From Nitrososphaeraceae archaeon (GTDB taxonomy: Archaea; Thermoproteota; Nitrososphaeria; Nitrososphaerales; Nitrososphaeraceae), in assembly GCA_021325295.1 (NCBI GenBank), contig JAJPHM010000025.1, forward strand, positions 1 to 64,000: a stretch of DNA of 64,000 nt, in the 5' to 3' direction. The notes under the pieces were generated by a model. That model was not told the DNA's origin. It made no database searches and saw only the letters and a program-made list of their open reading frames with translations. A program made the translations under genes and the position numbers. Below, piece by piece: positions 1 to 64,000 of this stretch (its first letter is position 1; each line of letters opens with the position of its first letter).

Positions 1-2
1 AG

Positions 3-167
3 ATATGTGAGATATTCATAAAGTGGGACGGACTGTGGTGTCCATGCTGTGGCTATAGGTTAAGGACAAAGCCCAGAAACCTAAAGTACAAGGCAAAGCT
101 GAGGGCTGGAGTTCCAAGTAAGAGAATTTCAGTGCAGGCCGTTATTCCAAAGCTTCGCGCAGACTAG
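3..167 (+). CDS. Partial zinc-ribbon-like protein (5' end outside window)
   Basis: An open frame enters from the left edge and stops at TAG 165-167, giving about 54 C-terminal residues. The visible part begins with a Cys, then reads WCPCCGYRLR followed by a Lys/Arg-rich tail (KPRNLKYKAKLR). The CPCC knuckle with a basic tail suggests half of a zinc-binding nucleic-acid-associated module; this is inference from the motif only. The end overlaps the 3' end of the convergent gene on the minus strand by 26 bases. The true length and start cannot be seen here. Confidence 0.55.
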   Translation: MCEIFIKWDGLWCPCCGYRLRTKPRNLKYKAKLRAGVPSKRISVQAVIPKLRAD

Positions 168-1062
168 TGCTGTCAGCGCTCAAAATATCTTTTGAACACA
201 TGTGCAGAGACTTTCCTAGCCTCTGCATGCTCTCGACATCACTTGCAAGATCCATTGTCACCCGGATTAGGTTTGAATATCCTGCCAGAAACGATCCGGC
301 CCTGCCAGCCAGCAGGTCTGTTGCTACCCTTCCAGTATAATAATAGCAGTCAGAGAGCATGCCATTCGTAAGAAGATATTGAATCTTTGACATAACAATT
401 GACCTATCATACCCAAAGTCAAGCTCCATCAACCCCTTGAGTGACCTCTGTATGGCAGGTCTTGTAGCTCTCTCTGCTCCAATGCATTCAAGCGCAGCAT
501 TGACTCCTTCAGACAACGCTTGCCGCTTCATGGATACTTGGCGAATTTGTTGCAGCTCATGCAACGGCATAGGCCAACTTCCAGAGAGCATAAGCACTCC
601 CCGGAGAAATTGGTATGCGCAGAACTTTAGCCACATAGAAGAGAGGATTGGATGCCGAGGGCTGGCTTCCAACGATCTTTCATGGTGGAATAATGAACCT
701 ATAATAGCCTTTTTGCCAAGGGCATAAAGTCTTTTTTCGCGCCTGTCTTTTGTCTTTGCGACCATAGACGAAATGGCAAAATCATCTCTGTCCCGAAGGC
801 AGATTATATTGCCCATCTCGATATCGAAACTAAACCCTGTGCGAATGGTATTTGGAAGATAAACAAGCTCTAAAGTATGACCATCTACATCTAGAACCTG
901 ATTTGCTTTGTAGCCTGCATTAGCGTCAAAGGCTGCAATATCGTATTCACAGCAATCAAGGGAAGCACCATCAACTGCTCTGCAGCCGATCAACGCCACA
1001 GGAACGGGCAGATTGGTGTCGATATAATTCTTGATGGCCTCAGGTATTGCAGTAGAAGTCAT
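142..1062 (-). CDS. Hypothetical protein, possible nucleotidyltransferase-like N-terminus
   Basis: A 306-residue soluble protein without signal peptide or membrane segment. I do not recognise the family with certainty. The N-terminal part (about residues 20-50) has the spacing of a nucleotidyltransferase fold, a hydrophobic strand ending GCR followed by CEYDIAAFD, which resembles the G-S/x-D-x-D pattern of that superfamily, but the catalytic pattern is not clean, so the activity is doubtful. The middle and C-terminal parts are helical and rich in Arg, Leu and Ser. It stands alone, convergent with the partial gene at the left edge and divergent from the nucleotide-sugar dehydrogenase. Long codon-biased frame supports a real gene. 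Confidence 0.7.
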   Translation of the reverse strand: MTSTAIPEAIKNYIDTNLPVPVALIGCRAVDGASLDCCEYDIAAFDANAGYKANQVLDVDGHTLELVYLPNTIRTGFSFDIEMGNIICLRDRDDFAISSMVAKTKDRREKRLYALGKKAIIGSLFHHERSLEASPRHPILSSMWLKFCAYQFLRGVLMLSGSWPMPLHELQQIRQVSMKRQALSEGVNAALECIGAERATRPAIQRSLKGLMELDFGYDRSIVMSKIQYLLTNGMLSDCYYYTGRVATDLLAGRAGSFLAGYSNLIRVTMDLASDVESMQRLGKSLHMCSKDILSADSTSLREALE

Positions 1063-1331
1063 GCTGTGACCTTGACAGAATTTCGCATGACATGCATTAA
1101 AGGTATCGCCTCACATCTGGCTTTACCCTATCTTGTAACATATGTATTGTTTGAATATTTGCAGCCGATGGATTGGAAATGTGTGACTTTCTTTTTGATG
1201 AGTCTATCAATAATAGCAGGTCTGGTTGTTTTGCCTTGACCAGCGTATTATTCTTCCTGCCAGCAGTGAAGAAAGGAAAGAAGCCAAACTAAACTAAACT
1301 ACTAATATGCCGAACGCGGCTAAATCAGTGT

Positions 1332-2711
1332 TTGAATAATAACGGCAGGCTCACAAGGGCCACACTGGCAAAAAAAATCAAGTCAGGTGAGGCCAAAGTT
1401 GCAGTTTACGGTCTGGGCCATGTCGGGTCTCCATTGTCAGCAGTATGGCTCAGAGCAGGCGCTCATGTAATAGGTGTAGACAAATCCCCTCTGGTGCTTG
1501 AGAACGCAAGGAAAGGAAGAACCCACATCCCGGAACCTGGCGTAAATGAGGCATTCAAGCTAGGCCTGAAGGAGAAGCGCTTCTCAGTTTACGAAGATCC
1601 CGTCAGAGCCTCTCGTGACTCTAGGTTCAAGTTAATCTGTGTTCCGGTTCTTGCCTTTGGCGGATCTTCGGCAGATCTTGCTGCAGTCAAGGATGTGGCA
1701 TCTGCGATAGGAAATGGGCTCAAGCCTGGCGATACCGTGTCTCTTAATCCAAGCGTTCCTCCCGGGACATCAGAAGATGTGGTCGTCCCGATTCTAGAAA
1801 ATGCAAGCGGCCTGAAGGTAGAAAATGACTTTTACATGCTCTACAACCCCGAAAGGATCTACGAGGGTAGAGCCATAGAAGACATTGAGCAAAGATACCC
1901 TGCAGTTGTCGCAGGGGCCGGGCCGAATAGCGCCAGCATGGGGACAATCTTTTATTCGCTCGTTTCAAAGAAAGGAGTGCTGACTGTCAGCAGTATGCGG
2001 ACTGCAGAGACTGAGAAGCTCCTTGAGGGAGTGTACAGAGATGTAAATATTGCACTTGCAAATGAAATGGCAAAGTTTTGTGAACGGATTGGGGTGGATT
2101 TTTGGGAGGCCCGTGATGCGGCAAATTCCCAGCCTTTCTGTCACATTCACAGGCCCGGTGCAGGAGTGGGAGGTGCCTGCATACCGGTATACCCGCAGTT
2201 TATTCTTTATGCGGCAGATATGCTCAAGGTGGATTGCAACATAACCAGACTCAGTCGCAACGTAAATGATTCGATGCCCGCATATGTAGTAGAGCAGGCA
2301 GCAAAAATGCTTGACGGCAAGGACAACCTTGCAGGGGCAACAGTTACACTGCTTGGACTGGCGTTCAGGGGCGGCGTGTCGGATACCCGGCTTTCTCCTA
2401 CGTACAAGGTTATAGAGGAGCTAAAAAAGATCAAAGTAAAACACATTCGCGTCCATGATCCGCTGGTAACAAATGACAGAGACCTTCCCAGTGATGTTCT
2501 GCTTACGTCTGACTTGGCGGATGCCGTCAAGGGTGCGGATCTGGTAATTTTAATAGCTGATCATCCTGAGTATCGCAATCTTGACTCTACCAAGCTTGGA
2601 GATGCGGCAGTTTACGATGGCCGAGGAATCCTTGATCCATCAAAGTTTGGGCTCAGATTTGGATCCATAGGCAGAGGCCAGAGTACACGCACTGCTTTAA
2701 GCAGAGGCTAA
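1332..2711 (+). CDS. Nucleotide-sugar dehydrogenase (UDP-ManNAc/UDP-glucose dehydrogenase family)
   Basis: NAD-dependent four-electron oxidation of a UDP-sugar to the uronic acid, feeding surface glycan or exopolysaccharide synthesis. The 459-residue length fits the UDP-glucose/UDP-N-acetylmannosamine dehydrogenase family. The N-terminal Rossmann fold carries GLGHVG at residues 27-32; a conserved Lys lies in TEKLLEG (K229); the catalytic Cys is C283 in GVGGACIP; the C-terminal UDP-binding Rossmann-like domain follows from about residue 330. The start is a TTG at 1332. Which sugar is used cannot be told; the closest pattern is the WecC-like group. It is a single-gene unit with tRNA-Pro downstream on the other strand. 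Cytoplasmic. Confidence 0.9.
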   Translation: MNNNGRLTRATLAKKIKSGEAKVAVYGLGHVGSPLSAVWLRAGAHVIGVDKSPLVLENARKGRTHIPEPGVNEAFKLGLKEKRFSVYEDPVRASRDSRFKLICVPVLAFGGSSADLAAVKDVASAIGNGLKPGDTVSLNPSVPPGTSEDVVVPILENASGLKVENDFYMLYNPERIYEGRAIEDIEQRYPAVVAGAGPNSASMGTIFYSLVSKKGVLTVSSMRTAETEKLLEGVYRDVNIALANEMAKFCERIGVDFWEARDAANSQPFCHIHRPGAGVGGACIPVYPQFILYAADMLKVDCNITRLSRNVNDSMPAYVVEQAAKMLDGKDNLAGATVTLLGLAFRGGVSDTRLSPTYKVIEELKKIKVKHIRVHDPLVTNDRDLPSDVLLTSDLADAVKGADLVILIADHPEYRNLDSTKLGDAAVYDGRGILDPSKFGLRFGSIGRGQSTRTALSRG

Positions 2712-2861
2712 TAATTTTGACTTTGACTCTGCTTTTGCTTTTAACCTAATAAAGACAGGCGACAGGACACAAGATCAAATGGCCGGCTGGCTCTCTGCCT
2801 TCTCTTGGTGTGGCTTATCATCACAAGCAAGTAAAACGGGGAGTCTTCAGGCGATAGATAG

Positions 2862-2935
2862 TGGGGTCGGCCGGATTTGAACCAGCGGCCTCCAGCGCCC
2901 AAGGCTGGCATCATACCAAGCTAGACAACGACCCC
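2862..2935 (-). tRNA. tRNA-Pro (anticodon UGG), no intron
   Basis: On the minus strand the 7-bp acceptor stem GGGGTCG/CGACCCC closes the cloverleaf, with discriminator A at 2862. The anticodon stem CCAGC/GCTGG encloses the loop CTTGGGC, giving anticodon TGG. The T arm is GCTGG-TTCAAAT-CCGGC. No intron is present and CCA is not encoded. It lies between two convergent protein genes. Confidence 0.93.
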
Positions 2936-3012
2936 GGCAAAAACTGCATTGACCACTGTTCGTCAGTACCATTTTAACCTAATGAGCATAGTTTGCTTTT
3001 GCAAGAATTAAA

Positions 3013-5148
3013 TCAATGAATAAATTGGAAGCGAGTTCTTTTACTTCTGTGCAGCTTGCCAAAAATAGGTAAAGGATATCCGCAGTTTTTGCAACGATTG
3101 TGAACATCAAGGTTCCAAGCTCCAATGTTGTAGCCAAATCGCTCTATTGCAATGCTGTTGCATTCCGGACAATATGTGTGTTCAAGGCGATGACCGGGTA
3201 CATTGCCCAAGTAAGCGAACCTCAGCCCTTCTTGCTTTGCTATAGCATGGTGTTTTTCAAGAGTCTCTATTGGAGTATTGTCAAACTCCATCATTTTGTA
3301 GTCAGGATGGAATCTCAAAAAGTGAATTGGCGTGTCAGGTCCAAGCTCGTCATATACGAACTTGCAGAGTCTCCGTGCAGAGTCGAGGTCGTCTCCTACC
3401 TTGGGCACTACAAGGTCTGTGATCTCGATATGGATCTTTGTCCTGTCCCTGATTTCCTTGAGTGTCTGGAAAATTGGGTCGGCGCTTGGTATGCCTATAT
3501 ACCTTCTGACAAACTCTTGCTTGCCACTTCCCTTGAAATCGATTGTTATGCAATCCAGAAATTTGTCCATCAAACCTACAGATTCGACCGTATCGTATCC
3601 GTTGGATACAAAGATATTGAACAATCCTTTCTTGTGAGCCTCTATTCCACAATCTTTGGCAAACTCGATGAAAATAGAAGGCTCGTTGTATGTATATGCA
3701 ATTCCGTGTGCGCCGTAGCTTGCAGCTGTTTGGACAACATCCTGAGGAGTCATTTCAACCCCTTCGACTTTTCGCCGCTGGGAAATATCATAATTCTGAC
3801 AATATTGGCAATTGTGGACCAAAATCCCATCAGCTACATAGTTGTGGTTCGGAATGCATTCGATGCTGAAAACCTGTTCGTACCTTCCGATTGGCCTTAC
3901 TGACTTGACTTCAAGCCAAGCACGCTTATTCTTCCTTATTGCCGGTGTTATTCGTTCTATAACCAATGCCTTGACTTCCTCTGGATGGTTGTACAGGTAG
4001 CTACCAGAAATTCTCAAAACATCCCAGCCATTGAGCTTTAGCGTCTTGTCTCTAATGCTATCACTTTGTGCAACTTGATCAGAATTATAATGCCACCAGC
4101 CATCAACTTCAATATCGAGTCTTGATTCAGGTATCGCTGCGTCAGCTATATAGTAGGATTTTGAGCCGTCTACCTTTTGATCAACTTTTATTCTATATTC
4201 TGGCGCGTAGCCTGCTCCTATCTCCTCAAGGATCTTGTACAAAAGTCTCTGACTTTCTGATGGGTGTCTGTGAAGCCATACTTGAAGCCTTTCGATATTC
4301 CGATGCCAAGGATGATTTGGATCTGTCAAAAAGCGTGATTTGCTAGTTTCTGATACTTTCTTGGCTATTGCCGGATCTTTCATCGGGTTATTATTTAGCA
4401 TACGTTCCTTGATTGTGGCCATATGGCTGGCTGTCCATTTCAACCCCTTGGTGTAGCATTTACCTCTATGTGCATTCCAAGCTGAAAATCCCACGATTTT
4501 ATAGCCGCAAATTCCACAGCTAAATGAAGAATTCTTGATAGAATCATATCTTTTTGCCTTCCACTCAGCAGTGTTCTGGTACCATACTTTGAGAACGAGA
4601 TCGCCTTTTCTTAGCTGATTAAGTTGCCTCCAGCCTGACTGCGTCAGTACAGGATGCTCTTGAGTAGCATAAAAGTAGCCTTCGCCCCTGCTGCCGTACC
4701 TGACTTCGTAGATTTCAGCAATCCTTGTTCCGGTATGGGTTACAATTGATGGGACAATCTTGAAAGAGTTGTCTTCAATTTCGTATGACCAAAGCGAATC
4801 TCCTGGTGTGATTTCTTCAACATTGCGCTCAGTGCCATTTGCCATTAAAATTTTGGCTCCCTTTGGATGGCACAACCAGTTACAGCCGGTCGTGGAAATT
4901 GAGAATATTTCGGTTCCAGGCCTATAGTGTGTAACTGGCTTTTTCTCGATCGGGTCAACGTGTCCTGCAATGACCCTTCCATAAACAAACAGCTGGAGCC
5001 TGTTGTTCACTACACCCCTAACTCCACACAGGCCCGATTTTCCCTCAGGTATCTCGCATAATCTTGCGCAGGCAGTGCATTTTACCCTGCCATTTGGAAG
5101 AGAAACAAAAAGCTCTGCCTCCTTACCTATTGGGTAGTTGGCTTGCAC
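3013..5148 (-). CDS. AmrS-like radical SAM enzyme interrupted by an intein
   Basis: A 711-residue precursor of a COG1180-type (AmmeMemoRadiSam/AmrS, pyruvate-formate-lyase-activating-like) radical SAM protein. The N-extein (1-92) begins with a Cys-rich segment (C24, C27, C31, C41) and the C-extein (447-711) has the TIM-barrel part and a C-terminal CPEC...CKNC zinc ribbon. The joined extein restores TGCNWLCQYCQN, the CxxxCxxC motif that binds the 4Fe-4S cluster and SAM; the intein sits just before the second Cys. Mature enzyme would be 357 residues, normal for the family. Without splicing the cluster cannot form. The substrate of archaeal members is not established here. Cytoplasmic, single gene. 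Confidence 0.9.
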   Translation of the reverse strand: MQANYPIGKEAELFVSLPNGRVKCTACARLCEIPEGKSGLCGVRGVVNNRLQLFVYGRVIAGHVDPIEKKPVTHYRPGTEIFSISTTGCNWLCHPKGAKILMANGTERNVEEITPGDSLWSYEIEDNSFKIVPSIVTHTGTRIAEIYEVRYGSRGEGYFYATQEHPVLTQSGWRQLNQLRKGDLVLKVWYQNTAEWKAKRYDSIKNSSFSCGICGYKIVGFSAWNAHRGKCYTKGLKWTASHMATIKERMLNNNPMKDPAIAKKVSETSKSRFLTDPNHPWHRNIERLQVWLHRHPSESQRLLYKILEEIGAGYAPEYRIKVDQKVDGSKSYYIADAAIPESRLDIEVDGWWHYNSDQVAQSDSIRDKTLKLNGWDVLRISGSYLYNHPEEVKALVIERITPAIRKNKRAWLEVKSVRPIGRYEQVFSIECIPNHNYVADGILVHNCQYCQNYDISQRRKVEGVEMTPQDVVQTAASYGAHGIAYTYNEPSIFIEFAKDCGIEAHKKGLFNIFVSNGYDTVESVGLMDKFLDCITIDFKGSGKQEFVRRYIGIPSADPIFQTLKEIRDRTKIHIEITDLVVPKVGDDLDSARRLCKFVYDELGPDTPIHFLRFHPDYKMMEFDNTPIETLEKHHAIAKQEGLRFAYLGNVPGHRLEHTYCPECNSIAIERFGYNIGAWNLDVHNRCKNCGYPLPIFGKLHRSKRTRFQFIH
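3811..4872 (-). mobile_element. Intein with NUMOD3-like and Vsr/DUF559-like endonuclease modules
   Basis: A 354-residue intein, residues 93-446 of the precursor. Splicing motifs look intact: Cys at position 1 (C93), the block B motif TQEHP (about residues 162-166), C-terminal VHN with penultimate His445 and Asn446, and Cys447 as the +1 residue. Between the splicing halves lie a C2HC zinc-finger-like segment (CGIC at 211-214, then H228 and C231), a NUMOD3-like DNA-binding motif (NNPMKDP, 253-259), and a nuclease-like domain at about 295-400 with IADAAIP, IEVDGWWHY and GWDVLRI, the pattern of DUF559/Vsr-type PD-(D/E)xK-related nucleases. There is no LAGLIDADG motif. The domain naming is by motif reading; splicing and homing are inferred. 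Confidence 0.88.
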
Positions 5149-5263
5149 GACAATTATCGGCGGAATCGACTTATAAGAATATGGTCCTGCACGCCTACAG
5201 TCAGATTCAAGAAACGAACTAGGCCGATTGCTACTATTGTTATTGTTACCATTATTATCCGTC

Positions 5264-5821
5264 TTACTCTATCAGGCTAACTTCGATCTCATTTGACTTT
5301 GCAGTAATCTTGGTAGGCTCTGTGTATGCATGCCTTCCCCACCACACCCGTATATCAGCATAAAGCTTGTTGGTGCCCCTCTTTAGCCTGCTGCCATCGA
5401 GCTCGATGACTTTGTTTACGTCAAATAGCAGTGCCTTAGCTTCGTCAACTGCCAGGGGATAGAACGGCATATCGTCTTTGACAACCGACACCCATATCCT
5501 GTGTGGAATCTTTGGATTGCGCGTCCAAAAGAGCGGTGCCTTCCTTACAAATTTGGATTCAAGAATTTTTTTTCTGCCAGACTTTAACTCTATTTCAAAG
5601 CTAATTCGGAATACGTTGTCATGTTTGTTGTATGCTCTTTCCCAGTTCTTCTGATCAAATACTTCCCGGATAATTCCATCAATTTTGAAAGCCAGGCTCA
5701 ATGTCAGGGACTCGCTTGGCCTTATCCTGTCCTGTGATTTTGTAAGAACAGGATCGGCAATGAAACTATCTCCGGCCCTGCTGTCAGTCATCATCAGCAC
5801 AATACCTGTCAAGGGTATCAT
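5264..5821 (-). CDS. Hypothetical protein, likely beta-rich
   Basis: A 185-residue protein I do not recognise. It has alternating hydrophobic/charged strands, few helices, no Cys and no clear signal peptide; the first residues (MIPLTGIVLMM) are hydrophobic but short and the true start may be the internal Met11 (MTDSRAG). The middle has aromatic and basic residues (FWTRNPKIPHRIW). It may be a conserved lineage-specific protein; the function is unknown. It is divergent from rpoL, with only 36 bases between the two starts, so promoters must overlap. Codon use resembles the surrounding core genes. Confidence 0.7.
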   Translation of the reverse strand: MIPLTGIVLMMTDSRAGDSFIADPVLTKSQDRIRPSESLTLSLAFKIDGIIREVFDQKNWERAYNKHDNVFRISFEIELKSGRKKILESKFVRKAPLFWTRNPKIPHRIWVSVVKDDMPFYPLAVDEAKALLFDVNKVIELDGSRLKRGTNKLYADIRVWWGRHAYTEPTKITAKSNEIEVSLIE

Positions 5822-5857
5822 TTATATCCTCAATAAGTAGTTGTCTGTATTGCATTA

Positions 5858-6136
5858 ATGCTTGCTGAAGTATCTGATCTTAAAGATAATGAAGCTGAAC
5901 TGAAAATAAAGGAAGAGGATATTTCTATTCTTTACATCATCCAGCATGAGCTTTTGAAGGAAAAGAGCGTTGAATTTGCAGGGGTAATGCTTCAGCACCC
6001 TCTAACAAAAGAATACCTAGTCAGAGTAATGACCAAGAGAAAAGATCCAATAGAGGCAATCAAGGACGCATCAGTCTCGGCTGCTGAATATACCAAAGAA
6101 TTGTCCAGTCTGCTCAAGGCAGCTCTGAAAAAATAG
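5858..6136 (+). CDS. rpoL: DNA-directed RNA polymerase subunit L (Rpb11-like)
   Basis: A 92-residue small RNA polymerase subunit that forms the assembly platform with subunit D (the archaeal counterpart of the Rpb3/Rpb11 or bacterial alpha dimer). Length fits the family, and the central part shows the characteristic pattern: hydrophobic helix IQHELLKEKSVEFAGVMLQHPL followed by a strand (EYLVRVMTK) and the GxxPxEAI-like stretch DPIEAIKDA. The gene is followed after 22 bases by the TFS gene, so transcription factor and polymerase subunit are likely co-transcribed. Cytoplasmic. Confidence 0.9.
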   Translation: MLAEVSDLKDNEAELKIKEEDISILYIIQHELLKEKSVEFAGVMLQHPLTKEYLVRVMTKRKDPIEAIKDASVSAAEYTKELSSLLKAALKK

Positions 6137-6158
6137 AATCAGCAAGAGGCGTTCAGTT

Positions 6159-6503
6159 ATAAAGTTCTGTCCCAAGTGCGAAACCCGCATGAGACCAAGG
6201 CCTGACGATGAGACTATTCTATGCCCCAAATGCGGATTCAAATCTAAAAAAGATGATGATAAAAAGGCCGCCGCAATAGAAGGCGGCAAGCAGGCAAAGA
6301 AATCTTCTGCAAACGAGCCATCGCTCAAGGTAATGGATAACCAGGGTGGTCCGGATGCCTTACCTACAACCAACATTGAATGCCAGAAGTGCAAAAATAA
6401 TACGGCATTTTGGTGGATGCTGCAGACAAGATCTGCCGATGAGCCCACCACGCAATTTTACAGATGCACAAAGTGCGGTCATACATGGCGCAACTATGCG
6501 TAA
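6159..6503 (+). CDS. Transcription cleavage factor TFS, with no standard start codon
   Basis: Archaeal TFS stimulates RNA cleavage by backtracked RNA polymerase (TFIIS/Rpb9-like). Two zinc ribbons are visible: N-terminal CPKC...CPKC and C-terminal CQKC...CTKCGHTWR, with the acidic tip DE in RSADEPTT that reaches the polymerase active site. An ATG occurs only after the first CPKC (6189), which would destroy the N-terminal ribbon. Translating upstream gives IKFCPKCETRM from ATA at 6159, exactly where the family normally has MKFCPKC. Between the preceding in-frame TGA (6126) and 6189 there is no ATG, GTG or TTG. A purine-rich AAGAGG lies about 10 bases before the ATA. I choose 6159, giving 114 residues. 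Confidence 0.82.
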   Translation: MKFCPKCETRMRPRPDDETILCPKCGFKSKKDDDKKAAAIEGGKQAKKSSANEPSLKVMDNQGGPDALPTTNIECQKCKNNTAFWWMLQTRSADEPTTQFYRCTKCGHTWRNYA

Positions 6504-6705
6504 GCCAAGATGAGCAGGTCCAAAGCTTGACAATCTACCCATCATCTGTCGGCTAGTTAATTTAGTGATTGAGATTGGCATTATCCAGCAGCTAAATACT
6601 GGATAAGATCTTTTCTCTTCTGCACAACACACAGACTTTTGCTTGTTGGCATCGCAGACCGCGTAGCAATGTTAAAATCTGCTATGCAGGGCAAATCTGC
6701 TGATA

Positions 6706-7461
6706 ATGGTATTTATCGCCAGAACTAAGTCTCCAGAAGAGTGGAAAGCCATAGCTTCTGCAATCTCTACTCTTGTGGATGAAGCGACGTTTGAAGCTAC
6801 TGCAGAAGGCATCTCCTTCAGGGGAATGGACCCGTCACATATTGCTCTTATAGATATCCAGTGGCCAAACTTTGCATTTGAAAGATACGAGTGTGATACA
6901 GTAGTCAAGTTCGGCGTACGTATAGATGAATTTTCAAAGCTTATCAAAAGAGCAGACAAGAAGGACGCTCTTGAAATTACACTGGGTGAGGACCAGCGTA
7001 CTCTGCACATAAGAATTTCAAACGGATACAAGAGAGAATACAAGATGTTGTTGATAGAGAGCTCTGCCAGCTCTACTCCATTGCCCAAGCTTAGCTTCAA
7101 TTCAAAGATAGTCCTGACGCCTGGAGCATTTGACAAGGTTCTTTCTGACGTTCAGGTGGTCTCTGAATACATTTCAATTGATGCAAAATCCTCCAGAGTT
7201 GAATTCTCCGGAAGGGGAGATAGCGGCGACGCTAGCATTGCGCTTGAATCAGGAAGTGAGGGTCTGGAGGAGCTTGCTGTTCAGGAAGAGAGCAAGGCTA
7301 CCTACAGTCTGGACTACCTGTCCAAGATCACAAAAGCCATAAGTACAGCAGGAGGGTCTGTGGCTGTCGAATTTTCCAGCAAGATGCCTCTTCGGCTTGA
7401 ATTTAGAATTGCAAATGTCAACAGGATCCACTTTTACCTTGCGCCACGGGTTCAGGACTGA
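6706..7461 (+). CDS. pcn: DNA polymerase sliding clamp PCNA
   Basis: A 251-residue sliding clamp, normal length for archaeal PCNA, which encircles DNA and tethers replicative polymerase, FEN1 and ligase. The N-terminal strand-helix pattern (ARTKSPEEWKAIASAISTL), the SFRGMDPSHIALIDI segment and the C-terminal FYLAPRV are typical. There is one ATG candidate at 6706, preceded by an AT-poor stretch; no long leader is needed. It lies alone between TFS and aspartate kinase, both on the same strand, and could form a loose replication/transcription neighbourhood with rpoL-TFS. Confidence 0.95.
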   Translation: MVFIARTKSPEEWKAIASAISTLVDEATFEATAEGISFRGMDPSHIALIDIQWPNFAFERYECDTVVKFGVRIDEFSKLIKRADKKDALEITLGEDQRTLHIRISNGYKREYKMLLIESSASSTPLPKLSFNSKIVLTPGAFDKVLSDVQVVSEYISIDAKSSRVEFSGRGDSGDASIALESGSEGLEELAVQEESKATYSLDYLSKITKAISTAGGSVAVEFSSKMPLRLEFRIANVNRIHFYLAPRVQD

Positions 7462-7631
7462 ACCAAAGAGAGACAGAGATAGATCTAGATCTAGATGTTC
7501 AAGAAGGAAAAGGAATGTCTGGTCAAGTGCAGTCGGCCTGCAGGTTAGGTTCCCAATTACTTGCACATATATTATAATACAGAAGCGAAAAAAGCATTAA
7601 TTGAAGTCAAGACAACCTCAACTGGACTGCT

Positions 7632-9050
7632 ATGCGGATTGTAATGAAGTTTGGTGGAACGGCTGTAGATTCAGGGGAGAAGGTCAGGCATGTTGCAGGA
7701 CTGGTAAAGCAGTACAGCAGTAAAGGCAATGAAATTGTTTGCGTAGTTTCTGCTGTGCGCGGCATGACTGACGGTCTATTGTCAATATCCGATAGCGTCA
7801 GGCGCGGCGACAGAAGGTCAATTGAGGAATTTGTTCAAAAGGCAGGAAAAATCCACCTTGACATTGTCAATGAAGCCATCTCTGACAGTGGCATAAGAGA
7901 GCTAGCTGCTTCTTCGGTCAGAAAAGTTGTCGGTGAACTCCAAGATATTCTTGGGGGAATAGTGCTTTTGGGTGAAGTTACGCCAAAATCGCTGGACTAC
8001 CTTGTGTCATTTGGCGAAAGGCTATCAGCCCCGATTGTTTCCTATGCTTTGCAAGATATTGGATTAAAGTCTGAGCACATGACAGGAAAGGAAGCTGGTA
8101 TCCTTACAGATTCTAACTTTGGCGAGGCGCGGCCGCTGATGGATACCACAAAGCTTCGAGTCAGCCACAAGCTTGAGCCCATGCTTAAGTCTGGCATGAT
8201 CCCGGTGGTGACAGGATTTATCGGCGGCGACCAGAATGGCAATACTACAAGCATAGGCAGAGGAGGTTCAGACTATACAGCAACCATTGTAGCTTCAAGC
8301 ATCAATGCTGACGAAGTCTGGCTCTGGAGCGATGTAGATGGGCTCATGACAGCTGACCCCAAGATTGTAAAGGATGCAAGGGTTCTCAATGAAGTCTCTT
8401 TTGCAGAGGCCATGGAAATGGCCCTGTTTGGGGCAAAATACATGCACCCCCGGGCCCTCGAGCCGGTGATGGACACCAAGATTCCCATAAGGATCCGCAA
8501 TACCTTCAACATCAAACACCAGGGGACGGTCATAACACAGAGCCCAAGCAAAGAGTCACAAAAGATCGTCAAGTCGGTGAGTGCAATCAGACACACTGCT
8601 CTGATTGATGTCAGCGGTGGAGGGATGGTTGGGACGCCTGGAACTGCTGCCAAGATCTTTGATACTCTGGCCAGAAATAAAGTAAACATCATGATGATCT
8701 CTCAGAGCCCATCTGAATCCAGCATCTCGATGGTGTTGAGAAAATCCGACCTTGACAGGGCAATAAATACGCTCGAGCTTAACCTGCTTGGAAGAGTGAT
8801 CAAGCAGGTAAATGTAAACGAAGATGTGGCAGTCATCGCTGTAGTAGGATCCGGAATGCGGGGAATCAAGGGTGTGGCGGCAAAGGTCTTTGGGTCTGTA
8901 GCAAAGAAGGGAGTGAATGTAATAATGATCGCACAGGGCTCGTCTGAGCTGAACCTTGCTTTCGTGGTTAACGACAGTGACTGTCAGGATGCAGTGAGGG
9001 CCCTGCACGAAGAGTTTTCCCTAGGAAGAGCAGAGATGCAGGCACCATAA
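7632..9050 (+). CDS. Aspartate kinase with two C-terminal ACT domains
   Basis: Phosphorylates aspartate to 4-phosphoaspartate, the first step to threonine, methionine and lysine/diaminopimelate precursors. The 472-residue protein starts with KFGGTAV (residues 6-12), the conserved amino acid kinase signature; SFGERLSAP and GRGGSDYTA follow within the catalytic domain (to about 300). Two ACT regulatory domains are visible from about 320 (VSGGGMVGTPGTAAKIF) and 400 (VVGSGMRGIKGVAAKVF), so feedback inhibition by an amino acid is likely, though the effector cannot be read from sequence. ATG start at 7632. Cytoplasmic homo-oligomer. Confidence 0.93.
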   Translation: MRIVMKFGGTAVDSGEKVRHVAGLVKQYSSKGNEIVCVVSAVRGMTDGLLSISDSVRRGDRRSIEEFVQKAGKIHLDIVNEAISDSGIRELAASSVRKVVGELQDILGGIVLLGEVTPKSLDYLVSFGERLSAPIVSYALQDIGLKSEHMTGKEAGILTDSNFGEARPLMDTTKLRVSHKLEPMLKSGMIPVVTGFIGGDQNGNTTSIGRGGSDYTATIVASSINADEVWLWSDVDGLMTADPKIVKDARVLNEVSFAEAMEMALFGAKYMHPRALEPVMDTKIPIRIRNTFNIKHQGTVITQSPSKESQKIVKSVSAIRHTALIDVSGGGMVGTPGTAAKIFDTLARNKVNIMMISQSPSESSISMVLRKSDLDRAINTLELNLLGRVIKQVNVNEDVAVIAVVGSGMRGIKGVAAKVFGSVAKKGVNVIMIAQGSSELNLAFVVNDSDCQDAVRALHEEFSLGRAEMQAP

Positions 9051-9152
9051 AGCAGTAAAGCCAGAGCTAAAGAAAGAAAATGAAAAGAAAGGCTCAGGTC
9101 AGGAAAAAAGATAAATTGCATTCGTTCTCAACATGTGCGAGCAGATAGATAG

Positions 9153-9953
9153 ATGAATTCAACTGGCGGCAAGCTCTACGTTGTCGGCGTTGGGCCGGGC
9201 CATCACGACCATATGACTTTTCGCGCAAAGCAGGTTATTGAAGAAAGCGAAATCATAGTAGGCTACGAGACTTATGTAGACTTGGTGGAGGACCTTATAG
9301 CAGGCAAGCAAGTGTACAGATACGCGATGACACAGGAGGTTGACAGAGCAAACCAGGCGATCGAGTTTGCTGAAAGTGGCAAAGTGGTTTCACTGGTGTC
9401 GTCTGGAGACCCAGGGATATACGGTATGATTGGACTTATCTATGAAATTCTGGCAGAAAAGGGGTGGAGCAAGGAGAGCGGGATCTATGTTGAATGTGTG
9501 CCCGGCGTGTCATCTCTGAATTCATGTGCAGCACTTGTCGGCTCGCCTTTGATGACAGATTTTGCGGTCGTCAGCATGAGCGATCTGCTAGTCCCCTGGG
9601 ATATGATTGTCAAGCGCGTCGAAGCTGCCGCATTGGGCGATTTTGTGACTGTAATTTACAATCCCGCCAGCAAAAAGCGCGTCCACCAGCTGAAGGATAC
9701 ACGGGATATCTTTATGAGATTCAGAAAGCCAGAGACTCCGGTCGCAATAGTAAAGGGGGCGTTCAGGGAGAGTCAAGAAGTTGTTGTGACCACCTTGGAC
9801 AAAATGCTTGACCATCAGGACAAGCTTGGGATGATAACCACTGTTATCGTTGGCAACTCGGCCACGTTTAACTATAAGGGCATGATGATAAATCCCAGAG
9901 GATACAGTTCAAAATACAAACTGGTAAAAGAAGCTGCCAGTGCAGGCCGATAA
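9153..9953 (+). CDS. cobJ: Precorrin-3B/cobalt-factor III C17-methyltransferase
   Basis: A 266-residue tetrapyrrole methylase of the CobJ/CbiH type that methylates C17 during corrin ring contraction in cobalamin synthesis. The family signature GVGPGHHDHMTFRA is at the N-terminus, followed by SGDPGIYGM and the VECVPGVSSLN segment that form the SAM pocket; the C-terminus has the usual TTVIVGNSATF. Thaumarchaeota make cobalamin, and this window also contains three users or partners of it: methylmalonyl-CoA mutase, a MetH-like enzyme and a CbtA-like membrane protein. It is transcribed alone here; other cob/cbi genes must lie elsewhere. Confidence 0.9.
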   Translation: MNSTGGKLYVVGVGPGHHDHMTFRAKQVIEESEIIVGYETYVDLVEDLIAGKQVYRYAMTQEVDRANQAIEFAESGKVVSLVSSGDPGIYGMIGLIYEILAEKGWSKESGIYVECVPGVSSLNSCAALVGSPLMTDFAVVSMSDLLVPWDMIVKRVEAAALGDFVTVIYNPASKKRVHQLKDTRDIFMRFRKPETPVAIVKGAFRESQEVVVTTLDKMLDHQDKLGMITTVIVGNSATFNYKGMMINPRGYSSKYKLVKEAASAGR

Positions 9954-10208
9954 CTGAAACTGACTACAGGACTTGTACAGTCCGAGGCGAAAGGGAAATC
10001 ATCAGGCCTGTATTATTTTTATGTTGACGGCACGGTCACAAGCCAAGTTACAGGTCACCAGCTAGGTTGACGAACTGAGCAACTGCCAGCGACACTACAA
10101 CAATAACAAAAACCTGCAATGTTGTATCATGAAGATTTATGGATAGATTAATTTTTGTTAATTTGATAAAAACAAAGGAAAAAAGGGGAGTGTTGTCTTC
10201 TTGCTCGA

Positions 10209-10766
10209 CTAGATCACTTGCCACGGCCTTGTCGCGAATGTTATGCCCAGCCCTGCACCGATCAGAATGCATTGGTAGACAATGTTGCCGTACGGAATTG
10301 GCTTTAGTATAGTCGGGCCACTTACGACTACTGTCTGACCTGGACCCAGACCTGGACCAATGTGTTCAATGTTTAGCTGTGTGTGGACATGGTATGACCC
10401 TGGCTCCAGTGCCCTTACGGTTATGGAGTACGGAATAACTTGTCCTGGAGGAATGTTGATAATATTGCCTGGAGGATCTCTGGTCAAGAATTCCCATCTG
10501 TTTCCAGCATTTGCGGAGTCACTGAACAACGAAAGCCAGCCTCTTAGTGGTTGTGTCACCAAGCTGTGCAGCTGTCCTGTCACGGTCAGTGTTTCACCTG
10601 TATTCAATGTCTGTGTTGAAAATTGCTCATTTTCGATTCTTACGAACCTGCTCTGCAGCTGTGCCTGGACACCGTGTGCGCTTGCTGATCCCAGCACCAG
10701 CGAAACTGAAGACAGAACCATTACTGTCGCAAGAGCCGTCACAATTAACGTCTTGCTTTGCATCAT
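10209..10766 (-). CDS. amoB: Ammonia monooxygenase subunit B (archaeal)
   Basis: The exported, cupredoxin-containing subunit of archaeal ammonia monooxygenase, which oxidises ammonia to hydroxylamine. The 185-residue length matches archaeal AmoB, which is shorter than bacterial AmoB. Residues 1-30 form a signal peptide ending ASA, so the mature protein starts at His31 (HGVQAQLQSR), a known N-terminal copper ligand position in PmoB/AmoB; the HxH pair is H126/H128 in SYHVHTQ. GWLSLFSDSANAGNRWE and GPGLGPGQTVVV are strongly archaeal-AmoB-like. A C-terminal membrane segment (about 159-177) ends in ATRPWQVI. It is not next to amoC or amoA. The start has two ATGs in a row preceded by GAGGGAT. Confidence 0.95.
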   Translation of the reverse strand: MMQSKTLIVTALATVMVLSSVSLVLGSASAHGVQAQLQSRFVRIENEQFSTQTLNTGETLTVTGQLHSLVTQPLRGWLSLFSDSANAGNRWEFLTRDPPGNIINIPPGQVIPYSITVRALEPGSYHVHTQLNIEHIGPGLGPGQTVVVSGPTILKPIPYGNIVYQCILIGAGLGITFATRPWQVI

Positions 10767-10800
10767 ATCCCTCTACTTAGCCATACCAGAATGAACAAAG

Positions 10801-10810
10801 ATATATATTT
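10801..10810 (-). promoter_or_regulatory. Probable TATA box of amoB
   Basis: The minus strand reads AAATATATAT, the strongest TATA-like element in the 219-bp region between divergent amoB and radA. It lies about 35 bases before the first amoB ATG, which would place transcription start near 10778 and leave a short leader carrying the GAGGGAT purine run. Position and sequence are seen; promoter activity is inferred. Confidence 0.55.
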
Positions 10811-10985
10811 TGCTCCGGAGGCTCGGCGCTCTGAAATTGTTCTGTTATCTCCAGATTCGCTTGCTGCCGCATCTAGTCTGGTCAGTACTTTTGTGTCCAT
10901 CCGTGGCTCTGCAGGTTTGCCACATGAACCTGAACCCGGCAGCCGATTCCTTGCTCAAGACTTAATATTGGCGCCAAGGTAACTT

Positions 10986-11990
10986 TTGATGGTTTTGGGA
11001 AAGGATCCCGCTGCAAATGAAGCGCTTGATGCCATAGAGGGCATAGGTCCAGCTACAAAGGAGCGCCTCAATGAGGCAGGGTTCAGGTCTATCAAGGATC
11101 TTTTGGTCAGGGGGCCTGTTGACATTTCTGTGGCCACGGGAATGGAGATGGATCAGGCTGTCAGGATTTGCAATGCCGCCAGACATGTGCTTGAAAGTCA
11201 AGGCGTACTTGATAGAGATTTTGTAACGGCGACCAGCCTGTACAACAGGAGAAAGAAGGAAGAGAGAATATCCACAGGCTCAAAAAGCTTTGACGATCTG
11301 CTCGAGGGCGGCATAGAGACAAGAGCTGTCACCGAGGTATACGGAGAATACGGTACAGGCAAGACCCAGCTATGCCATACGCTCTGTGTCATTGTCCAGC
11401 AGGGCAAAAAGGCAGGAGGGCTTGAAGGCGGAGCTATCTATATCGATACGGAAAATACATTCAGGCCTGAAAGGATATTTTCCATTGCGCAGGCCCGAAA
11501 TTTCGACCCGCACAAGACGCTTGAAAATATCATTGTCGCCAAGGCCTACAACAGCGCCCATCAGGAGCTTATCTTGGAACAATCAGGCTCTGTGATCGAA
11601 GATAACCATGTCAGGCTTCTGGTAGTCGATTCTGCCGTTGCCCACTACAGGGCTGAATTTCTCGGGCGGGCTACACTATCTGAAAGGCAGCAGAGGCTCA
11701 ACAAATTTATGCATATGCTGGTTAGGATTGCTGAAGCTTATGAAGTAGCGGTAGTAGTTACAAATCAAATCCAGTCTTCTCCGGATGCGTATTTTGGAGA
11801 CCCGCTCAGGCCTGCAGGAGGTCATGTAGTCGCCCATACCAGCACATACAGGATATACCTCAAGCGCTCTGGCAAGAACAGAATAGCTCGCATGGTAGAC
11901 AGCCCGTATCACGCTGAAAGAGAGGCACTTTTTGCCCTCACCGACCAGGGGATCTCTGACGTCGATGAAAAGAGATTTGCAGGACAGTAG
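10986..11990 (+). CDS. radA: DNA repair and recombination protein RadA
   Basis: The archaeal RecA/Rad51 recombinase, which forms ATP-dependent filaments on single-stranded DNA and exchanges strands. The 334-residue length fits. A helix-hairpin-helix DNA-binding domain is at about 12-65 (IEGIGPATKERLNEAGF), the Walker A motif GEYGTGKTQ at about 120-130, Walker B VRLLVVDSAV near 215, and the L2 region with GGHVVAHTSTYRIYLK near 280. It begins with ATG at 10986 after the element TTAATATTGG. Divergent from amoB. Confidence 0.96.
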   Translation: MMVLGKDPAANEALDAIEGIGPATKERLNEAGFRSIKDLLVRGPVDISVATGMEMDQAVRICNAARHVLESQGVLDRDFVTATSLYNRRKKEERISTGSKSFDDLLEGGIETRAVTEVYGEYGTGKTQLCHTLCVIVQQGKKAGGLEGGAIYIDTENTFRPERIFSIAQARNFDPHKTLENIIVAKAYNSAHQELILEQSGSVIEDNHVRLLVVDSAVAHYRAEFLGRATLSERQQRLNKFMHMLVRIAEAYEVAVVVTNQIQSSPDAYFGDPLRPAGGHVVAHTSTYRIYLKRSGKNRIARMVDSPYHAEREALFALTDQGISDVDEKRFAGQ

Positions 11991-12020
11991 CAGTTGAGTT
12001 GCGCTATCCTTTTCTTATAA

Positions 12021-12030
12021 TAATTTAAAT
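12021..12030 (+). promoter_or_regulatory. Probable TATA box of rpl21e operon
   Basis: The sequence TAATTTAAAT is centred about 30 bases before the ATG at 12057. This spacing matches a leaderless archaeal transcript and is the main reason for choosing 12057 rather than the earlier ATG at 12039 as the start of the ribosomal protein gene. Confidence 0.55.
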
Positions 12031-12056
12031 TAAGGCAGATGGTGACTTTGCTGCCT

Positions 12057-12377
12057 ATGCCAAGGTCACACGGCACCAGAAGAAAATCTCGCTCGATCCT
12101 GACCAAGAACAATGTCGTCAGAGGTCTTGCATACCTTTTACAGGATTATAAAGTCGGCGATAAGGTTATCGTGGATATAGATCCCCGAGAACATAATACT
12201 ACCCCTCATCGCAGGTTCCAAGGAAAGGTTGGACTTGTGGAGCAGGTAGGTAGGAGAACCTTAAGAGTATCAGTAGCGGTGGGCAGCAAGAAAAAAATAT
12301 TGCAGACAAGGCTCAACCACGTAAGGCCGTTCCAGCAGAACCTAGTTGAAAACCAGGGCAGGGCAGGGTTGAGTTAA
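12057..12377 (+). CDS. rpl21e: 50S ribosomal protein L21e
   Basis: An archaeal/eukaryotic-type large-subunit ribosomal protein of 106 residues. The N-terminus MPRSHGTRRKSRSIL is typical of L21e, as are VGDKVIVDIDP and RRFQGKVGLVEQVGRRT. An upstream in-frame ATG at 12039 would add six residues (MVTLLP) that the family lacks, so 12057 is preferred. It opens a conserved archaeal cluster: L21e, rpoF, DUF655, KsgA/Dim1 and a HemK-like methylase, all on the plus strand with short gaps. Confidence 0.95.
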   Translation: MPRSHGTRRKSRSILTKNNVVRGLAYLLQDYKVGDKVIVDIDPREHNTTPHRRFQGKVGLVEQVGRRTLRVSVAVGSKKKILQTRLNHVRPFQQNLVENQGRAGLS

Positions 12378-12428
12378 ATTGCAAGTCAGGATTGCGTCAG
12401 TTGGAGGCAAGTAGGCAGGTAAAGGGAT

Positions 12429-12761
12429 TTGACCGAGACTATTAAAAAAGAGATCATTAGCCTGCCACAGGTAAAGGAGATTCTGGAATCAGTAAAGCCA
12501 GACGATATGGATCAGATCCAGAGGTGGACTGCCGACTATGTAAGCAAGTTTGCGAAGGTCAGCGCCAAAGAGGCACAAAAGATGACAAGGCGCCTCGTAG
12601 AAGAGTGCGACCTGACCGAGGAAGAGGCTGCAGAGGTAGTAAACGTGATGCCCGTCTCCCTTGAGGAGCTGAGGGCCTTTACATTTGGCTGGAAGAAACT
12701 TATCCTTACCGACAATCTCGAAAAGATGTTAAAGATACTGAGGCCCGACACCCAAAGTTAA
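12429..12761 (+). CDS. rpoF: DNA-directed RNA polymerase subunit F (Rpb4-like)
   Basis: A 110-residue subunit that pairs with subunit E to form the RNA polymerase stalk. The sequence is almost all helical and charged, with the family pattern of two HRDC-like helix bundles (RLVEECDLTEEEAAEVVNVMP and a terminal KMLKILRP). The start is a TTG at 12429 (the ORF begins LTETIKKEI), with a purine-rich GTAAAGGG just before it. It lies 51 bases after rpl21e and 56 before the DUF655 gene, an order widely conserved in archaea, which supports the assignment. Confidence 0.9.
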   Translation: MTETIKKEIISLPQVKEILESVKPDDMDQIQRWTADYVSKFAKVSAKEAQKMTRRLVEECDLTEEEAAEVVNVMPVSLEELRAFTFGWKKLILTDNLEKMLKILRPDTQS

Positions 12762-12817
12762 ATAAAAACCGCTGCCAATAACTATTCTGTCCGGACAGGA
12801 TAAGAACAGGTAAGAAA

Positions 12818-13486
12818 ATGGAAAACAGGGAAACCTATGAACCATCGGCTGGCAGCAGTAGCGGAGGCGCAAGTACAGGCCATGCATTTAACAACTCCGG
12901 TGTCAATCCATCCGCTGCTCACAACAGTTCCGCCCAGCAGCCCAAGAGATATGAAGAGCATGCCCATGTCTTGGATTTTATCCAGAGGGGCAAGTCCACC
13001 ACTGTAAGAGGCAGGGAAGGCATAATAATCCAGGCGATAGGGGAAGAAAGGCTCACGCTCCTTGAACTTCTCGGAATGCAGAATATGAGCTTTGAGGTTG
13101 GCGAGCGTCTTTACATCGGAAGGGAAGGGCGCGATAAGGTCATGAGTGTGCTGGGCAGGCTGGAATACAACGACATTTCGCAGTCCGCAAAGAATGAGCT
13201 TCCCGCTATCGTGGAGAAAATAGTGATAACAAACGAAAAGCGTTTCATTGACTATATCAATACCTCGCAGCCAATAACACCAAGGATTCATGCCCTTGAG
13301 CTTATTCCTGGCATCGGCAAGACATACATGATGGCAATAATAAAGGAAAGGGACAAAAAAAAGTTTGAAAACTTTGCAGATCTCCAAGCCAGAGTCGGGT
13401 TAAGGGACCCGGCAAAACTCATTGCAAAGAGGATAATAGAGGAGATCATGGGTGAGGCTAGGATGAACCTTTTTGTACGAAAATAG
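12818..13486 (+). CDS. DUF655 family protein (helix-hairpin-helix, nucleic-acid binding)
   Basis: A 222-residue member of the archaeal DUF655 family. The first about 45 residues are a low-complexity Ser/Gly/Asn-rich tail (AGSSSGGASTG) not needed by the core fold. The core starts at YEEHAHVLDFIQRG, an OB-like segment, and ends with a helix-hairpin-helix motif ALELIPGIGKTYMMAIIKER at about 165-185. The molecular role of the family is not established; its fixed place between RNA polymerase subunit F and the rRNA dimethyltransferase suggests a role in RNA or ribosome processes, which is inference. Confidence 0.88.
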   Translation: MENRETYEPSAGSSSGGASTGHAFNNSGVNPSAAHNSSAQQPKRYEEHAHVLDFIQRGKSTTVRGREGIIIQAIGEERLTLLELLGMQNMSFEVGERLYIGREGRDKVMSVLGRLEYNDISQSAKNELPAIVEKIVITNEKRFIDYINTSQPITPRIHALELIPGIGKTYMMAIIKERDKKKFENFADLQARVGLRDPAKLIAKRIIEEIMGEARMNLFVRK

Positions 13487-13525
13487 CCAAGCCTGTCTGC
13501 TTTACTTTACTGATTGGTTAGTTGA

Positions 13526-14326
13526 TTGATTGAATGGTTGAGTCGCCGGCAGGAACAAGAGGTCAGGAGAGCTAGATTGGCTTTTGTTTTCAGGGCAAGA
13601 GGTTCAAAGAGAAGGCGCCTCGGCCAGCACGAGCTTGTTGATGCCAGAGTCTTGGCCAAGGTTGTATCTGCAACCCAGATTCAAAAAACAGAGTGTGTTT
13701 GCGAAGCCGGTGCAGGCACAGGCGTCCTAACAGAAAAGCTCTGCGAACGTGCGGCAGCAGTAGTTTCCTACGAAGTGGATAAAGAGCTGTTCAGACAGAC
13801 CAAACGATCGCTATCCGCATGCGATAACCTTGAGCTGGTAAATTCAGATCTTTTCGCACAAGACTCTGTGCAATTTGATGTCTTTGTCTCAAACCTTCCA
13901 TACTCTAGAAGCAGAGACGCAATAGAATGGCTTGCGACTCAAAGGTTCAAGCGAGCAGTAATCATGGTACAGCAAGAGTTTGCCGCCAAACTTTTGGCAA
14001 AGCCAGGAACCAGAAACTACAGGGCGATAGCTGTACTTGCGCAGTACTGCTTTAACATAGAGAGAATGTTCAAAGTCAGCAGGGAATCATTTGAGCCTGC
14101 GCCGGCTGTCGAATCTGAAGTCATAAGGCTTTTCCCTGTAAGGCCTGTGACAAGACACGACATCAAGAAGCTAAACATTATCTTTTCGCAGAGAAACAAG
14201 AGATTCTCGTCAATTGCGTCAAAATTTGGTCTGGATTACTTTCGGTCTGAATCCAGAAGGCTGCGCGAGCTTGACCCAGAGACCATAATGCATGCGGCTA
14301 ATTCAATTACATTATCAAGAGAGTAG
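13526..14326 (+). CDS. ksgA: Small-subunit rRNA adenine dimethyltransferase (KsgA/Dim1)
   Basis: SAM-dependent N6-dimethylation of two adjacent adenines near the 3' end of 16S rRNA, a late ribosome assembly step. The 266-residue protein has the SAM motif AGAGTGVLTEKL at about 65-76, the acidic end of strand 2 (VVSYEVDKEL), and the N6-adenine motif SNLPYS at about 118-123. The C-terminal helical domain follows from about 180. The start used is TTG at 13526 (LIEWLSRR), which seems long by some 20 residues; an internal start is possible because GQHELVDARVLAKVV is where the family core begins. Fourth gene of the rpl21e cluster. Confidence 0.92.
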   Translation: MIEWLSRRQEQEVRRARLAFVFRARGSKRRRLGQHELVDARVLAKVVSATQIQKTECVCEAGAGTGVLTEKLCERAAAVVSYEVDKELFRQTKRSLSACDNLELVNSDLFAQDSVQFDVFVSNLPYSRSRDAIEWLATQRFKRAVIMVQQEFAAKLLAKPGTRNYRAIAVLAQYCFNIERMFKVSRESFEPAPAVESEVIRLFPVRPVTRHDIKKLNIIFSQRNKRFSSIASKFGLDYFRSESRRLRELDPETIMHAANSITLSRE

Positions 14327-14354
14327 AGCAGAATAGAGTAATAGCAGCAAAAAC

Positions 14355-14918
14355 GTGACTGCCATGTATAATCCTTCAGACGACAGCTTTCTTTTGGAAG
14401 AGTGCATAAGGACTGGAGACTATGCTGGCAGATGGGCAATTGACATCGGCACAGGGAGCGGGATTTTGCTGCATGCCCTATCTGAGAGGTTTGAAAATGT
14501 AGTTGCAACAGATATTGACCTCAATTCCTTGCTGGCATGCAATAAAGATGTCTGGACAGAGGATGCAAATGTAATGCTTGTATGCTGCAGTGCAGCCAGC
14601 GCCATCCGCGCAAGGTTCGATCTTGTAGTAAGCAATCCGCCCTATCTTCCCGATGAAAAAGGTAGTAGCTTTAGGGATATTGCAGTGCATGGGGGTCATG
14701 GTGGCACCGAAGCAACTGCAGAGTTTGTGAAATCTGCTCTCCCGCTCCTTGCGACAGATGGAAGAATACTTTTGGTGGTGTCATCATTTGCAGACCAGCA
14801 GGCCCTTGATGCAATCTTGGCCGAAAAGGGACTTGTCAGGAAAAAGGTAAAAGAAAAGAGGATCTTTTACGAAACACTTTCGGTTATTGAACTGACAAGA
14901 AAAGATAATGAAAAATGA
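14355..14918 (+). CDS. HemK/PrmC-like N5-glutamine methyltransferase
   Basis: A 187-residue class I SAM methyltransferase that likely methylates the glutamine of the GGQ motif in the release factor aRF1, as archaeal Mtq2-type enzymes do. The SAM motif is DIGTGSGIL at about 37-45, the catalytic motif SNPPYLP is near 93-99, and the GGHGGTEATAEF segment is characteristic of the family. Starting ATG possibilities are 14355 (TTG/GTG region reading VTAMYNP) and the internal MYNPSDD; the latter fits the family start better. Last gene of the rpl21e cluster, 28 bases after ksgA. Confidence 0.88.
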   Translation: MTAMYNPSDDSFLLEECIRTGDYAGRWAIDIGTGSGILLHALSERFENVVATDIDLNSLLACNKDVWTEDANVMLVCCSAASAIRARFDLVVSNPPYLPDEKGSSFRDIAVHGGHGGTEATAEFVKSALPLLATDGRILLVVSSFADQQALDAILAEKGLVRKKVKEKRIFYETLSVIELTRKDNEK

Positions 14919-15015
14919 ATAAACCAGCTCGCTTGCGATCTTGACCAACCAAGACATCAGTGCTAGGTCACTGCGGACATTGCTTGCCAGTTTGTTTGTC
15001 TGCAATCTGCCTTTG

Positions 15016-16038
15016 TTACTTCTTTAGGCGTTTGACCGCCCTCATGGCAATCTGGTCGGCCATCTGGGAAGTTGTAGCGCTGCCACCAAGGTCATAAGTC
15101 ACGTACTTGTTTTCATTGATTACCTGCTCTGTCGCTTTGAAAATTGCATCAGATATCTGCTTTTCTCCAAGATATTCTATCATCCATGCACCGGATAGTA
15201 TCGTGGCAACAGGGTTTACTTTGTTCTGACCGGCATACTTGGGCGCGCTGCCGTGTGCCGGCTCGAACATGGCAAAATCATCCCCGAAATTGCCTGAATA
15301 GACATTCCCTATAGACCCTACGTGCCCTGATGCGCATTCAGAGACAATATCCATAAACAGGTTTGTGCTGAGCAGGACGCTTCCGTTGAACCGTTCAGGG
15401 TTCTTGACAAGCTGCTGGGTCATGTTGTCGATATAGTATTCCTCAACTTCTATTCCTTTGAACTCTTGGCCTGCCCGTTCGACAGCCTGCCAGAATATTC
15501 CGTCTGTCTCCTTCAGGATATTTCTCTTTGTGATGGCAAAGAGCTTTTTGTATCCTCTCTCTTGCGCAACTTCAAAGCCCTTGCGTGCAATCCGGTCGCA
15601 TCCCTTTCTGGTTGTTTTGCGGATAGCAATTGCAGAGTCGTCGCTGGTTCTGAACTCTATTCCTGCATAGAGTCCTTCTGTGGCCTCCCTTACGCATACA
15701 AAGTCAAGGGCAAGTGGAGCATTCTTGTAAGTCTTGATAGGCCTGATATTGCCATACAGTTCAAACTTTTGCCTGATGCTTACAGCCACGCTTCTTGGGG
15801 CATTTGGAAGGGGGACTGTGGTAGTAGGACCTTTAAAGCATGCATCAGAGTCCTCGAGAAGCTTCCAGACCTGAGGCGATATGTAAGAATCGCCGCCAGT
15901 CTTTTGCCACCACTCTGAACCGGCATCACATGGAACCAGCTCAACCCTGCTATTGCAGGCCTTTAGAACTTTCATCATAGCATCGACAAGCTCCGGGCCT
16001 GTCCCGTCGCCGCGGATAACTGCAGCAGTCTTGGTCAA
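15016..16038 (-). CDS. Isocitrate/isopropylmalate dehydrogenase family enzyme
   Basis: A 340-residue beta-decarboxylating dehydrogenase that oxidises a 2-hydroxy acid with NAD(P). The N-terminal GDGTGPELV, the substrate-binding SIRQKFELYGNIRP, the Tyr/Lys region and the C-terminal FEPAHGSAPKYAGQNKVNP are all present. The Ser of IRQKFELYGN and overall length (close to LeuB and NAD-isocitrate dehydrogenase) do not separate isocitrate from isopropylmalate with confidence; an isocitrate dehydrogenase of the TCA cycle is my first guess since no leu genes are nearby. The start is TTG at 16038. Convergent with the methylase gene. Confidence 0.85.
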   Translation of the reverse strand: MTKTAAVIRGDGTGPELVDAMMKVLKACNSRVELVPCDAGSEWWQKTGGDSYISPQVWKLLEDSDACFKGPTTTVPLPNAPRSVAVSIRQKFELYGNIRPIKTYKNAPLALDFVCVREATEGLYAGIEFRTSDDSAIAIRKTTRKGCDRIARKGFEVAQERGYKKLFAITKRNILKETDGIFWQAVERAGQEFKGIEVEEYYIDNMTQQLVKNPERFNGSVLLSTNLFMDIVSECASGHVGSIGNVYSGNFGDDFAMFEPAHGSAPKYAGQNKVNPVATILSGAWMIEYLGEKQISDAIFKATEQVINENKYVTYDLGGSATTSQMADQIAMRAVKRLKK

Positions 16039-16216
16039 TCGGATTACTCGGCAGAGTGGGCCTTTGCTCTCTATTTATTTATTATTATTTTTATTTATTT
16101 TATTTTATCCTACTTTGTTTTGTTGCAGTCCTCAGACATGATAGATGCCAGTGAGACGCTGTGTTGGTAGCACTAGTCAGCTCATGCAACTTGTTCCAGC
16201 AACCACTTCGAAACCG

Positions 16217-16786
16217 TTACTTTTTGCTCTGCAGATCTATGCGCGCAAGAAAATCATTGGTAAATGGTGGTGAGTTTGATGGGCTGTCCAGCTTCAGAAA
16301 GCCCTTGTCTGTATTGTATGAATACTGGACAGTATAGTTGGACAGAGGAAGAACCTCCTGCTGAGGCACGCCTGTCGAGTTGTCTACAACGGTTATGGTC
16401 CTGTTGTCATATGAATAGATCTGCATAAAGTTGGCCAGATTGAACCGGATGTCCCTCGGATACTCGATATGGACAACATCTCCTACCTGGTCAGTGTGTA
16501 TAGGCCGCATACATGGCTGCCCATTCTTTGGCTGCTGGCCTACATTATCAGGCAGCCATTTTTGCTTGCCGTCTACAAATACTTGGATATGAGGATGAAG
16601 CTGAAAATCAGTGTCTATATTGTGGCCTTTGAGGCAGACATCCAGAGGGTTTGGCGGCGGAGCCACTGCAGGAATAATGACAAGGCCAAGAAGTGTAGCG
16701 GCGCCCATTGCAATTGGGGCGATAAGGATCTCTTTCTTGCCCAGCTTTTTCTTTGGCTTTTCTTCCTTTATCTTTCTTTTTGGCAT
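16217..16786 (-). CDS. Membrane-anchored extracellular protein with conserved His motifs
   Basis: A 189-residue protein with a very basic N-terminus (KRKIKEEKPKKKLGKK), one membrane segment at about 22-42 and an outward-facing domain. The domain contains CLKGHNID, a Phe-rich HPHIQVFVDGK strand and CMRPIHTDQVGDVVHIEYP. This H-x-H, then RPIHT-D, then VHIE pattern recurs in archaeal and bacterial secreted proteins of unknown role and could bind metal; that is an inference. Two Cys could form a disulfide. No neighbour explains its function. Confidence 0.75.
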   Translation of the reverse strand: MPKRKIKEEKPKKKLGKKEILIAPIAMGAATLLGLVIIPAVAPPPNPLDVCLKGHNIDTDFQLHPHIQVFVDGKQKWLPDNVGQQPKNGQPCMRPIHTDQVGDVVHIEYPRDIRFNLANFMQIYSYDNRTITVVDNSTGVPQQEVLPLSNYTVQYSYNTDKGFLKLDSPSNSPPFTNDFLARIDLQSKK

Positions 16787-16981
16787 CTAATCTATCTACC
16801 TACCCTGTCCTGTCTCCTGTTCTATTCTGACCCAGATCTGGATTTAGCTTTCATTTGCCCAGTCTATCCTCTCTGCTTATCCGGTTCTGTGTGTGCAATG
16901 ACGATAATAATGCTTTTTCGGCCCTCAATCCCAAGATAAGTTAAATATATAATGTATCTACAGATGCACCTGTCTTTCTAA

Positions 16982-17728
16982 ATGCAGCTAGTCCAGTTAT
17001 CAGACCTGCACTTTGGCAGCCTCTTCAAGCAGGACACCTTTGACTTGGCAGTCGAAGAGGTAAACAGGCTCAAGCCAGAAGCGGTGATAATTACAGGAGA
17101 CCTGACAGACGACGGCCTGCTTGTGCAGTTCGAGAGGGCCCGCCGCGAGCTGAAAAGGCTTGAATGTCCAAACATCATTGTGCTTGCCGGAAACCACGAC
17201 TACAGGCATACAGGGTACCTGTTATTCAAAAAGTTCTTTCCTTCAAAGCAGGTCTATGAAATTGGCGATGCAGTTATCCTGACCCTTGGCACAGCAAGGC
17301 CTGACAGAGACGAAGGCGAAGTTGGATACAGGCAGAACCTCTGGATGGAAAAGACTTTTTCAAAATATTCTGACAGGACCAAGATAGTTGCCATGCACCA
17401 CCATCTGATAGGAATCCCAGATACAGGCACAGACAAGATCATTATACTTGACGCAGGGGATACACTCAGGACCTGTCTGCATTCAAAAGTAGACCTTGTA
17501 CTATGCGGCCACAAGCACAGGCCCTGGGCTTGGAATCTTGGCCCGCTTGAAATTGCCTATGCAGGAACTGCTTCGTCAGAGAGGTTCCGAGGCTTTTTTG
17601 AGAACTGTTACAACATAGTCAATGTCAAGAAAGGTGCCAAGCCGCAGGTTGATATCAAGATTGTGGGTGGCAAGAGGTTTGCCCTGTCAGAGCTTGTGGA
17701 AAGCTACAGGCCGTTTCTTGAAGCCTGA
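16982..17728 (+). CDS. Calcineurin-like metallophosphoesterase
   Basis: A 248-residue binuclear metal phosphoesterase. All metal-binding motifs are visible in order: DLHFG (8-12), GDLTDDG (near 40), GNHDY (near 78), an HHH segment (AMHHHLIG) and the terminal CGHKH. Substrate is not predictable; related archaeal proteins act on cyclic nucleotides or phosphodiesters. No signal peptide, so cytoplasmic. ATG at 16982, with the TATA-like element AAATATATAATG about 30-40 bases before it. Single-gene unit upstream of the amoC intergenic region. Confidence 0.9.
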   Translation: MQLVQLSDLHFGSLFKQDTFDLAVEEVNRLKPEAVIITGDLTDDGLLVQFERARRELKRLECPNIIVLAGNHDYRHTGYLLFKKFFPSKQVYEIGDAVILTLGTARPDRDEGEVGYRQNLWMEKTFSKYSDRTKIVAMHHHLIGIPDTGTDKIIILDAGDTLRTCLHSKVDLVLCGHKHRPWAWNLGPLEIAYAGTASSERFRGFFENCYNIVNVKKGAKPQVDIKIVGGKRFALSELVESYRPFLEA

Positions 17729-18041
17729 CAGGGATACAATGCATTAAATAACAAGCATGGTCCAGCTAGATTGGCAGCAGTGAAGACTCAGAGTTAATCC
17801 TGAATTTATGAAGAGAAGGCATTTGACTGAGCTGCCAGAATTTTGGCCCAGATTACTGCTCGTCTTTCATGCTAATCATTGGGGATAAGCAGGCTTTTGA
17901 TATGAAGATGCATTATTTTTATATATAGTTTATAATATTTTTGCATATATTGTCGTTTCCTATATGCTAAAATCAATGTCCTATAATCCTGCATGACCTC
18001 TATCTTAATATACCTGCTTCGCAAGAGATAGTTCGACTAAC
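17729..18041 (+). other. AT-rich intergenic region upstream of amoC
   Basis: This 313-bp gap has no credible reading frame. Its right half (about 17905-17960) is very A+T rich with runs such as ATTATTTTTATATATAG and TATAATATTTTTGCATATATTG. The proximal promoter is annotated separately. The long AT-rich segment could serve as an extended promoter or DNA-bending region for a highly expressed gene. Confidence 0.5.
18004..18012 (+). promoter_or_regulatory. Probable TATA box of amoC
   Basis: CTTAATATA lies about 30-38 bases before the amoC ATG at 18042, giving a predicted transcription start about 5-10 bases before the start codon. A weaker AT-rich block lies further upstream. Sequence and spacing are seen; activity is inferred. 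Confidence 0.6.
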
Positions 18042-18605
18042 ATGGCTCAGATGCCAGCACTGATACCAAAAGAAGTAGAAATTCAGAGACTGAAAAAGAT
18101 ATACATAATGGTCATTATGCTCGGCTCGATCGCTGCATCTGTAGAGGTAGACAACTTTGTCGACGGCTCTCTGCACCAGACAGCCATCAGAGACTCGGCA
18201 TTCACGCCAGCTCACTGGTGGTTGTACAGCCACTTCATCGCCCTCCCGCTGGGATGGGGATTTGTGGCCATGTATGACAGAAGGGTGCCAATACTGAGAG
18301 GACCGGGCAACTCTATGAACACGGGCCTCAAGATGACCATTCTGGGCTACTTGGCAACCATGTTCACCATAGGTGTCAACGAGATGTGGCACTTCTGGTT
18401 CGTGGAAGAAATATTCTCAGTTCCAAACCACTGGATGTTTAACATGGGTGTCGTAGTGGCATTCATGGGCGCTCTTGCCTATGTGGTAAGAGTATACGCC
18501 AGACTGGTAGAACTGGGCGCAGAGACTCCAGCCAAGAACCCATATGTAGCCGAAATGTACAAGCTAGCACTCGAAGGCAAGCTGTACAGCAGAAGCATCC
18601 CATAG
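18042..18605 (+). CDS. amoC: Ammonia monooxygenase subunit C (archaeal)
   Basis: Integral membrane subunit of archaeal ammonia monooxygenase. The 187-residue length is typical for archaea. The copper C ligands are visible with the spacing known from PmoC: D41, H45 (D-x3-H) and H58 (13 residues on), in DGSLHQTAIRDSAFTPAH. About five membrane helices follow, including GWGFVAMYDRR and the conserved NEMWHFWFVEEIF. Nitrososphaera-type genomes often carry several amoC copies; this one is a single gene, 7.3 kb from amoB and without amoA or amoX beside it, so it could be the main or an extra copy. A T-rich terminator follows. Confidence 0.96.
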   Translation: MAQMPALIPKEVEIQRLKKIYIMVIMLGSIAASVEVDNFVDGSLHQTAIRDSAFTPAHWWLYSHFIALPLGWGFVAMYDRRVPILRGPGNSMNTGLKMTILGYLATMFTIGVNEMWHFWFVEEIFSVPNHWMFNMGVVVAFMGALAYVVRVYARLVELGAETPAKNPYVAEMYKLALEGKLYSRSIP

Positions 18606-18611
18606 ACGACG

Positions 18612-18630
18612 ACCTTTTTTCTTTTTTTGT
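18612..18630 (+). terminator. T-rich terminator after amoC
   Basis: Two T runs (TTTTTTT and TTTTTTT broken by a C) begin within ten bases of the amoC stop codon. Archaeal intrinsic termination works on such T tracts without needing a hairpin. Confidence 0.55.
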
Positions 18631-18928
18631 CAACTATAACTGAATTTAGCCCAGTTATTGCGGCTTTCAGGACAGTTTTCTGGCATTTTGAGGAATTATA
18701 TGGAACTAACAGGACAAAATCCAGCGCTGCAGAATAGCAGCCACGCTCAACCAGTCGATTCAGTACCGATATTTTGCATGAAAAATCAGTCACAAGTAGC
18801 AGCCAGATCGTGGTTTATGCGTCTGCAGCTGCATAATATCGCATGATTGAATGCTGTAGGTATGATTATTTATTGTCCATCATATAGCAGTCACAAAAGC
18901 AAGCAAGCTTGGGAAAAAATAAATAGAC
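18631..18928. other. Intergenic region between amoC and YHS gene
   Basis: About 300 bases with no convincing gene. One short frame (18658-18846) has unbiased composition and no recognisable motif. A TATA-like AAAAAATAAATAG lies just before the YHS gene start at 18929, close enough that it could overlap the promoter. Confidence 0.4.
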
Positions 18929-19090
18929 ATGGCAGGCCTTGGCACCATGATGCCCGTCGATCCGGTCTGCGGAATAGAGATGGACCAGGAGCTGGCCACC
19001 ACACTTGAGCACAACGGCAAGACTTTTCACTTTTGCTGCGAAGGCTGCAAGAGGATATTTCTCAGAAAACCCGGCAAGTATTCCAAGTAA
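18929..19090 (+). CDS. YHS-domain small protein
   Basis: A 53-residue protein, too short for usual ORF cut-offs. It reads MPVDPVCGIEMDQELA, then HNGKTFHFCCEGCKRIF, ending RKPGKYSK. This is a complete YHS domain, a Cys-containing module found in copper/heavy metal ATPases and as stand-alone metal-binding proteins. The Cys of DPVCG and the FCCEGC motif are intact, so metal (possibly copper) binding is likely. Its place directly after amoC is suggestive because ammonia monooxygenase needs copper, but no functional link is shown. Convergent with the AsnB-like gene, 27 bases away. Confidence 0.85.
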   Translation: MAGLGTMMPVDPVCGIEMDQELATTLEHNGKTFHFCCEGCKRIFLRKPGKYSK

Positions 19091-19117
19091 CCGGCGCTTG
19101 GCTTGTAAACTGAGTTT

Positions 19118-20083
19118 TCACCAGCTTTTCACCGGTGTAACAGGGAACGCTCCGCATACCCTGCAGAACCTTCCCTGCGACTCAAAGCAGCCTCCACAGT
19201 CAGGACAGCGGAGCTTGCAGCTGCCATCCTCCTTTGGCGGAGGAAAATACCTGCGGTATATTTCAAAATAGTAGAGATGCTCCTTGCTCCTTATTCTGAC
19301 GCCGCTCTTTGCAGCCGATGCAGATCCTGCCTGAAATTCCGAACCACTCATTGCCAAGCCTATCAGGTCCTGCAGCCTGTCAGTTGCAGCTCCCTGCTCC
19401 TGTGCAAGCTTTCTCCTCCAGGCAATTTCGCTTCCGACCTTTTGCTCAAAGCATCCGCGCAGGATAAACTTGCCCCACCTTTCTCCAAGGTGGCTCCCTA
19501 CCTTGACTTCAGGGCTCAAAGACTTTGCAAATTCTGCAAATGACCTGTCAAGAAACGGCGTCCTGATGTCTACTCCCAACTGTGCGCCAATCTTGGCTGA
19601 AGAAAAATGCATCACATCCCAGAGCCTCTGCAACTGGGTCTGGAGAGCCTGCAGGTCGTCGTAGTAGCGCTGGAGAAAATTATATCCGGCAAAGAGCTCG
19701 TCCCCGCCGTCTCCTGTCATTATGCTGCGGTAGCCATCTTGCTTTGCCTTCTCTATTGCAGCAAAAGCTACGCTTGAATTTCTTATTTCAATCGGGTCGA
19801 ACGTTCTGAAAAGACGGATTACATTCTCTACAATGTCAAGCAGTTTTTCCTGTCCGATTACAAGCTCGACATGCCTTTTGCTGTATCTGGCTGCAACCTT
19901 TCTTGCATAACCAAAATCAGGGGCATCCGGACCAAAGCCTGCTGCTACAGTATATTCTGGTCTGAGTATCGAAGCCAGGATGCTGCTATCAAGTCCTCCC
20001 GACAAGAGCAGAGCATCAGCATAGTTTCTCTTGACACTTTCTGTCAGCATCTCCACCAGTTTGCGGCAATTGTAGTCCTGCAA
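19118..20083 (-). CDS. AsnB-like amidotransferase synthetase domain with zinc ribbon
   Basis: A 321-residue protein with the PP-loop ATP pyrophosphatase motif SGGLDSS (28-34) and TGDGGDELFAGY (about 120-131) of class B asparagine synthetases. The N-terminal glutamine amidotransferase (class II) domain is missing, so nitrogen would have to come from ammonia or a partner protein; the family also includes non-asparagine ligases. The C-terminus carries a zinc ribbon-like CPDCGGCFESQGRFCRVCG, unusual for the family. ATG at 20083. Its cytoplasmic acceptor substrate is unknown. Confidence 0.85.
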   Translation of the reverse strand: MQDYNCRKLVEMLTESVKRNYADALLLSGGLDSSILASILRPEYTVAAGFGPDAPDFGYARKVAARYSKRHVELVIGQEKLLDIVENVIRLFRTFDPIEIRNSSVAFAAIEKAKQDGYRSIMTGDGGDELFAGYNFLQRYYDDLQALQTQLQRLWDVMHFSSAKIGAQLGVDIRTPFLDRSFAEFAKSLSPEVKVGSHLGERWGKFILRGCFEQKVGSEIAWRRKLAQEQGAATDRLQDLIGLAMSGSEFQAGSASAAKSGVRIRSKEHLYYFEIYRRYFPPPKEDGSCKLRCPDCGGCFESQGRFCRVCGAFPVTPVKSW

Positions 20084-20440
20084 TCAAGATACCTTCCCGT
20101 AGTCAGAAAAATAACATTTCGTTTTCAAATCTGCTTCAATTTCTTTTGCAGTCCCGAAATTTTCTGCCGATTCAGCGAATCAAGGATTTTTTTCTTCCGT
20201 CTCCAAGACAACGCTCTTTGCGTCTTTAGTCAGCTTTGTCATGTCTATCTTATCTTTGATTCGTTTGGATATTATGATACTTAACCCTGTCTTGCTCGGA
20301 AAGTCTCAGGTCTTCTATAAACCCCTTCTCAACAATGTCGCCAAAAAGGTATTCAGAGTGCAATTGTGCAATCATGAATTTCATACATTATGCCGATCTT
20401 TGAAACAAGCGCATAGATAGCAAAATATCTAGATTGATAA
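20084..20440 (-). pseudogene. Degenerate small coding region, frameshifted (tentative)
   Basis: No intact gene lies in this 357-bp gap, but the minus strand shows three consecutive protein-like pieces in different frames: MIAQLHSEYLFGDIVEKGF (start near 20373), then SKRIKDKIDMTKLTKDAKS, then ILDSLNRQKISGLQKKLKQI ending in TGA near 20124. The second change of frame coincides with a run of seven A. The pieces are charged and helical and would join into a protein of roughly 85 residues. This reading may be chance; the family is not recognised. Confidence 0.35.
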
Positions 20441-20986
20441 TTATTTTCTTGGCAGACCCAGGGTCTTTACATACTCTGAAGGAGACAGAAGAGGAATCCC
20501 GATTAACTTTGAAAGCTCATGCCTTTTGTCAATTATCCCTCTGTCTCCAGTCACAAACGCTCCCAAGTCACTGTTCATTTGTTTGGCATGCCTTGCTGCA
20601 GTCAAATGCATAATATCCAAGGTACGAAGGCCGGCTTGCATGCATACCATAATCGAGTCGGTAAAAATGCTGGGCATCGGGATATGGATATTTCCAAGTG
20701 CAAATGCTGTATCACCCCCAATATGAATAAAATTGATCTTCAATTCAAGAAGCGTCTGCAAAGCTTTGACGATAAAGATCTTCTTTTCCTGCATATTCCG
20801 GCCAATGTTGTGTTCGAAAAGACGTCCGGCAACCGCCGCAACCTCAAGAACCGTCAGGACAGACGTTTCAGCACGTATTTCGTTTTTTGCAAGGTTTGCA
20901 ACAATGGCGGCCGCGTCAGAATGGTACGGGTCATCATATTTGAGATATGATATGAATACATTTGTGTCCATGTAAAATTGGTGCAT
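20441..20986 (-). CDS. PIN-domain toxin (VapC-like)
   Basis: A 181-residue PIN-domain ribonuclease. Acidic active-site residues fit the family: D7 in FYMDTNVFISYL, a Glu in SVLTVLEVAAV, an Asp in RTLDIMHLTAARH and the terminal TGDRG. It is longer than the usual VapC (about 130) because of an inserted helical segment in the middle. The gene follows the RHH-type antitoxin gene by 21 bases on the same strand, giving a type II toxin-antitoxin pair. The toxin would cleave RNA (often tRNA) when released. Cytoplasmic. Confidence 0.85.
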   Translation of the reverse strand: MHQFYMDTNVFISYLKYDDPYHSDAAAIVANLAKNEIRAETSVLTVLEVAAVAGRLFEHNIGRNMQEKKIFIVKALQTLLELKINFIHIGGDTAFALGNIHIPMPSIFTDSIMVCMQAGLRTLDIMHLTAARHAKQMNSDLGAFVTGDRGIIDKRHELSKLIGIPLLSPSEYVKTLGLPRK

Positions 20987-21007
20987 TGAAACTACCTACA
21001 GGTCTAC

Positions 21008-21289
21008 CTACCTTTCTCTACCTTCGGCCACCATTTCCGCCGCAGTCTTATTTTTTCCACCAAATACCTTGGCAGCAAGCTCTCTGAACTGCCGATCAGA
21101 TAGAGTGTTGCTGGCCTGCTTTAAAACTGGCTCAAGATCAGCTGAGCCAAAAAGCTCGGGGTGCTCTTCTAGGTGATCATGCAGCATAATCCGGACAGCT
21201 TCGCTTTTGTTTTTAAACTTCTTTCGCTTGACCAGCCTATCCAGCTTTTGAATAACCTCACTATCTACTTTGACGTTGAGTACTTCCAT
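21008..21289 (-). CDS. Ribbon-helix-helix antitoxin (VapB/CopG-like)
   Basis: A 93-residue protein with an N-terminal ribbon-helix-helix DNA-binding domain: the strand EVLNVKVD, then helices SEVIQKLDRLVKRKKFKNKSEAVRIML. The C-terminal half is charged and likely wraps the PIN toxin encoded 21 bases downstream. ATG at 21287-21289. The promoter shows a TATA-like TTTATATTA about 25-35 bases upstream and an inverted repeat over the start codon, annotated separately, so the pair probably represses itself. Confidence 0.82.
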   Translation of the reverse strand: MEVLNVKVDSEVIQKLDRLVKRKKFKNKSEAVRIMLHDHLEEHPELFGSADLEPVLKQASNTLSDRQFRELAAKVFGGKNKTAAEMVAEGRER

Positions 21290-21304
21290 GGTAATACAAC
21301 CATG
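21287..21304 (-). promoter_or_regulatory. Inverted repeat over the antitoxin start codon
   Basis: CATGGT-AATACA-ACCATG is a perfect 6-bp inverted repeat with a 6-base spacer that includes the antitoxin ATG. Ribbon-helix-helix proteins bind such palindromes as dimers, so this is a plausible operator for autoregulation. A leaderless transcript would start within it. Confidence 0.5.
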
Positions 21305-21584
21305 TTACGTAATATAAAGGCGTTATGCACCAGATACTTCAAGACCAAATAAGCAATAAACTGCAGCCAGTCTGCTCATAGGTGATGCAATAATGATAAT
21401 TCCAGCTAATCACAGAAAGCTTTCCATTGTAGCCTTGTTTTCTAGACTAGAAAAATAGTTGCAAAAATGTTCTATTCTATCTTTTACTTGCTTGTTCCAC
21501 AAACAGAAAAACAGAACAGGTTCATTTTGATGAATCTAAAATTAGCTCCCTCATATCCAGTACGATGTTGCTATGATTATCATA

Positions 21585-21776
21585 CTTTCAATCTCCTCTG
21601 ATTGGAGATTTACGTTTTAACTAAATTTCCCTCGCAAATTCCCAGATGAGATAGCAGACACTTTCAATCTCCTCTGATTGGAGATTTACGTTTTAACTCA
21701 CTTCCATTTTACCTGTTTTGTCGCCTAGTGCTTTCCTTTCAATCTCCTCTGATTGGAAATTGATTTACGCTTTAAC
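21585..21776 (-). CRISPR. Three-repeat orphan CRISPR array
   Basis: Repeats of 37 bases lie at 21585-21621 and 21661-21697 (identical) and a diverged 41-base copy at 21736-21776. Spacers are 39 bases (21622-21660) and 38 bases (21698-21735). Read on the minus strand the repeat starts GTTAAAACG and ends ATTGAAAG, the common end of type I/III CRISPR repeats, with an internal short palindrome (CTCCAATCAGAGGAG). The diverged copy carries a 4-base insertion and several changes. No cas gene is in the window. The repeat unit is seen; functional state is not known. Confidence 0.82.
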
Positions 21777-22056
21777 AGCTATGGATCAATAAGCAGATCA
21801 GCAGAAAAATGCAGTTGAATATGCCAGCCCCTGGCGGCAAGGCAGTAAGCGAGTATGTCTGCTGCTGAAGCCTCTCATTGCTGCAAGTGGCACCTTTACT
21901 GACAGAATGTTTATTCGCCGAGTGAAAATACAACCACTACTATGGATGACCTGAGCATATGACGATACACTGATCTGCCAATGTTAAATTGACAACAATT
22001 CTTGTGCCATAGAGGAGCTCCGAACTACCCACTCTCTTTTTTCTTAATCTCTTTAC
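21777..22056. other. Region between the CRISPR repeats and the epimerase gene
   Basis: About 280 bases without an open frame of note. If the array is transcribed from the minus strand, this flank would be its leader. It is not especially AT-rich, with a GC-richer stretch (GCCCCTGGCGGCAAGGCAG) in the middle, so a typical leader is not obvious. Confidence 0.35.
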
Positions 22057-22491
22057 TCACTTTGCATTTTCGTGCAAAGTTTCTTTAGCCTCTGCTTTTG
22101 GAGGTGCCTCGCAGAATTCAGTCAGCACTCCATTTAACGATTTTGGGTGGATAAAGGTAATCCGTCTGCCATACGAACCGGACCGCAGGCCTCCAAGCAT
22201 CCTCATGCCACTCTGTTGGGCCCTTGCAACGTCTTTTTCAATGTCATCTGCAGTGATGGCGATATGGTGTATCCCTTCTCCTCTGTCTGTCAGGAATTTT
22301 TTTATCGGGCTGTCGTCTGCCGTTGGCTCCATCAGCTCTATTCTGGTGTCTTCAAGCTCCAGCATCGCAACCTTGACCTTTTCATGCGGCACCTCTTCTA
22401 TTTCCAGCCTGTCCACATTCAGGATCTTTTGGTAATTTTTCAAGGCCTCCTCTACGTTGTTTACTGCTATTGCGATATGGTCTACCCTCAT
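22057..22491 (-). CDS. mce: Methylmalonyl-CoA epimerase
   Basis: Interconverts (S)- and (R)-methylmalonyl-CoA in the 3-hydroxypropionate/4-hydroxybutyrate CO2-fixation cycle, just before the mutase encoded near 34 kb. The 144-residue glyoxalase/VOC-fold protein has the two beta-alpha-beta repeats: VDHIAIAVNNVEEALKNY at the N-terminus and GIHHIAITADDIEKDV in the middle, with metal ligands His, His, and Glu (IELMEP and the terminal GVLTEFCE). It is transcribed alone, on the left of an accessory segment that now separates it from the mutase genes. Confidence 0.93.
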   Translation of the reverse strand: MRVDHIAIAVNNVEEALKNYQKILNVDRLEIEEVPHEKVKVAMLELEDTRIELMEPTADDSPIKKFLTDRGEGIHHIAITADDIEKDVARAQQSGMRMLGGLRSGSYGRRITFIHPKSLNGVLTEFCEAPPKAEAKETLHENAK

Positions 22492-22672
22492 CTTCTCTAT
22501 CCTGACGGTTGAATGGTTGCCTGGTTTATTTTAATTTCTCGTTGACACGACAATCTTCTGGACAGATAATACTGGAAAATCTACAACGTTTTGGCTGGAT
22601 CCAGAGCTGGAGTTGCCTCAACGGGAGCCGGAATTTATATTGTCATCCTGCAGATCAAGTATAGCTGGTCCG

Positions 22673-23176
22673 ATGAATATACCCCTTTACAAAATTGGGA
22701 TAAAAACTGGCTTGCTGGCAGGAGTTATTGCCGGAATCGCTACAGCAGCCGGCTATGTCGGAATTTCACTCTTTTTTATTTATGTGCTCCAGACACCGAT
22801 TGAAAAGTCTACGCTGGTTCCGCATGCAGGTTCTGCTCTTTCTGTTTCTGCCGACCAGCTTGGCATGGTCTCGCTTGCTGCAAGCTCGGCAGTTGCTGGC
22901 GTCATACTTGGCGCAATTCTGGGCGTTGCCTTTTCCTTGATCCATACCAAATACCTCAAAAGAAGAAGCCTCCGGTTAAAGGGCCTGGTTCTTGGCACCG
23001 CGCTGTGGCCTGCAAGCCTTGCCCTTGCCATTTCAAATTCAAACATTTTCGAGCCCGGATTTCTTGTGGCCAAGGTCGCACTAGAGTTCGCAACAGACCT
23101 GCTTGCAGGGTACCTGGTTGGATACTTTTACCTGAGGTTTGCGCTGGCAAAGCCGTTGCCTGATGAGCTTTTGTAA
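22673..23176 (+). CDS. Small polytopic membrane protein, function unknown
   Basis: Four hydrophobic segments are visible in about 167 residues: GLLAGVIAGIATAAGYVGIS, AGVILGAILGVAFSLI, LVLGTALWPASLALAI and the terminal DLLAGYLVGYFYLRFAL, rich in Gly and Ala like small transport or scaffold proteins. The frame extends to an upstream start at 22613, but the TATA-like TTTATATTG near 22634-22642 lies about 30-35 bases before ATG 22673, so I choose 22673 (MNIPLYKIG). I do not recognise the family. Confidence 0.7.
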   Translation: MNIPLYKIGIKTGLLAGVIAGIATAAGYVGISLFFIYVLQTPIEKSTLVPHAGSALSVSADQLGMVSLAASSAVAGVILGAILGVAFSLIHTKYLKRRSLRLKGLVLGTALWPASLALAISNSNIFEPGFLVAKVALEFATDLLAGYLVGYFYLRFALAKPLPDELL

Positions 23177-23231
23177 ACGCCGTTTTATTGAACTATTTTA
23201 TTTATGATTCAACTAGGAAAATCATATAAGA

Positions 23232-24730
23232 TCAGCACACCGTCAGATACTGCCACATTGGAATAAACACATTGGGTTCTTGGATATCCATATAGTCCTT
23301 CGTAATTACAATTGATAGCGGTGGCTTTACCATTGAATTGAAATCCTCAAGCCCCTGCAAACCCCTTATTTGTTCCCGATATTTTACTTCAACCGGCAAT
23401 GACTTGTTGAATAGCTCGATGATAAAATCGACTTCATATTTTTCTCTCCAGTACATTGCCTGGAGGTTGTATGAAGGATCAAAGTCCAGTCGCAGTCTCC
23501 TGCTGTGATCGGCCGAAACAGTTTCAGCTACCTTGCCCATTTCATCGGCAATTGTTAACGTCTGATCGTCCAGTAATGCACACGATGCATTTCTTATGCC
23601 GACGTCATTTACATAGACCTTCTTTTCCCGCCTGATTCGCTTTGCTCTGCTTTTTGAGTATGTTTCTGCTTCAGAGACAAGGAATGCGGACTTGAGCAGA
23701 TAGATGTATGTATTCAGAGTTTCCCGTTTCAGCCCCAGTGTCCTGGCAAGGTTAAAGCGGTTTACAACCTGAGACGACTCTTTGGCCAGCATGGCAAAAA
23801 GGCTCTCCAGTGCTACAGGGTCTCTGACCTTACCTGTTCTCATAATATCCTTGTATATGGTAAGATTGAGATAGTTTCTCAAGTTCTGAGTGCATTCACT
23901 TGTGTCGTCTATTTTTGCAATTTCAGGATAGCCTCCTTTTATGAGGTACTGGTTAAGATAGACCAGTATCTTGTCCTTAAGCGGCGCAAGGTCTTTTGCC
24001 ACAGCTTTTACACTGTCGTAAAATAGCCTTGGGTTATGTGCTTTGACAGCAGTCTGCAAAGCCTGCCGCATCGAAGAGTTTGCAGCGTTAATCGCGTCGG
24101 CGATGGAATCGCCTTCCCTGAACCTGATATATTCAGTGAATTTCATTGGCAGCACAATCTGCGGATTAATCCGGCCAACCAGTGCTTCGGATGTTCCCCG
24201 CAGGATGCTCAGGTTCGAAGAGCCAGAGACTATAAATTTTATCCTGTATCCTAGGTCGTACCACCTTTTCAGCATGTCTTCCCATCTGTGAACTGATTGA
24301 ATTTCGTCTAAAAAAAATATGCCGTTTCTTCAAGCTCGTCAAGCGGCCTTTTTGCTATGCTTGTAGAATAGATATCGAATATTTGCTTGGTTCTACCAAT
24401 AGTCACATTTAGGTACGGGTCATCCAGTGAAAGGTACATCAGGTTCTGGGGTTTTGTTTTGTGCAAAAGGCTTTGTACAAGTTGATAGAGCAGAGTTGTC
24501 TTACCCACCTGCCTTGGACCGACTATTGCAACGATTTTTTGGTTGTCCAGTTGATCGGCAAGCCGCTGGTAGTCATATCGTTTGAATCGTTTTAGTTTGA
24601 CATCAGGAATGGGTTTGCCAGTCCACCACGGATTGTATGTATAAAGGATTCTAAGCAGCTCGCTTTCCTGAGCATCTGCCTTTAAAGCATAGGTGCTGGT
24701 GTCAGGGCCGGCCAACAGACTAGATTGCAT
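23232..24730 (-). pseudogene. AAA+ ATPase (DUF4143-type), frameshifted in Walker B
   Basis: Two minus-strand frames together match a P-loop ATPase of the COG1373 (ATPase + DUF4143) family. The upstream piece (24308-24730) has GPRQVGKTT at residues 71-79 and stops right after TAYFF. The downstream piece (read to 23232) opens LDEIQSVHRWEDM and continues with sensor FIVSGSSN and the PD-(D/E)xK-like C-terminal EVDFII...PVEVKY. The break falls in a run of eight A (24310-24317) on the plus strand, at the Walker B motif; one more T on the coding strand would restore YFFLDEIQ. It may be a pseudogene, a slippery site or a sequence error. Such proteins often occur in genomic islands. Confidence 0.8.
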
Positions 24731-24734
24731 CCCT

Positions 24735-24804
24735 CGTTATATAGGTGACCGTTATAATGGACACCGACTTGCAGAACCATGAACGTTATATCGGACACAT
24801 AACG
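24735..24804. repeat. Three 16-bp imperfect direct repeats plus an inverted repeat
   Basis: Direct copies of CGTTATAnnGGnnAC-type sequence start at 24735 (CGTTATATAGGTGACC), 24750 (CGTTATAATGGACACC) and 24784 (CGTTATATCGGACACA). The third also makes an inverted repeat with ATAACG at 24799-24804. They cover the promoter of the ATPase gene, whose TATA-like sequence on the minus strand is part of the repeats. They could be operator sites or iteron-like binding sites. Seen directly; role inferred. Confidence 0.55.
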
Positions 24805-24920
24805 ACAATCTGAGGCTCAGCATGGCATCATCATTGCTACTGCCCTGTAGTTGTCAATGCTCATGAGCTCTAGGTTAGCGCGGAAGAGAAGTTGAGAAAT
24901 GGAGATATTGTTCATTCAGG

Positions 24921-25760
24921 TCACGCCGGCAAATTTGGTAATGCATTATTTAGGATTTGGATCTGTTCCGGCTGACAGGTTTCATTAGGAAAGAGCGTAT
25001 GCAGGATCTCGGCCTTTAGGTCATTTGAAAATACTTCGTCTACGTCATTGCGAACGGCACGGCCTTTAAATCCTGCAGATGAATTGTCTTTCAACATCCT
25101 GTCTTTCAGGCAGAGGGCTCGGCAAGCTCTTGAAGCCCCTCTGATATCTGACAATTTATTCAGTTTCTTGATGTCTATAGATGAGGTTCTGGCCAGCAAT
25201 ACTCGGATAATTTCTGTATCTTTAATTGTTGGATAGTATTTGAGTCCATCAGCCATTGCCTGTTCTATAGAAGCAAGTGAAGCACCTATCTTTGCATCGA
25301 ACCTGTACTCTTTGCCCCACAAGGACTCTTTCTTGACTATCACCTTTCCTTCTTTAGTTTCGTTGGCGATATTTTCCATAAAGTCGACAGCTTTGGTATT
25401 GTTCTTATCTACAACTACCAGCAGGTAATTTGGGGCATAAAACACGTTATAGGATACTGCAAGTCCCAGTGGAAGCGATATATAATAATCTGTCATTCTA
25501 AGGTTTTTTGCTATCTTTTCCACGATACTATTGCTTTCCTTCCGCCAAAGATCATTCAATACCAATGATCTTAACTCTTGTGCAGCGGGATTGTCGCCAT
25601 AAATATACCCATTCTGTCCTTTGCCAGTCTTGACAGGTTTTAGAATCCCTGCTTCTGCTAACTGTTTGCATTCTTTAGAAATAGCCCTAGGTGCATATCC
25701 AGATACCTTGGTTAAAGCGTAAGTGGATACAGGTCGGGTACCAATATTTTTAATTCGCAT
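24921..25760 (-). CDS. Winged-helix N-terminal protein of unknown function
   Basis: A 279-residue protein. The N-terminus (about 1-70) reads like a winged helix (STYALTKVSGYAPRAISKECKQLAEAGILKPV) ending in a wing GKGQNGYIYG. The rest is a mixed alpha/beta domain with no Cys cluster, resembling the layout of AbiEi-type antitoxin or restriction-associated regulators, but this is only a general resemblance. It lies upstream of the ATPase gene with the repeat region between, and its start codon is 17 bases from the start of the divergent 25778 gene. No signal peptide. Confidence 0.65.
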   Translation of the reverse strand: MRIKNIGTRPVSTYALTKVSGYAPRAISKECKQLAEAGILKPVKTGKGQNGYIYGDNPAAQELRSLVLNDLWRKESNSIVEKIAKNLRMTDYYISLPLGLAVSYNVFYAPNYLLVVVDKNNTKAVDFMENIANETKEGKVIVKKESLWGKEYRFDAKIGASLASIEQAMADGLKYYPTIKDTEIIRVLLARTSSIDIKKLNKLSDIRGASRACRALCLKDRMLKDNSSAGFKGRAVRNDVDEVFSNDLKAEILHTLFPNETCQPEQIQILNNALPNLPA

Positions 25761-25777
25761 TTACACCATTAAAGGTC

Positions 25778-26233
25778 GTGGGTGAGGAGAAGACAAGACC
25801 TAAAGTTGACATACTTCTTCTTATGGCAATTCTGAGGCAGGTAACTACAGCATTGAATTCATATCAACATAATCTTGATTGGTTTTCAAAGCCACCTTCT
25901 GCTGCTGATGAGCCAAACCGAAAGGACGTGCTAATAGAATATGCCAATATTATTAAAAAAGCAGACCTAAAAGCTGAGGAGGTAGAAGTTCTAACCAGCA
26001 AATTACAAACTGCGTACAACAACGGGAACACCGCACTATTCAACAAAACCATTGAAGAAGAAGCAAAAGATTTGGCTATAATTCTCGCTCTCTACAAGCT
26101 GGAATTTGAGCTTTATCTAAAACAATTGAGGAAACAGTTCGCGGCAACCGGACGGCAGCTCCCTGAGAATATAGAAATTCCTAAAGTTGATGAGCTTGCA
26201 TTAAGCTTGGGGCTGACTTTGCCCAGTTTATGA
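25778..26233 (+). CDS. Helical hypothetical protein, divergent partner
   Basis: A 151-residue soluble protein starting at GTG 25778. It is almost entirely helical and charged, with possible coiled coil at about 55-115 (ADLKAEEVEVLTSKLQTAYNNG). I recognise no family. It is transcribed divergently from the winged-helix gene with 17 bases between starts, an arrangement seen in some two-gene defence or regulatory modules, so the pair may work together; this is inference. Codon use looks somewhat more AT-rich than the core genes, consistent with an accessory origin. Confidence 0.6.
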   Translation: MGEEKTRPKVDILLLMAILRQVTTALNSYQHNLDWFSKPPSAADEPNRKDVLIEYANIIKKADLKAEEVEVLTSKLQTAYNNGNTALFNKTIEEEAKDLAIILALYKLEFELYLKQLRKQFAATGRQLPENIEIPKVDELALSLGLTLPSL

Positions 26234-26344
26234 GAATAGTGAAAGTTTTCTTTCTAGTTTGCGAAGCATCTTCCTTACTTTAGAAAGGGTTAACATGTAA
26301 GGAATGACGGGCACTCTCTGAAGATGCTAGAATAATACAGCTAA

Positions 26345-26651
26345 CTAGCCTACATCAGATTGAGACATCTGCTTCATACTTGTTAGCGCTGCTTTACCCT
26401 TCTCGGTTAAATCCCATCCGTCAATCACCTCTTCGTTTGGTTTCATAAAGTGATTATGATGCAAAAACAAAATCCACATCTGCACTAACTGGCGGTCTCC
26501 ATTGAACTCTGATACAATATGCTCCTGGCTGTCGCCTCTGCAAACATTTCAAAATGTAGAATGCCTGCTTTAGACCCGGTAGATTGTTTGGGTCCTTGGT
26601 TGTTGCTGTTGTTGTCGTTGTTTTCGTTTGATTGATGATTGACTCTTCCAC
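26345..26651 (-). pseudogene. Small winged-helix protein gene with one-base frameshift
   Basis: The upstream frame (start ATG 26649-26651) reads MEESIINQTK, a Thr-rich run, then GLKQAFYIL; the downstream frame reads VCRGDSQEHIVSEFNGDRQL and on to VQMWILFLHHNHFM, VIDGWDLTEKGKAAL and stops TAG at 26345-26347. Removing one A from AAA near 26552 joins them as FYILNVCRGDS. The joined product (about 100 residues) looks like a short DNA-binding winged helix of the type common in Thaumarchaeota. The Thr/trinucleotide-rich 5' part is low complexity. Either a decayed gene or a sequence error. Confidence 0.5.
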
Positions 26652-26955
26652 TGGCTCGCTTCTGCTACTGCTGCTACTAGTACTGAAGGTCGTAAACCGT
26701 CATTGTGCTCACCATTTCTATGATATACATTCTTCCTTCTCTCTCCTTCTTTTACCTGTTTCTCCTTACTAATACTCCCACTTAAGCATGTTGGTGAAAA
26801 CGTCAATACGATTAAATGAAATGCGTATAAGCGTCATAAACATTGAAGCCCTTGAAATAACTAATCACGTTTGTATGGCTAATTGCTTCTACTATTCCCC
26901 TTTTGGGTTTGGCATGGAATGAATCTTTCTTGTACTGTTTAGTGCATGAGGTACA
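26652..26955. other. Intergenic region without clear gene
   Basis: About 300 bases. Pyrimidine-rich CTTCCTTCTCTCTCCTTCTTTT lies near 26731-26752. Short frames on either strand show no motif. A TGCTACTGCTGCTACTAGTACT trinucleotide stretch lies at 26664-26684. Nothing else is seen. Confidence 0.4.
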
Positions 26956-27183
26956 ATGGAGCATCTTTCTGAACAAGCCGAGGCTGTGCCAGCTTTCATC
27001 AGGCAACATCCAAGCATGCAGGAAGAACTGCTTATAGCAGAGTTTCACTATCCGGCACTGGACTTATCAAAGGCATTAGTGCCACTTTGTAAAGGACTAG
27101 TTGAAGCGAAATCTGATGTCTGGAAAGGTGAATTTCCGCATGAAGCAACAATTTACTTGATAAGGTTCTTTCCAAAATATTGA
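26956..27183 (+). CDS. Small hypothetical protein (uncertain)
   Basis: A 75-residue frame starting ATG at 26956 with a charged, helical composition (MEHLSEQAEAVPAFIRQHPS) and a C-terminal FPHEATIYLIRFFPKY. It has no recognised motif, no membrane segment and no Cys. The amino acid make-up looks coding, but the opposite strand also has an open frame over the same bases, so I give low confidence. It stands alone in an accessory region. Confidence 0.35.
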   Translation: MEHLSEQAEAVPAFIRQHPSMQEELLIAEFHYPALDLSKALVPLCKGLVEAKSDVWKGEFPHEATIYLIRFFPKY

Positions 27184-27397
27184 AATGCCTTTTCTGGTGG
27201 CCTTGCATGGTAGCTCGGATACTCATCGTATACATACACCGATACGTTGAGTTGCCTTTCAATTAGTTTAGAATGATGGCGTGCACCGAGTCTAGCAATA
27301 GTGTCTGCATAGTGACCTCAGGAGATAGTGTACACGCATGATAAATGACAACCAGAATAACTCTGGATGATTGTACACTGTGCACGCAGCATAACCA

Positions 27398-27793
27398 TCA
27401 AGAAGAAGAATGCAATTTTTGTATCAGCAGCGCCTTGACAATGTCCGCAATAGCAGTGACATTAGTTGGCAGGACAGAGACAAAATCAGGCTCTAGCTTC
27501 TCTACTTCTTCTTTTCTCTGTTGGTCGTCTACTATGACTACAATCTTGGTCTTTGGGTTAATCTGTTTTATCCTCGGTATAATCATGCCACTTCGCTCAG
27601 ATGCAATCTTGCCCTCCAGATATATTGCGTCAATCTGTCCTTTCTCCATGTCCAGCCTGTTGAGGCATTCCATGGCATTGGTAACGCTGTATACTTCAAA
27701 TCCCTGAAGTTGCAGTGTGCCAGAAATTATTGTGTTTGCAGCCTTTTTATCATCTGCCACTATGACTCTGAGTTTGTCATTGGTAGCCTGCAT
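27398..27793 (-). CDS. CheY-like receiver domain lacking the phospho-Asp
   Basis: A 131-residue stand-alone receiver-fold protein. The N-terminal acidic pair is VADD (D14, D15), and the order of strands and helices is that of CheY. The phospho-acceptor position is Glu (E60 in IYLEGKI) rather than Asp, the conserved Thr/Ser is replaced in VVIVDD, and the Lys before the final turn is missing (VLPTN). It therefore cannot be phosphorylated in the usual way and may act as a constitutive or protein-binding receiver. No kinase is nearby. Confidence 0.75.
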   Translation of the reverse strand: MQATNDKLRVIVADDKKAANTIISGTLQLQGFEVYSVTNAMECLNRLDMEKGQIDAIYLEGKIASERSGMIIPRIKQINPKTKIVVIVDDQQRKEEVEKLEPDFVSVLPTNVTAIADIVKALLIQKLHSSS

Positions 27794-27966
27794 GATAGAA
27801 AAACTATGGTATTATAACATAATATGGATTTTGTAACCATATTCTAAGGTGAATTTGGTAGATAAATCGCATATTACTCGATATATTATCCCAATAATTT
27901 CTAATGTAATAGAATAATCTACCAGCTGACTTAATTAGCTGAATCCTGAAAGCTGAGGGATTGCAA

Positions 27967-28134
27967 ATGGCCAAACAGGAGCCAATTTTGGACACAATTT
28001 ATTGCTGCAAGCTTTGCAGAGCAGTATTTTTGTTCAAAAGCGACATAGAGGATCATAGCAGGATGCTAGGGCCAGAGCATGCAGAAATGTCCATCATGCC
28101 ACTGACGACAGAAGGTGCGTACACGACAAACTAG
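27967..28134 (+). CDS. Small C2H2 zinc-finger protein
   Basis: A 55-residue protein below usual ORF cut-offs. It contains CCKLCRAVFLFKSDIEDHSRMLGPEH, a C-x2-C followed by about 12 residues and two His six residues apart, matching a C2H2 zinc finger. The rest is polar. Such small zinc-finger proteins are frequent in Thaumarchaeota and are presumed nucleic-acid binding. The stop codon overlaps by four bases the end of the convergent gene on the minus strand. Confidence 0.6.
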   Translation: MAKQEPILDTIYCCKLCRAVFLFKSDIEDHSRMLGPEHAEMSIMPLTTEGAYTTN

Positions 28135-28607
28135 GGCGGTGGAGGAGCTACACAAGTAGGCTGTCCGATTGGGTCAGTTAATGCACTATAGATACTGTTT
28201 GGAGGAGGGTTGTGAATGCCTTGCCGAAGAAGCGCATTTATCGCCACTGATTCTGCTCCAACATCTTTTAGAGACAAGGTAAAGAAGGCACTGTTCGTAT
28301 TGTTAAAATAAGTGTGTAAAGGAGTTCTAGCAACTGTCTGATTCATGAGCATGGTTCCATTGTCTGACTGGAGTCTTACAAATAGCGGAATGTTGGAAGG
28401 AGTAGAGCAGATATCAATAGACACATCCAGGCCATAGCTTGGATTTGTTTCGATAAAGGTTGTAATTTTGTATTCTCGGTTTGGTGCAAGTGATACGGCT
28501 TTTGAAGAAGAGGAGTTTGTAAAATAATTGGTATTTGGAATTATGCCGCCAATTATGCCTGCTGCCACTATTCCAATAATTAATAATAGCAAGGTACCTG
28601 TTTTCAA
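28131..28607 (-). CDS. Secreted or membrane-anchored hypothetical protein
   Basis: A 158-residue protein with an N-terminal hydrophobic segment (LLLLIIGIVAAGIIGGII, about 5-22) acting as signal anchor, followed by an extracellular beta-rich domain with Ser/Asn/Thr and one Cys pair (SIDICST and the C-terminal PTCVAPPPP). The Pro-rich C-terminus suggests a surface-exposed tail. Family not recognised. It is followed upstream by a second exported protein gene (28679-29128) on the same strand, 71 bases away. Confidence 0.65.
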   Translation of the reverse strand: MKTGTLLLLIIGIVAAGIIGGIIPNTNYFTNSSSSKAVSLAPNREYKITTFIETNPSYGLDVSIDICSTPSNIPLFVRLQSDNGTMLMNQTVARTPLHTYFNNTNSAFFTLSLKDVGAESVAINALLRQGIHNPPPNSIYSALTDPIGQPTCVAPPPP

Positions 28608-28678
28608 GAGAGATACATCATAATAACTATAGAATTTAGAAATGAAAAATATTTGCTACTTTGATGGGTATGCACATG

Positions 28679-29128
28679 TCATTGATCCAATGGTAAAACC
28701 TGTACAATTCCTCTTTGCCAAGGCTTCCCGTGATACCCTATCTTGCCTAGCTGTGTGAATGTATATTCAAATACGTGCCCCGGAAGTATTACATTGTTTG
28801 AAGTGCCATTTGCAATCAAAATAGATGGAGCTGCTGCGTAAAAAGAAGGATCAGTAAGGTTATCGGCTGATACCCAGTTTATTACAGAATCCTGATTTAT
28901 CCATCTTACTGTATTATTCACCCCTATCATTACTTTTAGAATTTGAGGTTCAAAGTTGTTTTCAGGGTCACCAACCTTTTGTGGAATGATTATTGTCGAT
29001 ATCTGGTTTGAGATCCGATTTTTAACAATTGAAATAGGAATAGAATGTAGGAAGATAGCAAAAGAAACAACAAGCGTAATTCCCGCGAAAAATCCAACTA
29101 TTACAGCCAACGGTGTGCTGTCAGTCAT
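28679..29128 (-). CDS. Exported cupredoxin-fold protein lacking copper ligands
   Basis: A 149-residue protein with one N-terminal membrane segment (about 8-29) and a C-terminal domain with the strand order of plastocyanin-like cupredoxins (VRWINQDSVINWVSAD, then FEYTFTQLGKIGYHGKPWQRGIVQV). In ligand-bearing relatives the first motif has a His after the Asp pair and the last has Cys, His and Met; here the sites read INW, GYHGKPWQ, so only a His remains. Thus a copper-free or altered cupredoxin is likely. It may interact with other exported proteins; function unknown. Confidence 0.72.
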   Translation of the reverse strand: MTDSTPLAVIVGFFAGITLVVSFAIFLHSIPISIVKNRISNQISTIIIPQKVGDPENNFEPQILKVMIGVNNTVRWINQDSVINWVSADNLTDPSFYAAAPSILIANGTSNNVILPGHVFEYTFTQLGKIGYHGKPWQRGIVQVLPLDQ

Positions 29129-29419
29129 GTATTCTTCTATCTACAATCTGAATATTCACACGGTATCTAAAATACTTGCTAGTTAACCTATCAAACAAAA
29201 TCAATTATCATTTTTGAAAGCAGCCTCGAAGTCCATTGTTGTTTGTCTTGTTGCTTTACGATGAGAAGCGAGTATTTAAGAACCCAACTTTGTTCTTGGG
29301 ACTAGCAGTTTGGGATTGCGATACTCAGTTACGCATATCACAGCAATAAAATTTAATGAAGCGTTATTGTCTAGAGTAATACGAAGCAAGCCGTACTACT
29401 AATAGCAATAACTGGCAGT

Positions 29420-29914
29420 GTGGCGGTCATTACCATTTCTGTCTTGGCAGTACTGTTTCTTGCCATTCCACAACCAAAGGTATCTGGACCAATGCCACAG
29501 ATCGCAATTCTGTATAATGGGCAGAAGTACGCTGGCCATCTTGAAGGCTATCGCTGGAAAGGCAATGTATTCCCTCAATTGGAGGGTGAAGAAATCCCAT
29601 ATTACCCGATTCCAACTGTAAATGTGACGTACGGCTCGTCGATACAATTTGTAGCCAATAATACCTCACAACAACCATCGTATACTGGCGTTTCAATCTT
29701 TGATATTACAAACAGTACTACTGCTGGAAGGTCGGTTATTGACCAATTGACACTTCCCAACAACACACTCAAGGTTGGAGTTGATGGTCCTTTCAAATAT
29801 TTTGAACCTAGCAGAAAATATGAACTGATGGTTGGTGCTGTATGGGTGAGTGCTGACATTTTTGGCAGACATGAGGATGGCGTAAGCTACATGTTTTTAG
29901 TCAATACCATCTAA
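29420..29914 (+). CDS. Exported hypothetical protein, start uncertain
   Basis: A 164-residue frame from GTG 29420 with an N-terminal hydrophobic segment (ITISVLAVLFLAIP) and a beta-rich extracellular domain with N-glycosylation-like NxT/S sites (NVT, NTS, NNT) and no Cys. In-frame sequence upstream (ACG AAG CAA GCC GTA CTA) would give a classical signal peptide (TKQAVLLIAITGS) but lacks a standard start codon. The region after the signal has a Pro-rich turn and a terminal SYMFLVNT. Family not recognised. It sits in an island of exported proteins on the accessory stretch. Confidence 0.6.
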   Translation: MAVITISVLAVLFLAIPQPKVSGPMPQIAILYNGQKYAGHLEGYRWKGNVFPQLEGEEIPYYPIPTVNVTYGSSIQFVANNTSQQPSYTGVSIFDITNSTTAGRSVIDQLTLPNNTLKVGVDGPFKYFEPSRKYELMVGAVWVSADIFGRHEDGVSYMFLVNTI

Positions 29915-30297
29915 CAGCATATAGAAGGAGGAATCGATTCTTTATGCTTTGCCAAGCTTTCCAGAAACACTTCGATTGCCTTATCTATTTTCTTCATCGC
30001 TGCGTTTTTGTATTCCCAAATGATACGTGATACGCATATTACAAGCTTGTTTTTCGCGATCCCCTGTTGTTTTGGCTCTGATGTCGTTATGGCCGATGCC
30101 CGTCACATTGCCTACCCAAGTTCATAGCTGGCCGCGCCATAGCAAACGGCCTTGGTGAACTGAAATCTCCTCTTGCACGTTTACGACCTACTGTCAAACA
30201 TATCCTGAGTGATCGGGAATGAAGGGCTGGAGGAAGATAGTGACATATCCTGCCTGCCAGAGCGTGGATTATTAACGAGTTATACACAACATAAATT
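29915..30297. other. Region with possible decayed coding pieces
   Basis: No intact gene in 383 bases. The minus strand gives a protein-like run (IAKNKLVICVSRIIWEYKNA then MKKIDKAIEVFLESLAKHKE), ending with TAG near 29911, and the plus strand gives AGRAIANGLGELKSPLAR ending TGA near 30222. These resemble pieces of genes, but neither has a start or a family I recognise. A TATA-like GTTATACACAA before 30298 probably serves the antitoxin gene. Confidence 0.3.
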
Positions 30298-30525
30298 ATG
30301 AGGGCCAAGGTGAAAAAATGGGGCAATTCGCTCGGATTGATCATTCCTGCTGACTTGGCCAGCAAGGATGGATTGAAGGAAGGCGACGAAGTCGAGTATC
30401 ACCTCAAAAAATGCAATGATATCAAGGAGCTGTTTGGAAAGTACCCGATGGGTAACATTCAAAAGATAAAAGACGAGCTTCGCAAGGAATGGTCGGAGGA
30501 CGTCGACCATGGTAGTTCACGATAG
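30298..30525 (+). CDS. AbrB/MazE-like antitoxin of a VapBC pair
   Basis: A 75-residue protein with a swapped-hairpin AbrB domain: the motif VKKWGNSLGLIIPADLASKDGLKEGDEVEYHL is complete, including the G-N-S and I-P turn. The C-terminus is charged and likely neutralises the toxin encoded downstream. The two genes overlap by 17 bases, so they are translationally coupled. Such antitoxins repress their own promoter. ATG at 30298. Confidence 0.85.
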   Translation: MRAKVKKWGNSLGLIIPADLASKDGLKEGDEVEYHLKKCNDIKELFGKYPMGNIQKIKDELRKEWSEDVDHGSSR

Positions 30526-30880
30526 TTATACCGTGCTCGCATACATAAGTGGCGAGAAGGCCTTTGCCAAATACTTTGAACGACAGCCATCCGGTGCACT
30601 GACAAAGCTCAACCTGATGGAGATCTACTTTAGGGCGGCCAAGCTCCATGGTCACGAGGCCGCAAGGCGGGTTATCGACCGTTTTTCCAGGTACTTGATA
30701 GACTTTGACATCGATGACATTGCTGGCTCTATGAAGCTTAGAGAAGAGCTGATGAAAAGTAGGATTGACATATCGTATGTAGATGCGCTCGGTTACTACC
30801 TTGCCAGAAAGATGCGAATTCCTTTTCTCACAGGCGATAGGCAGTTCGCAGACCTTGCAGGCGTTAAATTCGTAAGGTAA
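30509..30880 (+). CDS. PIN-domain toxin (VapC-like)
   Basis: A 123-residue PIN ribonuclease, normal toxin length. Conserved acidic residues are in VVHDSYTVLAYI (D5), LMEIYFRA, the SYVDALGYY core (Asp of the third motif) and LTGDRQF near the C-terminus. Starts inside the last codons of the AbrB-type antitoxin gene. Expected to cleave RNA when the antitoxin is lost. Cytoplasmic. Second PIN-based pair in the window; its partner is AbrB-type, unlike the RHH partner of the first. Confidence 0.85.
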   Translation: MVVHDSYTVLAYISGEKAFAKYFERQPSGALTKLNLMEIYFRAAKLHGHEAARRVIDRFSRYLIDFDIDDIAGSMKLREELMKSRIDISYVDALGYYLARKMRIPFLTGDRQFADLAGVKFVR

Positions 30881-30990
30881 TATCTCTCAAGAGCATCCCC
30901 TTATAGAAACATAACCTGCACGTCTACTGCTGACCTCTGCACTACGCCTGGATAAGCTTATCTTGTATGGCTTGACATTACACACTGTCC

Positions 30991-31824
30991 ATGAAAGAGA
31001 CTGTCGAATCTCTGGTTCAGAGGCTTGCAATGCTTGGCCCTGAAACAGACATGGATACTGTCAGGTCCATCATTGCAAGGAAGGATGAAGCCCTGCCTCA
31101 CCTGGTACGGGTGGCAACCGAGGAAAATTACTGGGACACTGAGTCGAGGATATTCTCTATCTGGGCCCCAATCTGCGCTATGCACGTCCTGTCAAAGATT
31201 GGTGGAAACGAAGCTGCCTCTGCTGTCCACAGTGCAATGAAGATGCATCACGACGATACAGGAGACTGGATTACAGAAGACATGCCATATGTGCTGGCTG
31301 CATTTGGACTTGGAGGATTTGACGCGCTTGCATCGATGGTAGCAGATATCCATCTTGACGAATTTGTAAGGAATGGTGCAGCCAGGGCGCTTGTCATGAT
31401 ATCCCGGCTTCACCCGGAAACAAAGCCAAGATCGATACGGGTGTTGAAGGAGGCTATAGCTGCTGAAGATAACATAGGTAAGATAAGTCTCCTTACAGAT
31501 GCACTTGCCGAGTTCAAAGACAGAGACACACTCCCCTTCATCGAAGAGCTGTTCAAAAGAAAGATGGTAGACACAAAATGTCTCAATTATCAGACGGTAC
31601 TAGATATCTATGCCGGCAAGTTTGACAATCCACAACGCGACACCCCACGCGATCCTCTTGGCATATTCATTCCAAGGCCGGACAACTTTTATTGGAAGAA
31701 TAACGCAAAGACCAAGTCTGGCGAGCGCCACTCAGTCAAAGTTGGCAGGAATGACCCATGCACGTGTGGCAGCGGCAAAAAATTCAAGAAATGCTGCATG
31801 CATAAAATCGGTTTGATTGGTTAA
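30991..31824 (+). CDS. HEAT-like repeat protein with C-terminal SEC-C zinc motif
   Basis: A 277-residue helical protein. Residues 1-220 contain repeated helical pairs (for example ICAMHVLSKIGGNEAASAVHSAM and LAAFGLGGFDALASMVADI) resembling HEAT/PBS-lyase repeats that bind proteins. The terminus ends with GRNDPCTCGSGKKFKKCC, the SEC-C zinc motif found in SecA and many adapter proteins. No enzyme motif is visible. A role as a scaffold or quality-control adapter is inferred from the two modules. ATG at 30991. Confidence 0.8.
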   Translation: MKETVESLVQRLAMLGPETDMDTVRSIIARKDEALPHLVRVATEENYWDTESRIFSIWAPICAMHVLSKIGGNEAASAVHSAMKMHHDDTGDWITEDMPYVLAAFGLGGFDALASMVADIHLDEFVRNGAARALVMISRLHPETKPRSIRVLKEAIAAEDNIGKISLLTDALAEFKDRDTLPFIEELFKRKMVDTKCLNYQTVLDIYAGKFDNPQRDTPRDPLGIFIPRPDNFYWKNNAKTKSGERHSVKVGRNDPCTCGSGKKFKKCCMHKIGLIG

Positions 31825-31970
31825 TCGATCGATTGGCTTTAGAAAAAAATGTAGCGTGGATGTTTTCAGTGCTTGCAATACCAGAATAAGCCTTTTACGG
31901 CAGGGAGGATGTCAGTCCTCGACTCAAAGGTACACATTCCACATGGCAGGGACGGCGCGCAATAATATTT

Positions 31971-32195
31971 ATGTCTCGCCCAACACTATTCTTGTCAGAA
32001 TTGGCCGCAAAGCTGCCACAGCTACAGTCGATCAGGATATACTTCACCAGAAAAGAGGATGAAGAAAAAGGATTCTATGCATTACTAACATCAGGAATGC
32101 CAGTCCAAGCAATTGCTAATTCAAGATATATAATCAATGAAAAGCAATGCAATATGCTAACTCAAATGAAAATACCATATAAAAGAGAGCAATAG
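31971..32195 (+). CDS. Small hypothetical protein
   Basis: A 74-residue frame with start ATG at 31971, preceded by AATAATATTT as a possible TATA-like stretch very close to the ATG. The sequence RIYFTRKEDEEKGFYALLTSG followed by VQAIANSRYIINEKQCNML looks like a compact alpha/beta protein; no motif is recognised. It overlaps by 62 bases the convergent pilin-like ORF on the other strand. Accessory region; codon use is AT-richer than core genes. Confidence 0.5.
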   Translation: MSRPTLFLSELAAKLPQLQSIRIYFTRKEDEEKGFYALLTSGMPVQAIANSRYIINEKQCNMLTQMKIPYKREQ

Positions 32196-32286
32196 AAAGG
32201 CAAGCGGTGATGGCTATCAAGACGTTAGTTGCCAGCATTGGACTGATTGCTCGCCTGTTAGTCTTTATTTTGTTGATGGGATTCAT
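32134..32286 (-). CDS. Short archaeal pilin/archaellin-like N-terminus
   Basis: From ATG 32286 the frame encodes 50 residues: a basic leader MNPINKIKTNRR, then AISPMLATNVLIAITACLSIALFYMVF. This is the class III signal and hydrophobic helix of archaeal type IV pilin-like proteins (usual pattern RRAISPVIATLLLIAI). Normal pilins continue for 100 or more residues, but here the frame stops after about 11 more, overlapping the other strand's gene. So it is either a truncated gene or a small pilin-like peptide. A TTTTAAA element lies about 35-40 bases upstream. Confidence 0.45.
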   Translation of the reverse strand: MNPINKIKTNRRAISPMLATNVLIAITACLSIALFYMVFSFELAYCIAFH

Positions 32287-32382
32287 TGATTTGTTTGTTC
32301 GCCAGAAAAACAACCAATAAGAGTTTAAAAGATGAGAATCATAGAAAATAACTGGAAGAAGATAGCCCAATTTTTATACATC

Positions 32383-32396
32383 ATCTATTTATAGAT
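32383..32396. promoter_or_regulatory. Palindrome ATCTATTTATAGAT over a TATA box
   Basis: Perfect inverted repeat ATCTAT-TT-ATAGAT containing a TATA-like core, 12 bases before the ATG at 32408. Likely operator/promoter for the small gene at 32408. Seen directly; regulation inferred. Confidence 0.45.
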
Positions 32397-32407
32397 GGCA
32401 TATAACA

Positions 32408-32578
32408 ATGGCTACTTTAACAGGAAAATCCAAGGCGGGCACAAGAGGGACTATACCACCATTGACAAAAGATTCCATCAAACATGGTATCAAAGATTTG
32501 GAAGAGGGGAAGAGCAGAACATTCAAGAGCAGCAAAGAATTCTTCAAGTACATAGAATCACTACCTGATGAAGATTAA
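32408..32578 (+). CDS. Small antitoxin-like protein
   Basis: A 56-residue polar protein, MATLTGKSKAGTRGTIPPL at the start, then DSIKHGIKDLEEGKSRTFKS and a Phe-rich end KEFFKYIESLPDED. The size, the charged helix and the palindromic promoter resemble small RelB-type or orphan antitoxins, but no toxin gene is recognisable downstream. Short length means this is a tentative gene call; the ATG follows a good TATA-like element. Confidence 0.5.
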   Translation: MATLTGKSKAGTRGTIPPLTKDSIKHGIKDLEEGKSRTFKSSKEFFKYIESLPDED

Positions 32579-32959
32579 TTGTCTTCATAGCATTCTTCCG
32601 GCTCTTAACTTAACCGCCACCTCTGGCCAAGTATGTGATGAACCGTATTCTGTGTGCCTCCATATTGATATACAATAGGAACATAATCTCGGCCCAGAAA
32701 AACTCTCTATTGAAGCGCTATTACATGCTCGCCGCGAGCAACCGTAGAACTATTGCGTTATGCGACCATTTACGAGATGACTTATGCACAAAAGGAGAGT
32801 CATTTAGGATTACACCCAATAAAACATCTTAATTCCATAATAAGCAGCCTTGGCAAGGCTCTATCTTATGCCATTCCAATATGGCACGGTAAGACGTAAT
32901 CCAAGGTTCAGCAAAAGTAGAATACCTTTATTATCGCAAAGCCCGGATAGCATTGCCAT
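32579..32959. other. Intergenic region before DUF3800 gene
   Basis: About 380 bases; a 65-residue frame at 32635-32832 (plus) shows no recognisable motif and unusual composition. Another frame of the same DNA gives EHNLGPEKLSIEALLHARRE, a more protein-like piece, but with stop codons before and after. I see no intact gene. Confidence 0.35.
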
Positions 32960-33652
32960 TTGCCAGTAGCCAATGTTTTTATGGATGAAGCAGGCGATTT
33001 GGGTTTTTCTTTTCGCTCATCGCAATCTTATGTCATTGGTTATGTCATAACTACCTCACATACCCCTCATTTTATCAGAAATAAGTGTTGTAGACTATTA
33101 CGCAAGGTGAACAGTCGACTCAAGAATAACAAAAAGATATCCGAGTTCAAGTTCTCTGTAGATTCAGACTATACACGATTAAAATTCTGTAATCTGATAA
33201 GCTCATTGGGTATAGATGCAGGCGTAATTGCGATAAGAAAGGATAGTGTTAAAGATGGCCTGAAAACGGAACCAAACATACTCTACAACTATCTTACTGT
33301 CCACCATGTCGTGCCAGTAATTATCAGAAATTATCTGAAGTCCACTATGCCAGTGAATAGGATCAGATTCAAGATAGATAAAAGCCTGTCAAGGGTTAAT
33401 CAAGACAAATTCAACTACTATTTTGAAAACGAAATTTCTTTTATAAGGCGGAGAGAAGGGTTCAAGGCTGATGTTTTGGCAGAGATCGACCATGAAAATT
33501 CTCACAATGATGTGTGTCTGCAAATTGCAGACTATATTGCTGGCTCTGTATTCCGACGGATAGAGCACTTGGACAGCAAGTTCTATGATATCATAAAAAA
33601 TAAAATTAAATACCGAGAGAAATGGGACTGGAATGAAAAATTTACTTGGTGA
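32960..33652 (+). CDS. DUF3800 domain protein (RNase H-like fold)
   Basis: A 230-residue protein starting at TTG 32960. The N-terminal strand VFMDEAGDLGFSF with its Asp-Glu and the C-terminal CLQIADYIAGSVFRR are the signature parts of DUF3800, a family predicted to have an RNase H-like fold with acidic active-site residues and often found in mobile or defence-related neighbourhoods. Other acidic residues lie in VLAEIDHENSHND. Enzymatic activity is inferred from fold only. Basic, AT-rich codons suggest a horizontally acquired gene. Confidence 0.8.
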   Translation: MPVANVFMDEAGDLGFSFRSSQSYVIGYVITTSHTPHFIRNKCCRLLRKVNSRLKNNKKISEFKFSVDSDYTRLKFCNLISSLGIDAGVIAIRKDSVKDGLKTEPNILYNYLTVHHVVPVIIRNYLKSTMPVNRIRFKIDKSLSRVNQDKFNYYFENEISFIRRREGFKADVLAEIDHENSHNDVCLQIADYIAGSVFRRIEHLDSKFYDIIKNKIKYREKWDWNEKFTW

Positions 33653-33915
33653 CTCTGGCCCTACTTGTCCCATCCCGTTCCACGGGCATCATTCGTTCGG
33701 GCTAGCTCCTACTGCGAGGCAGCAGGACTTATTCACCAAAAGAAAATTGAAGCACTAGTTATATAACCTTTGAGGAAGATGGCTCCCTTAATACAGGTCA
33801 CCTTATGTCACTTTAAGTATCATTCATAGCTCATGAGGCCGCTTTTTGCACTTCAATGGTAGGTCTGCAGTCCTTTGGTGACCCAGACGTGTTCAATGTT
33901 TTTAGCTAGCAGCAT

Positions 33916-35508
33916 TCAGAACGAAAACTTGGGCTCGTATCTTCCAAATACGGCCCGCAGTGTTCCGCTGATCTCGCCCAGAGTGGCATAGCTTTTCACA
34001 GCCTGCACAATAAGGGGCATCAGGTTCTCTTGGCCCTCTGCAGCCTTTTGCAGCGCAGAGAGAGCGTGGTCTACCTTGGTTCTGTCCCTTGAATTTTTCA
34101 TTTCGCGCAGCCGAGCTATCTGCCTCTGTTCAAGCTCAAGGTCTATCTTGTTGAGCTTGGGCTCTACATCGTGAGGGTCCTGGAACTTGTTGACTCCCAC
34201 TATAACCCGCTTGTTTTCGTCTATCTCTTTCTTTAGCCTGTAGGCGTTGTTTCTAATCTCTTCCTGGAAAAAGCCCTTCTCCACTGCCGCAAGAGCGCCT
34301 CCCATCCGGTCTATCTTTTTCAGATATCGTGCCACCTCTTCCTCTATCCTTCCTGTCAGGTATTCTACATAATACGACCCTGCCAGCGGATCCACAGTCT
34401 TTGTAACGCCAGTCTCCATGGCAATTATCTGCTGGGTTCTGAGGGCTATCTTGACAGACTCTTCTGTCGGCAGCGCCAGAGCCTCGTCCCTTGAATTTGT
34501 ATGGAGAGACTGGCATCCTCCCAGAACTGCTGCAAGTGCCTCAAGTGTCACCCTCACTACATTGTTGTCCACCTGCTGCGCAGTCAGCGATTCGCCGCTT
34601 GTCTGCACATGGAATCTTAAATGCATCGACTTGGCATTCTTGGCGTGGAACCTTTCCTTCATTATCCTGGCATATATCCTCCTTGCGGCCCGGAACTTGG
34701 CAACCTCTTCAAAAAACTCCATGGTACAGCAAAAGAAAAATGAAAGCCGTGGTGCGAAACTGTCTACCTTCAGCCCACGGTCAACGCAGGTTTCAATGTA
34801 TTCAATTGCGTTTGCAAACGTAAACGCAAGCTCCTGCACAGCATTGCAACCAGCTTCGCGCATATGGTACCCGGATATGCTGATAGGGTACCACTGCGGG
34901 ACGCTCTTTGAGCAGTATTCAATCATGTCGCCTATTAGCCTAATCGACGGCTTTGGCGGGTAGATGTAGGTGTTTCTTGCAATGTATTCTTTCAGTATGT
35001 CGTTCTGCGTTGTTCCTCTCAGCTCCGCAGGAGAGACGCCCTGCGACTCTGCAACTGCAATGTAAAGCGACAAAAGCGTAGAAGCAGTCGAATTGATGGT
35101 CATCGACGTGCTCACCTTGCCAAGTGGGATGCTGTCAAAGCAGGTCATCATGTCCTTTATCGAGCTGATGGCGACACCTGTCCTTCCCACTTCGCCTTCA
35201 GACTGCGGGTCGTCTGAATCCCTCCCTGTCTGGGTTGGAAGGTCAAACGCCAAAGATAGCCCGGTCTGACCGTGCTCAAGCAAAAACTTGAACCTCTTGT
35301 TGGTCTCCTCTGCAGTACCAAAGCCGCTGTACTGCCTCATGGTCCAGAGCCTTTCCCGGTACATGCTCGGGTACAACCCTCTTGTAAATGGAAACTTGCC
35401 TGGCTCCTCGCCATCAACATTGAACTTGGCCAGATCCTTCTTTGAATATGTCCTCTTTACCGGCAGGCCAGAATCGGTCTTGACAGTTTCATTTGAATTT
35501 GATGCCAC
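33916..35508 (-). CDS. mcmA1: Methylmalonyl-CoA mutase, large (catalytic) subunit
   Basis: A 530-residue catalytic TIM-barrel subunit of the cobalamin-dependent mutase converting (R)-methylmalonyl-CoA to succinyl-CoA. The signature PGKFPFTRGLYPSMYRERLWTMRQYSG lies near residues 36-62, and SLAFDLPTQTGRDSDDP, TMTINSTAS-type and CQSLHTNSRDEALALPTE follow. The B12-binding domain is a separate protein, encoded at 37865, which is normal in archaea. In Thaumarchaeota this step belongs to the 3-hydroxypropionate/4-hydroxybutyrate CO2-fixation cycle. It follows meaB by 18 bases on the same strand, so the two form an operon. Confidence 0.95.
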   Translation of the reverse strand: MASNSNETVKTDSGLPVKRTYSKKDLAKFNVDGEEPGKFPFTRGLYPSMYRERLWTMRQYSGFGTAEETNKRFKFLLEHGQTGLSLAFDLPTQTGRDSDDPQSEGEVGRTGVAISSIKDMMTCFDSIPLGKVSTSMTINSTASTLLSLYIAVAESQGVSPAELRGTTQNDILKEYIARNTYIYPPKPSIRLIGDMIEYCSKSVPQWYPISISGYHMREAGCNAVQELAFTFANAIEYIETCVDRGLKVDSFAPRLSFFFCCTMEFFEEVAKFRAARRIYARIMKERFHAKNAKSMHLRFHVQTSGESLTAQQVDNNVVRVTLEALAAVLGGCQSLHTNSRDEALALPTEESVKIALRTQQIIAMETGVTKTVDPLAGSYYVEYLTGRIEEEVARYLKKIDRMGGALAAVEKGFFQEEIRNNAYRLKKEIDENKRVIVGVNKFQDPHDVEPKLNKIDLELEQRQIARLREMKNSRDRTKVDHALSALQKAAEGQENLMPLIVQAVKSYATLGEISGTLRAVFGRYEPKFSF

Positions 35509-35526
35509 TTTACATTCCTCTCCCTG

Positions 35527-36453
35527 CTACTGCTTTAACAAAATCGCAGCCAGCTGCTCTGCAGCCATGTACGGATCCATCTCTTTTCTTGCCAGCTTGT
35601 CCATAAATTCCCTGTATTTATCTTGCTGCCCAAGCATGACAGAGACTCTCTGTTCTACAATATTTAAAACCATATCTTTAAGCTCAGACTCTAGCATCTT
35701 TTTCTCTCTTTCTTTGTAATTAATCCTTCCTCCCTTGAGCAGCTTGTCGATGGTCTGGGCAAGCTCCTTTATCCCGCTTCCGGTCTTGGTTGACGTTCTG
35801 AGGACGGCAGGCTTTCTTTCAGTGTCGCCTATCATGTCCTTGATTATATTGTAAAGCACGCCAGAGCCGTCAAGGTCTGACTTGTTGACCACATAAATAT
35901 CGCCAATTTCTGTCAGCCCAGCCTTTACAGCCTGTATGTTATCGCCCGTATTTGGAGTAAACAGCACTACAGTCAGGTTCACCACTTTTGATATTTCCAC
36001 TTCAAGCTGCCCTGCGCCGACGCTTTCAACCAGAACAAGGTCATACCCGGCAGCATCAAGCACCCTTATTGCATTGCGCAGTGACCTTGACACTCCCCCT
36101 ACTGCGCCTCTTGAGGCCATGCTCCTCATGAACACCCTGTCGTTGTCAAGGTTTTCCTGCATCCTCACCCTATCTCCCAGTATAGCTCCGCCAGTAAGCG
36201 GGCTTGTGGGGTCTACTGCCAGAACAGCCACTTTATACCCTAGGGCTTGGCAGGCAGGGATCAGTTTGCCTATAAGCGAGCTTTTGCCTGCGCCTCCAGG
36301 GCCTGTTACGCCTACCGTCCTAGCTTTGCCTGTCTTGGCGAATATCTGGCGTATAATTTCCCGCGACTCTGGCTCGTCATTATCCACAATCGAGATTGCC
36401 CTTGCCAGCGAGCGCCTTTCTCCTTCAAATAGGCCTTTTACTATGGGATGCAA
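35527..36453 (-). CDS. meaB: MeaB/ArgK-type GTPase, mutase chaperone
   Basis: A 308-residue G3E-type P-loop GTPase that protects and reloads methylmalonyl-CoA mutase with adenosylcobalamin. The Walker A GPGGAGKSS is at residues 51-59, the switch region with DPTSPLTGGAILGDR follows, VESVGAGQLEVE is the DxxG-like segment with Glu, and NKSDLDG is the guanine specificity motif near 190. Located directly upstream of mcmA1, as often seen. ATG at 36453. Cytoplasmic dimer. Confidence 0.94.
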   Translation of the reverse strand: MHPIVKGLFEGERRSLARAISIVDNDEPESREIIRQIFAKTGKARTVGVTGPGGAGKSSLIGKLIPACQALGYKVAVLAVDPTSPLTGGAILGDRVRMQENLDNDRVFMRSMASRGAVGGVSRSLRNAIRVLDAAGYDLVLVESVGAGQLEVEISKVVNLTVVLFTPNTGDNIQAVKAGLTEIGDIYVVNKSDLDGSGVLYNIIKDMIGDTERKPAVLRTSTKTGSGIKELAQTIDKLLKGGRINYKEREKKMLESELKDMVLNIVEQRVSVMLGQQDKYREFMDKLARKEMDPYMAAEQLAAILLKQ

Positions 36454-36716
36454 ATGAATTCATACATGCTGAGGCTCCATTTATTAATAGATCGTAAAGG
36501 CATTGTAGTCTTGTGATTATCAAAAGTAATTTACACTGAGCTTGGTGGCGCTCACTTTTTGGGGGAAACTTGCTAGAGGTTTGCTCTATCTCTCCTGTGC
36601 CCAGCAATTATTTTTTTAGAAAAGCCGTATACTTTTGGTCTTTGCTTCTTGACTTCTGAAAGTGATGGTAACTTGACGATTCTCTTCTTGCTGTGTGGAA
36701 TGTAAAAACAGCTAAT
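36454..36716. other. Promoter region of meaB-mcmA1
   Basis: About 260 bases between the meaB start and the short RHH gene. TATA-like AATTATTTTTTTAGAAAAGCC near 36605-36625 on the plus strand. No reading frame is convincing. Contains the meaB upstream region. Confidence 0.35.
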
Positions 36717-36863
36717 CTAGTCAGTCGAAATATAAAATTCAAGTGCTTCGCTCACCACTTTACTTAGCTTTCTGTTTCGAAAAGATTCCTTGAGAACTGC
36801 CTTTAGTGACTCGTCGATACAGACTATGAGTTTTGCGACCGTAAGGTAATGTAAAGTAAACAA
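36717..36863 (-). CDS. Short ribbon-helix-helix-like protein (orphan antitoxin)
   Basis: A 48-residue frame ending TAG at 36717-36719. It reads VAKLIVCIDESLKAVLKESFRNRKLSKVVSEALEFYISTD after a start region that needs TTG at 36861-36863. The strand LIVCIDE, helix ESLKAVLKES and second helix RKLSKVVSEALEF fit a ribbon-helix-helix DNA-binding domain, often an antitoxin. No partner toxin is next to it. It is short and begins with a non-ATG codon, so the start is uncertain. Confidence 0.5.
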   Translation of the reverse strand: MFTLHYLTVAKLIVCIDESLKAVLKESFRNRKLSKVVSEALEFYISTD

Positions 36864-37089
36864 ATTGTCATTTACAAATATCGTCGTATGAGCACTGGTT
36901 CTTTTTGTCGTCAGATCCGATTAAGGCACAGATACAATTTACTTACATCAACCCAAGAATATTCTTTCATATTGTGGCATACCATGCATGACATAGAATA
37001 ATGGCTATAACTTACAACAGATTTTCGTTAATTGAACTCGCTAATTTAAACCAGCAATACTTAATTGTAAGAAACTTCTTACATCATCT

Positions 37090-37356
37090 GTGACCTTAGA
37101 GATTAGAACTACAAAGGTATGAGACAAGGGTCAAGTTGCTATTCCAACGGAATTTCAGAGAAAAATGGGCCTCAAGAAAGAAGACAATGTAGTCTTGATG
37201 TTAAGGGATGGAAACTTGGTACTTCAAAAATCTGATAAAGTAGCCAAGAAGCTTGAAAAAGAGTTTGAACATATTCAGATCATGTCTGAGAGTTCTCTAA
37301 AGAAGATCTGGAGCAACAAGAAAGACGATATCTGGAACGAATACCTGAAGGAATAG
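37090..37356 (+). pseudogene. MazE/AbrB-like antitoxin with in-frame TGA
   Basis: A frame beginning GTG 37090 encodes TLEIRTTKV, then TGA at 37120-37122 (codon 11), then DKGQVAIPTEFQRKMGLK and on to a charged C-terminus ending in TAG. Bridging the TGA gives a complete AbrB hairpin domain (KGQVAIPTEFQRKMG). Family members often have Ser or Thr at the TGA codon, and a single C to G change of TCA would create it. The remaining ATG at 37165 would lack the first strands. So this is probably an inactive antitoxin gene. It is followed by the toxin frame after four bases. Confidence 0.7.
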
Positions 37357-37360
37357 ATCA

Positions 37361-37702
37361 ATGGTATCCCAGCGTGATCTGGTACTTGTGCCTTGGCCGT
37401 TTTGAAACACCACCGGGACAAAGGTAAGGCTGGTTATTGTTATATCAAATGAAAAATATAACACAAGCTTTGATGATTTTATCGGAGTTGCAGTCACATC
37501 AAACACTGAGTTACGCGATCACACTATCCCATTGACTGATAGCGAACTCGAGACAGGCAAAATGAAAGTACAAAGTGTAATCAAGGTTGATTACATCTCT
37601 AGCATGGATCAATCTCTTGTCCAGAAAAAAATCGGGAGAATAACAAAACAATCCTTTGCAAACATTATCAAAGAATTGATGCTTATCCTGAACGAACAAT
37701 AA
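37361..37702 (+). pseudogene. MazF/PemK-like toxin with in-frame TGA
   Basis: From ATG 37361 the frame reads RDLVLVPWPF, TGA at 37403-37405 (codon 15), then NTTGTKVRLVIVISNEKYN and on for about 100 codons to TAA 37700-37702. Read through, it is a 113-residue MazF/PemK-type endoribonuclease: the family starts GDIVLVPFPFTD and later VRPVLVIS, and here PWPF*NTTGTKVRLVIVIS aligns. The TGA replaces a position that is usually Ser, Thr or Asp. With the interrupted antitoxin directly upstream, the pair seems inactivated together. Stop-codon readthrough cannot be excluded. Confidence 0.7.
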
Positions 37703-37864
37703 CCATCAACTATTGTTCCAACCTGACAATAAATCTACCCAGAAAGTCAGTTGGTCATGGAGAACAGGTTGGCATGTGTTTGTATTGTATTAATAACTGA
37801 CAATCCTTTATTTTCAGCCGAAAACGAATAAATATTTTTAAACAAATCAATCATTTGCTTTACC

Positions 37865-38308
37865 ATGTCTTCAGCTTCAGCGCAGCAGCAACAGCAACAG
37901 AAAAGGCCCATCAGAATACTGGTCTCCAAGCTTGGCCTCGATGGCCATGACAGGGGTGCCCTTGTTCTCTGCAGAGCCTTCAGAGACGCAGGAATGGAAG
38001 TCATTTACTCGGGACTGTTCTGCACTCCAGAGCAGGTTGCAAACATGGCAATAGACGAAGATGTCGACGTTGTTGCATTGAGCCTGCTAAATGGTGCCCA
38101 CCTCACACTCTTTCCCAAAGTGGCAAAGCTTTTGAAAGAAAAGGGAGCTGACGACATACTAATAGTCGGCGGAGGCATCATACCTGAAAGCGACAGAAAA
38201 GAGCTGGAAAAAAGCGGAGTTACCGGAAATTTTGGTCCAGGCACTGCTCTTCCTACGATAATTGACCATATCCTGAAAAATGTAAAGAAAGGAAGGACTG
38301 GTCAGTAG
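37865..38308 (+). CDS. mcmA2: Methylmalonyl-CoA mutase, B12-binding (small) subunit
   Basis: A 147-residue cobalamin-binding domain that pairs with the catalytic subunit. The adenosylcobalamin motif DGHDRG is at residues 26-31 with H28 the Co ligand, followed by the Ser-Leu region VVALSLLNGAH and GGGIIPESD in the Rossmann-like fold. The first about 12 residues (SSASAQQQQQQ) are a low-complexity Gln-rich tail. ATG at 37865 with a TATA-like AAATATTTTTAAACAA upstream. Lies on the opposite strand to mcmA1-meaB, separated by the interrupted TA pair. Confidence 0.95.
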   Translation: MSSASAQQQQQQKRPIRILVSKLGLDGHDRGALVLCRAFRDAGMEVIYSGLFCTPEQVANMAIDEDVDVVALSLLNGAHLTLFPKVAKLLKEKGADDILIVGGGIIPESDRKELEKSGVTGNFGPGTALPTIIDHILKNVKKGRTGQ

Positions 38309-38326
38309 GCAGGCAACAAGTCTGGC

Positions 38327-39337
38327 CTAGACGTGCTCTGCATTTGGCCACATCATTTTGCGCATTTCCTTGCCTACAACTTCTATCTGGTGGTTTTCAA
38401 TTTCCTTCATAAACCGCGCAAACGAGTTCTTGCCGTCTTTTTTGTAGACACTTACCCACTCGTCTGCAAACTGGCCTGACTGGATATCTTTGAGCACCTC
38501 TTTCATCTTCCTTTTTGCTTCCTTGTCGACCACTCTTGGCCCTCTGGTAAGCCCGCCGTACCTTGCTGTTTCACTTACGCGGTTGTACATCCCGGTGATG
38601 CCGTATTTCTGGATAAGGTCAACAATCAGCTTGAGCTCATGGAGGCATTCAAAGTATGCAACCTCCGGCTGGTATCCTGCCTCGACCAGTGTCTCGAATG
38701 CATTCATTACAAGCGAATGAGCCCCGCCACAGAGGTCGACCTGCTCTCCAAACCAGTCAGTCTCTACTTCCTCTTTGAATGTCGTCTGGAGCACTCCCGG
38801 CCTTGTGCTTCCGATTCCTTTCGCAAGGGCAAGCACCCTGTCCCATGCCTTGCCTGTAAAGTCCTGGTAAACAGCAACCAGAGATGGTGTGCCAAAGCCT
38901 TCCAGAAACAATTCCCTTACCCTCTGGCCAGGGCCCTTTGGTGCAACCATTACAACATCCACATTTTTAGGCGGAACTATCCACTTCCAGTGTATTGCTG
39001 CAGCGTGAGAAAAGCTCAGCGCCTTTCCTTCTTTCATCTGCTCGGCGATCTGCTTTCTATAAGTTTCAGCCTGCTCCATGTCGGGGATAAGGATATGGAT
39101 AATATCTGCCTGCTTTGCGGCCTCAGATACACCCATCACAGTGTGGCCGTCGTCTTCGGCCAGCTTCCATGTCTTACCTGTTCCATCTTTTCTCAACCCA
39201 ACGATAACCTTCAGCCCAGAGTCTTTCATGTTTGAGGCCTGGGCTCTTCCCTGAATACCATAACCGATTACTGCTACAGTCTGCTTTTTTATCGGGTCCA
39301 GCGAGACCTGATTGTCTAGCCATTTTTTTGCGGGCAT
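38327..39337 (-). CDS. ilvC: Ketol-acid reductoisomerase
   Basis: Converts 2-acetolactate or 2-aceto-2-hydroxybutyrate in branched-chain amino acid synthesis, using NADPH and Mg2+. Starting at MPAKKWLDNQ (39337) gives 336 residues, the class I length; an upstream start at 39442 would add a basic 35-residue tail not found in the family and would put a likely TATA (TTAATAAT) inside the gene. The Rossmann motif GYGIQGRA, then the metal-binding acidic and Lys-rich C-terminal domain (KHELKLIVDLIQKYG-type ELKLIVDLI) are present. Convergent with the mcmA2 gene; cytoplasmic. Confidence 0.94.
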   Translation of the reverse strand: MPAKKWLDNQVSLDPIKKQTVAVIGYGIQGRAQASNMKDSGLKVIVGLRKDGTGKTWKLAEDDGHTVMGVSEAAKQADIIHILIPDMEQAETYRKQIAEQMKEGKALSFSHAAAIHWKWIVPPKNVDVVMVAPKGPGQRVRELFLEGFGTPSLVAVYQDFTGKAWDRVLALAKGIGSTRPGVLQTTFKEEVETDWFGEQVDLCGGAHSLVMNAFETLVEAGYQPEVAYFECLHELKLIVDLIQKYGITGMYNRVSETARYGGLTRGPRVVDKEAKRKMKEVLKDIQSGQFADEWVSVYKKDGKNSFARFMKEIENHQIEVVGKEMRKMMWPNAEHV

Positions 39338-39480
39338 ACGATAGACAGTCGATGGGTGGCCAGTATTATTAATTGTGCGTTGGATTTTGCGCTCTTCTTT
39401 CTTTTCATTTTTTACTGGACTTGATGCATCGTAACATCTCATTTAATAATCCCGCCTTCATTCGGTTCTTGTCTGCGTAA

Positions 39481-40260
39481 ATGAAGATAAGCTACGAGCT
39501 CAACCCTCCAAAAATTGTGAAAGGGGAGCGCTTTGACATTGACCAGCTATGTCAGGACATGGCAGTTCTGAAGGATAGAGCAGTGCAGATTGCCCGCTAT
39601 GCAGACAGCATCCACCTTACCGATTCTGTCCTTGGTATACCAAGGGTCTCAAGCGTGACTTCTGCAGGGCAGATAATGGAGTCGCTAGAATCTGTCAAGG
39701 CCAAGAATACCAGGATAACGTGTAGCTTAAGGGTAAGGGACCGGAACTTTGTCTCTATCTGCCAGTCTGTTTCTGATGCTATCTTTATCGGCGTTGACGG
39801 CCTGCTTTTGCTCATGGGCGACGAGCCTGCAGACAAGCCTGCCAACTCGGGGCTCAAGCCATCAACCGCAGTCAAGATGCTCCGGCATGAAGGATATGAT
39901 GCAAAAATCAAGCTAAGCCTTTCCGTGCCTGCCAGAATAAAGAATGTGTCGGCTTCGCTGCAGAACAAAATAGCTGCCAGGCCCTATTCCTTTGTGACCC
40001 AGTCGATATCCTCGCTTTCCGACCTTGGCGAAATAGTCGACATCGCCAAGCCTTACTCGATCAGGGTGACGGCGTGCATAATGGTGCCATCAGAGAAGAA
40101 CAGGTACTCGGCTAACATGATAGGGCTTGACTGGAAAGAGTATTCCGGCAGTCCGGTTGATTTTATCAAGCAGGCAGCCAAGACAGCAGACGAAGTTCTG
40201 CTGACGTCTCCCAACAGCTTCAGTTCCGGACTTGAACTCTTGAACGAGTTAAGAAAGTGA
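39481..40260 (+). CDS. Methylenetetrahydrofolate reductase-like protein
   Basis: A 259-residue TIM-barrel protein with ELNPPK at the start in the place of the E-x-PPK motif of MetF-type reductases, MGDEPA near the middle in the place of the flavin-region GDxP signature, and a terminal LLTSPNSFSSGLELL. It is shorter and more diverged than bacterial MetF, fitting a lineage-specific tetrahydrofolate or tetrahydromethanopterin C1-reductase. It could supply methyl groups for the MetH-like enzyme encoded 6 kb on. Starts ATG at 39481; divergent from ilvC. Confidence 0.72.
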   Translation: MKISYELNPPKIVKGERFDIDQLCQDMAVLKDRAVQIARYADSIHLTDSVLGIPRVSSVTSAGQIMESLESVKAKNTRITCSLRVRDRNFVSICQSVSDAIFIGVDGLLLLMGDEPADKPANSGLKPSTAVKMLRHEGYDAKIKLSLSVPARIKNVSASLQNKIAARPYSFVTQSISSLSDLGEIVDIAKPYSIRVTACIMVPSEKNRYSANMIGLDWKEYSGSPVDFIKQAAKTADEVLLTSPNSFSSGLELLNELRK

Positions 40261-40338
40261 GTAAGTAACTGAACTGGACCTTACTCCCAGATGCAGATTC
40301 CTCATAATACAAGCAAGCCTGCAGACAGATATCAGAAT

Positions 40339-40938
40339 TTATCCAGTATGCGGCAGTCGACTTTTTTTCATTATTGTAATAACAATGGTGCTGGCAATTC
40401 CTCCGATTAAAGCCAGCAATGGCAGTGGAAACTCGGGGGTTGTCATACTTTTTGTTGTCCAGTCAGCCACAATTTTGTTCTGCGCGTCAGCCAGCGTCAT
40501 CTGCCCTGAACACACTGCATCATGAAGCGAATTTTCCTCCTGGTCTTTTTCATGCGCTCCATTTGGCAGGTTGTACGGCTCTGGCCAAAGGTTCTTTGTG
40601 TCCCTGGGTGCGCCACCCAGTTCTAGCGGTATCAGATGATCATATTCATAATTGCTTGGCGAATCTGTGTCTCCATACTGTTGCATGCTAGCCAGTTTCA
40701 GAGGCTCAGTATACGACACCGGAGGCCTGACAGTAGCAGTGTAGCCGGGGACACAGATGGTGCTATCAATATTGTTCTGAGTTACGTCAGGGTCAGCCAC
40801 TCCGGGTGTGCAGCTATAGTCTGCCAGGCCGTTAACTGAATGACATACAGAGTCTGTTTGAGAAAATGCCGCAGGGGCTGAAACCATCAGGAAGGTCAAG
40901 GCTGCGCCAATAATAGCAAGGCTAGCAGAATTTGCCAT
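40339..40938 (-). CDS. Secreted HNH-like nuclease with PEF-CTERM-like anchor
   Basis: About 199 residues from ATG 40938 (a longer frame to 40992 exists, but a TATA-like CTTATAGCC lies about 30 bases before 40938). Signal peptide MANSASLAIIGAALTFLMVS is followed by a small Cys-containing segment and the domain YEYDHLIPLELGGAPRD...NLWPEP, typical of HNH-like endonuclease folds (D-H, then GG and NLWP). The C-terminus TTPEFPLPLLALIGGIAST plus a hydrophobic helix and basic end matches a PEF-CTERM-like sorting signal cut by archaeosortase. So the protein is likely exported and processed at the cell surface. Confidence 0.8.
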   Translation of the reverse strand: MANSASLAIIGAALTFLMVSAPAAFSQTDSVCHSVNGLADYSCTPGVADPDVTQNNIDSTICVPGYTATVRPPVSYTEPLKLASMQQYGDTDSPSNYEYDHLIPLELGGAPRDTKNLWPEPYNLPNGAHEKDQEENSLHDAVCSGQMTLADAQNKIVADWTTKSMTTPEFPLPLLALIGGIASTIVITIMKKSRLPHTG

Positions 40939-41171
40939 CGACCTGCCTTGAAATCCTTGGCTATAAGTCAATGCAGAAACAGAGCATAACAAACTGGTAA
41001 ACAGTCTTAGTCTTAGTCCTTCTTGTCATAACATTCCTTTCACGCCATATTATCAGAATCAAGTACGCTTTTCAACAAGCAGGCCGCAGGGCAAGAAACG
41101 AGTTTTTCTTTTTTGGCTTGTGCATACTTGCTTCCTTGCTTGCTTGCCCACCCGTCTATTCTCTTTCCTCT

Positions 41172-41969
41172 TCAAGTCTTTCCATCCACCAGCTCTTTCT
41201 TGCGTGCCTCAGTCAGCTCAGACTTGAGCTCTTCTAACACCTTCCTATGATAATCGGCTAGATCGGTATCTTCAGGTAACCTTGGCCTCCTGTAATCCAC
41301 TTTGATTTCGCTTTTTATCCTCCCCGGCCTGCTTGTGAATACCACAACCTTGTCGCCCAGGCAGACAGACTCGGTAATGTTGTGAGAAACAAAGACAATG
41401 GTTTTTCTGGTCTTTGCCCAGATAAGCTGGAGCTCAACCAAAAGCAGATCTCGGGTCTGTGCATCAAGCGCCGCAAAGGGCTCGTCCATGAAAAGCACCT
41501 CCGGATCTATTGCCAGGGCCCTGGCAATAGCCACTCTCTGCTTCATGCCCCCTGACAGCTGGTACACATAGGCTTCGGAGAACTTGGATAGCTGCATCAT
41601 GTCCAGATAGCGCATTGCAATTTCTCTTCTTGTCTGTTTTTCAACTCCGCGCATCTTCAAGCCAAATTCGACGTTATCGATTACTCTGAGCCAGGGAAAG
41701 AGGGCGTTTTCCTGAAATACCATTATCCTGTCCGGTCCTGTCTCTGTCACCGGCCTGCCGTTTAGGATTACCTCGCCTTCAGTAGGCTTGTCAAGCCCGG
41801 CCAGTATATTGAGCAGCGTTGTCTTGCCGCAGCCAGACGGCCCGACAAAGCAGACAAGCTGCTGATCTTCAATTGTCAGGTTGACATCCTTGATTGCAGT
41901 ATAAGGTGTAGACTTGTCATTCTGCGGGAAGAACCTCTTTGTAATGTTCCGTGCTTCAAGTCGAGCCAT
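41172..41969 (-). CDS. ABC transporter ATP-binding protein (nitrate/sulfonate/taurine type)
   Basis: A 265-residue ATPase of an importer. Walker A GPSGCGKTT, Q-loop, signature LSGGMKQR, Walker B VLFMDEPFAALD and the H-loop SHNITES are in order. It best resembles SsuB/TauB/NrtD-type subunits, which serve uptake of taurine, alkanesulfonates, or nitrate/cyanate. No permease or binding-protein gene is nearby, so it may work with a distant partner. Its C-terminal tail past 240 is highly charged. Confidence 0.9.
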   Translation of the reverse strand: MARLEARNITKRFFPQNDKSTPYTAIKDVNLTIEDQQLVCFVGPSGCGKTTLLNILAGLDKPTEGEVILNGRPVTETGPDRIMVFQENALFPWLRVIDNVEFGLKMRGVEKQTRREIAMRYLDMMQLSKFSEAYVYQLSGGMKQRVAIARALAIDPEVLFMDEPFAALDAQTRDLLLVELQLIWAKTRKTIVFVSHNITESVCLGDKVVVFTSRPGRIKSEIKVDYRRPRLPEDTDLADYHRKVLEELKSELTEARKKELVDGKT

Positions 41970-42137
41970 TTCTTTCTAGCCGGGCCTGAAATTGAAATGG
42001 AAATAGAAATGTAAGTAACAACAGGTTAACGTATCCCCCTGATTCTCCACTTGATTGTCCATCTGATAACTCATTTCTGCTCCAAGCGTTGAAACTCGCC
42101 AACTTTTGATTGGTAGAAGAACAATCAGGCAGGTGGC

Positions 42138-42707
42138 TCATACCAAGTCGCTTGTGTCGCCAAACTTTTTCATTTCCTTCAATCGCTTTCTATCAATTAT
42201 CGTTATTGCTGCTCCGGCTACGGCTATTGCTATGCCGGCAATAAGGGCGTAGCTGTAGACCTGCGTCTGGCTTCCAACAATACTCTCCTGGTCTCCCAGC
42301 ACTGCTGAAGCGACAACGGTGCTGTTCTGGGAAAGATTGGTGACTGAAAGTGTGTAATTGCCATCCTGTGGAGCGGAAAAAGTCTCTATTACAAATGGGC
42401 TGGCAGCGGGTTTGTCTACTATGGACTGGTTTGCCGGGTCGATGACTCTGATCCTCACGTCTTGGTTGTTCCCTTCCGAGAGGGCGACGATATAGGCTCC
42501 CTGGTGGGAATATGCAGAAGAGATGTACCTTTGCAGCTCAAAATGCGATCCGGGAGCTATTTCGTGTCTGCTTTCATTCTGAAGGCTGGAGACAAATTTC
42601 ATGCTGTAATAGCCAAGTATCGCAAAACTTGTAACCACCACAATCCCGCCTGCTATAAGCAGGATCTGCCCTCTTCTTAGAAGCAACTTTGGAATAGCCA
42701 CCGCCAC
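42138..42707 (-). CDS. Two-TM membrane protein with extracytoplasmic beta domain
   Basis: A 189-residue protein. N-terminal membrane segment (about 12-35), an extracytoplasmic beta-rich region with NQSIVDKPAASPF and NYTLSVTNLSQNST (glycosylation-like sites), and a second membrane segment near the C-terminus (YSYALIAGIAIAVAGAAITII), then basic residues. Family not recognised; conserved proteins with this layout occur in Thaumarchaeota. It precedes the ABC ATPase gene by about 170 bases on the same strand, but there is no evidence that it is the permease. Confidence 0.7.
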   Translation of the reverse strand: MAVAIPKLLLRRGQILLIAGGIVVVTSFAILGYYSMKFVSSLQNESRHEIAPGSHFELQRYISSAYSHQGAYIVALSEGNNQDVRIRVIDPANQSIVDKPAASPFVIETFSAPQDGNYTLSVTNLSQNSTVVASAVLGDQESIVGSQTQVYSYALIAGIAIAVAGAAITIIDRKRLKEMKKFGDTSDLV

Positions 42708-42771
42708 ATATAATATATATTTATCAAAACTAGTGTGGATTTTCCTCTGGCAGGTCCAGCTTGTTCTGGTT

Positions 42772-42924
42772 CTAGTTCTTCAGCGAAAGCTGCTCTAGCC
42801 TTCTTCTGGTAGAGTCAAGGACAAATTCTGAAACAGAGCGATATCCCATCTGGCCTGCAACCTGGTTTATCCTGTCCGCAAGAACCTTGGGTATCTTGAC
42901 AGAGGTGTATTCTGTTGATTGCAT
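42772..42924 (-). CDS. Small ribbon-helix-helix DNA-binding protein
   Basis: A 50-residue protein, MQSTEYTSVKIPKVLADRIN followed by QVAGQMGYRSVSEFVLDSTRRRLEQ. The strand TSVKIP, first helix VLADRINQVAGQMG and second helix SVSEFVLDSTRRRLEQL make a complete ribbon-helix-helix (CopG/MetJ/Arc type) fold. It is transcribed alone and could be a transcription regulator. ATG at 42922-42924. Not seen in most automatic cut-offs because it is short. Confidence 0.75.
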   Translation of the reverse strand: MQSTEYTSVKIPKVLADRINQVAGQMGYRSVSEFVLDSTRRRLEQLSLKN

Positions 42925-43042
42925 AATAATATCCTATCCACAGGTGGATACATCAGAGTAAAAAGGATTACTATTCCTGAAAAATATAAGGTAAGAATCA
43001 TCCAACATACTTAACTAATGAAATCTCGATCTACTATGTTTA

Positions 43043-43291
43043 ATGAACATCGCAGAGACAGAAGCTCCAACAGTAATGGTGGCAAAGACCTGTGGATATG
43101 GAGAAAAAAGGATGGTCAGATACTCTTTTTCTGACTCTTATCACAACCTGTGCGTTGACAAAAAAGATATCATTAATGCAGAATTAGAGGCATGCGAAAG
43201 GCTTTTGAGATTTACAACTGACCCCGACGACAAGCGGGCCATAGAATCAGAGATAGCCGAGCTGAAGATGGCGCTTGACCTTATGCCCTAA
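43043..43291 (+). CDS. Small hypothetical protein
   Basis: An 82-residue acidic soluble protein starting ATG 43043. Its C-terminal half is a charged helix hairpin (INAELEACERLLRFTTDPDD and AIESEIAELKMALDLM). One Cys pair (C17, C37) is not in a metal-binding arrangement. No family is recognised; likely lineage-specific. Convergent genes are absent; it precedes the 43349 membrane protein by 57 bases on the same strand. Confidence 0.6.
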   Translation: MNIAETEAPTVMVAKTCGYGEKRMVRYSFSDSYHNLCVDKKDIINAELEACERLLRFTTDPDDKRAIESEIAELKMALDLMP

Positions 43292-43348
43292 GTCATTTGC
43301 TGCCTCTTTCTCTGTCTTTCTACCAGAAGAAAGTATAAGTATCTGTTT

Positions 43349-43735
43349 ATGGATACGGTACGCCTAATGCAAGATGCATTACGCAATAAATCAAGCATAC
43401 GGAGCAAGGTCCTGGTAGCTGCTGCTGGCGTCGCGGCTGCAAGTGTAGCCGTGGCTGTTATAGCAGCAAGGGCAAGGAAAGGTTCTAGGCATACCAGCAA
43501 AAATTCTGCAAACCCGGAAAATGGAAAGGTATACGCTCACTCTGTCTCCCCTGCCGGAAAGATAGAGCATTCTGCAGTGTCTTCGAAGCAGGAAAAGATA
43601 CACGAGGCAAAGAAGGAAGAAACTCAGGGCAAGGTTGCAAACATCAAGGGCAAGAATTCCAAATCTGGCGATTCACAGGAATCTGCCGGCGTTATCTACG
43701 TCAAGAAAAGCTCCGAGTTTGCATTTTACGGCTAG
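43349..43735 (+). CDS. Single-TM protein with charged Ser/Lys-rich tail
   Basis: A 128-residue protein with one membrane segment at about 20-40 (SKVLVAAAGVAAASVAVAVI) followed by a Lys/Ser/Glu-rich, low-complexity cytoplasmic or exterior tail (ARARKGSRHTSKN to GKVANIKGKNSKSGDSQ). The end reads VIYVKKSSEFAFYG. Function unknown; the composition suggests a disordered region. ATG at 43349. Confidence 0.6.
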   Translation: MDTVRLMQDALRNKSSIRSKVLVAAAGVAAASVAVAVIAARARKGSRHTSKNSANPENGKVYAHSVSPAGKIEHSAVSSKQEKIHEAKKEETQGKVANIKGKNSKSGDSQESAGVIYVKKSSEFAFYG

Positions 43736-43839
43736 GCGGGCTCTTTTTAAAAAATCCGCCGTCCACATGCCGGATTGTTATATTAGAAAATTATCAAGCG
43801 TCTTTATACTCAATGCTGCTATCTTGATCAGTCGCAGAA

Positions 43840-44283
43840 GTGCTGCCGAAACTTGTTGCCATCGCCGCAATCGCTGTCGCCGTGGTGGCGGGAGTTTTTG
43901 TTTATTTTTCCTACATGTCAACAAGCAATAGTGTACCTAACGTGAAATTTGTAGAATTCAATGTCGACAAGACCGACATCAAGGTCGGCGAGAGCAGCAC
44001 CATAACGTTCAATGTTGAAAGCCAAGAGCAGCAAATGATCAACAACACAAAGGTTGCAATTGTCATTACTCCTTCTGGATACCAGCCCTATCTGACGGTA
44101 GACAAGCAGACTACAGTGCTGCCGGTTCTTGCAGGCAAAGGTGCGCGCACGGGCGAAGAATCGGCGTCTATAACGGCTGTAGGGGTGCCGGCGCAGGAAG
44201 CAACGTATTCTGTAAAGGCAATTCTCTATGCCGAGAACGTCCAGTCAGATATCAAGAACTTTGATCTTCATATACACCAGTAA
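43840..44283 (+). CDS. Signal-anchored Ig-like/CARDB-like domain protein
   Basis: A 147-residue protein starting at GTG 43840. A hydrophobic anchor at about 5-27 (LVAIAAIAVAVVAGVFVYF) is followed by one beta-sandwich domain with the CARDB-type pattern: DKTDIKVGESSTITFNV, then VAIVITPSGYQP and YSVKAILYAENV. Likely exposed on the outside of the cell membrane, perhaps as part of a surface or adhesion protein. No partner gene is visible. Confidence 0.68.
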   Translation: MLPKLVAIAAIAVAVVAGVFVYFSYMSTSNSVPNVKFVEFNVDKTDIKVGESSTITFNVESQEQQMINNTKVAIVITPSGYQPYLTVDKQTTVLPVLAGKGARTGEESASITAVGVPAQEATYSVKAILYAENVQSDIKNFDLHIHQ

Positions 44284-44526
44284 AAGTGAACTGACTTTGC
44301 CAGAGCAAGAGCCCGAGATGAGATCGATATCATGCAATTCATTTTGTTTATCATGCCCGGAAGATAGAACAGCAAAAAAGAAATTCTGCGGCATAATTTC
44401 ATTTCAGCCAAAACAGTCGAGAATTCACAGATAAATTAACATAATCATTGTTCTGCTCACATGCACTATTTCACATTATATGGCATAAGATACAAACGAA
44501 AAGTGAACAGGTAGGCACGAAAAGGT

Positions 44527-45978
44527 TTGGCTCTTTTGCTCTCTCCTAGCGCTACCGAATGGGCTGCGCTGCTAGCAGTAACCGCGTCGATAATGGCGAT
44601 ATGGGGGTACCTGTTTGTCCTTTGGTTCAGACACCATCTTGCTTCTTTCTCCCTGCAAGGCAGCAGTGACAGGAAAATAAAATCTACAACCAAAAATCAG
44701 ACAGGACGTTTATCCGCTGGATGGTCTGCACATCTGCCTCAAGCCGATTGCCCTTTTGTAAGCATAATAGTGCCTGCAAGAAACGAGGAGGAACATATTG
44801 GCAGGTGCCTTGACTCGCTTTTAGCTCAGGATTATCCTGAATTTGAAATCATTGCAGTTGATGACAACTCGACAGACAGCACGCTCCAGATAATGAAAAG
44901 CATAGAGGACAAGGCTAAAGGCAGGCTGAAGGTAATTTCACTGGTTGACAAGCCTGAAGGGTGGACTGGCAAGACATGGGCTTCCCAGCAGGGCTACGTC
45001 CAGAGCAAAGGCAGTCTTGTGCTATTTACTGATGCTGACACATTTTACAAAGACAGGCGGGCAGTATCACTTGCTGTTTCCTACATGCAAGACAGGGGAC
45101 TTGATGTTCTGACAGGCTTGCCCAGATTTGAGCTCAGAGACTTCTGGTCCAAATCAGTCATGCCACTGTGGAACCTCTTTCTTGCACTCTTTGGAGCGGA
45201 CATGGCCAGAGTAAACAACCCGAAATCAAAGACAGCATACCTGATGGGATGCTTTTCCATGATGTACAGAAGCGTCTATGAAGGCTCTGGAACATTTGGT
45301 GCTGTCCGCCAAGAGATACAGGAGGACAAAGCGCTTGGTGAGAGGATAAAGCATGCCGGCTACAGGCTAGAGATGGTCAAAATCGACAGAGCAGTAACAG
45401 CGTTATGGTCACGCGATGGAAAGACCCTCTGGCACGGTATCACAAGATCACTTGTACCCTCGATAATTCAAAGCAGGCGCCGAACGCTTGGATGGACTTT
45501 GCTTATCTTTTTCATGGGCTTGCTGCCGGTGGCTCTTCTTCCATTGTCATTGTCCTTTTCTGGTTTGCCATTTTTTTCTGTTCTACCGTTTAACATTGGC
45601 ATCGGTACTGTTGGTGTTGGTGCAAACATTCTTTCAGCTCCATACGGGCTAGCGCAACTGCTTCCACTGTTTCTTGATATTGCTTGCTTATGCATGATAA
45701 TCGCAGCAGTCGCAATCAAGACATACAGCATGTACAGGATAACTCCTGCATATTCTATCTTTTTCTTGGCGGGGGCAGCCTTTCTTCTTGCAGCATACAT
45801 ATCCAGCATGGCTCAGGCCGCAGGGTCGGCAGGTAAAGGGTCAGTTGTCTGGTGGAGGGGCAGAAAATACATTTACAACAGCGCAGGCATGGTAGCAGAG
45901 GCGCCGCAGCAGGCGGCTGCACAGGTCACTTCTCCCCACAGCCAGCAATACAAGGCCAGGCAAGCAAGTGCAGCCTAG
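44527..45978 (+). CDS. Family 2 glycosyltransferase, membrane-bound
   Basis: A 483-residue protein starting at TTG 44527. A first membrane segment (about 10-32) precedes the GT-A domain: SIIVPARNEEEHIGRCLDS, then VDDNSTDST and LFTDADTFYKD (the DxD-like motif), and the acceptor-region QEDKALGERIK. The C-terminal part has about four more membrane helices (LLIFFMGLLPVALLPLS and later) and a Gln/Ala-rich tail. The layout matches hopene- or glycolipid-type membrane glycosyltransferases (HpnB-like); in archaea the acceptor is likely an ether lipid or dolichol. Cell membrane. Confidence 0.82.
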   Translation: MALLLSPSATEWAALLAVTASIMAIWGYLFVLWFRHHLASFSLQGSSDRKIKSTTKNQTGRLSAGWSAHLPQADCPFVSIIVPARNEEEHIGRCLDSLLAQDYPEFEIIAVDDNSTDSTLQIMKSIEDKAKGRLKVISLVDKPEGWTGKTWASQQGYVQSKGSLVLFTDADTFYKDRRAVSLAVSYMQDRGLDVLTGLPRFELRDFWSKSVMPLWNLFLALFGADMARVNNPKSKTAYLMGCFSMMYRSVYEGSGTFGAVRQEIQEDKALGERIKHAGYRLEMVKIDRAVTALWSRDGKTLWHGITRSLVPSIIQSRRRTLGWTLLIFFMGLLPVALLPLSLSFSGLPFFSVLPFNIGIGTVGVGANILSAPYGLAQLLPLFLDIACLCMIIAAVAIKTYSMYRITPAYSIFFLAGAAFLLAAYISSMAQAAGSAGKGSVVWWRGRKYIYNSAGMVAEAPQQAAAQVTSPHSQQYKARQASAA

Positions 45979-46013
45979 CCAGTTAGCCAGCTATACAGAC
46001 TGATACCGATAGC

Positions 46014-48584
46014 TCAGAGCACAAAATACTCTGCTTCAGGGTGGTGAACAACTATTGCAGCCGTAGATTGATCCGGTATTATCTGGCCTGCTTCAGACAG
46101 GGTCATGCCGGACTTTGAAGGGTCAAGTATCTTCCATACCAGGTGGTGCTGCGATATATCAGGGCAGCTTGGGTAGCCCCAGCTGTAGCGAAGGCCTCGT
46201 TTTGGTCCTATATGCAGCTCCTGCCGTATCTTCATATTCACCCATTCTGCCAGTGCCTCCGCAGTCTCTACTGCCAGACCATGCAGGTAATAGGCATCGG
46301 TATAGCGGTTTTCTTTATTCCACCGGTCAATGATTTCTGTAACTTTGCTTCCTACAGTTACAGCTTGAAAGGCTACGATATCGTCCTGCCCAAAATAATC
46401 AGTCAGGCAGAGGTGCTTTTCCTTCGAAGATCTCGGGAATTCAAATACAACCTGCTCACCCCCTTCAATGTCGACAGCCAGCCTGCCGGGCCCTGGCTTT
46501 GCCATGCTCATGTTATGGCAGCGGAAATACCCGTAGACTGCTTTTGGCTCAAACAGCCTTTCGGCAATTACCCTTTCCCTCCACTCTTTGAAGAGCTCTT
46601 CGTTTTCCTTATCCATCCCCCCGGCAGATTTTCCCCTTATACCCCAGGAAAGCACGTATAGTGATTTTTTGTTCACAAACTTCCACACTTCGTCCAGATC
46701 TATCTTGTCAGGCTCTAGCCTTATCCTCTGGTTTATGCTTGGAGGCAGTGGCGGGGTCACAGGCCTGATTCCGCTATGCGGGATTGCCTTGACTTCTGGC
46801 GCGGCCTGGGGTTTTTCCTTCCAGTCTTTGAGCCTCGCCTGCCACTCAGAGATGAACTGGCGCTTTTCCTCTGCAGGCCCCATGAGCTTGTTCATAACCT
46901 TGAGGCCGTCAAATGCAGTCTTGCAGTAAAAGACCCCCGGCATGTACAGGCCCTCGCCATCCTTTGCTATTCTGTTGATATAGCTACTGTTAATTGCCGC
47001 TCCGCCACAGAGCACAGGAATCTTCATTTGGTTTTTCCTTGCATGCTCTACAAAATACTGCATCTGTTTTGAAGTCGATACCAGAAGGGCAGAAAGCCCG
47101 ACGGCGTCTGCGTCTACCTCCTGTATCTTGTCCAGTATCTTCTGGATTGGGACCTGTTTGCCAAGGTCGTATACAGTATAGCCGTTGTTTGTCAGGATGG
47201 TCTTGACCAGATTCTTGCCAATGTCATGGACATCCCCGTAGACTGTGCAGAGGACTATTTTGCCCTTGCTTACTCCTTCTTTTTTTATCAGGTACTTTTC
47301 CAGCTCTGCCACTGCTGCTTTCATGCATTCTGCTGACTTCAACACAAATGGCAGGATAAGCTCACCTGCCCCGAATTTGTCTCCGACTTCTTTCATTGCA
47401 GGAAGCAGGGTATCGTTGAGCGTCTGGACTGCTGCCTCATGGAGGGCTTCTCTTGTGACTTTTCCCTGTATTGCTATTGACAGCCGCTTTTCCCCATCAT
47501 TTGACTCCTGTACCAGCACGTCTTGACCAGATGCACCAGAGACATTGGCAGCTATTGCCATGACCACATCATTTTCTATCCCGTCCTTGAGCCTGTTGAC
47601 TATTCTAAAGTAGCATTTCTTTGAAGCGTCCCAGCTTGGGTCGACCTCTACTCTGCCAGAAGCTGCAGCAGATTTCTGGTCTGCAGATCCGGACTTTTCA
47701 AACCAGGCTATGAGATCTGCCAGCGCGTTTGGGCTATTGTTAAAGATCAGATCTTCGGCAAGTTTGCGTTCCACAGGGTCAATCTCCGGGTACGGGATTA
47801 CGTCTCTTGCATTGATAATCACAGAATCAAGACCGGCTTTTAGCGCATGGTAAAGAAACACCGAGTTGACCACTTTTCTTGCATTTGCGGCAAGACCAAA
47901 GCTGACATTGCTGAGTCCAAGTGTGGTAAATGATTCAGGGAACCTTGCCTTGACAAGGCGCAGGCCCTCCAGCGTATTTCTCGCGGAATCCAGAAATTCC
48001 CTTTCTCCTGTTGCAAGCGTAAATGTGAGGACATCAAAGACAAACTGCCAGGGCTTGAGCCCGTATTTTTTTCCAGTTTCGTACAGCAGCTCTGCCACCT
48101 GCAGTTTCTCCTGCGGAGTCTTTGCCATGCCACCGGGTCCGATGCACATTGCGATAGCAGGCACTCCAAACTTTGCCATAAGCGGGGCAAGAGCATGAAA
48201 TCTGGTGCCATCTCCTTCGAGGTTTATCGAGTTTATCATCGGCCTTCCGGGTATCTGCTCCAGTGCAGACTCGATTACCTTCGGGTCAGTTGAATCTATT
48301 ACCAGAGGAGCGTCGATCTCAAGGCTGAGGCGCTTTACGAGCTTTGTCATAAACTCAAGCTCGTCAGAGCGCTCGGTAGTGGCAACGCACACATCAAGGC
48401 AGTGAGCTCCATCTTCTACCTGTTTTCTTGCCAGGTCAACCAAGCCATCAAAGTCGTTGTTGAGGACAAGTTCCTTTGCTTTTTTTGAGCCCTGTGTATT
48501 GACCCGCTCCCCTATGATAAGGGGCGGCGGGTTCTGGCGCATCTCGACTGCTTTGAGTGCTGAGCTTATCCTTGGGACTGCCAA
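46014..48584 (-). CDS. Methionine synthase (MetH-like) without homocysteine domain
   Basis: An 856-residue cobalamin-dependent methyltransferase. Domains in order: pterin-binding TIM barrel (about 20-290; IIGERVNTQGSKKAKEL, later SNVSFGLAANARKVVNS), B12 cap and cobalamin domain near 370-570 (DVHDIGKNLV near 455 with the Co-binding His, then GLSALLVSTS), and the activation domain with VYGYFRCHN and RYSWGYPSCPD near 700-830. The N-terminal homocysteine-binding zinc domain of bacterial MetH is absent, so homocysteine must be presented by a separate protein. Cytoplasmic; it supplies methionine and SAM. Stands alone, divergent from the 48748 gene. Confidence 0.9.
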   Translation of the reverse strand: MAVPRISSALKAVEMRQNPPPLIIGERVNTQGSKKAKELVLNNDFDGLVDLARKQVEDGAHCLDVCVATTERSDELEFMTKLVKRLSLEIDAPLVIDSTDPKVIESALEQIPGRPMINSINLEGDGTRFHALAPLMAKFGVPAIAMCIGPGGMAKTPQEKLQVAELLYETGKKYGLKPWQFVFDVLTFTLATGEREFLDSARNTLEGLRLVKARFPESFTTLGLSNVSFGLAANARKVVNSVFLYHALKAGLDSVIINARDVIPYPEIDPVERKLAEDLIFNNSPNALADLIAWFEKSGSADQKSAAASGRVEVDPSWDASKKCYFRIVNRLKDGIENDVVMAIAANVSGASGQDVLVQESNDGEKRLSIAIQGKVTREALHEAAVQTLNDTLLPAMKEVGDKFGAGELILPFVLKSAECMKAAVAELEKYLIKKEGVSKGKIVLCTVYGDVHDIGKNLVKTILTNNGYTVYDLGKQVPIQKILDKIQEVDADAVGLSALLVSTSKQMQYFVEHARKNQMKIPVLCGGAAINSSYINRIAKDGEGLYMPGVFYCKTAFDGLKVMNKLMGPAEEKRQFISEWQARLKDWKEKPQAAPEVKAIPHSGIRPVTPPLPPSINQRIRLEPDKIDLDEVWKFVNKKSLYVLSWGIRGKSAGGMDKENEELFKEWRERVIAERLFEPKAVYGYFRCHNMSMAKPGPGRLAVDIEGGEQVVFEFPRSSKEKHLCLTDYFGQDDIVAFQAVTVGSKVTEIIDRWNKENRYTDAYYLHGLAVETAEALAEWVNMKIRQELHIGPKRGLRYSWGYPSCPDISQHHLVWKILDPSKSGMTLSEAGQIIPDQSTAAIVVHHPEAEYFVL

Positions 48585-48747
48585 CGGTAAAACTAATTTA
48601 CTTACTGCCCTTGCTTTATATTTGCTATATCCTTTATCTTATCGGTTCCAGGCAAAGGAACACGAATAGATATAGACATGGATATGGATACTCCCTTTAG
48701 AAATGTCTACCTGAGTTATTTTATATCATAAATGCTGATAAGAAAGT

Positions 48748-49020
48748 ATGGCAACAGCTCAATTATATAGGAACCCAGCCAGCCCAGTCGACATTGTCTA
48801 CTCTATAATAAAAAGTCGCAGTGGCAAGGTGAGGGCAAAGGATCTGGACAGATTAATCGGTAACAAGCAGGAAGTAAGGTTTGCAATAACAAGGCTGACC
48901 ATACAGGGCAAGATCAAGCGCATCAGAGGTTTCGGAAAGGCTGGAATTGAATACTTTTACCGAGACATTGCATCTGAGCATGTAAAGCAGACCTCAGAAG
49001 AAAATAGTCAAATTTTTTGA
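48748..49020 (+). CDS. Small winged-helix DNA-binding protein
   Basis: A 90-residue protein with a winged-helix pattern: VDIVYSIIKSRSGKVRAKDL as helices 1-2, then RFAITRLTIQGKIKRIRG as recognition helix and wing, ending with a C-terminal KQTSEENSQ tail. Likely transcription regulator. ATG at 48748 after TATA-like TTTTATATCATAAAT. Divergent from the methionine synthase gene. Followed by a long pyrimidine-rich tract. Confidence 0.65.
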   Translation: MATAQLYRNPASPVDIVYSIIKSRSGKVRAKDLDRLIGNKQEVRFAITRLTIQGKIKRIRGFGKAGIEYFYRDIASEHVKQTSEENSQIF

Positions 49021-49062
49021 AGATCAGGCAGAAATAGCGCTGTGCCGGCCCATTTTTGACCT

Positions 49063-49150
49063 GTTTTATTTTTTTTCTTTTCTTTTCTTTTTCCCTTTTG
49101 TTTTCTTTCCCTCCCTCCTCACCTTTCCTCTCCTTTCTTGTGCCCTTTTG
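49063..49150 (+). terminator. Polypyrimidine terminator tract
   Basis: From about 49063 to 49147 the plus strand is almost only C and T, starting TTTTATTTTTTTTCTTTTC and continuing with Cs. The T runs right after the 48748-49020 gene's end fit archaeal T-rich termination. The remainder is unusually pure pyrimidine for 80 bases. Confidence 0.55.
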
Positions 49151-49236
49151 CAAGTCAGTTTAAAGTCAGGTTTGTCTAACTAACCAAGTTCAGTACTACT
49201 ACCAGCCTTAAATACACAGGCAGCCCAGACAATATC

Positions 49237-49989
49237 ATGATAAAAGTAACAAAATCAGGCCAGCACTATTACCATGATGAAGGCTGGCTATCGACTTACT
49301 GGCACTTTTCATTTGCTGACTATTATGACCCAACAAATACCAGTTTTGGCCCGCTCAGAGTGTTCAATGATGACACGATCAAGCCCGGCACAGGCTTTGG
49401 CTTTCATCCTCACAGGGATATGGAAATTGTAACATATGTTATAGAAGGCAAGCTTGAGCACAGAGACGATCAGGGAAACCACGGAGTCATCGGGCCAGGA
49501 GAGATACAGAGGATGACGGCAGGTAGCGGCATTGTCCACTCCGAATATAACCATTCACATAAAGACACCCTGCGGCTCTTGCAGATCTGGATATTTGCTA
49601 ACAAAAGAGGCCTGGTGCCCTCATGGGAGCAGCGCAGGTTTGAAAAACAGAGCAGAAGGAACAGGCTTTTGCCTGTTGTTGTTCCGGAGGGCACAAGAGG
49701 AGCAGAAGGAGAAGGAGAAGGAAAGCAAGACAGTGCAGTCAAGATACACCAAGATGTCACATTTTACATTTCTTTTCTGGCACCCAACAAGCGTTTGGAC
49801 TATAGCCTGAAGCAAGGTCGCAAGGCCTACCTGTTTGTAATAGGTGGCAAGATCAGACTCGATAATGAAGGATTGGAGACAAGAGATGCTGCAAGGATAG
49901 AAGGGCAGCCTTCGTTCTCTATAAAAGCGGCAAGGCCATCAGAAATCATGCTGCTTGACCTGCCAGAAAAGTATGAAATGAATAATTGA
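49237..49989 (+). CDS. Pirin-family protein
   Basis: A 250-residue bicupin. The metal ligands of pirin are visible: two His in GFHPHRDMEIVTYV and His plus Glu in GIVHSEYNHS, with EHRDDQGNHGVI between. Related proteins have quercetinase-like or redox-sensing activity; the archaeal role is not established. The C-terminal cupin half (about 155-250) lacks metal ligands, as is usual. ATG at 49237 with TTAAATACACAGG upstream. Single gene. Confidence 0.9.
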   Translation: MIKVTKSGQHYYHDEGWLSTYWHFSFADYYDPTNTSFGPLRVFNDDTIKPGTGFGFHPHRDMEIVTYVIEGKLEHRDDQGNHGVIGPGEIQRMTAGSGIVHSEYNHSHKDTLRLLQIWIFANKRGLVPSWEQRRFEKQSRRNRLLPVVVPEGTRGAEGEGEGKQDSAVKIHQDVTFYISFLAPNKRLDYSLKQGRKAYLFVIGGKIRLDNEGLETRDAARIEGQPSFSIKAARPSEIMLLDLPEKYEMNN

Positions 49990-50275
49990 GCCGACAGGAA
50001 TGTGGACAGAGATTGTTTGTCTGCCTCTATGTCTGTCCATCTGCCCACCTGTCCCCATAGCCAGCCAGTTACCAGACCGCAAACAGGCAGGCAGCGGGTT
50101 GGTTTGCCTATTTTTTTGCCCCCGGCTGTGACCAAGTGTTGCGCTAGCCGGTCAATTTATCCTCAGATAAACAATATTCTATGCTGATGTCACAACGAAC
50201 CCATATTGATTCAAATCCAATAACACCACGGCATGAAAGCGAGCAAGGCAAAGCGCTAGCAGGCGGTGAAAATGG

Positions 50276-51220
50276 ATGGTAATCCCCGTCCCGGAAGACC
50301 TCTTTGCAAATGCAGTGGATAGAGTTGCCAGAAGTGTAGTCAATATTGCCAGCGTCAAGATCATTCACGATTATATGTTCAGGGTCTTCCCGGTTCAGGG
50401 CGTAGGCTCTGGTGTGGTTGTTGACGAAAAAGGCTACATACTGACAAACGACCATGTGGTGGACAACTCTGACAGGCTAAAAGTAACACTGACTGACGGA
50501 AAGGTGCTAGATGGCACGATAGTCGGCTCAGACAAAGCTGCAGACTTGGCAGTTGTAAAGGTAGACTCTAGCGAGGCCCTGGCTGCTGCGCAACTTGGAG
50601 ATTCAGACAATCTCAGGGTGGGCCAGGCAGTGATTGCAATAGGAAATCCCTTTGGGTTAACAGGCGGGCCTGCTGTCACTGCAGGCATTATCAGCTCACT
50701 CAACAGAAGCATACAGACAGGCACCGGAATTTTAGAACTTATCCAGACAGACGCGGCCATAAACCCTGGAAATTCAGGCGGACCTCTGGCAAATACAAAG
50801 GGCGAAGTCATCGCAATAAACACCGCCAATATGCCATATGCACAGGGAATCGGCTTTGCCGTACCATCAAATACTGCAAAGCCTCTGCTCAAGGCTGCCA
50901 TTGAAGGGGTCAGAGTTCGGGTCCCAAGGCCGTGGATAGGCATTGCATCAATGAAGGTTACTCCAAGGCTTGCCAGGTACTACGGCCTGCCGATTGACGA
51001 AGGCGTGCTTGTTGCAAGGGTCGAGCCAGATAGCCCTGCTGACTCTGCTGGCCTGAGAAAAGGTGACATAATAGAGCAGGTCAACGGAAAAAGCATAGAG
51101 GATCCATCCGATATCCCGGCCCACCTGCATAAAAAACAGGCAGGCGATACCTTGGTGGTAACCATCAACAGGTATGGCAGAGAGTTCCAAGTTCCAGTAA
51201 AGGTAGATGAGCGGCCATAG
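50276..51220 (+). CDS. HtrA/DegP-like serine protease with PDZ domain
   Basis: A 314-residue trypsin-fold protease. The catalytic triad is H60 (YILTNDHVVDN), D90 (AADLAVVKV) and S167 (NPGNSGGPL). A C-terminal PDZ domain (about 215-310) contains DEGVLVARVEPDSPADSAGLRKGD. No signal peptide or membrane anchor is seen, so it would act in the cytoplasm, unlike bacterial DegP; an alternative upstream start may exist. Likely protein quality control. ATG at 50276. Confidence 0.92.
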   Translation: MVIPVPEDLFANAVDRVARSVVNIASVKIIHDYMFRVFPVQGVGSGVVVDEKGYILTNDHVVDNSDRLKVTLTDGKVLDGTIVGSDKAADLAVVKVDSSEALAAAQLGDSDNLRVGQAVIAIGNPFGLTGGPAVTAGIISSLNRSIQTGTGILELIQTDAAINPGNSGGPLANTKGEVIAINTANMPYAQGIGFAVPSNTAKPLLKAAIEGVRVRVPRPWIGIASMKVTPRLARYYGLPIDEGVLVARVEPDSPADSAGLRKGDIIEQVNGKSIEDPSDIPAHLHKKQAGDTLVVTINRYGREFQVPVKVDERP

Positions 51221-51300
51221 CCAGCAGAGGCAGTAGCATTATGCTTAGTTACTTACCTGCAGGCTACTTTACCCTTTATATCTGCGGTCGGACTTAAAGA

Positions 51301-52173
51301 GTGGTGAGAATCCCTGTGCCCGTGGAGAAAGAAAATGCAGCTGCTGCAAGACCTGAGTCGGAAGGAGACTCCCCGGATAGTGCAGACTCGACTATGGTGG
51401 TCGAAGTTGAAAACCAGTCGCACTCGGGAGCGTCTGCAACAGCAACACAGGTTCTGATAAAAGATGCAGGCGCAGGTGACAGCGAATCTGCACTAGCTGA
51501 CCAGCTGCACAATAATGATAACAGGATTATTTCCCTGCTCAACCAAAAGGGATCGAACTACTCGTTCAGGGGCATTATGCGCAGCCTCGACATGCACCAG
51601 CAGAGCCTCGCAAGAGCTCTTCACAGGCTTGAAGGAATGGGATTTGTAGAGAAAACATCGGCTGGCTACAGACTGAGCATTGAAGGTTCGAAATTGACCG
51701 CGCAGCCTTCAGGACAGCATGGCAGGCCGACTCTCCATTCTCTTGCAGGGAAAGAAGAGAGGGAGAGGTTTGTGCAATTGCTGCAAAGCTACATCCCTGC
51801 CAACGTACAGGCAGAAGAAGTAGCCTCAAAACTTGCAGGAAGGTGGTTCAAGAACCTCAGGTGGATAGGGCTTGTTGAAAGCGAAGCCGGCGACTACTTG
51901 CTGCAGTGGGTCTGCGACGATACATCTGGCAAGCCGGGCAGGTTCAGGGTCAACCTGAGAATAGTCTCAAAAGACATTATTATCGAAACTGACGCGGAAT
52001 CTGACACGGACAAAGTGCAGGCTATGGCCGGCTCGTATGCCATTTACGAATATGCCACAAAGGCTGTGCAGGACAGGGTTGAACAGCAACAGCACCTGAT
52101 GCAACCCCGGGCAGGAGGAGTGCAGGTGCATACGCTTAGATTCCGAGACCAGATTCAGGGCAGAAACAACTAG
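51301..52173 (+). CDS. Winged-helix transcription regulator-like protein
   Basis: A 290-residue protein starting at GTG 51301. The first about 75 residues are acidic and Ala/Ser-rich, likely disordered. A winged-helix domain follows (NDNRIISLLNQKGSNYSFRG then RSLDMHQQSLARALHRLEG and a wing SAGYRLS). The C-terminal half is an alpha/beta region ending in a Gln-rich tail with possible coiled coil. Conserved thaumarchaeal proteins of this type exist, but I cannot name a family. Between the HtrA and proteasome genes on the same strand. Confidence 0.7.
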   Translation: MVRIPVPVEKENAAAARPESEGDSPDSADSTMVVEVENQSHSGASATATQVLIKDAGAGDSESALADQLHNNDNRIISLLNQKGSNYSFRGIMRSLDMHQQSLARALHRLEGMGFVEKTSAGYRLSIEGSKLTAQPSGQHGRPTLHSLAGKEERERFVQLLQSYIPANVQAEEVASKLAGRWFKNLRWIGLVESEAGDYLLQWVCDDTSGKPGRFRVNLRIVSKDIIIETDAESDTDKVQAMAGSYAIYEYATKAVQDRVEQQQHLMQPRAGGVQVHTLRFRDQIQGRNN

Positions 52174-52294
52174 CCCGTAGTCAGGTCAGGGCAGAGCCCT
52201 TCTGGAAACAGAACTGAAACAACCATTGCAAGTACTCTGTGACCGGCTTTTTGCATAGGTGGTCAATTAATCCACCGACTTTCTATAATATGTC

Positions 52295-52876
52295 ATGACA
52301 ACAATAGTTGGAATCAAGACCAAGCAAGGCGTTGTGCTTGGGGCCGACAAAAGGGCAAGCAAGGGCTTTTTCATAGGCTCCAAGATAACGCAAAAGATAT
52401 CAAAAATTGACGACACACTGGCTGTGGCAATAGCAGGACAGCTGTCCGATGCAGAGTACCTGATAAAGGTCGCCAAGGCAGAGAGGCGCCTGATGGAGCT
52501 TCGCAGGGGCTTTCCCCTTTCAGTCAAAGAGTCTGCCAAGCTTGTCGCAAACCTAGCCTACTCTGGACTGAGAAGCTACCAGCCTTATTTTGTGGAGCTT
52601 ATCGTGGCGGGGGTGGATGCCACCGGCGGGCAGGTATATGTGGCTGACATGAGCGGTGCCATAACAAGCGAAAACTTTGCGTCCTCCGGCTCCGGCTCTC
52701 CTATAGCATACGGGGTGCTTGAAAGCGTGTACAGGGAGGACATGACAAATGAGCAGGCAAAAGAGCTGGCAACAAAAGCAGTCGCTGCAGCAATGGAGCG
52801 CGACCCGGGCTCCGGCAACGGCATTGACGTGCTGGCAATATCCAATACCAATCTTGTGGAGGTGGCACACAGGTAA
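52295..52876 (+). CDS. psmB: Proteasome beta subunit
   Basis: A 193-residue active proteasome subunit. Residue 2 is Thr, so Met removal alone would give the catalytic N-terminal Thr (TTIVGIK); no propeptide is seen. Supporting residues D18 (GADKR), K34, S in GSGSPIAYG and D in GNGIDVLA match the Thr-protease active site. It forms the inner rings of the 20S particle. The stop codon is immediately followed by the ATG of an alpha-type gene, so they are translationally coupled. Archaeal genomes often have more than one beta gene. Confidence 0.92.
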   Translation: MTTIVGIKTKQGVVLGADKRASKGFFIGSKITQKISKIDDTLAVAIAGQLSDAEYLIKVAKAERRLMELRRGFPLSVKESAKLVANLAYSGLRSYQPYFVELIVAGVDATGGQVYVADMSGAITSENFASSGSGSPIAYGVLESVYREDMTNEQAKELATKAVAAAMERDPGSGNGIDVLAISNTNLVEVAHR

Positions 52877-53560
52877 ATGTCATCTGAATCAGGACTTGGG
52901 CAGGCAGGCAATAACAGGTATCCGTACTTTTACGGTCCGCAGGGCAGGCTGGTAATGGTCGACAGCGCCCTTGAAGCTGTAAACAGGGGCTCAACAACCA
53001 TAGGCATCAAGACTCCGGGGTTTGCGATGGTTTCAAGCCATATCAAGCCCTTAAGGTCCCTGATAGAGCCGACGGAAAAGATATTCGAAATAGACGGCCA
53101 TGTCGGAGCCACGGGAGCCGGTTACATTGGCGACATATTGCAGCTGATGGACGAGCTGAGACTGCAGGCGCAGAAGCACAGGCTGACATTTGACAGCCCG
53201 ATAGATGTCGGATCTCTTGCAAAGCACATAAGCGCATACCTGCACCAGTACACGATATATGCTGTCAGGCCGCAGGCAGCGTCTGTGATAATAGCAGGGG
53301 CAGATCAGGGAGGCGTGCACCTGTACCAGGTTGACCCAAGCGGGACATTTTTCAGGGGAGCCGGCTTTGCGATAGGCCAGTCTGCAGATATTGCTCTGGA
53401 CACAATCCAGAAGGAATACAGCGTCGACATGACACCGGAAGAGGCGGCCCAGCTTGGTGGAAAGGCGATAGAAAGAGCCCTCGGAGAAAAGCCCACAATA
53501 GAGACAGGAATAGTTACAGCAAAGGATCAGAGGTTCAGAAGGCTCTCAAATCCAAGCTAG
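52877..53560 (+). CDS. Divergent proteasome alpha-type subunit
   Basis: A 227-residue alpha-type proteasome-fold protein. The sequence GPQGRLVMVDSALEAVNRGSTTIGIKT corresponds to the alpha-subunit motif GRLFQVEYA-x-EAV-x-RG-TT-x-GIK, but the QVEYA part has become MVDSA, and the N-terminal gate region YDRAIT is replaced by RYPYFYG. Later parts align with alpha subunits (EKIFEIDGHVGATGAG, SLAKHISAYLHQYT). No active-site Thr. It could form alternative outer rings or gate with the beta subunit encoded directly upstream. A T-rich tract follows. Confidence 0.85.
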   Translation: MSSESGLGQAGNNRYPYFYGPQGRLVMVDSALEAVNRGSTTIGIKTPGFAMVSSHIKPLRSLIEPTEKIFEIDGHVGATGAGYIGDILQLMDELRLQAQKHRLTFDSPIDVGSLAKHISAYLHQYTIYAVRPQAASVIIAGADQGGVHLYQVDPSGTFFRGAGFAIGQSADIALDTIQKEYSVDMTPEEAAQLGGKAIERALGEKPTIETGIVTAKDQRFRRLSNPS

Positions 53561-53570
53561 CCGCAGACGA

Positions 53571-53690
53571 CTTTTCTTTCTTTTTTCGCCTTCCTTTCCT
53601 TTCTTTGCATTTTGTTATCTATCCCATCCCCATTCTCATTTTCTCTTCTTTCTTTCTTCCTTCCTTCATTCTTCCCTCTATTCCAGTTAT
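53571..53690 (+). terminator. Polypyrimidine tract between convergent genes
   Basis: The plus strand from 53571 to about 53690 is a long C/T tract (CTTTTCTTTCTTTTTTCGCC, then CTTTCTTTCTTCCTTCC). T runs fit termination of the proteasome operon; the minus-strand MFS gene ends at 53711 from the other side. Confidence 0.5.
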
Positions 53691-53710
53691 TTCAAGCCAA
53701 GCCCATCTAC

Positions 53711-55255
53711 TCATATCCTGGCTTCCTGAGCATCTCTGGTCCTTATCCTGCTCTTCAGCACAAATGCCAGAACGGCAGCGGTTACCGAAACTACCGCAGC
53801 GGTAATGAATATCAAATAGTATGACTCTGCTGACGGAAAAAAGTTTGTTGTCCCACCCGAGCTGACGGCATACCTGTTGACCTGCATAAACATGCCTGCA
53901 ACCGCAGGGCCTATAGAGCTTCCAACTATTCTAAAAAGCGTGTTCATGCCAAGCGAGATCCCCATAAACTCCCGCGGCGTAGATAGCATGTTGATGTTCA
54001 TTACGCCAACATTTGTCAGTGAAAGGCCTGTCGAGATTACTGCAAGATTGGCTGATACCATGAGCGGTGTTGAATGAAGCATTACCAGCGCAAAAAAGCC
54101 GGCGCACATTATTATGCTACCAAGTACTGTGGGTTTTACTGAGCCCCATTTAGATATGATAAACCCGGATGTGGGCCCAAATACAAGGAACACAAGCGCA
54201 AAAGGAAGCTGGATATTGGCTGCCTGGAAAGCATCGCCTCCAAAGCCGGAAGGTGGAGGGCTTCTTACAAGCACAGGTATGGTCTGAAAAACCATGAACA
54301 TACACAGCCCTACGATAGTTATCATGACGTTTGAGGGAAGGATGATTTGGTGCAGCATAAGCCGAAAATCCACAAGCGGCGATCTGGCCTTTCTTTCCAC
54401 CAGAATAAAGAGCACAAGTGAGGTGCTTCCGGCTGCAAGAAATGCTGCAATTTGCATGCTTGTAATGCCGCCGCTTTCCATAAACGTAAGGGCAAGCAAA
54501 AAAGATACGATTGTTCCCGCTAGAGTTACAATGCCCTTGATGTCCATTGCAGAGGCAGGCATGCGACCTGAAGAAGGAGCAGAAGTCGATGCAGCTTCTT
54601 TGGGCTTGCAGGTCTCATCAGCATGCAGATAGCGCATCGGGCGCTCGTCAACATGTACAAATCGCCTTATGACAAAGATAAGCGCGACTATGACAGGTAT
54701 TATAGAGTAGAACGTCACGCGCCAGCCAAAGTTCTGAATTATGCTTCCTCCGGCAAGCAGGCCTATGACTGCCCCGGCGGCAAACATTGAAGAGATAACA
54801 CCCTGTCCTATCGCAAGCTTTTCTCTGGGGAACTGGTCCCTTACTATGCCAAATGCAATGGGAAATATCGACATTCCCACCCCCTGAAGCGCCCGGGCAA
54901 ATAGCAGCATGTAGATGCTGGTTGAGAACCCTCCAAGCGAGACGCCCACAGCATAAAATATCAGCGTGACAAGAAGCATCTTTTTCTTGCCATACATGTC
55001 TGAAAGTTTGCCTGTGATAGGAGTCATTACCGCGCCGACCACAAGGTAGGCTGAAAGAATCCAAGACGATGTGCTGTAGGAAATGTTAAACTCCTGTATG
55101 AGGTCAGGGATTGCTGGTATCAGCATGGTCTCGGCGTACATGGCCATGGTGGCAATGGAGCTGAGTATCGCAAGTGTCTTCCAAGCAGAGGGGCTTATGG
55201 TTACCTTCCCCGGAGGCTGCTTGTTCCCTGGGCCGCCGTTTTCTTTGGGTATCAT
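53711..55255 (-). CDS. MFS drug-exporter-like transporter (DHA2 type, 14 TM)
   Basis: A 514-residue major facilitator with about 14 membrane helices. Motif A-like GKLSDMYGKKKML lies after helix 2, and the DHA2 motif C region GAVIGLLAGGSIIQNFGWRVTFY after helix 5. A loop of about 50 residues with charged residues (HADETCKPKEAASTSAPSSG) separates the halves. Family members export drugs, cations or organic molecules using the proton gradient. The substrate is unknown. Convergent with the proteasome pair. Confidence 0.9.
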   Translation of the reverse strand: MIPKENGGPGNKQPPGKVTISPSAWKTLAILSSIATMAMYAETMLIPAIPDLIQEFNISYSTSSWILSAYLVVGAVMTPITGKLSDMYGKKKMLLVTLIFYAVGVSLGGFSTSIYMLLFARALQGVGMSIFPIAFGIVRDQFPREKLAIGQGVISSMFAAGAVIGLLAGGSIIQNFGWRVTFYSIIPVIVALIFVIRRFVHVDERPMRYLHADETCKPKEAASTSAPSSGRMPASAMDIKGIVTLAGTIVSFLLALTFMESGGITSMQIAAFLAAGSTSLVLFILVERKARSPLVDFRLMLHQIILPSNVMITIVGLCMFMVFQTIPVLVRSPPPSGFGGDAFQAANIQLPFALVFLVFGPTSGFIISKWGSVKPTVLGSIIMCAGFFALVMLHSTPLMVSANLAVISTGLSLTNVGVMNINMLSTPREFMGISLGMNTLFRIVGSSIGPAVAGMFMQVNRYAVSSGGTTNFFPSAESYYLIFITAAVVSVTAAVLAFVLKSRIRTRDAQEARI

Positions 55256-55535
55256 CCAGACTACCTGATTGGTTGGATGTGCCTATTGATGCAACTCCAT
55301 ATTTATGAATTGCACAGCAATGCACTGATTTGCAACCTCTACGCAATACCAAGGCGACAGCTTTGGCTTTCTGTCCGCTAACTATCCATCTGCCTGTTGT
55401 CTGTCTTGGCTACTGCAGAACGGCAGGCTCAAATCGACTAATTTCAATCAAACGAAAGAAAGGATATGAAAGATGGGAGAGAAGGAACGAGATGAAATGA
55501 AATGCTTTTGAGCCGGTCTTTCGAATAATAGTGCA

Positions 55536-55835
55536 GTGTCACAACAAGACGACGAGGATTCTATGAAAAGCCTCATACGGGAGCTTGATAAAGAGCAATC
55601 CAGAATAGTAATATCCAAGGACATCAGGGGAAGGTACAGAAAGGTGGCAACGGTTATCAGCGGCATACAAGATAAAAACGATGCAGAAGCTTTGACCAAA
55701 GAGTTAAAGGCTGAGATGGGAACCGGCGGAACTTACAAGAATGGCCAGATAATCTTGCAGGGTGACCACAGAGATTCGGTAAGGCAGTTTCTTGTCAAGA
55801 AGGGTTTTAGCAGCGAATCGATAGAAGTAATGTAA
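55536..55835 (+). CDS. Translation initiation factor aIF1 (SUI1 family)
   Basis: A 99-residue protein starting at GTG 55536. The SUI1 fold is visible: SRIVISKDIRGRYRKVATVI, EALTKELKAEMGTGGTYKN and GQIILQGDHRDSVRQFLVKKGF. It helps select the start codon on the small ribosomal subunit. A low-complexity acidic start (SQQDDEDSM) precedes the core. Promoter CGAATAATAG lies just upstream. Downstream is the gap with a strong hairpin. Confidence 0.92.
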   Translation: MSQQDDEDSMKSLIRELDKEQSRIVISKDIRGRYRKVATVISGIQDKNDAEALTKELKAEMGTGGTYKNGQIILQGDHRDSVRQFLVKKGFSSESIEVM

Positions 55836-56159
55836 CAGATCCTTTTCATATTGCAGTACATCTACGCCAACATTTATCGCGGTCTGCTTTTGGCTGGATC
55901 TTAAACAGGCAGGTAAATGATGACAAGGCCAGCCCAGCGGGCAGACATGGTCCGCCTGTCGGGCAAGGACTTGCGCGAGTAACCTTGTTCAAAGGTCAGG
56001 TTAACATTCTGACTCAATCGGCATTTGATAAGCTTTGACTTTGAAAAAAGAGGCCGCCGTTTGTCATCAACACATGGCTGTCAGCCTCTATAACCAAGAC
56101 GGCAGCATCTTGTTCTTAATGAGAAACGTTAAGAACAGTATGTCTGTTTCTATTCCCGG
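55836..56159. other. Intergenic region with strong hairpin(s)
   Basis: This 324-bp gap has no convincing gene. A possible promoter CATTTATCG lies near 55870 and TCTTAAACAG near 55896. The main structure is the palindrome annotated at 55932-55964, followed by a smaller hairpin ACCTT-GTTCA-AAGGT at 55982-55996. A tiny ORF (55917-55982) overlaps but looks non-coding. So a structured RNA is plausible. Confidence 0.4.
55932..55964. repeat. Near-perfect 15-bp stem, 3-base loop inverted repeat
   Basis: The sequence has a 15-base arm GCCCAGCGGGCAGAC, a loop ATG, and the arm GTCCGCCTGTCGGGC. They pair with two A-C mismatches and two G-T wobbles, an unusually strong hairpin for an intergenic region of this genome. 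It might be part of a small RNA or a protein-binding site. Seen directly; function unknown. Confidence 0.6.
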
Positions 56160-57953
56160 ATGCAGAATCTGGCTCTGGCAAAGATCCTCAGGGATATTGG
56201 CTTTCTGACCGAGGTTGAAGACGGAGACAATGCTGCCTTCAAAGCCCGCGCTTATTACAGGGCGGCAGACATAATCGCAAACCTCAACAGAAAAGTTGAC
56301 GACATTTACAGAGAAAAGGGCCTGCAGGGACTGCTCGAGATTCCAACTGTCGGCAAGGCGATAGCTCTGAAAGTACAGGAATATATCACGACAGGCAGAG
56401 TGGCCCACCTGGAGGAAATGAAGGCAAGGACTCCCATCAATACTGAAGAGTTGAGCGGAATAGAAGGAATCGGGCCCAGAACAATCAAGATCCTGTATGA
56501 TAGGCTCGGTATAAAAAACCTGGACGACCTTTATAATGCCGCTGCGCAGAAAAAAATCAGAACTATTCCAGGGTTTTCTGAAAAAAAAGAGCAGGACATT
56601 TTGAAGCGGATCGATTTTTTCAGGAAAGGCAAGGGCCGCCGCATCCTAGGCGAGATCTATCCTCTTGTCAAGCAAATCGAGTCGCGGCTTTCACGTGCAG
56701 ATGGCGTAAAGAAAGTAGCGGTGGCAGGCTCTATAAGGAGAATGAGAGAGACGATTGGAGATATCGACTATATCGTTCTTTCCGACAGGCCTGAAGAGGT
56801 AATGGATTTTTTTGTCAGAATGCCAGAGGTTGCTGAAGTTCTGGGCAGAGGGCCGGCAAAAGTGTTTGTGAAGCTAAATGCTGGCATTGATGCAGATCTT
56901 TTGGTGGTTCCTAATGAAAGTTTTGGTTCGGCAATGCAGTATTTTACAGGAAGCAAAGAGCACTCTGTGGAGCTTCGCAGGATAGCCATTTCCAAAGGTC
57001 TGAGGCTCAATGAATGGGGCCTCTTTAAGAGCGATAAAGAAGATAGAACTGCGGAAGGTGCCAGCGACAGCAGCGAACTAACTTCAGGTAAGAAAGTAAT
57101 GGCAGGGCAGGTTGCAGGGAACTCTGAGGAGGAGATTTACAGTGCCCTGGGGCTCCAGTGGATCCCTCCAGAAATGCGTGAAAATCGCGGCGAAATAGAG
57201 CTTGCCAGGGCGGGTCAGATTCCCAAGCTGGTAGAATACGGCTCACTGAAGGGGGATCTTCAGGTCCACAGCGACAGCACTGACGGCACAATGCCAATAG
57301 AGGATATGGCACATGCTGCAAAGGAAAAGTTTGGTCTAGACTATATCGCCATTACTGACCACACAAAGAGCCTGACTATAGCAGGCGGTCTTGACGAAAA
57401 AGAGTTGCTAGACCAGGCCCACAGGATAGCAGAGATAAACGACAGGCTCGAAGGCTTCCGTATCCTGTCAGGCGCCGAGGTAAACATAATGAAGGACGGC
57501 TCACTGGACATTCCAGACAACGTCCTTGACAAGCTGGACATCGTGGGCGCGGCTATTCATTCACATTTTTCGCAGCCAGTGGAAGTGCAGACAGAGAGAC
57601 TTGTCAGGGCTGCCCAAAACCCGAGCGTGGACATTATATTCCACCCCACAGGCAGGCTTTTGAACAAAAGAGACGGCTATCCAGTGGACATTGCCAGACT
57701 GGTAGAGGCTGCAAAAGACACAGGTACTGCGCTTGAAATTGATGCCCACTACGACAGGCTTGACCTCAGAGACGACCATGTGAGGATGGCGGTTCAGCAC
57801 GGGGTCAAGCTTGTGATTGATTCAGATGCACATCACCCGGTGCATTTTGCATTCCTGATGTTTGGGCTTGGTCAGGCACGACGCGGCTGGGCCAGAGAAT
57901 CGGATGTGCTCAACACAATGCCTTTTGACAGGCTGAAAAGGTCGCTCAAATGA
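56160..57953 (+). CDS. polX: Family X DNA polymerase with PHP domain (PolX)
   Basis: A 597-residue DNA repair polymerase fused to a PHP-type nuclease. The 8-kDa and HhH domains lie at 1-130 (LLEIPTVGKAIALKVQ and LSGIEGIGPRTIKIL); the nucleotidyl transfer motif VAGSIRRMRETIGDIDYI is at about 180-200, with the Asp pair, and IDADLLVV holds the third Asp. The PHP domain from about 360 starts GDLQVHSDSTDGTMP and ends with IDSDAHHPVHF. PolX fills gaps in base excision repair; the PHP part has 3'-5' exonuclease or phosphatase activity in relatives. ATG at 56160. Confidence 0.94.
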   Translation: MQNLALAKILRDIGFLTEVEDGDNAAFKARAYYRAADIIANLNRKVDDIYREKGLQGLLEIPTVGKAIALKVQEYITTGRVAHLEEMKARTPINTEELSGIEGIGPRTIKILYDRLGIKNLDDLYNAAAQKKIRTIPGFSEKKEQDILKRIDFFRKGKGRRILGEIYPLVKQIESRLSRADGVKKVAVAGSIRRMRETIGDIDYIVLSDRPEEVMDFFVRMPEVAEVLGRGPAKVFVKLNAGIDADLLVVPNESFGSAMQYFTGSKEHSVELRRIAISKGLRLNEWGLFKSDKEDRTAEGASDSSELTSGKKVMAGQVAGNSEEEIYSALGLQWIPPEMRENRGEIELARAGQIPKLVEYGSLKGDLQVHSDSTDGTMPIEDMAHAAKEKFGLDYIAITDHTKSLTIAGGLDEKELLDQAHRIAEINDRLEGFRILSGAEVNIMKDGSLDIPDNVLDKLDIVGAAIHSHFSQPVEVQTERLVRAAQNPSVDIIFHPTGRLLNKRDGYPVDIARLVEAAKDTGTALEIDAHYDRLDLRDDHVRMAVQHGVKLVIDSDAHHPVHFAFLMFGLGQARRGWARESDVLNTMPFDRLKRSLK

Positions 57954-58058
57954 CGCAGTGAACTAAACTAACTATGCATGTATGTATATATTCTCTAACC
58001 TGTCTGGCAGGCTAAATTAAACAATTAATATCCCCGGCAGCTGCTATCGCCATACGAT

Positions 58059-58619
58059 ATGCGCCACTCCAGCCTCGAAAGAGACGAAGTGAGGACAAGA
58101 AAGATCTTTCTTGGAGTCTTTTACTTTTGTGCAGCCACCATGGCCGCGATTACTTTTTACGCACTCTATGTCAGCATTGCCGACTACTCCAAGACTGGGA
58201 CTATTGCCATAGGCAAAGTCCTTGAAGAGACAGAGTTTCCAGTCCACGGCCTTGCCAAGCTTGTCACTTACCTGATGATAGTCTCTGTAGTTGGGTGGTA
58301 CTGTGTCGTGAGGCTTGGAGGCGAGAAGGTAAAGAGCATACCAAAATGGCTCAAATCGATATTGCAGCTTATCGTGCTGGCAATTGCAGTAGTTGCGCTT
58401 TACGAATTTGTCTACAATTTCACCATATGGGAAGCACTTATCACAGCCCAGGCAATAAAGGGCACGATAAACCCAGACAACGTAGTTGTTCCATATCCAA
58501 ACCCAAATACGCCATGGAGCCTGGTGTTTGCTACAAAGATGTCCCTTGCTGCATTTCTTATTGCAGCACATGGGTTCTATACCATGTCAAAGCCTGAGAA
58601 AAAGTTCAGAGAAGAGTAG
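58059..58619 (+). CDS. Four-TM membrane protein of unknown function, possible AMO-associated
   Basis: A 186-residue protein with four membrane helices (about 15-37, 68-87, 100-125, 155-178), a charged N-terminus (SSLERDEVRTRKIF) and a loop with NPDNVVVPYPNPNTPW between helices 3 and 4. The size and layout recall accessory helical subunits found with archaeal ammonia monooxygenase, but I cannot match it to one by sequence, so this is only a hypothesis. Its codon use looks like the highly biased amoC gene, and it has its own TATA-like CTAAATTAAACAATTAATAT upstream. Confidence 0.65.
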   Translation: MRHSSLERDEVRTRKIFLGVFYFCAATMAAITFYALYVSIADYSKTGTIAIGKVLEETEFPVHGLAKLVTYLMIVSVVGWYCVVRLGGEKVKSIPKWLKSILQLIVLAIAVVALYEFVYNFTIWEALITAQAIKGTINPDNVVVPYPNPNTPWSLVFATKMSLAAFLIAAHGFYTMSKPEKKFREE

Positions 58620-58736
58620 TGGACTGAGCGAAGCCAAGTCAAGTGAAAAAATGAAATGAAAGAAAAGACACAGTAGAGCAGAATCACCGGTCAATAATTG
58701 GTTGACATGTAATACAATATAGTACCAAATCTGCCT

Positions 58737-59951
58737 CTACTTATTTGCAGCAAGCCATTCTCTTACCCGGTCATTCTCAAACTCGCGCTTTTTTCTATAT
58801 GATGATGCAGATGGCGGATGGAGCACCACAGCAGGCCCGGCCTTATTATAAAAGTCAACCTCGATGTAGCTGGCCATATTATTGCCGACTTCAAAAAAGC
58901 AGTATCCTTTTCCATCAAACCGTGCCAGCCCTTCAGCGTTCTGCTGGGATTGCTTTGAACTTGACCGGTTTCCCATTTGCAGCTTGATCTCGTGTATAAT
59001 CTGCAACGCGACAGCTTTTCCTTGGCCTTCCGCAAATATGCCTGCCTTTGGCACTGCCATTGCATAGCCAGATGGTTGCAGACCTGCAATATCTCCTATG
59101 GCAAAGACTCGCTCATATGCGGTCTTGAGCGTAAACGGGTCGGCTGGCACCCAGCCCCCTTCAGGCGCAATGCCTGATCTTGAGACTACATCTGGGACCT
59201 TGTGTGCAGGGACGCCTGCCAAAATATCATAAGAAGCAGATCTGCCATCTTCAAACACAAGCATGTCGTCCTGAACTGACTTCACTTTGTGCAATGGATG
59301 AAAATTAATTCCCTGCTTCTGGAGCATATCTACCATGTCTTTGTTTGCCTGCGGCCCTGCTACGGGAATAGGAACAGGTGTTGGAGCATAGATGTCAATC
59401 TCTATGCCATCCCTCTTGCCATTTTGTAAAAGCAGGTCACTTATGAGCATCGATGCTTCGTAGGGTGCCGGCGGGCACTTGTAAGGAATTCCCATTATCG
59501 CAACTGCCACCTTTTCACCCCTTCTGGCAGAAAGAAGCCTGCTGCGCAGTGCAGGAATCTGCTGCGAGTCGTACAGATTGAACCCTTTGCCGACAAAACC
59601 CGGCACTCTTTCCGGGTCCAGCTCTGCGCCAAGAGCTATTATCATGTAATCTGATTCGAGCTTGCCCCTTCCTTTGGTCAGGACGCTTCTTGACCGGGCA
59701 TCAATTTCCACTATCTCGTCGTTGAGAAACTCTATACCCTTGCTTGTCAGGCCATCAAGCGGAGTAGCAGAATCTTCAAGAATTCTATCACCATGCAGAA
59801 CCCACAGGTTAACAAGTCCCATCATGAACGACTTTTTCTTATCGATTACGGTTATTCGATGTTCTGGCTCAAGGTTTCCCCTCAGCAGGTTGGCTGCGGC
59901 AAGGCCGCCAAACCCGGCTCCAAGAATCAATATTCGCTTTCCGGATTGCAT
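58737..59951 (-). CDS. FAD-dependent oxidoreductase (SQR/FCSD family)
   Basis: A 404-residue flavoprotein of the sulfide:quinone oxidoreductase/flavocytochrome c sulfide dehydrogenase group. FAD-binding GAGFGGLAAANLL at about 11-24, the second GxGxxG-like part near 170, and YAIGDIAGL near 295. Two Cys (near residue 170 in PYKCPPAPYEA and near 350 in GYCFFEVG) are placed like redox Cys in SQR enzymes. A type II NADH dehydrogenase role is possible but less likely. The C-terminus likely associates with the membrane. A purine/pyrimidine-biased tract follows upstream. Confidence 0.82.
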   Translation of the reverse strand: MQSGKRILILGAGFGGLAAANLLRGNLEPEHRITVIDKKKSFMMGLVNLWVLHGDRILEDSATPLDGLTSKGIEFLNDEIVEIDARSRSVLTKGRGKLESDYMIIALGAELDPERVPGFVGKGFNLYDSQQIPALRSRLLSARRGEKVAVAIMGIPYKCPPAPYEASMLISDLLLQNGKRDGIEIDIYAPTPVPIPVAGPQANKDMVDMLQKQGINFHPLHKVKSVQDDMLVFEDGRSASYDILAGVPAHKVPDVVSRSGIAPEGGWVPADPFTLKTAYERVFAIGDIAGLQPSGYAMAVPKAGIFAEGQGKAVALQIIHEIKLQMGNRSSSKQSQQNAEGLARFDGKGYCFFEVGNNMASYIEVDFYNKAGPAVVLHPPSASSYRKKREFENDRVREWLAANK

Positions 59952-59954
59952 GAA

Positions 59955-60080
59955 AGTTACTTCCTCCCGTCCTCCTTCTTTTTCTTTCTCTCTTTCTTTT
60001 CTTTTCTTGTCTTGTCTCGTCTCTTCGCTTCTTTGCCTTTCCTTTCCTTCTTTTGCCTTCCCTTCTCTTATCCACTTTTC
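59955..60080. repeat. Polypyrimidine/polypurine tract
   Basis: About 125 bases that are almost all C/T on the plus strand (CTCCTTCTTTTTCTTTCTCTCTTTC and so on) between two minus-strand genes. The coding-strand RNA here would be poly-purine, so it is not a T-run terminator for these genes. Long mirror-like stretches could form triplex DNA. Seen directly. Confidence 0.6.
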
Positions 60081-60081
60081 C

Positions 60082-60645
60082 CTACTTGAATACTAAAGGC
60101 AGGAGCCAGCTGCTTATGTAAACAAGGGCTATAACTTTGACAGTCTTGCCAGAGACCATGGCTATCGTGAATTTCCTGAAGCTAAACTTTTTTGCCCCTG
60201 CAATGACAGGTATTACATCTCCAAATATCGGTATCCATGGACTGAGAAAAATTGCTATCCACCCGTATTTTTCAAGGAGACCTGAACCCCGTACTTGCTG
60301 TTTTTTGTCCTGCCTGACAAACCTATGGAAAAACTTGTTTCCGCCATAGCCGGCATAATACGATATAAATCCACCTATTATCGATCCCGCCGTCAGCACC
60401 ACCATCACAGACTCTCTGCTCTGACCTGCCAGCAAGAGGGCGCTTGCAGTCAGCTCTGTCGGGATAGGTATTATAGAAGAGGCAACACCATTCAAAAATA
60501 GGCCTGCAAGCCCGTACTTTGCAAAGATTGGATTGTTGACAATATTTTCAATCTGGCCGAGCAGGGACTCCAATGACTTACCTGATGGGCCTTGATATTT
60601 TAGTTTACGGCGCGGGGAGATAACGTGCAGACAATGGATACACAT
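60082..60645 (-). CDS. DedA/SNARE-associated family membrane protein
   Basis: A 187-residue DedA-type membrane protein. The core runs FLNGVASSIIPIPTELTASALLLAG, then a reentrant Gly-rich segment GSIIGGFISYYAGYGGNKF and FLSPWIPIFGDVIPVIAGA, ending with two membrane helices. The family is implicated in flipping lipids or in proton-linked transport. The N-terminal 25 residues (CIHCLHVISPRRK) look like a translated upstream sequence; the start may be an internal Met. Cell membrane. Confidence 0.85.
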   Translation of the reverse strand: MCIHCLHVISPRRKLKYQGPSGKSLESLLGQIENIVNNPIFAKYGLAGLFLNGVASSIIPIPTELTASALLLAGQSRESVMVVLTAGSIIGGFISYYAGYGGNKFFHRFVRQDKKQQVRGSGLLEKYGWIAIFLSPWIPIFGDVIPVIAGAKKFSFRKFTIAMVSGKTVKVIALVYISSWLLPLVFK

Positions 60646-60856
60646 CTGGCTACTGGAAGCACGAGGCTGTATTGTGCAACCTATTAGGTCCTCTGCAGGG
60701 TGCTAGCCACGCAATTGCAATACAGAAAATAAAACAAGTATGCAGTCCGGCTTATTAAGATCCAAAGCAATCAATTTCTTTATGCGGCCAATTTGTTTGC
60801 TTTTTCTTCTTTGTTTGCCGCCAGCAAGCTGATAACTGACTGATTGATGCTAACTG

Positions 60857-61186
60857 CTAAAATCCAGCTTTTTTCATTCTGGAGCCGCATCTTGGGCAGG
60901 CTGCCTGGTTGTGCTTTGTACCGCAGGCCATGCAGTAGTAATCGATGCCCTTTGAGCCAAACATGGAGCCAAATGCTCCTCCGCCAGCACCCATCTTTTG
61001 CATCTGTCTTTTTCTGATAAAATAACTCATCAGCATAAAGACCCCTATCATTATAGGCAGCGAGTAGGGAAATGGCACGACCAATGATATGGCAATGCTG
61101 ATTGCAAACGATACTCCTATCCACATTAGCTGGGTGACAAGAAAACGCTTGGACGCAGAATCCATTTGTTCCAGATTTATTATCAA
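60857..61186 (-). CDS. Two-TM protein with C-terminal zinc ribbon
   Basis: A 109-residue protein: membrane helices at about 16-36 and 42-62, a Gly-rich linker GAGGGAFGSMFG, and a C-terminal zinc ribbon CMACGTKHNQAACPRCGSRM with two CxxC knuckles. Such short membrane zinc-ribbon proteins are common in Thaumarchaeota; function unknown. The start may be the second Met (MDSASKR) and the protein would face the cytoplasm with the ribbon. Confidence 0.75.
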   Translation of the reverse strand: MIINLEQMDSASKRFLVTQLMWIGVSFAISIAISLVVPFPYSLPIMIGVFMLMSYFIRKRQMQKMGAGGGAFGSMFGSKGIDYYCMACGTKHNQAACPRCGSRMKKAGF

Positions 61187-61269
61187 GCCCCGGCTAAAAA
61201 GTCTTTATTCGTCTTATAAAGAAAGATAGAGGCTGCCTCTCATCCGCTACTTTCTCTGCAGCCGCCGTG

Positions 61270-61458
61270 CTAAATTGTCTCTCCAAGCCCAGGCCGCTCT
61301 TTTTCCAACCTTGCTATGTTGCGAGAAAGGTTCTCAATAGTTCCGGGGATGTGGCACCTGCATATGCAGTCATTGTTGCAATCTGCATGATTGCCAGCCT
61401 TGCAGTATTCAGAAAATCCTTGGCTTCCCATAAAGAGGATAATGAAAATATCGTCCAA
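61270..61458 (-). CDS. Small Cys/His-rich protein
   Basis: A 62-residue frame starting at TTG 61458, or ATG 61431 for 53 residues. It has CKAGNHADCNNDCICRCHI, a dense Cys/His cluster (C-x5-H region, C, C-x-C-x-C-H), likely a zinc- or other metal-binding knuckle, followed by a charged helix (TIENLSRNIARLEKERPGLG). Small proteins with a CxxGxHxxCxxxxCxCxCH pattern seem to recur in Thaumarchaeota; that memory is not a search result. Function unknown. Confidence 0.6.
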   Translation of the reverse strand: MDDIFIILFMGSQGFSEYCKAGNHADCNNDCICRCHIPGTIENLSRNIARLEKERPGLGETI

Positions 61459-61653
61459 CCATAATTTCTACCTTTGTTTATTATCTCACTTGCGGATGCA
61501 GAGAGGTGCAAGAAAATATCTAATCGGGAACCAAACTTTCCGTCCCGTTCCATTCCGTCCTATTCTATTCTTCATTCAGATCAAAAGATTCGGCCCTGAA
61601 GAGTTATGGTTAATATACAGAGGCATTTACGGATGTGGTGGAGGCTAGGATAT

Positions 61654-61780
61654 GCCGGGGTCGCCTAGCCCGGAAGGGCGCAAGCCTGGAAAACCTGTAG
61701 TGGAGTGTAGATACATTTTGCAGTTTCCAGCAAGCTTGTGACCCGTGAGGGTCTCGAGGGTTCAAATCCCTCTCCCGGCG
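61654..61780 (+). tRNA. tRNA-Ser (anticodon GGA) with 41-base intron
   Basis: Acceptor stem GCCGGGG pairs with TCCCGGC (one G-T), discriminator G at 61780. The anticodon stem CAAGC/GCTTG holds the loop CTGGAAA (anticodon GGA at 61688-61690). The intron (61692-61732) lies at the canonical position after base 37; CTGGAAA in the loop pairs with TTTCCAG in the intron, giving a bulge-helix-bulge. A class II variable arm GACCCGTGAGGGTC and T arm GAGGG-TTCAAAT-CCCTC follow. TATA-like TTAATATACA lies about 40 bases upstream. Confidence 0.95.
61692..61732 (+). other. tRNA-Ser intron
   Basis: 41 bases between anticodon-loop bases 37 and 38. The intron contains the complement of the loop (TTTCCAG), needed for the archaeal splicing endonuclease fold. 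Confidence 0.88.
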
Positions 61781-61880
61781 CTCTACTTTTGAAGTCACAC
61801 CAAATAGCTCTCTTATTGCTAGGTACCGAATCCAAAATCCAGTTGAAGAATTCGTCACAAATTGGGTCTGAAATAGATTG

Positions 61881-62027
61881 ATGCAGGAAATAGACGACAA
61901 AATAGACAAGATTGCCGCAATCAGGATGCAGTACATTATCAGAAAATCAGGTCGATTCTCCGCCAGACGTACTACAAGAATCCAAGAGATGCAAGTCGAC
62001 AGCTACTCCAGAGCCGACTGCAACTAA
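61881..62027 (+). CDS. Very small basic protein (doubtful)
   Basis: A 48-residue frame, MQEIDDKIDKIAAIRMQYII, then RKSGRFSARRTTRIQEM. Charged, helix-forming, Arg-rich; could be a small nucleic-acid-binding protein. There is no strong promoter or motif, and it ends close to the convergent minus-strand gene, so it may not be real. Confidence 0.3.
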   Translation: MQEIDDKIDKIAAIRMQYIIRKSGRFSARRTTRIQEMQVDSYSRADCN

Positions 62028-62047
62028 TAAAATTGATTGCTATCTAC

Positions 62048-62788
62048 CTACCAATTCCGGTATCCGGCACGATAATGCATATTTTCATGAGCAGTTCTTT
62101 CTTCTTCATCGGTCAACGGCAATCCGCATGCAGAACAGCGGTATATACCAAGATTTTCAAGGTCCATTATCTTGGAGACTGCGATAATGTTTGAATCTTT
62201 ATCATCCGTAATAACATAATCTCTCTTCATCCCCCTTTCTAAAAGAATCTCCTCAAGTATGACTCTCGTTTTACTGAGGCTATACTTTTGATCTAAAATG
62301 TACAATATGTCATACCCAGTTTGAATATCGATTGGCTTTTCTGAGGTAATGTTTTGTACAAATGCGTTATGAATTGCTCCTTTCAGCACGGGACATGCAG
62401 CTGAAACAAGTATTTTTGCTGAGATCATAACCCTTCTCCTTATCTCCTCATTTTCAATAGTAGTTACGGTATCTAATATTTCAGATAAAGTCACAGCATT
62501 GTTTTCAGCGCTCTTGCCAGCTGGAATGGATTCTTCCATTGTGCCTTCTGTAGTTGATGTTTCCAGAGTTCCCTTTTTTGGCTGGCGTTTAGGTTTATAC
62601 CACCACCAATATCCCGCCAAGATTAATGGAATAGAGGCAGTGATGATAAATGAGAGAGAATATGCAATTTGACTCTGTATCATGAAATATGTCAGGATGA
62701 AGCCTATGGGATTGAAATAATTCATCCTGGTTTCAATAATTAGAATCCAGACAATCTCAAATAGAATAATTGCCAGTATCTTTCGCAA
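62048..62788 (-). CDS. Two-TM protein with cytoplasmic domain and terminal zinc knuckle
   Basis: A 246-residue protein. Two membrane segments at about 3-20 and 38-62, then a Thr/Glu-rich linker and a cytoplasmic helical domain, ending with IYRCSACGLPLTDEEERTAHENMH. That end reads CxxC with a His pair 16-20 residues on, a C2H2-like zinc finger. No enzyme motif. It may be a membrane-anchored DNA- or protein-binding adapter; function unknown. AT-rich codons compared with neighbours. Confidence 0.68.
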   Translation of the reverse strand: MRKILAIILFEIVWILIIETRMNYFNPIGFILTYFMIQSQIAYSLSFIITASIPLILAGYWWWYKPKRQPKKGTLETSTTEGTMEESIPAGKSAENNAVTLSEILDTVTTIENEEIRRRVMISAKILVSAACPVLKGAIHNAFVQNITSEKPIDIQTGYDILYILDQKYSLSKTRVILEEILLERGMKRDYVITDDKDSNIIAVSKIMDLENLGIYRCSACGLPLTDEEERTAHENMHYRAGYRNW

Positions 62789-62952
62789 AGTAATTGTTGA
62801 TACCGGCTCCGAACTTGATTTTATTATTATCTCTGATCAGCAATGAACGTCCTGCTTTCATGAGATGAAAGAAATTGAATCACGACTGCAAGTCCGAGCG
62901 AAAAATAGAAAATAGGGTGATAAAAAACAGGCAGACCTAACAGAAATTGAGG

Positions 62953-63168
62953 TTACTGGCCTCTTCTTCCCCAAGCCATGGCTACAACTGTGCTTATTAC
63001 TGCACCGGCAAAGCCGCTTATCGTGGCAAAGACAATGTCCTGTTGCAGAGCGATTCCTCCAAGTGCCTTGAGCAGGACAGGAGACGCGAGGAAGACCAGA
63101 AATCCTATCGCAAAGCCCACTGCTGCAAACAAAGTCGTCAATGCCATCCTTGAGCTTACTATCATCAT
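62953..63168 (-). CDS. Small two-TM membrane protein beside CbtA-like gene
   Basis: A 71-residue protein with two membrane segments (about 8-32 and 42-66) joined by a short Gly/Gln loop, ending RRGQ. No His-rich tail typical of CbtB is present, so it is not clearly the second subunit of the neighbouring transporter; it may be an unrelated small membrane protein. It shares strand with the CbtA-like gene, 96 bases away. ATG ATG start. Confidence 0.6.
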   Translation of the reverse strand: MMIVSSRMALTTLFAAVGFAIGFLVFLASPVLLKALGGIALQQDIVFATISGFAGAVISTVVAMAWGRRGQ

Positions 63169-63264
63169 ATTAGCGCATATTTTTTGTAATGCGTTATAAA
63201 AGCGGGTGTATAATATGATAAACCCCGGTCGGTAATTGGTTTGATCTTGACAAGCATGCAGCCC

Positions 63265-63996
63265 TCAGATATTTCTGCTACTTGCCCTGAACTCCTTTTC
63301 TGTTGCGAGGTATCTCTTCCAGAACATGCCAGAAATTGCTGCCAGGGCCACCCAGAATACTATAACAACAGCGGTGGTTGCAGTTCTAAAGCCCCCCATA
63401 AATGCCGAGGGGACATATGATAGATCAGTGGGGTCGTCAGGCAAAACAAAGTGCGCAACAGAGATTATGACAAGGTAAACTGCTGCGGCAGCAAATATTC
63501 TGCCTTCTGTCCTTACCCTTCTGAATAGAACAGCTACTCCAATGGCCGCAAATGCAGACAGGGCCATGTATGCAGCAAAAAGCATCTGATAGAAGGATAG
63601 GAAATTCTGGTCCACAGTAGGTGGGTCAGGAGGATATTTTATGGCAGGAATGGCATACAAAACAAACCACGTCAGGGCAGCAATGACTGCTACCTCTTTT
63701 TTCAGCTCAAGCCTGTATCTTTGCATGTAAATATGCACAAGCCCAAAGATTGCTCCGCAAGCGGGCCCAACAAGAAATGGTCCAATGATCTGCCAAGCAA
63801 GTATGCTCTGCAGATACGAGTCAAACTGGTCTTCGTCAAGTGCCGCGGCTGACTGCTGGCTGTCAAGTTCAATATTTGCAAACTGGTCAGTGAAGTGTTG
63901 CATTACTGCAAAGTTCAGAGCCAGAAGGACAGCTCCGGAAACGCACCCTGCCAGAACTGAAACCAGCACAACTCTGAGGTCTCTTGAGGACAGCAT
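63265..63996 (-). CDS. CbtA-like putative cobalt transporter
   Basis: A 243-residue membrane protein with about six helices. The segment FVLYAIPAIKYPPDPPTVDQ matches the CbtA signature (PALKYP-x-NPP region), a family predicted to transport cobalt for cobalamin synthesis. Later helices contain Arg/His residues. The start ATG lies four bases from the window's right edge. The cobalamin genes in this window (cobJ, mutase, MetH-like) make a cobalt role sensible, but it is inferred from the family only. Confidence 0.75.
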   Translation of the reverse strand: MLSSRDLRVVLVSVLAGCVSGAVLLALNFAVMQHFTDQFANIELDSQQSAAALDEDQFDSYLQSILAWQIIGPFLVGPACGAIFGLVHIYMQRYRLELKKEVAVIAALTWFVLYAIPAIKYPPDPPTVDQNFLSFYQMLFAAYMALSAFAAIGVAVLFRRVRTEGRIFAAAAVYLVIISVAHFVLPDDPTDLSYVPSAFMGGFRTATTAVVIVFWVALAAISGMFWKRYLATEKEFRASSRNI

Positions 63997-64000
63997 TTTT

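Follow-up and report, generated by a model that had tools for sequence, protein, structure and literature searches.

A three-repeat CRISPR array without cas genes in a Nitrososphaeraceae archaeon, a probable remnant of a replaced type I-B-like system

Stand-alone CRISPR arrays, lacking cas genes, occur in integrated elements of Thaumarchaeota, and the authors of that work favor an origin by loss of cas (PMC6563490). Those arrays hold 69 and 96 spacers, and their repeats are identical to the repeats of a host array accompanied by I-B cas genes. In a second arrangement, CreTA, a repeat or two stand apart from any array, and the first is the most diverged (PMC9458426). Solitary repeats are also known from viruses (PMC10651486).

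The small array described here, from a Nitrososphaeraceae archaeon (genome G000), is like the thaumarchaeal stand-alone arrays in having no cas genes but differs from them in that its own genome yielded no array of this repeat linked to cas. It resembles CreTA in the position of its altered repeat, but it shows no guide match near adjacent genes, it is not linked to a cas locus, and its repeats are not of the type resident in the genome. No description of the array was found in the literature searched, within which it appears to be new as a record and known as a kind.

The array and its surroundings

The array lies on the minus strand of the window, by which we mean the whole 64-kb stretch of DNA that was analyzed. 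Its trailer-most repeat, R1 (21585..21621), is an intact 37-nt copy that reads GTTAAAACGTAAATCTCCAATCAGAGGAGATTGAAAG on the minus strand, ends in ATTGAAAG, and is predicted to fold into a hairpin with a stem of 7 bp. R2 (21661..21697) is identical to R1. R3 (21736..21776), the leader-most survivor, is 41 nt long, with two substitutions and a 4-nt insertion that resembles a tandem duplication. Between the repeats lie spacers S1 (21622..21660, 39 nt) and S2 (21698..21735, 38 nt), giving start-to-start spacings of 76 and 75. Apart from the 4 additional nucleotides of R3, the repeats are direct and of one length, and the spacers are unique and similarly long, the makeup of an orphan array. Coordinates and lengths re-derived from the sequence bear out a preliminary description of the locus as two identical 37-nt repeats with spacers of 38-39 nt and an altered third copy, and the minus-strand repeat ends as reported there. 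That description also called the third repeat damaged. Altered it is, but the hairpin is not lost: since the predicted stem of R3 is 9 bp, compared with 7 bp in R1, the insertion evidently did not break it.

Beyond the 3' end of R1, the segment at 21547..21584 (minus strand) may be the remnant of a last spacer or plain flank; its seed match does not exceed those of shuffled sequences. No fourth copy of the repeat was detected in the window: the next-best local alignment scores 25, the same as the best in one shuffled window.

The locus had been presented as an orphan, and none of the ten window ORFs submitted to PADLOC proved to be a cas gene, while matches to Cas1 in the same genome lie on other contigs. 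The only cas-labeled PADLOC match among the ten is a weak, partial one to Csx3 (20 bits), within a broken AAA ATPase. An AAA/DUF4143 ATPase at 23232-24730 (minus strand) occupies two ORFs, apparently by breakage, both parts of which match the PADLOC candidate family PDC-S01. The toxin-antitoxin neighbors reported earlier are also present: an ORF resembling RHH/CopG antitoxins (21008..21289, minus strand), codirectional with the array, and one resembling PIN-domain toxins (20441..20986, minus strand). No link between this pair and the array beyond proximity emerged when guide seeds were compared with shuffled sequences.

The gene amoC lies near the array, and the organism is therefore an ammonia oxidizer. 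Together with asparagine synthase and methylmalonyl-CoA epimerase, it gives the array region a chromosomal look. In the comparison set, 47 genomes have a match to the epimerase gene, and a 37-nt repeat stands beside it at none of the 29 loci compared (over short flanks). Elsewhere in the window are an Rfam match to DUF3800-X RNA (33647-33738, minus strand; 56.3 bits) and a tRNA match extending over 127 bases (61654-61780), probably intron-bearing.

Repeat family, orientation, and leader end

The repeat was sought in 70 genomes of the family, including G000 itself, which is the sole representative of its genus in the set. With up to 3 mismatches allowed, the repeat pattern occurs in two of the 70, G000 and Nitrososphaera sp. 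L.E.AR.1 (G029), the latter having 14 copies with 3 mismatches. BLAST with the repeat uncovered a long array in G026, which we take to be Ca. N. gargensis. A covariance model trained on six copies from these three genomes (R1 among them) and applied with strict filters, at most 97 candidates being scored per genome, found matches in five of the 70 genomes: 4 places in G000, 37 in G026, 14 in G029, 2 in G042 (presumably N. viennensis), and 1 in G036, this last a 22-nt partial match. A scan of genome-collection contigs with the repeat pattern listed two contigs, both from G029; it is incomplete, as G026 is absent from it despite fitting the pattern. Because the repeat is exactly duplicated in the window, has copies in G029, and has a long array of its kind in G026, it is not a product of chance, and on these comparisons we take it to be a genuine CRISPR repeat.

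The preliminary description raised the prospect of a main array with the same repeat and cas genes. Sought in the same genome, none was found, but in relatives the family is indeed linked to cas. The arrays of G026 and G029 adjoin genes for Csa1, Cas1, Cas4, Cas3, Cas5, Cas7, and Cas6, with Cas8b called by PADLOC. Csa1 carries a type I-A label in NCBIfam, and because of the adjoining gene set, the systems are I-B-like with Csa1 added. Their 37-nt repeats belong to the same family as those of the window, with the same hairpin and handle, and differ from the window repeat at 3 (G029) and 5 (G026) positions. The start-to-start spacing in the two relatives is 70-79, compared to the 76 and 75 given above. 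The loci differ from the window array in size and equipment: G029 has 14 repeats, situated on two contig ends, and G026 has 37, both with a common leader and cas genes, whereas the array in the window is limited to three repeats and lacks both cas genes and a recognizable leader.

The leader and Csa1 are on the GTTAAAA side of the repeat in both G026 and G029, and for that reason the leader side of the window array is its high-coordinate side, in agreement with the orientation proposed earlier. The leaders of G026 and G029 resemble each other (local score of 54, reached by none of 200 shuffles). The corresponding flank in the window is similar to them only at the level of chance, its scores being reached by 70 and 31 of 200 shuffles. 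Nor is there a TATA-like box, as judged by a 7-of-8 match to a simple pattern (the archaeal consensus), within 280 nt upstream of R3; at least one such match lies upstream of each of the arrays or repeats of G026, G029, and contigs C22 and C29 of G000. A leader with a promoter, expected of a functional array, was thus not found by either comparison. Window positions 15-30 kb gave no protein match to the CRISPR loci of G026, G029, or G042, and no flanking genes in common with them emerged.

What abuts the leader side of R3 is a scrap of chromosomal gene (21774..21814, plus strand), sharing AAC with R3 at the junction. It is 87% identical over 45 alignment columns to a gene on contig C30 of the same genome (L041:9504-9460), with two 2-base gaps, both in the window copy. 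As a candidate for the lost leader, the match was rejected, since it is a fragment of a gene. The array has most likely been cut at its leader end. This bears on the earlier remark that decay on the leader side runs opposite to the usual pattern. The altered repeat does lie on the leader side, but the true leader end is gone and the altered repeat merely adjoins the break, so no unusual rule of decay is needed.

Cas modules in the genome and its relatives

One I-B locus was detected in G000, on contig C29, with genes for Cas6, Cas8b, Cas7, Cas5, Cas3, Cas4, and Cas1b. The contig begins 193 bases before cas6. The array of the locus is built on a 30-nt repeat present in 27 copies, of which the last is degenerate. 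Predicted folding gives the 30-nt repeat little structure, and it ends in the same 8-nt handle, ATTGAAAG, as the 37-nt repeat. Between cas4 and cas1b, the locus also contains a MazE-type antitoxin ORF paired with a PIN-domain ORF (L005:8867-9510) and another PIN ORF (8037-8456).

The genes that accompany the 37-nt repeat elsewhere were not detected in G000. Csa1 occurs in two of the 70 genomes, G026 and G029. Cas6 of the 37-nt type matched in three, full length in the same two genomes and as a weak, broken fragment in G049. Against the two Cas6 proteins of the 37-nt systems, the resident Cas6 yields only fragmentary matches (E-values of 0.012 and 0.025). All of these proteins match NCBIfam TIGR01877, however, so they are distant homologs; a close match to the 37-nt type, such as a functional array would call for, was not found in G000. 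Since the assembly, estimated as 99.7% complete, is in 79 contigs, a piece may be missing.

Contig C22 of G000 carries a solitary 37-nt repeat with 6 differences from that of the window; it may therefore derive from another array. A second Cas1, on contig C79, was considered as the missing partner of the window array and rejected: it is 34% identical to G026 Cas1 over 99 residues and lies just after an EF-2-like ORF. This stand-alone Cas1 (L006:12143-13270), directly downstream of that ORF, is possibly a casposon or the remnant of one; thaumarchaeal casposons favor the EF-2 gene as a target (PMC6563490).

Pairwise BLASTP comparisons divide the cas genes into two sets. Between G029 and G026, Cas6 (78%), Cas1 (81%), Cas4 (85%), and Csa1 (90%) are highly similar, but Cas8b and Cas5 show no match, and Cas7 and Cas3 are only 27% and 29% identical. 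Between G000 and G029, the relationship is reversed: identity is 54% for Cas8b, 72% for Cas7, 70% for Cas5, and 60% for Cas3, but 25% for Cas1 and 27% for Cas4, with no match for Cas6 at E<0.001. By these identities, Cas6 goes with the repeat and the effectors do not. It appears that one block, made up of the repeat, Cas6, and the adaptation genes, has been exchanged apart from the block of Cas8b-Cas7-Cas5-Cas3 (L043, L044, L005, and L063, from four related genomes).

G042 may preserve what such events leave behind. It has one full and one partial 37-nt repeat. About 110 bases after the partial repeat comes a cas6 with 65% identity to that of C29; the locus has an array with the 30-nt kind of repeat found on C29 but another effector set. 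On the opposite side of the partial repeat is an ATPase gene that is the flank of the G029 array at its trailer end. The second repeat lies between sequences that correspond to the two sides of the G029 locus, although part of one of these sequences is matched at the first G042 site as well; the two G029 contigs presumably join at the array. The two sites look like two cases of loss that left single repeats as scars. Beside the array end, a stretch of G042 (L063:8078-9650) is 92% identical to one of G029 (L045:472-2037), compared to about 80-83% for neighboring segments, which suggests local transfer linked to CRISPR.

Cas6 of the C29 type, taken as at least 57% identity over at least 212 residues, is found in four genomes: G000, G042, G040 (68%), and G028 (57% over 212 residues). 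Nine others have weaker or fragmentary matches. G040 and G028 possess this Cas6, but the covariance model, with the filters and the limit of 97 candidates per genome given above, found no 37-nt remnant in either.

Spacer origin and the fate of the array

The preliminary description had looked to viruses and plasmids as the source of the spacers. No convincing protospacer was found for S1 or S2 in phages, in plasmids, in IMG/VR (exact 19-20-mers), or in the 70 family genomes. BLAST against phages returned 14 and 22 records, respectively; among the matches listed, all have E-values of at least 0.5 and no alignment reaches 80% query coverage. Against plasmids, with E-values up to 1, there were no matches. 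The exact-word comparison with IMG/VR produced a single 20-nt match, rejected as a protospacer because of mismatches beyond the 20 nt and an ORF that looks like a CI-type repressor. Two back-translated spacer patterns gave 2 and 0 matches, and these too were rejected, both being one sequence with 24/39 positions identical and a frame that looks noncoding. In the family genomes, with up to 3 mismatches, the spacers match only their own locus; BLAST gave a weak match in G012 (E-value of 7e-4).

One seed match stands out. S1 matches 13 nt exactly (minus strand, L005:8930-8942) within the MazE-type antitoxin ORF of the resident cas locus. Shuffling gives a chance of 0.0007, a value that applies to one spacer and that 20-kb stretch and to a match picked post hoc after several guides and targets had been compared. 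Such a match would matter if the array gave rise to a crRNA-like guide for the repression of some host gene, as in CreTA or CreR, the target being perhaps this antitoxin or the neighboring PIN/RHH pair. The altered first repeat would then have its counterpart in psiR1 of CreTA (PMC9458426). We consider a regulator of this sort very unlikely. Across the genome, the S1 19-mer with up to 3 mismatches has 4 nonself matches compared to 2 for a reversed control; S1 and the antitoxin target are identical at just 23/39 positions overall; and the target is in the coding part of the gene, not the promoter. R3 does not flank S1, and the repeats are not those of the resident system. In CreTA, the seed is complementary to the promoter of the adjacent toxin gene and the unit is physically linked to its cognate cas locus. 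Here, seeds of the three guides show no clear excess near the PIN/RHH pair (21290-21584 and 20400-22600), the observed scores being reached by 8 to 81 of 100 shuffles, and the linkage is missing. In the specific version, the array has been kept because S1, its second guide, brings the resident I-B effector, by way of the common ATTGAAAG handle, to the MazE-type antitoxin gene that lies among the resident cas genes. This is slightly less credible still; if true, the old array would be bound up with the regulation of its successor system. A plain alternative is that S1 may have been acquired from a mobile toxin-antitoxin gene. Its plus-strand reading, NFPRKFPDEIAD, resembles the IPKEIAD motif of the antitoxin.

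Might the array still serve immunity, with the C29 system processing and using both spacers in trans? The shared handle would permit it, the effectors of G000 are 54-72% identical to those that stand beside 37-nt repeats in G029, all the Cas6 proteins fall in TIGR01877, and the hairpin is kept in all three repeats. But the resident Cas6 matches those of the 37-nt systems only in fragments, the resident repeat is 30 nt long and of weak structure, and the array has neither a recognizable leader nor a TATA-like box. A living array is improbable, if somewhat less so than a regulatory one. About as doubtful as the regulator is the idea that mini-array and solitary repeats came as cargo of an integrated element, as decoys like Racr or as viral mini-CRISPRs. 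In G000 and G042, solitary repeats do turn up in several places that are not linked, and viruses are known to carry such repeats. The core of the repeat, however, has no exact match in IMG/VR, the neighbors surveyed look chromosomal, and the resident system has repeats of another kind.

Very probably, then, the array is a truncated, leaderless, and inert remnant of a lost array of the type I-B-like 37-nt family, orphaned when the module comprising repeat, Cas6, and adaptation genes was replaced. In relatives, the 37-nt repeat stands with its own Cas6, Csa1, Cas1, and Cas4, a module that this lineage would have lost. The C29 locus has a 30-nt repeat and a Cas6, Cas4, and Cas1b that are far diverged, yet its effectors Cas8b, Cas7, Cas5, and Cas3 closely resemble those of the 37-nt system in G029. 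At the leader end, a recombination event would have fused the leader-most surviving repeat with part of a C30-type gene and so eliminated the leader and the promoter; the remnant, presumably neither transcribed nor functional, would then have accumulated neutral mutations. Some observations weigh against a remnant. The identity of R1 and R2, like the hairpin retained by R3, might point to selection or to a loss that happened recently. No protein match links the window neighborhood to the CRISPR loci of G026, G029, and G042, and against a simple rule of replacement, G040 and G028 have the C29-type Cas6 without a detected remnant.

If the array is a remnant, it raises the question of whether old spacers might be readable by a new Cas6. 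The replacement of a CRISPR module can be traced here within a small set of genomes (G000, G026, G029, and G042). Taken with the loci of related genomes, the remnant suggests that the parts of CRISPR systems in soil archaea are exchanged as separate blocks, leaving single repeats behind as scars.
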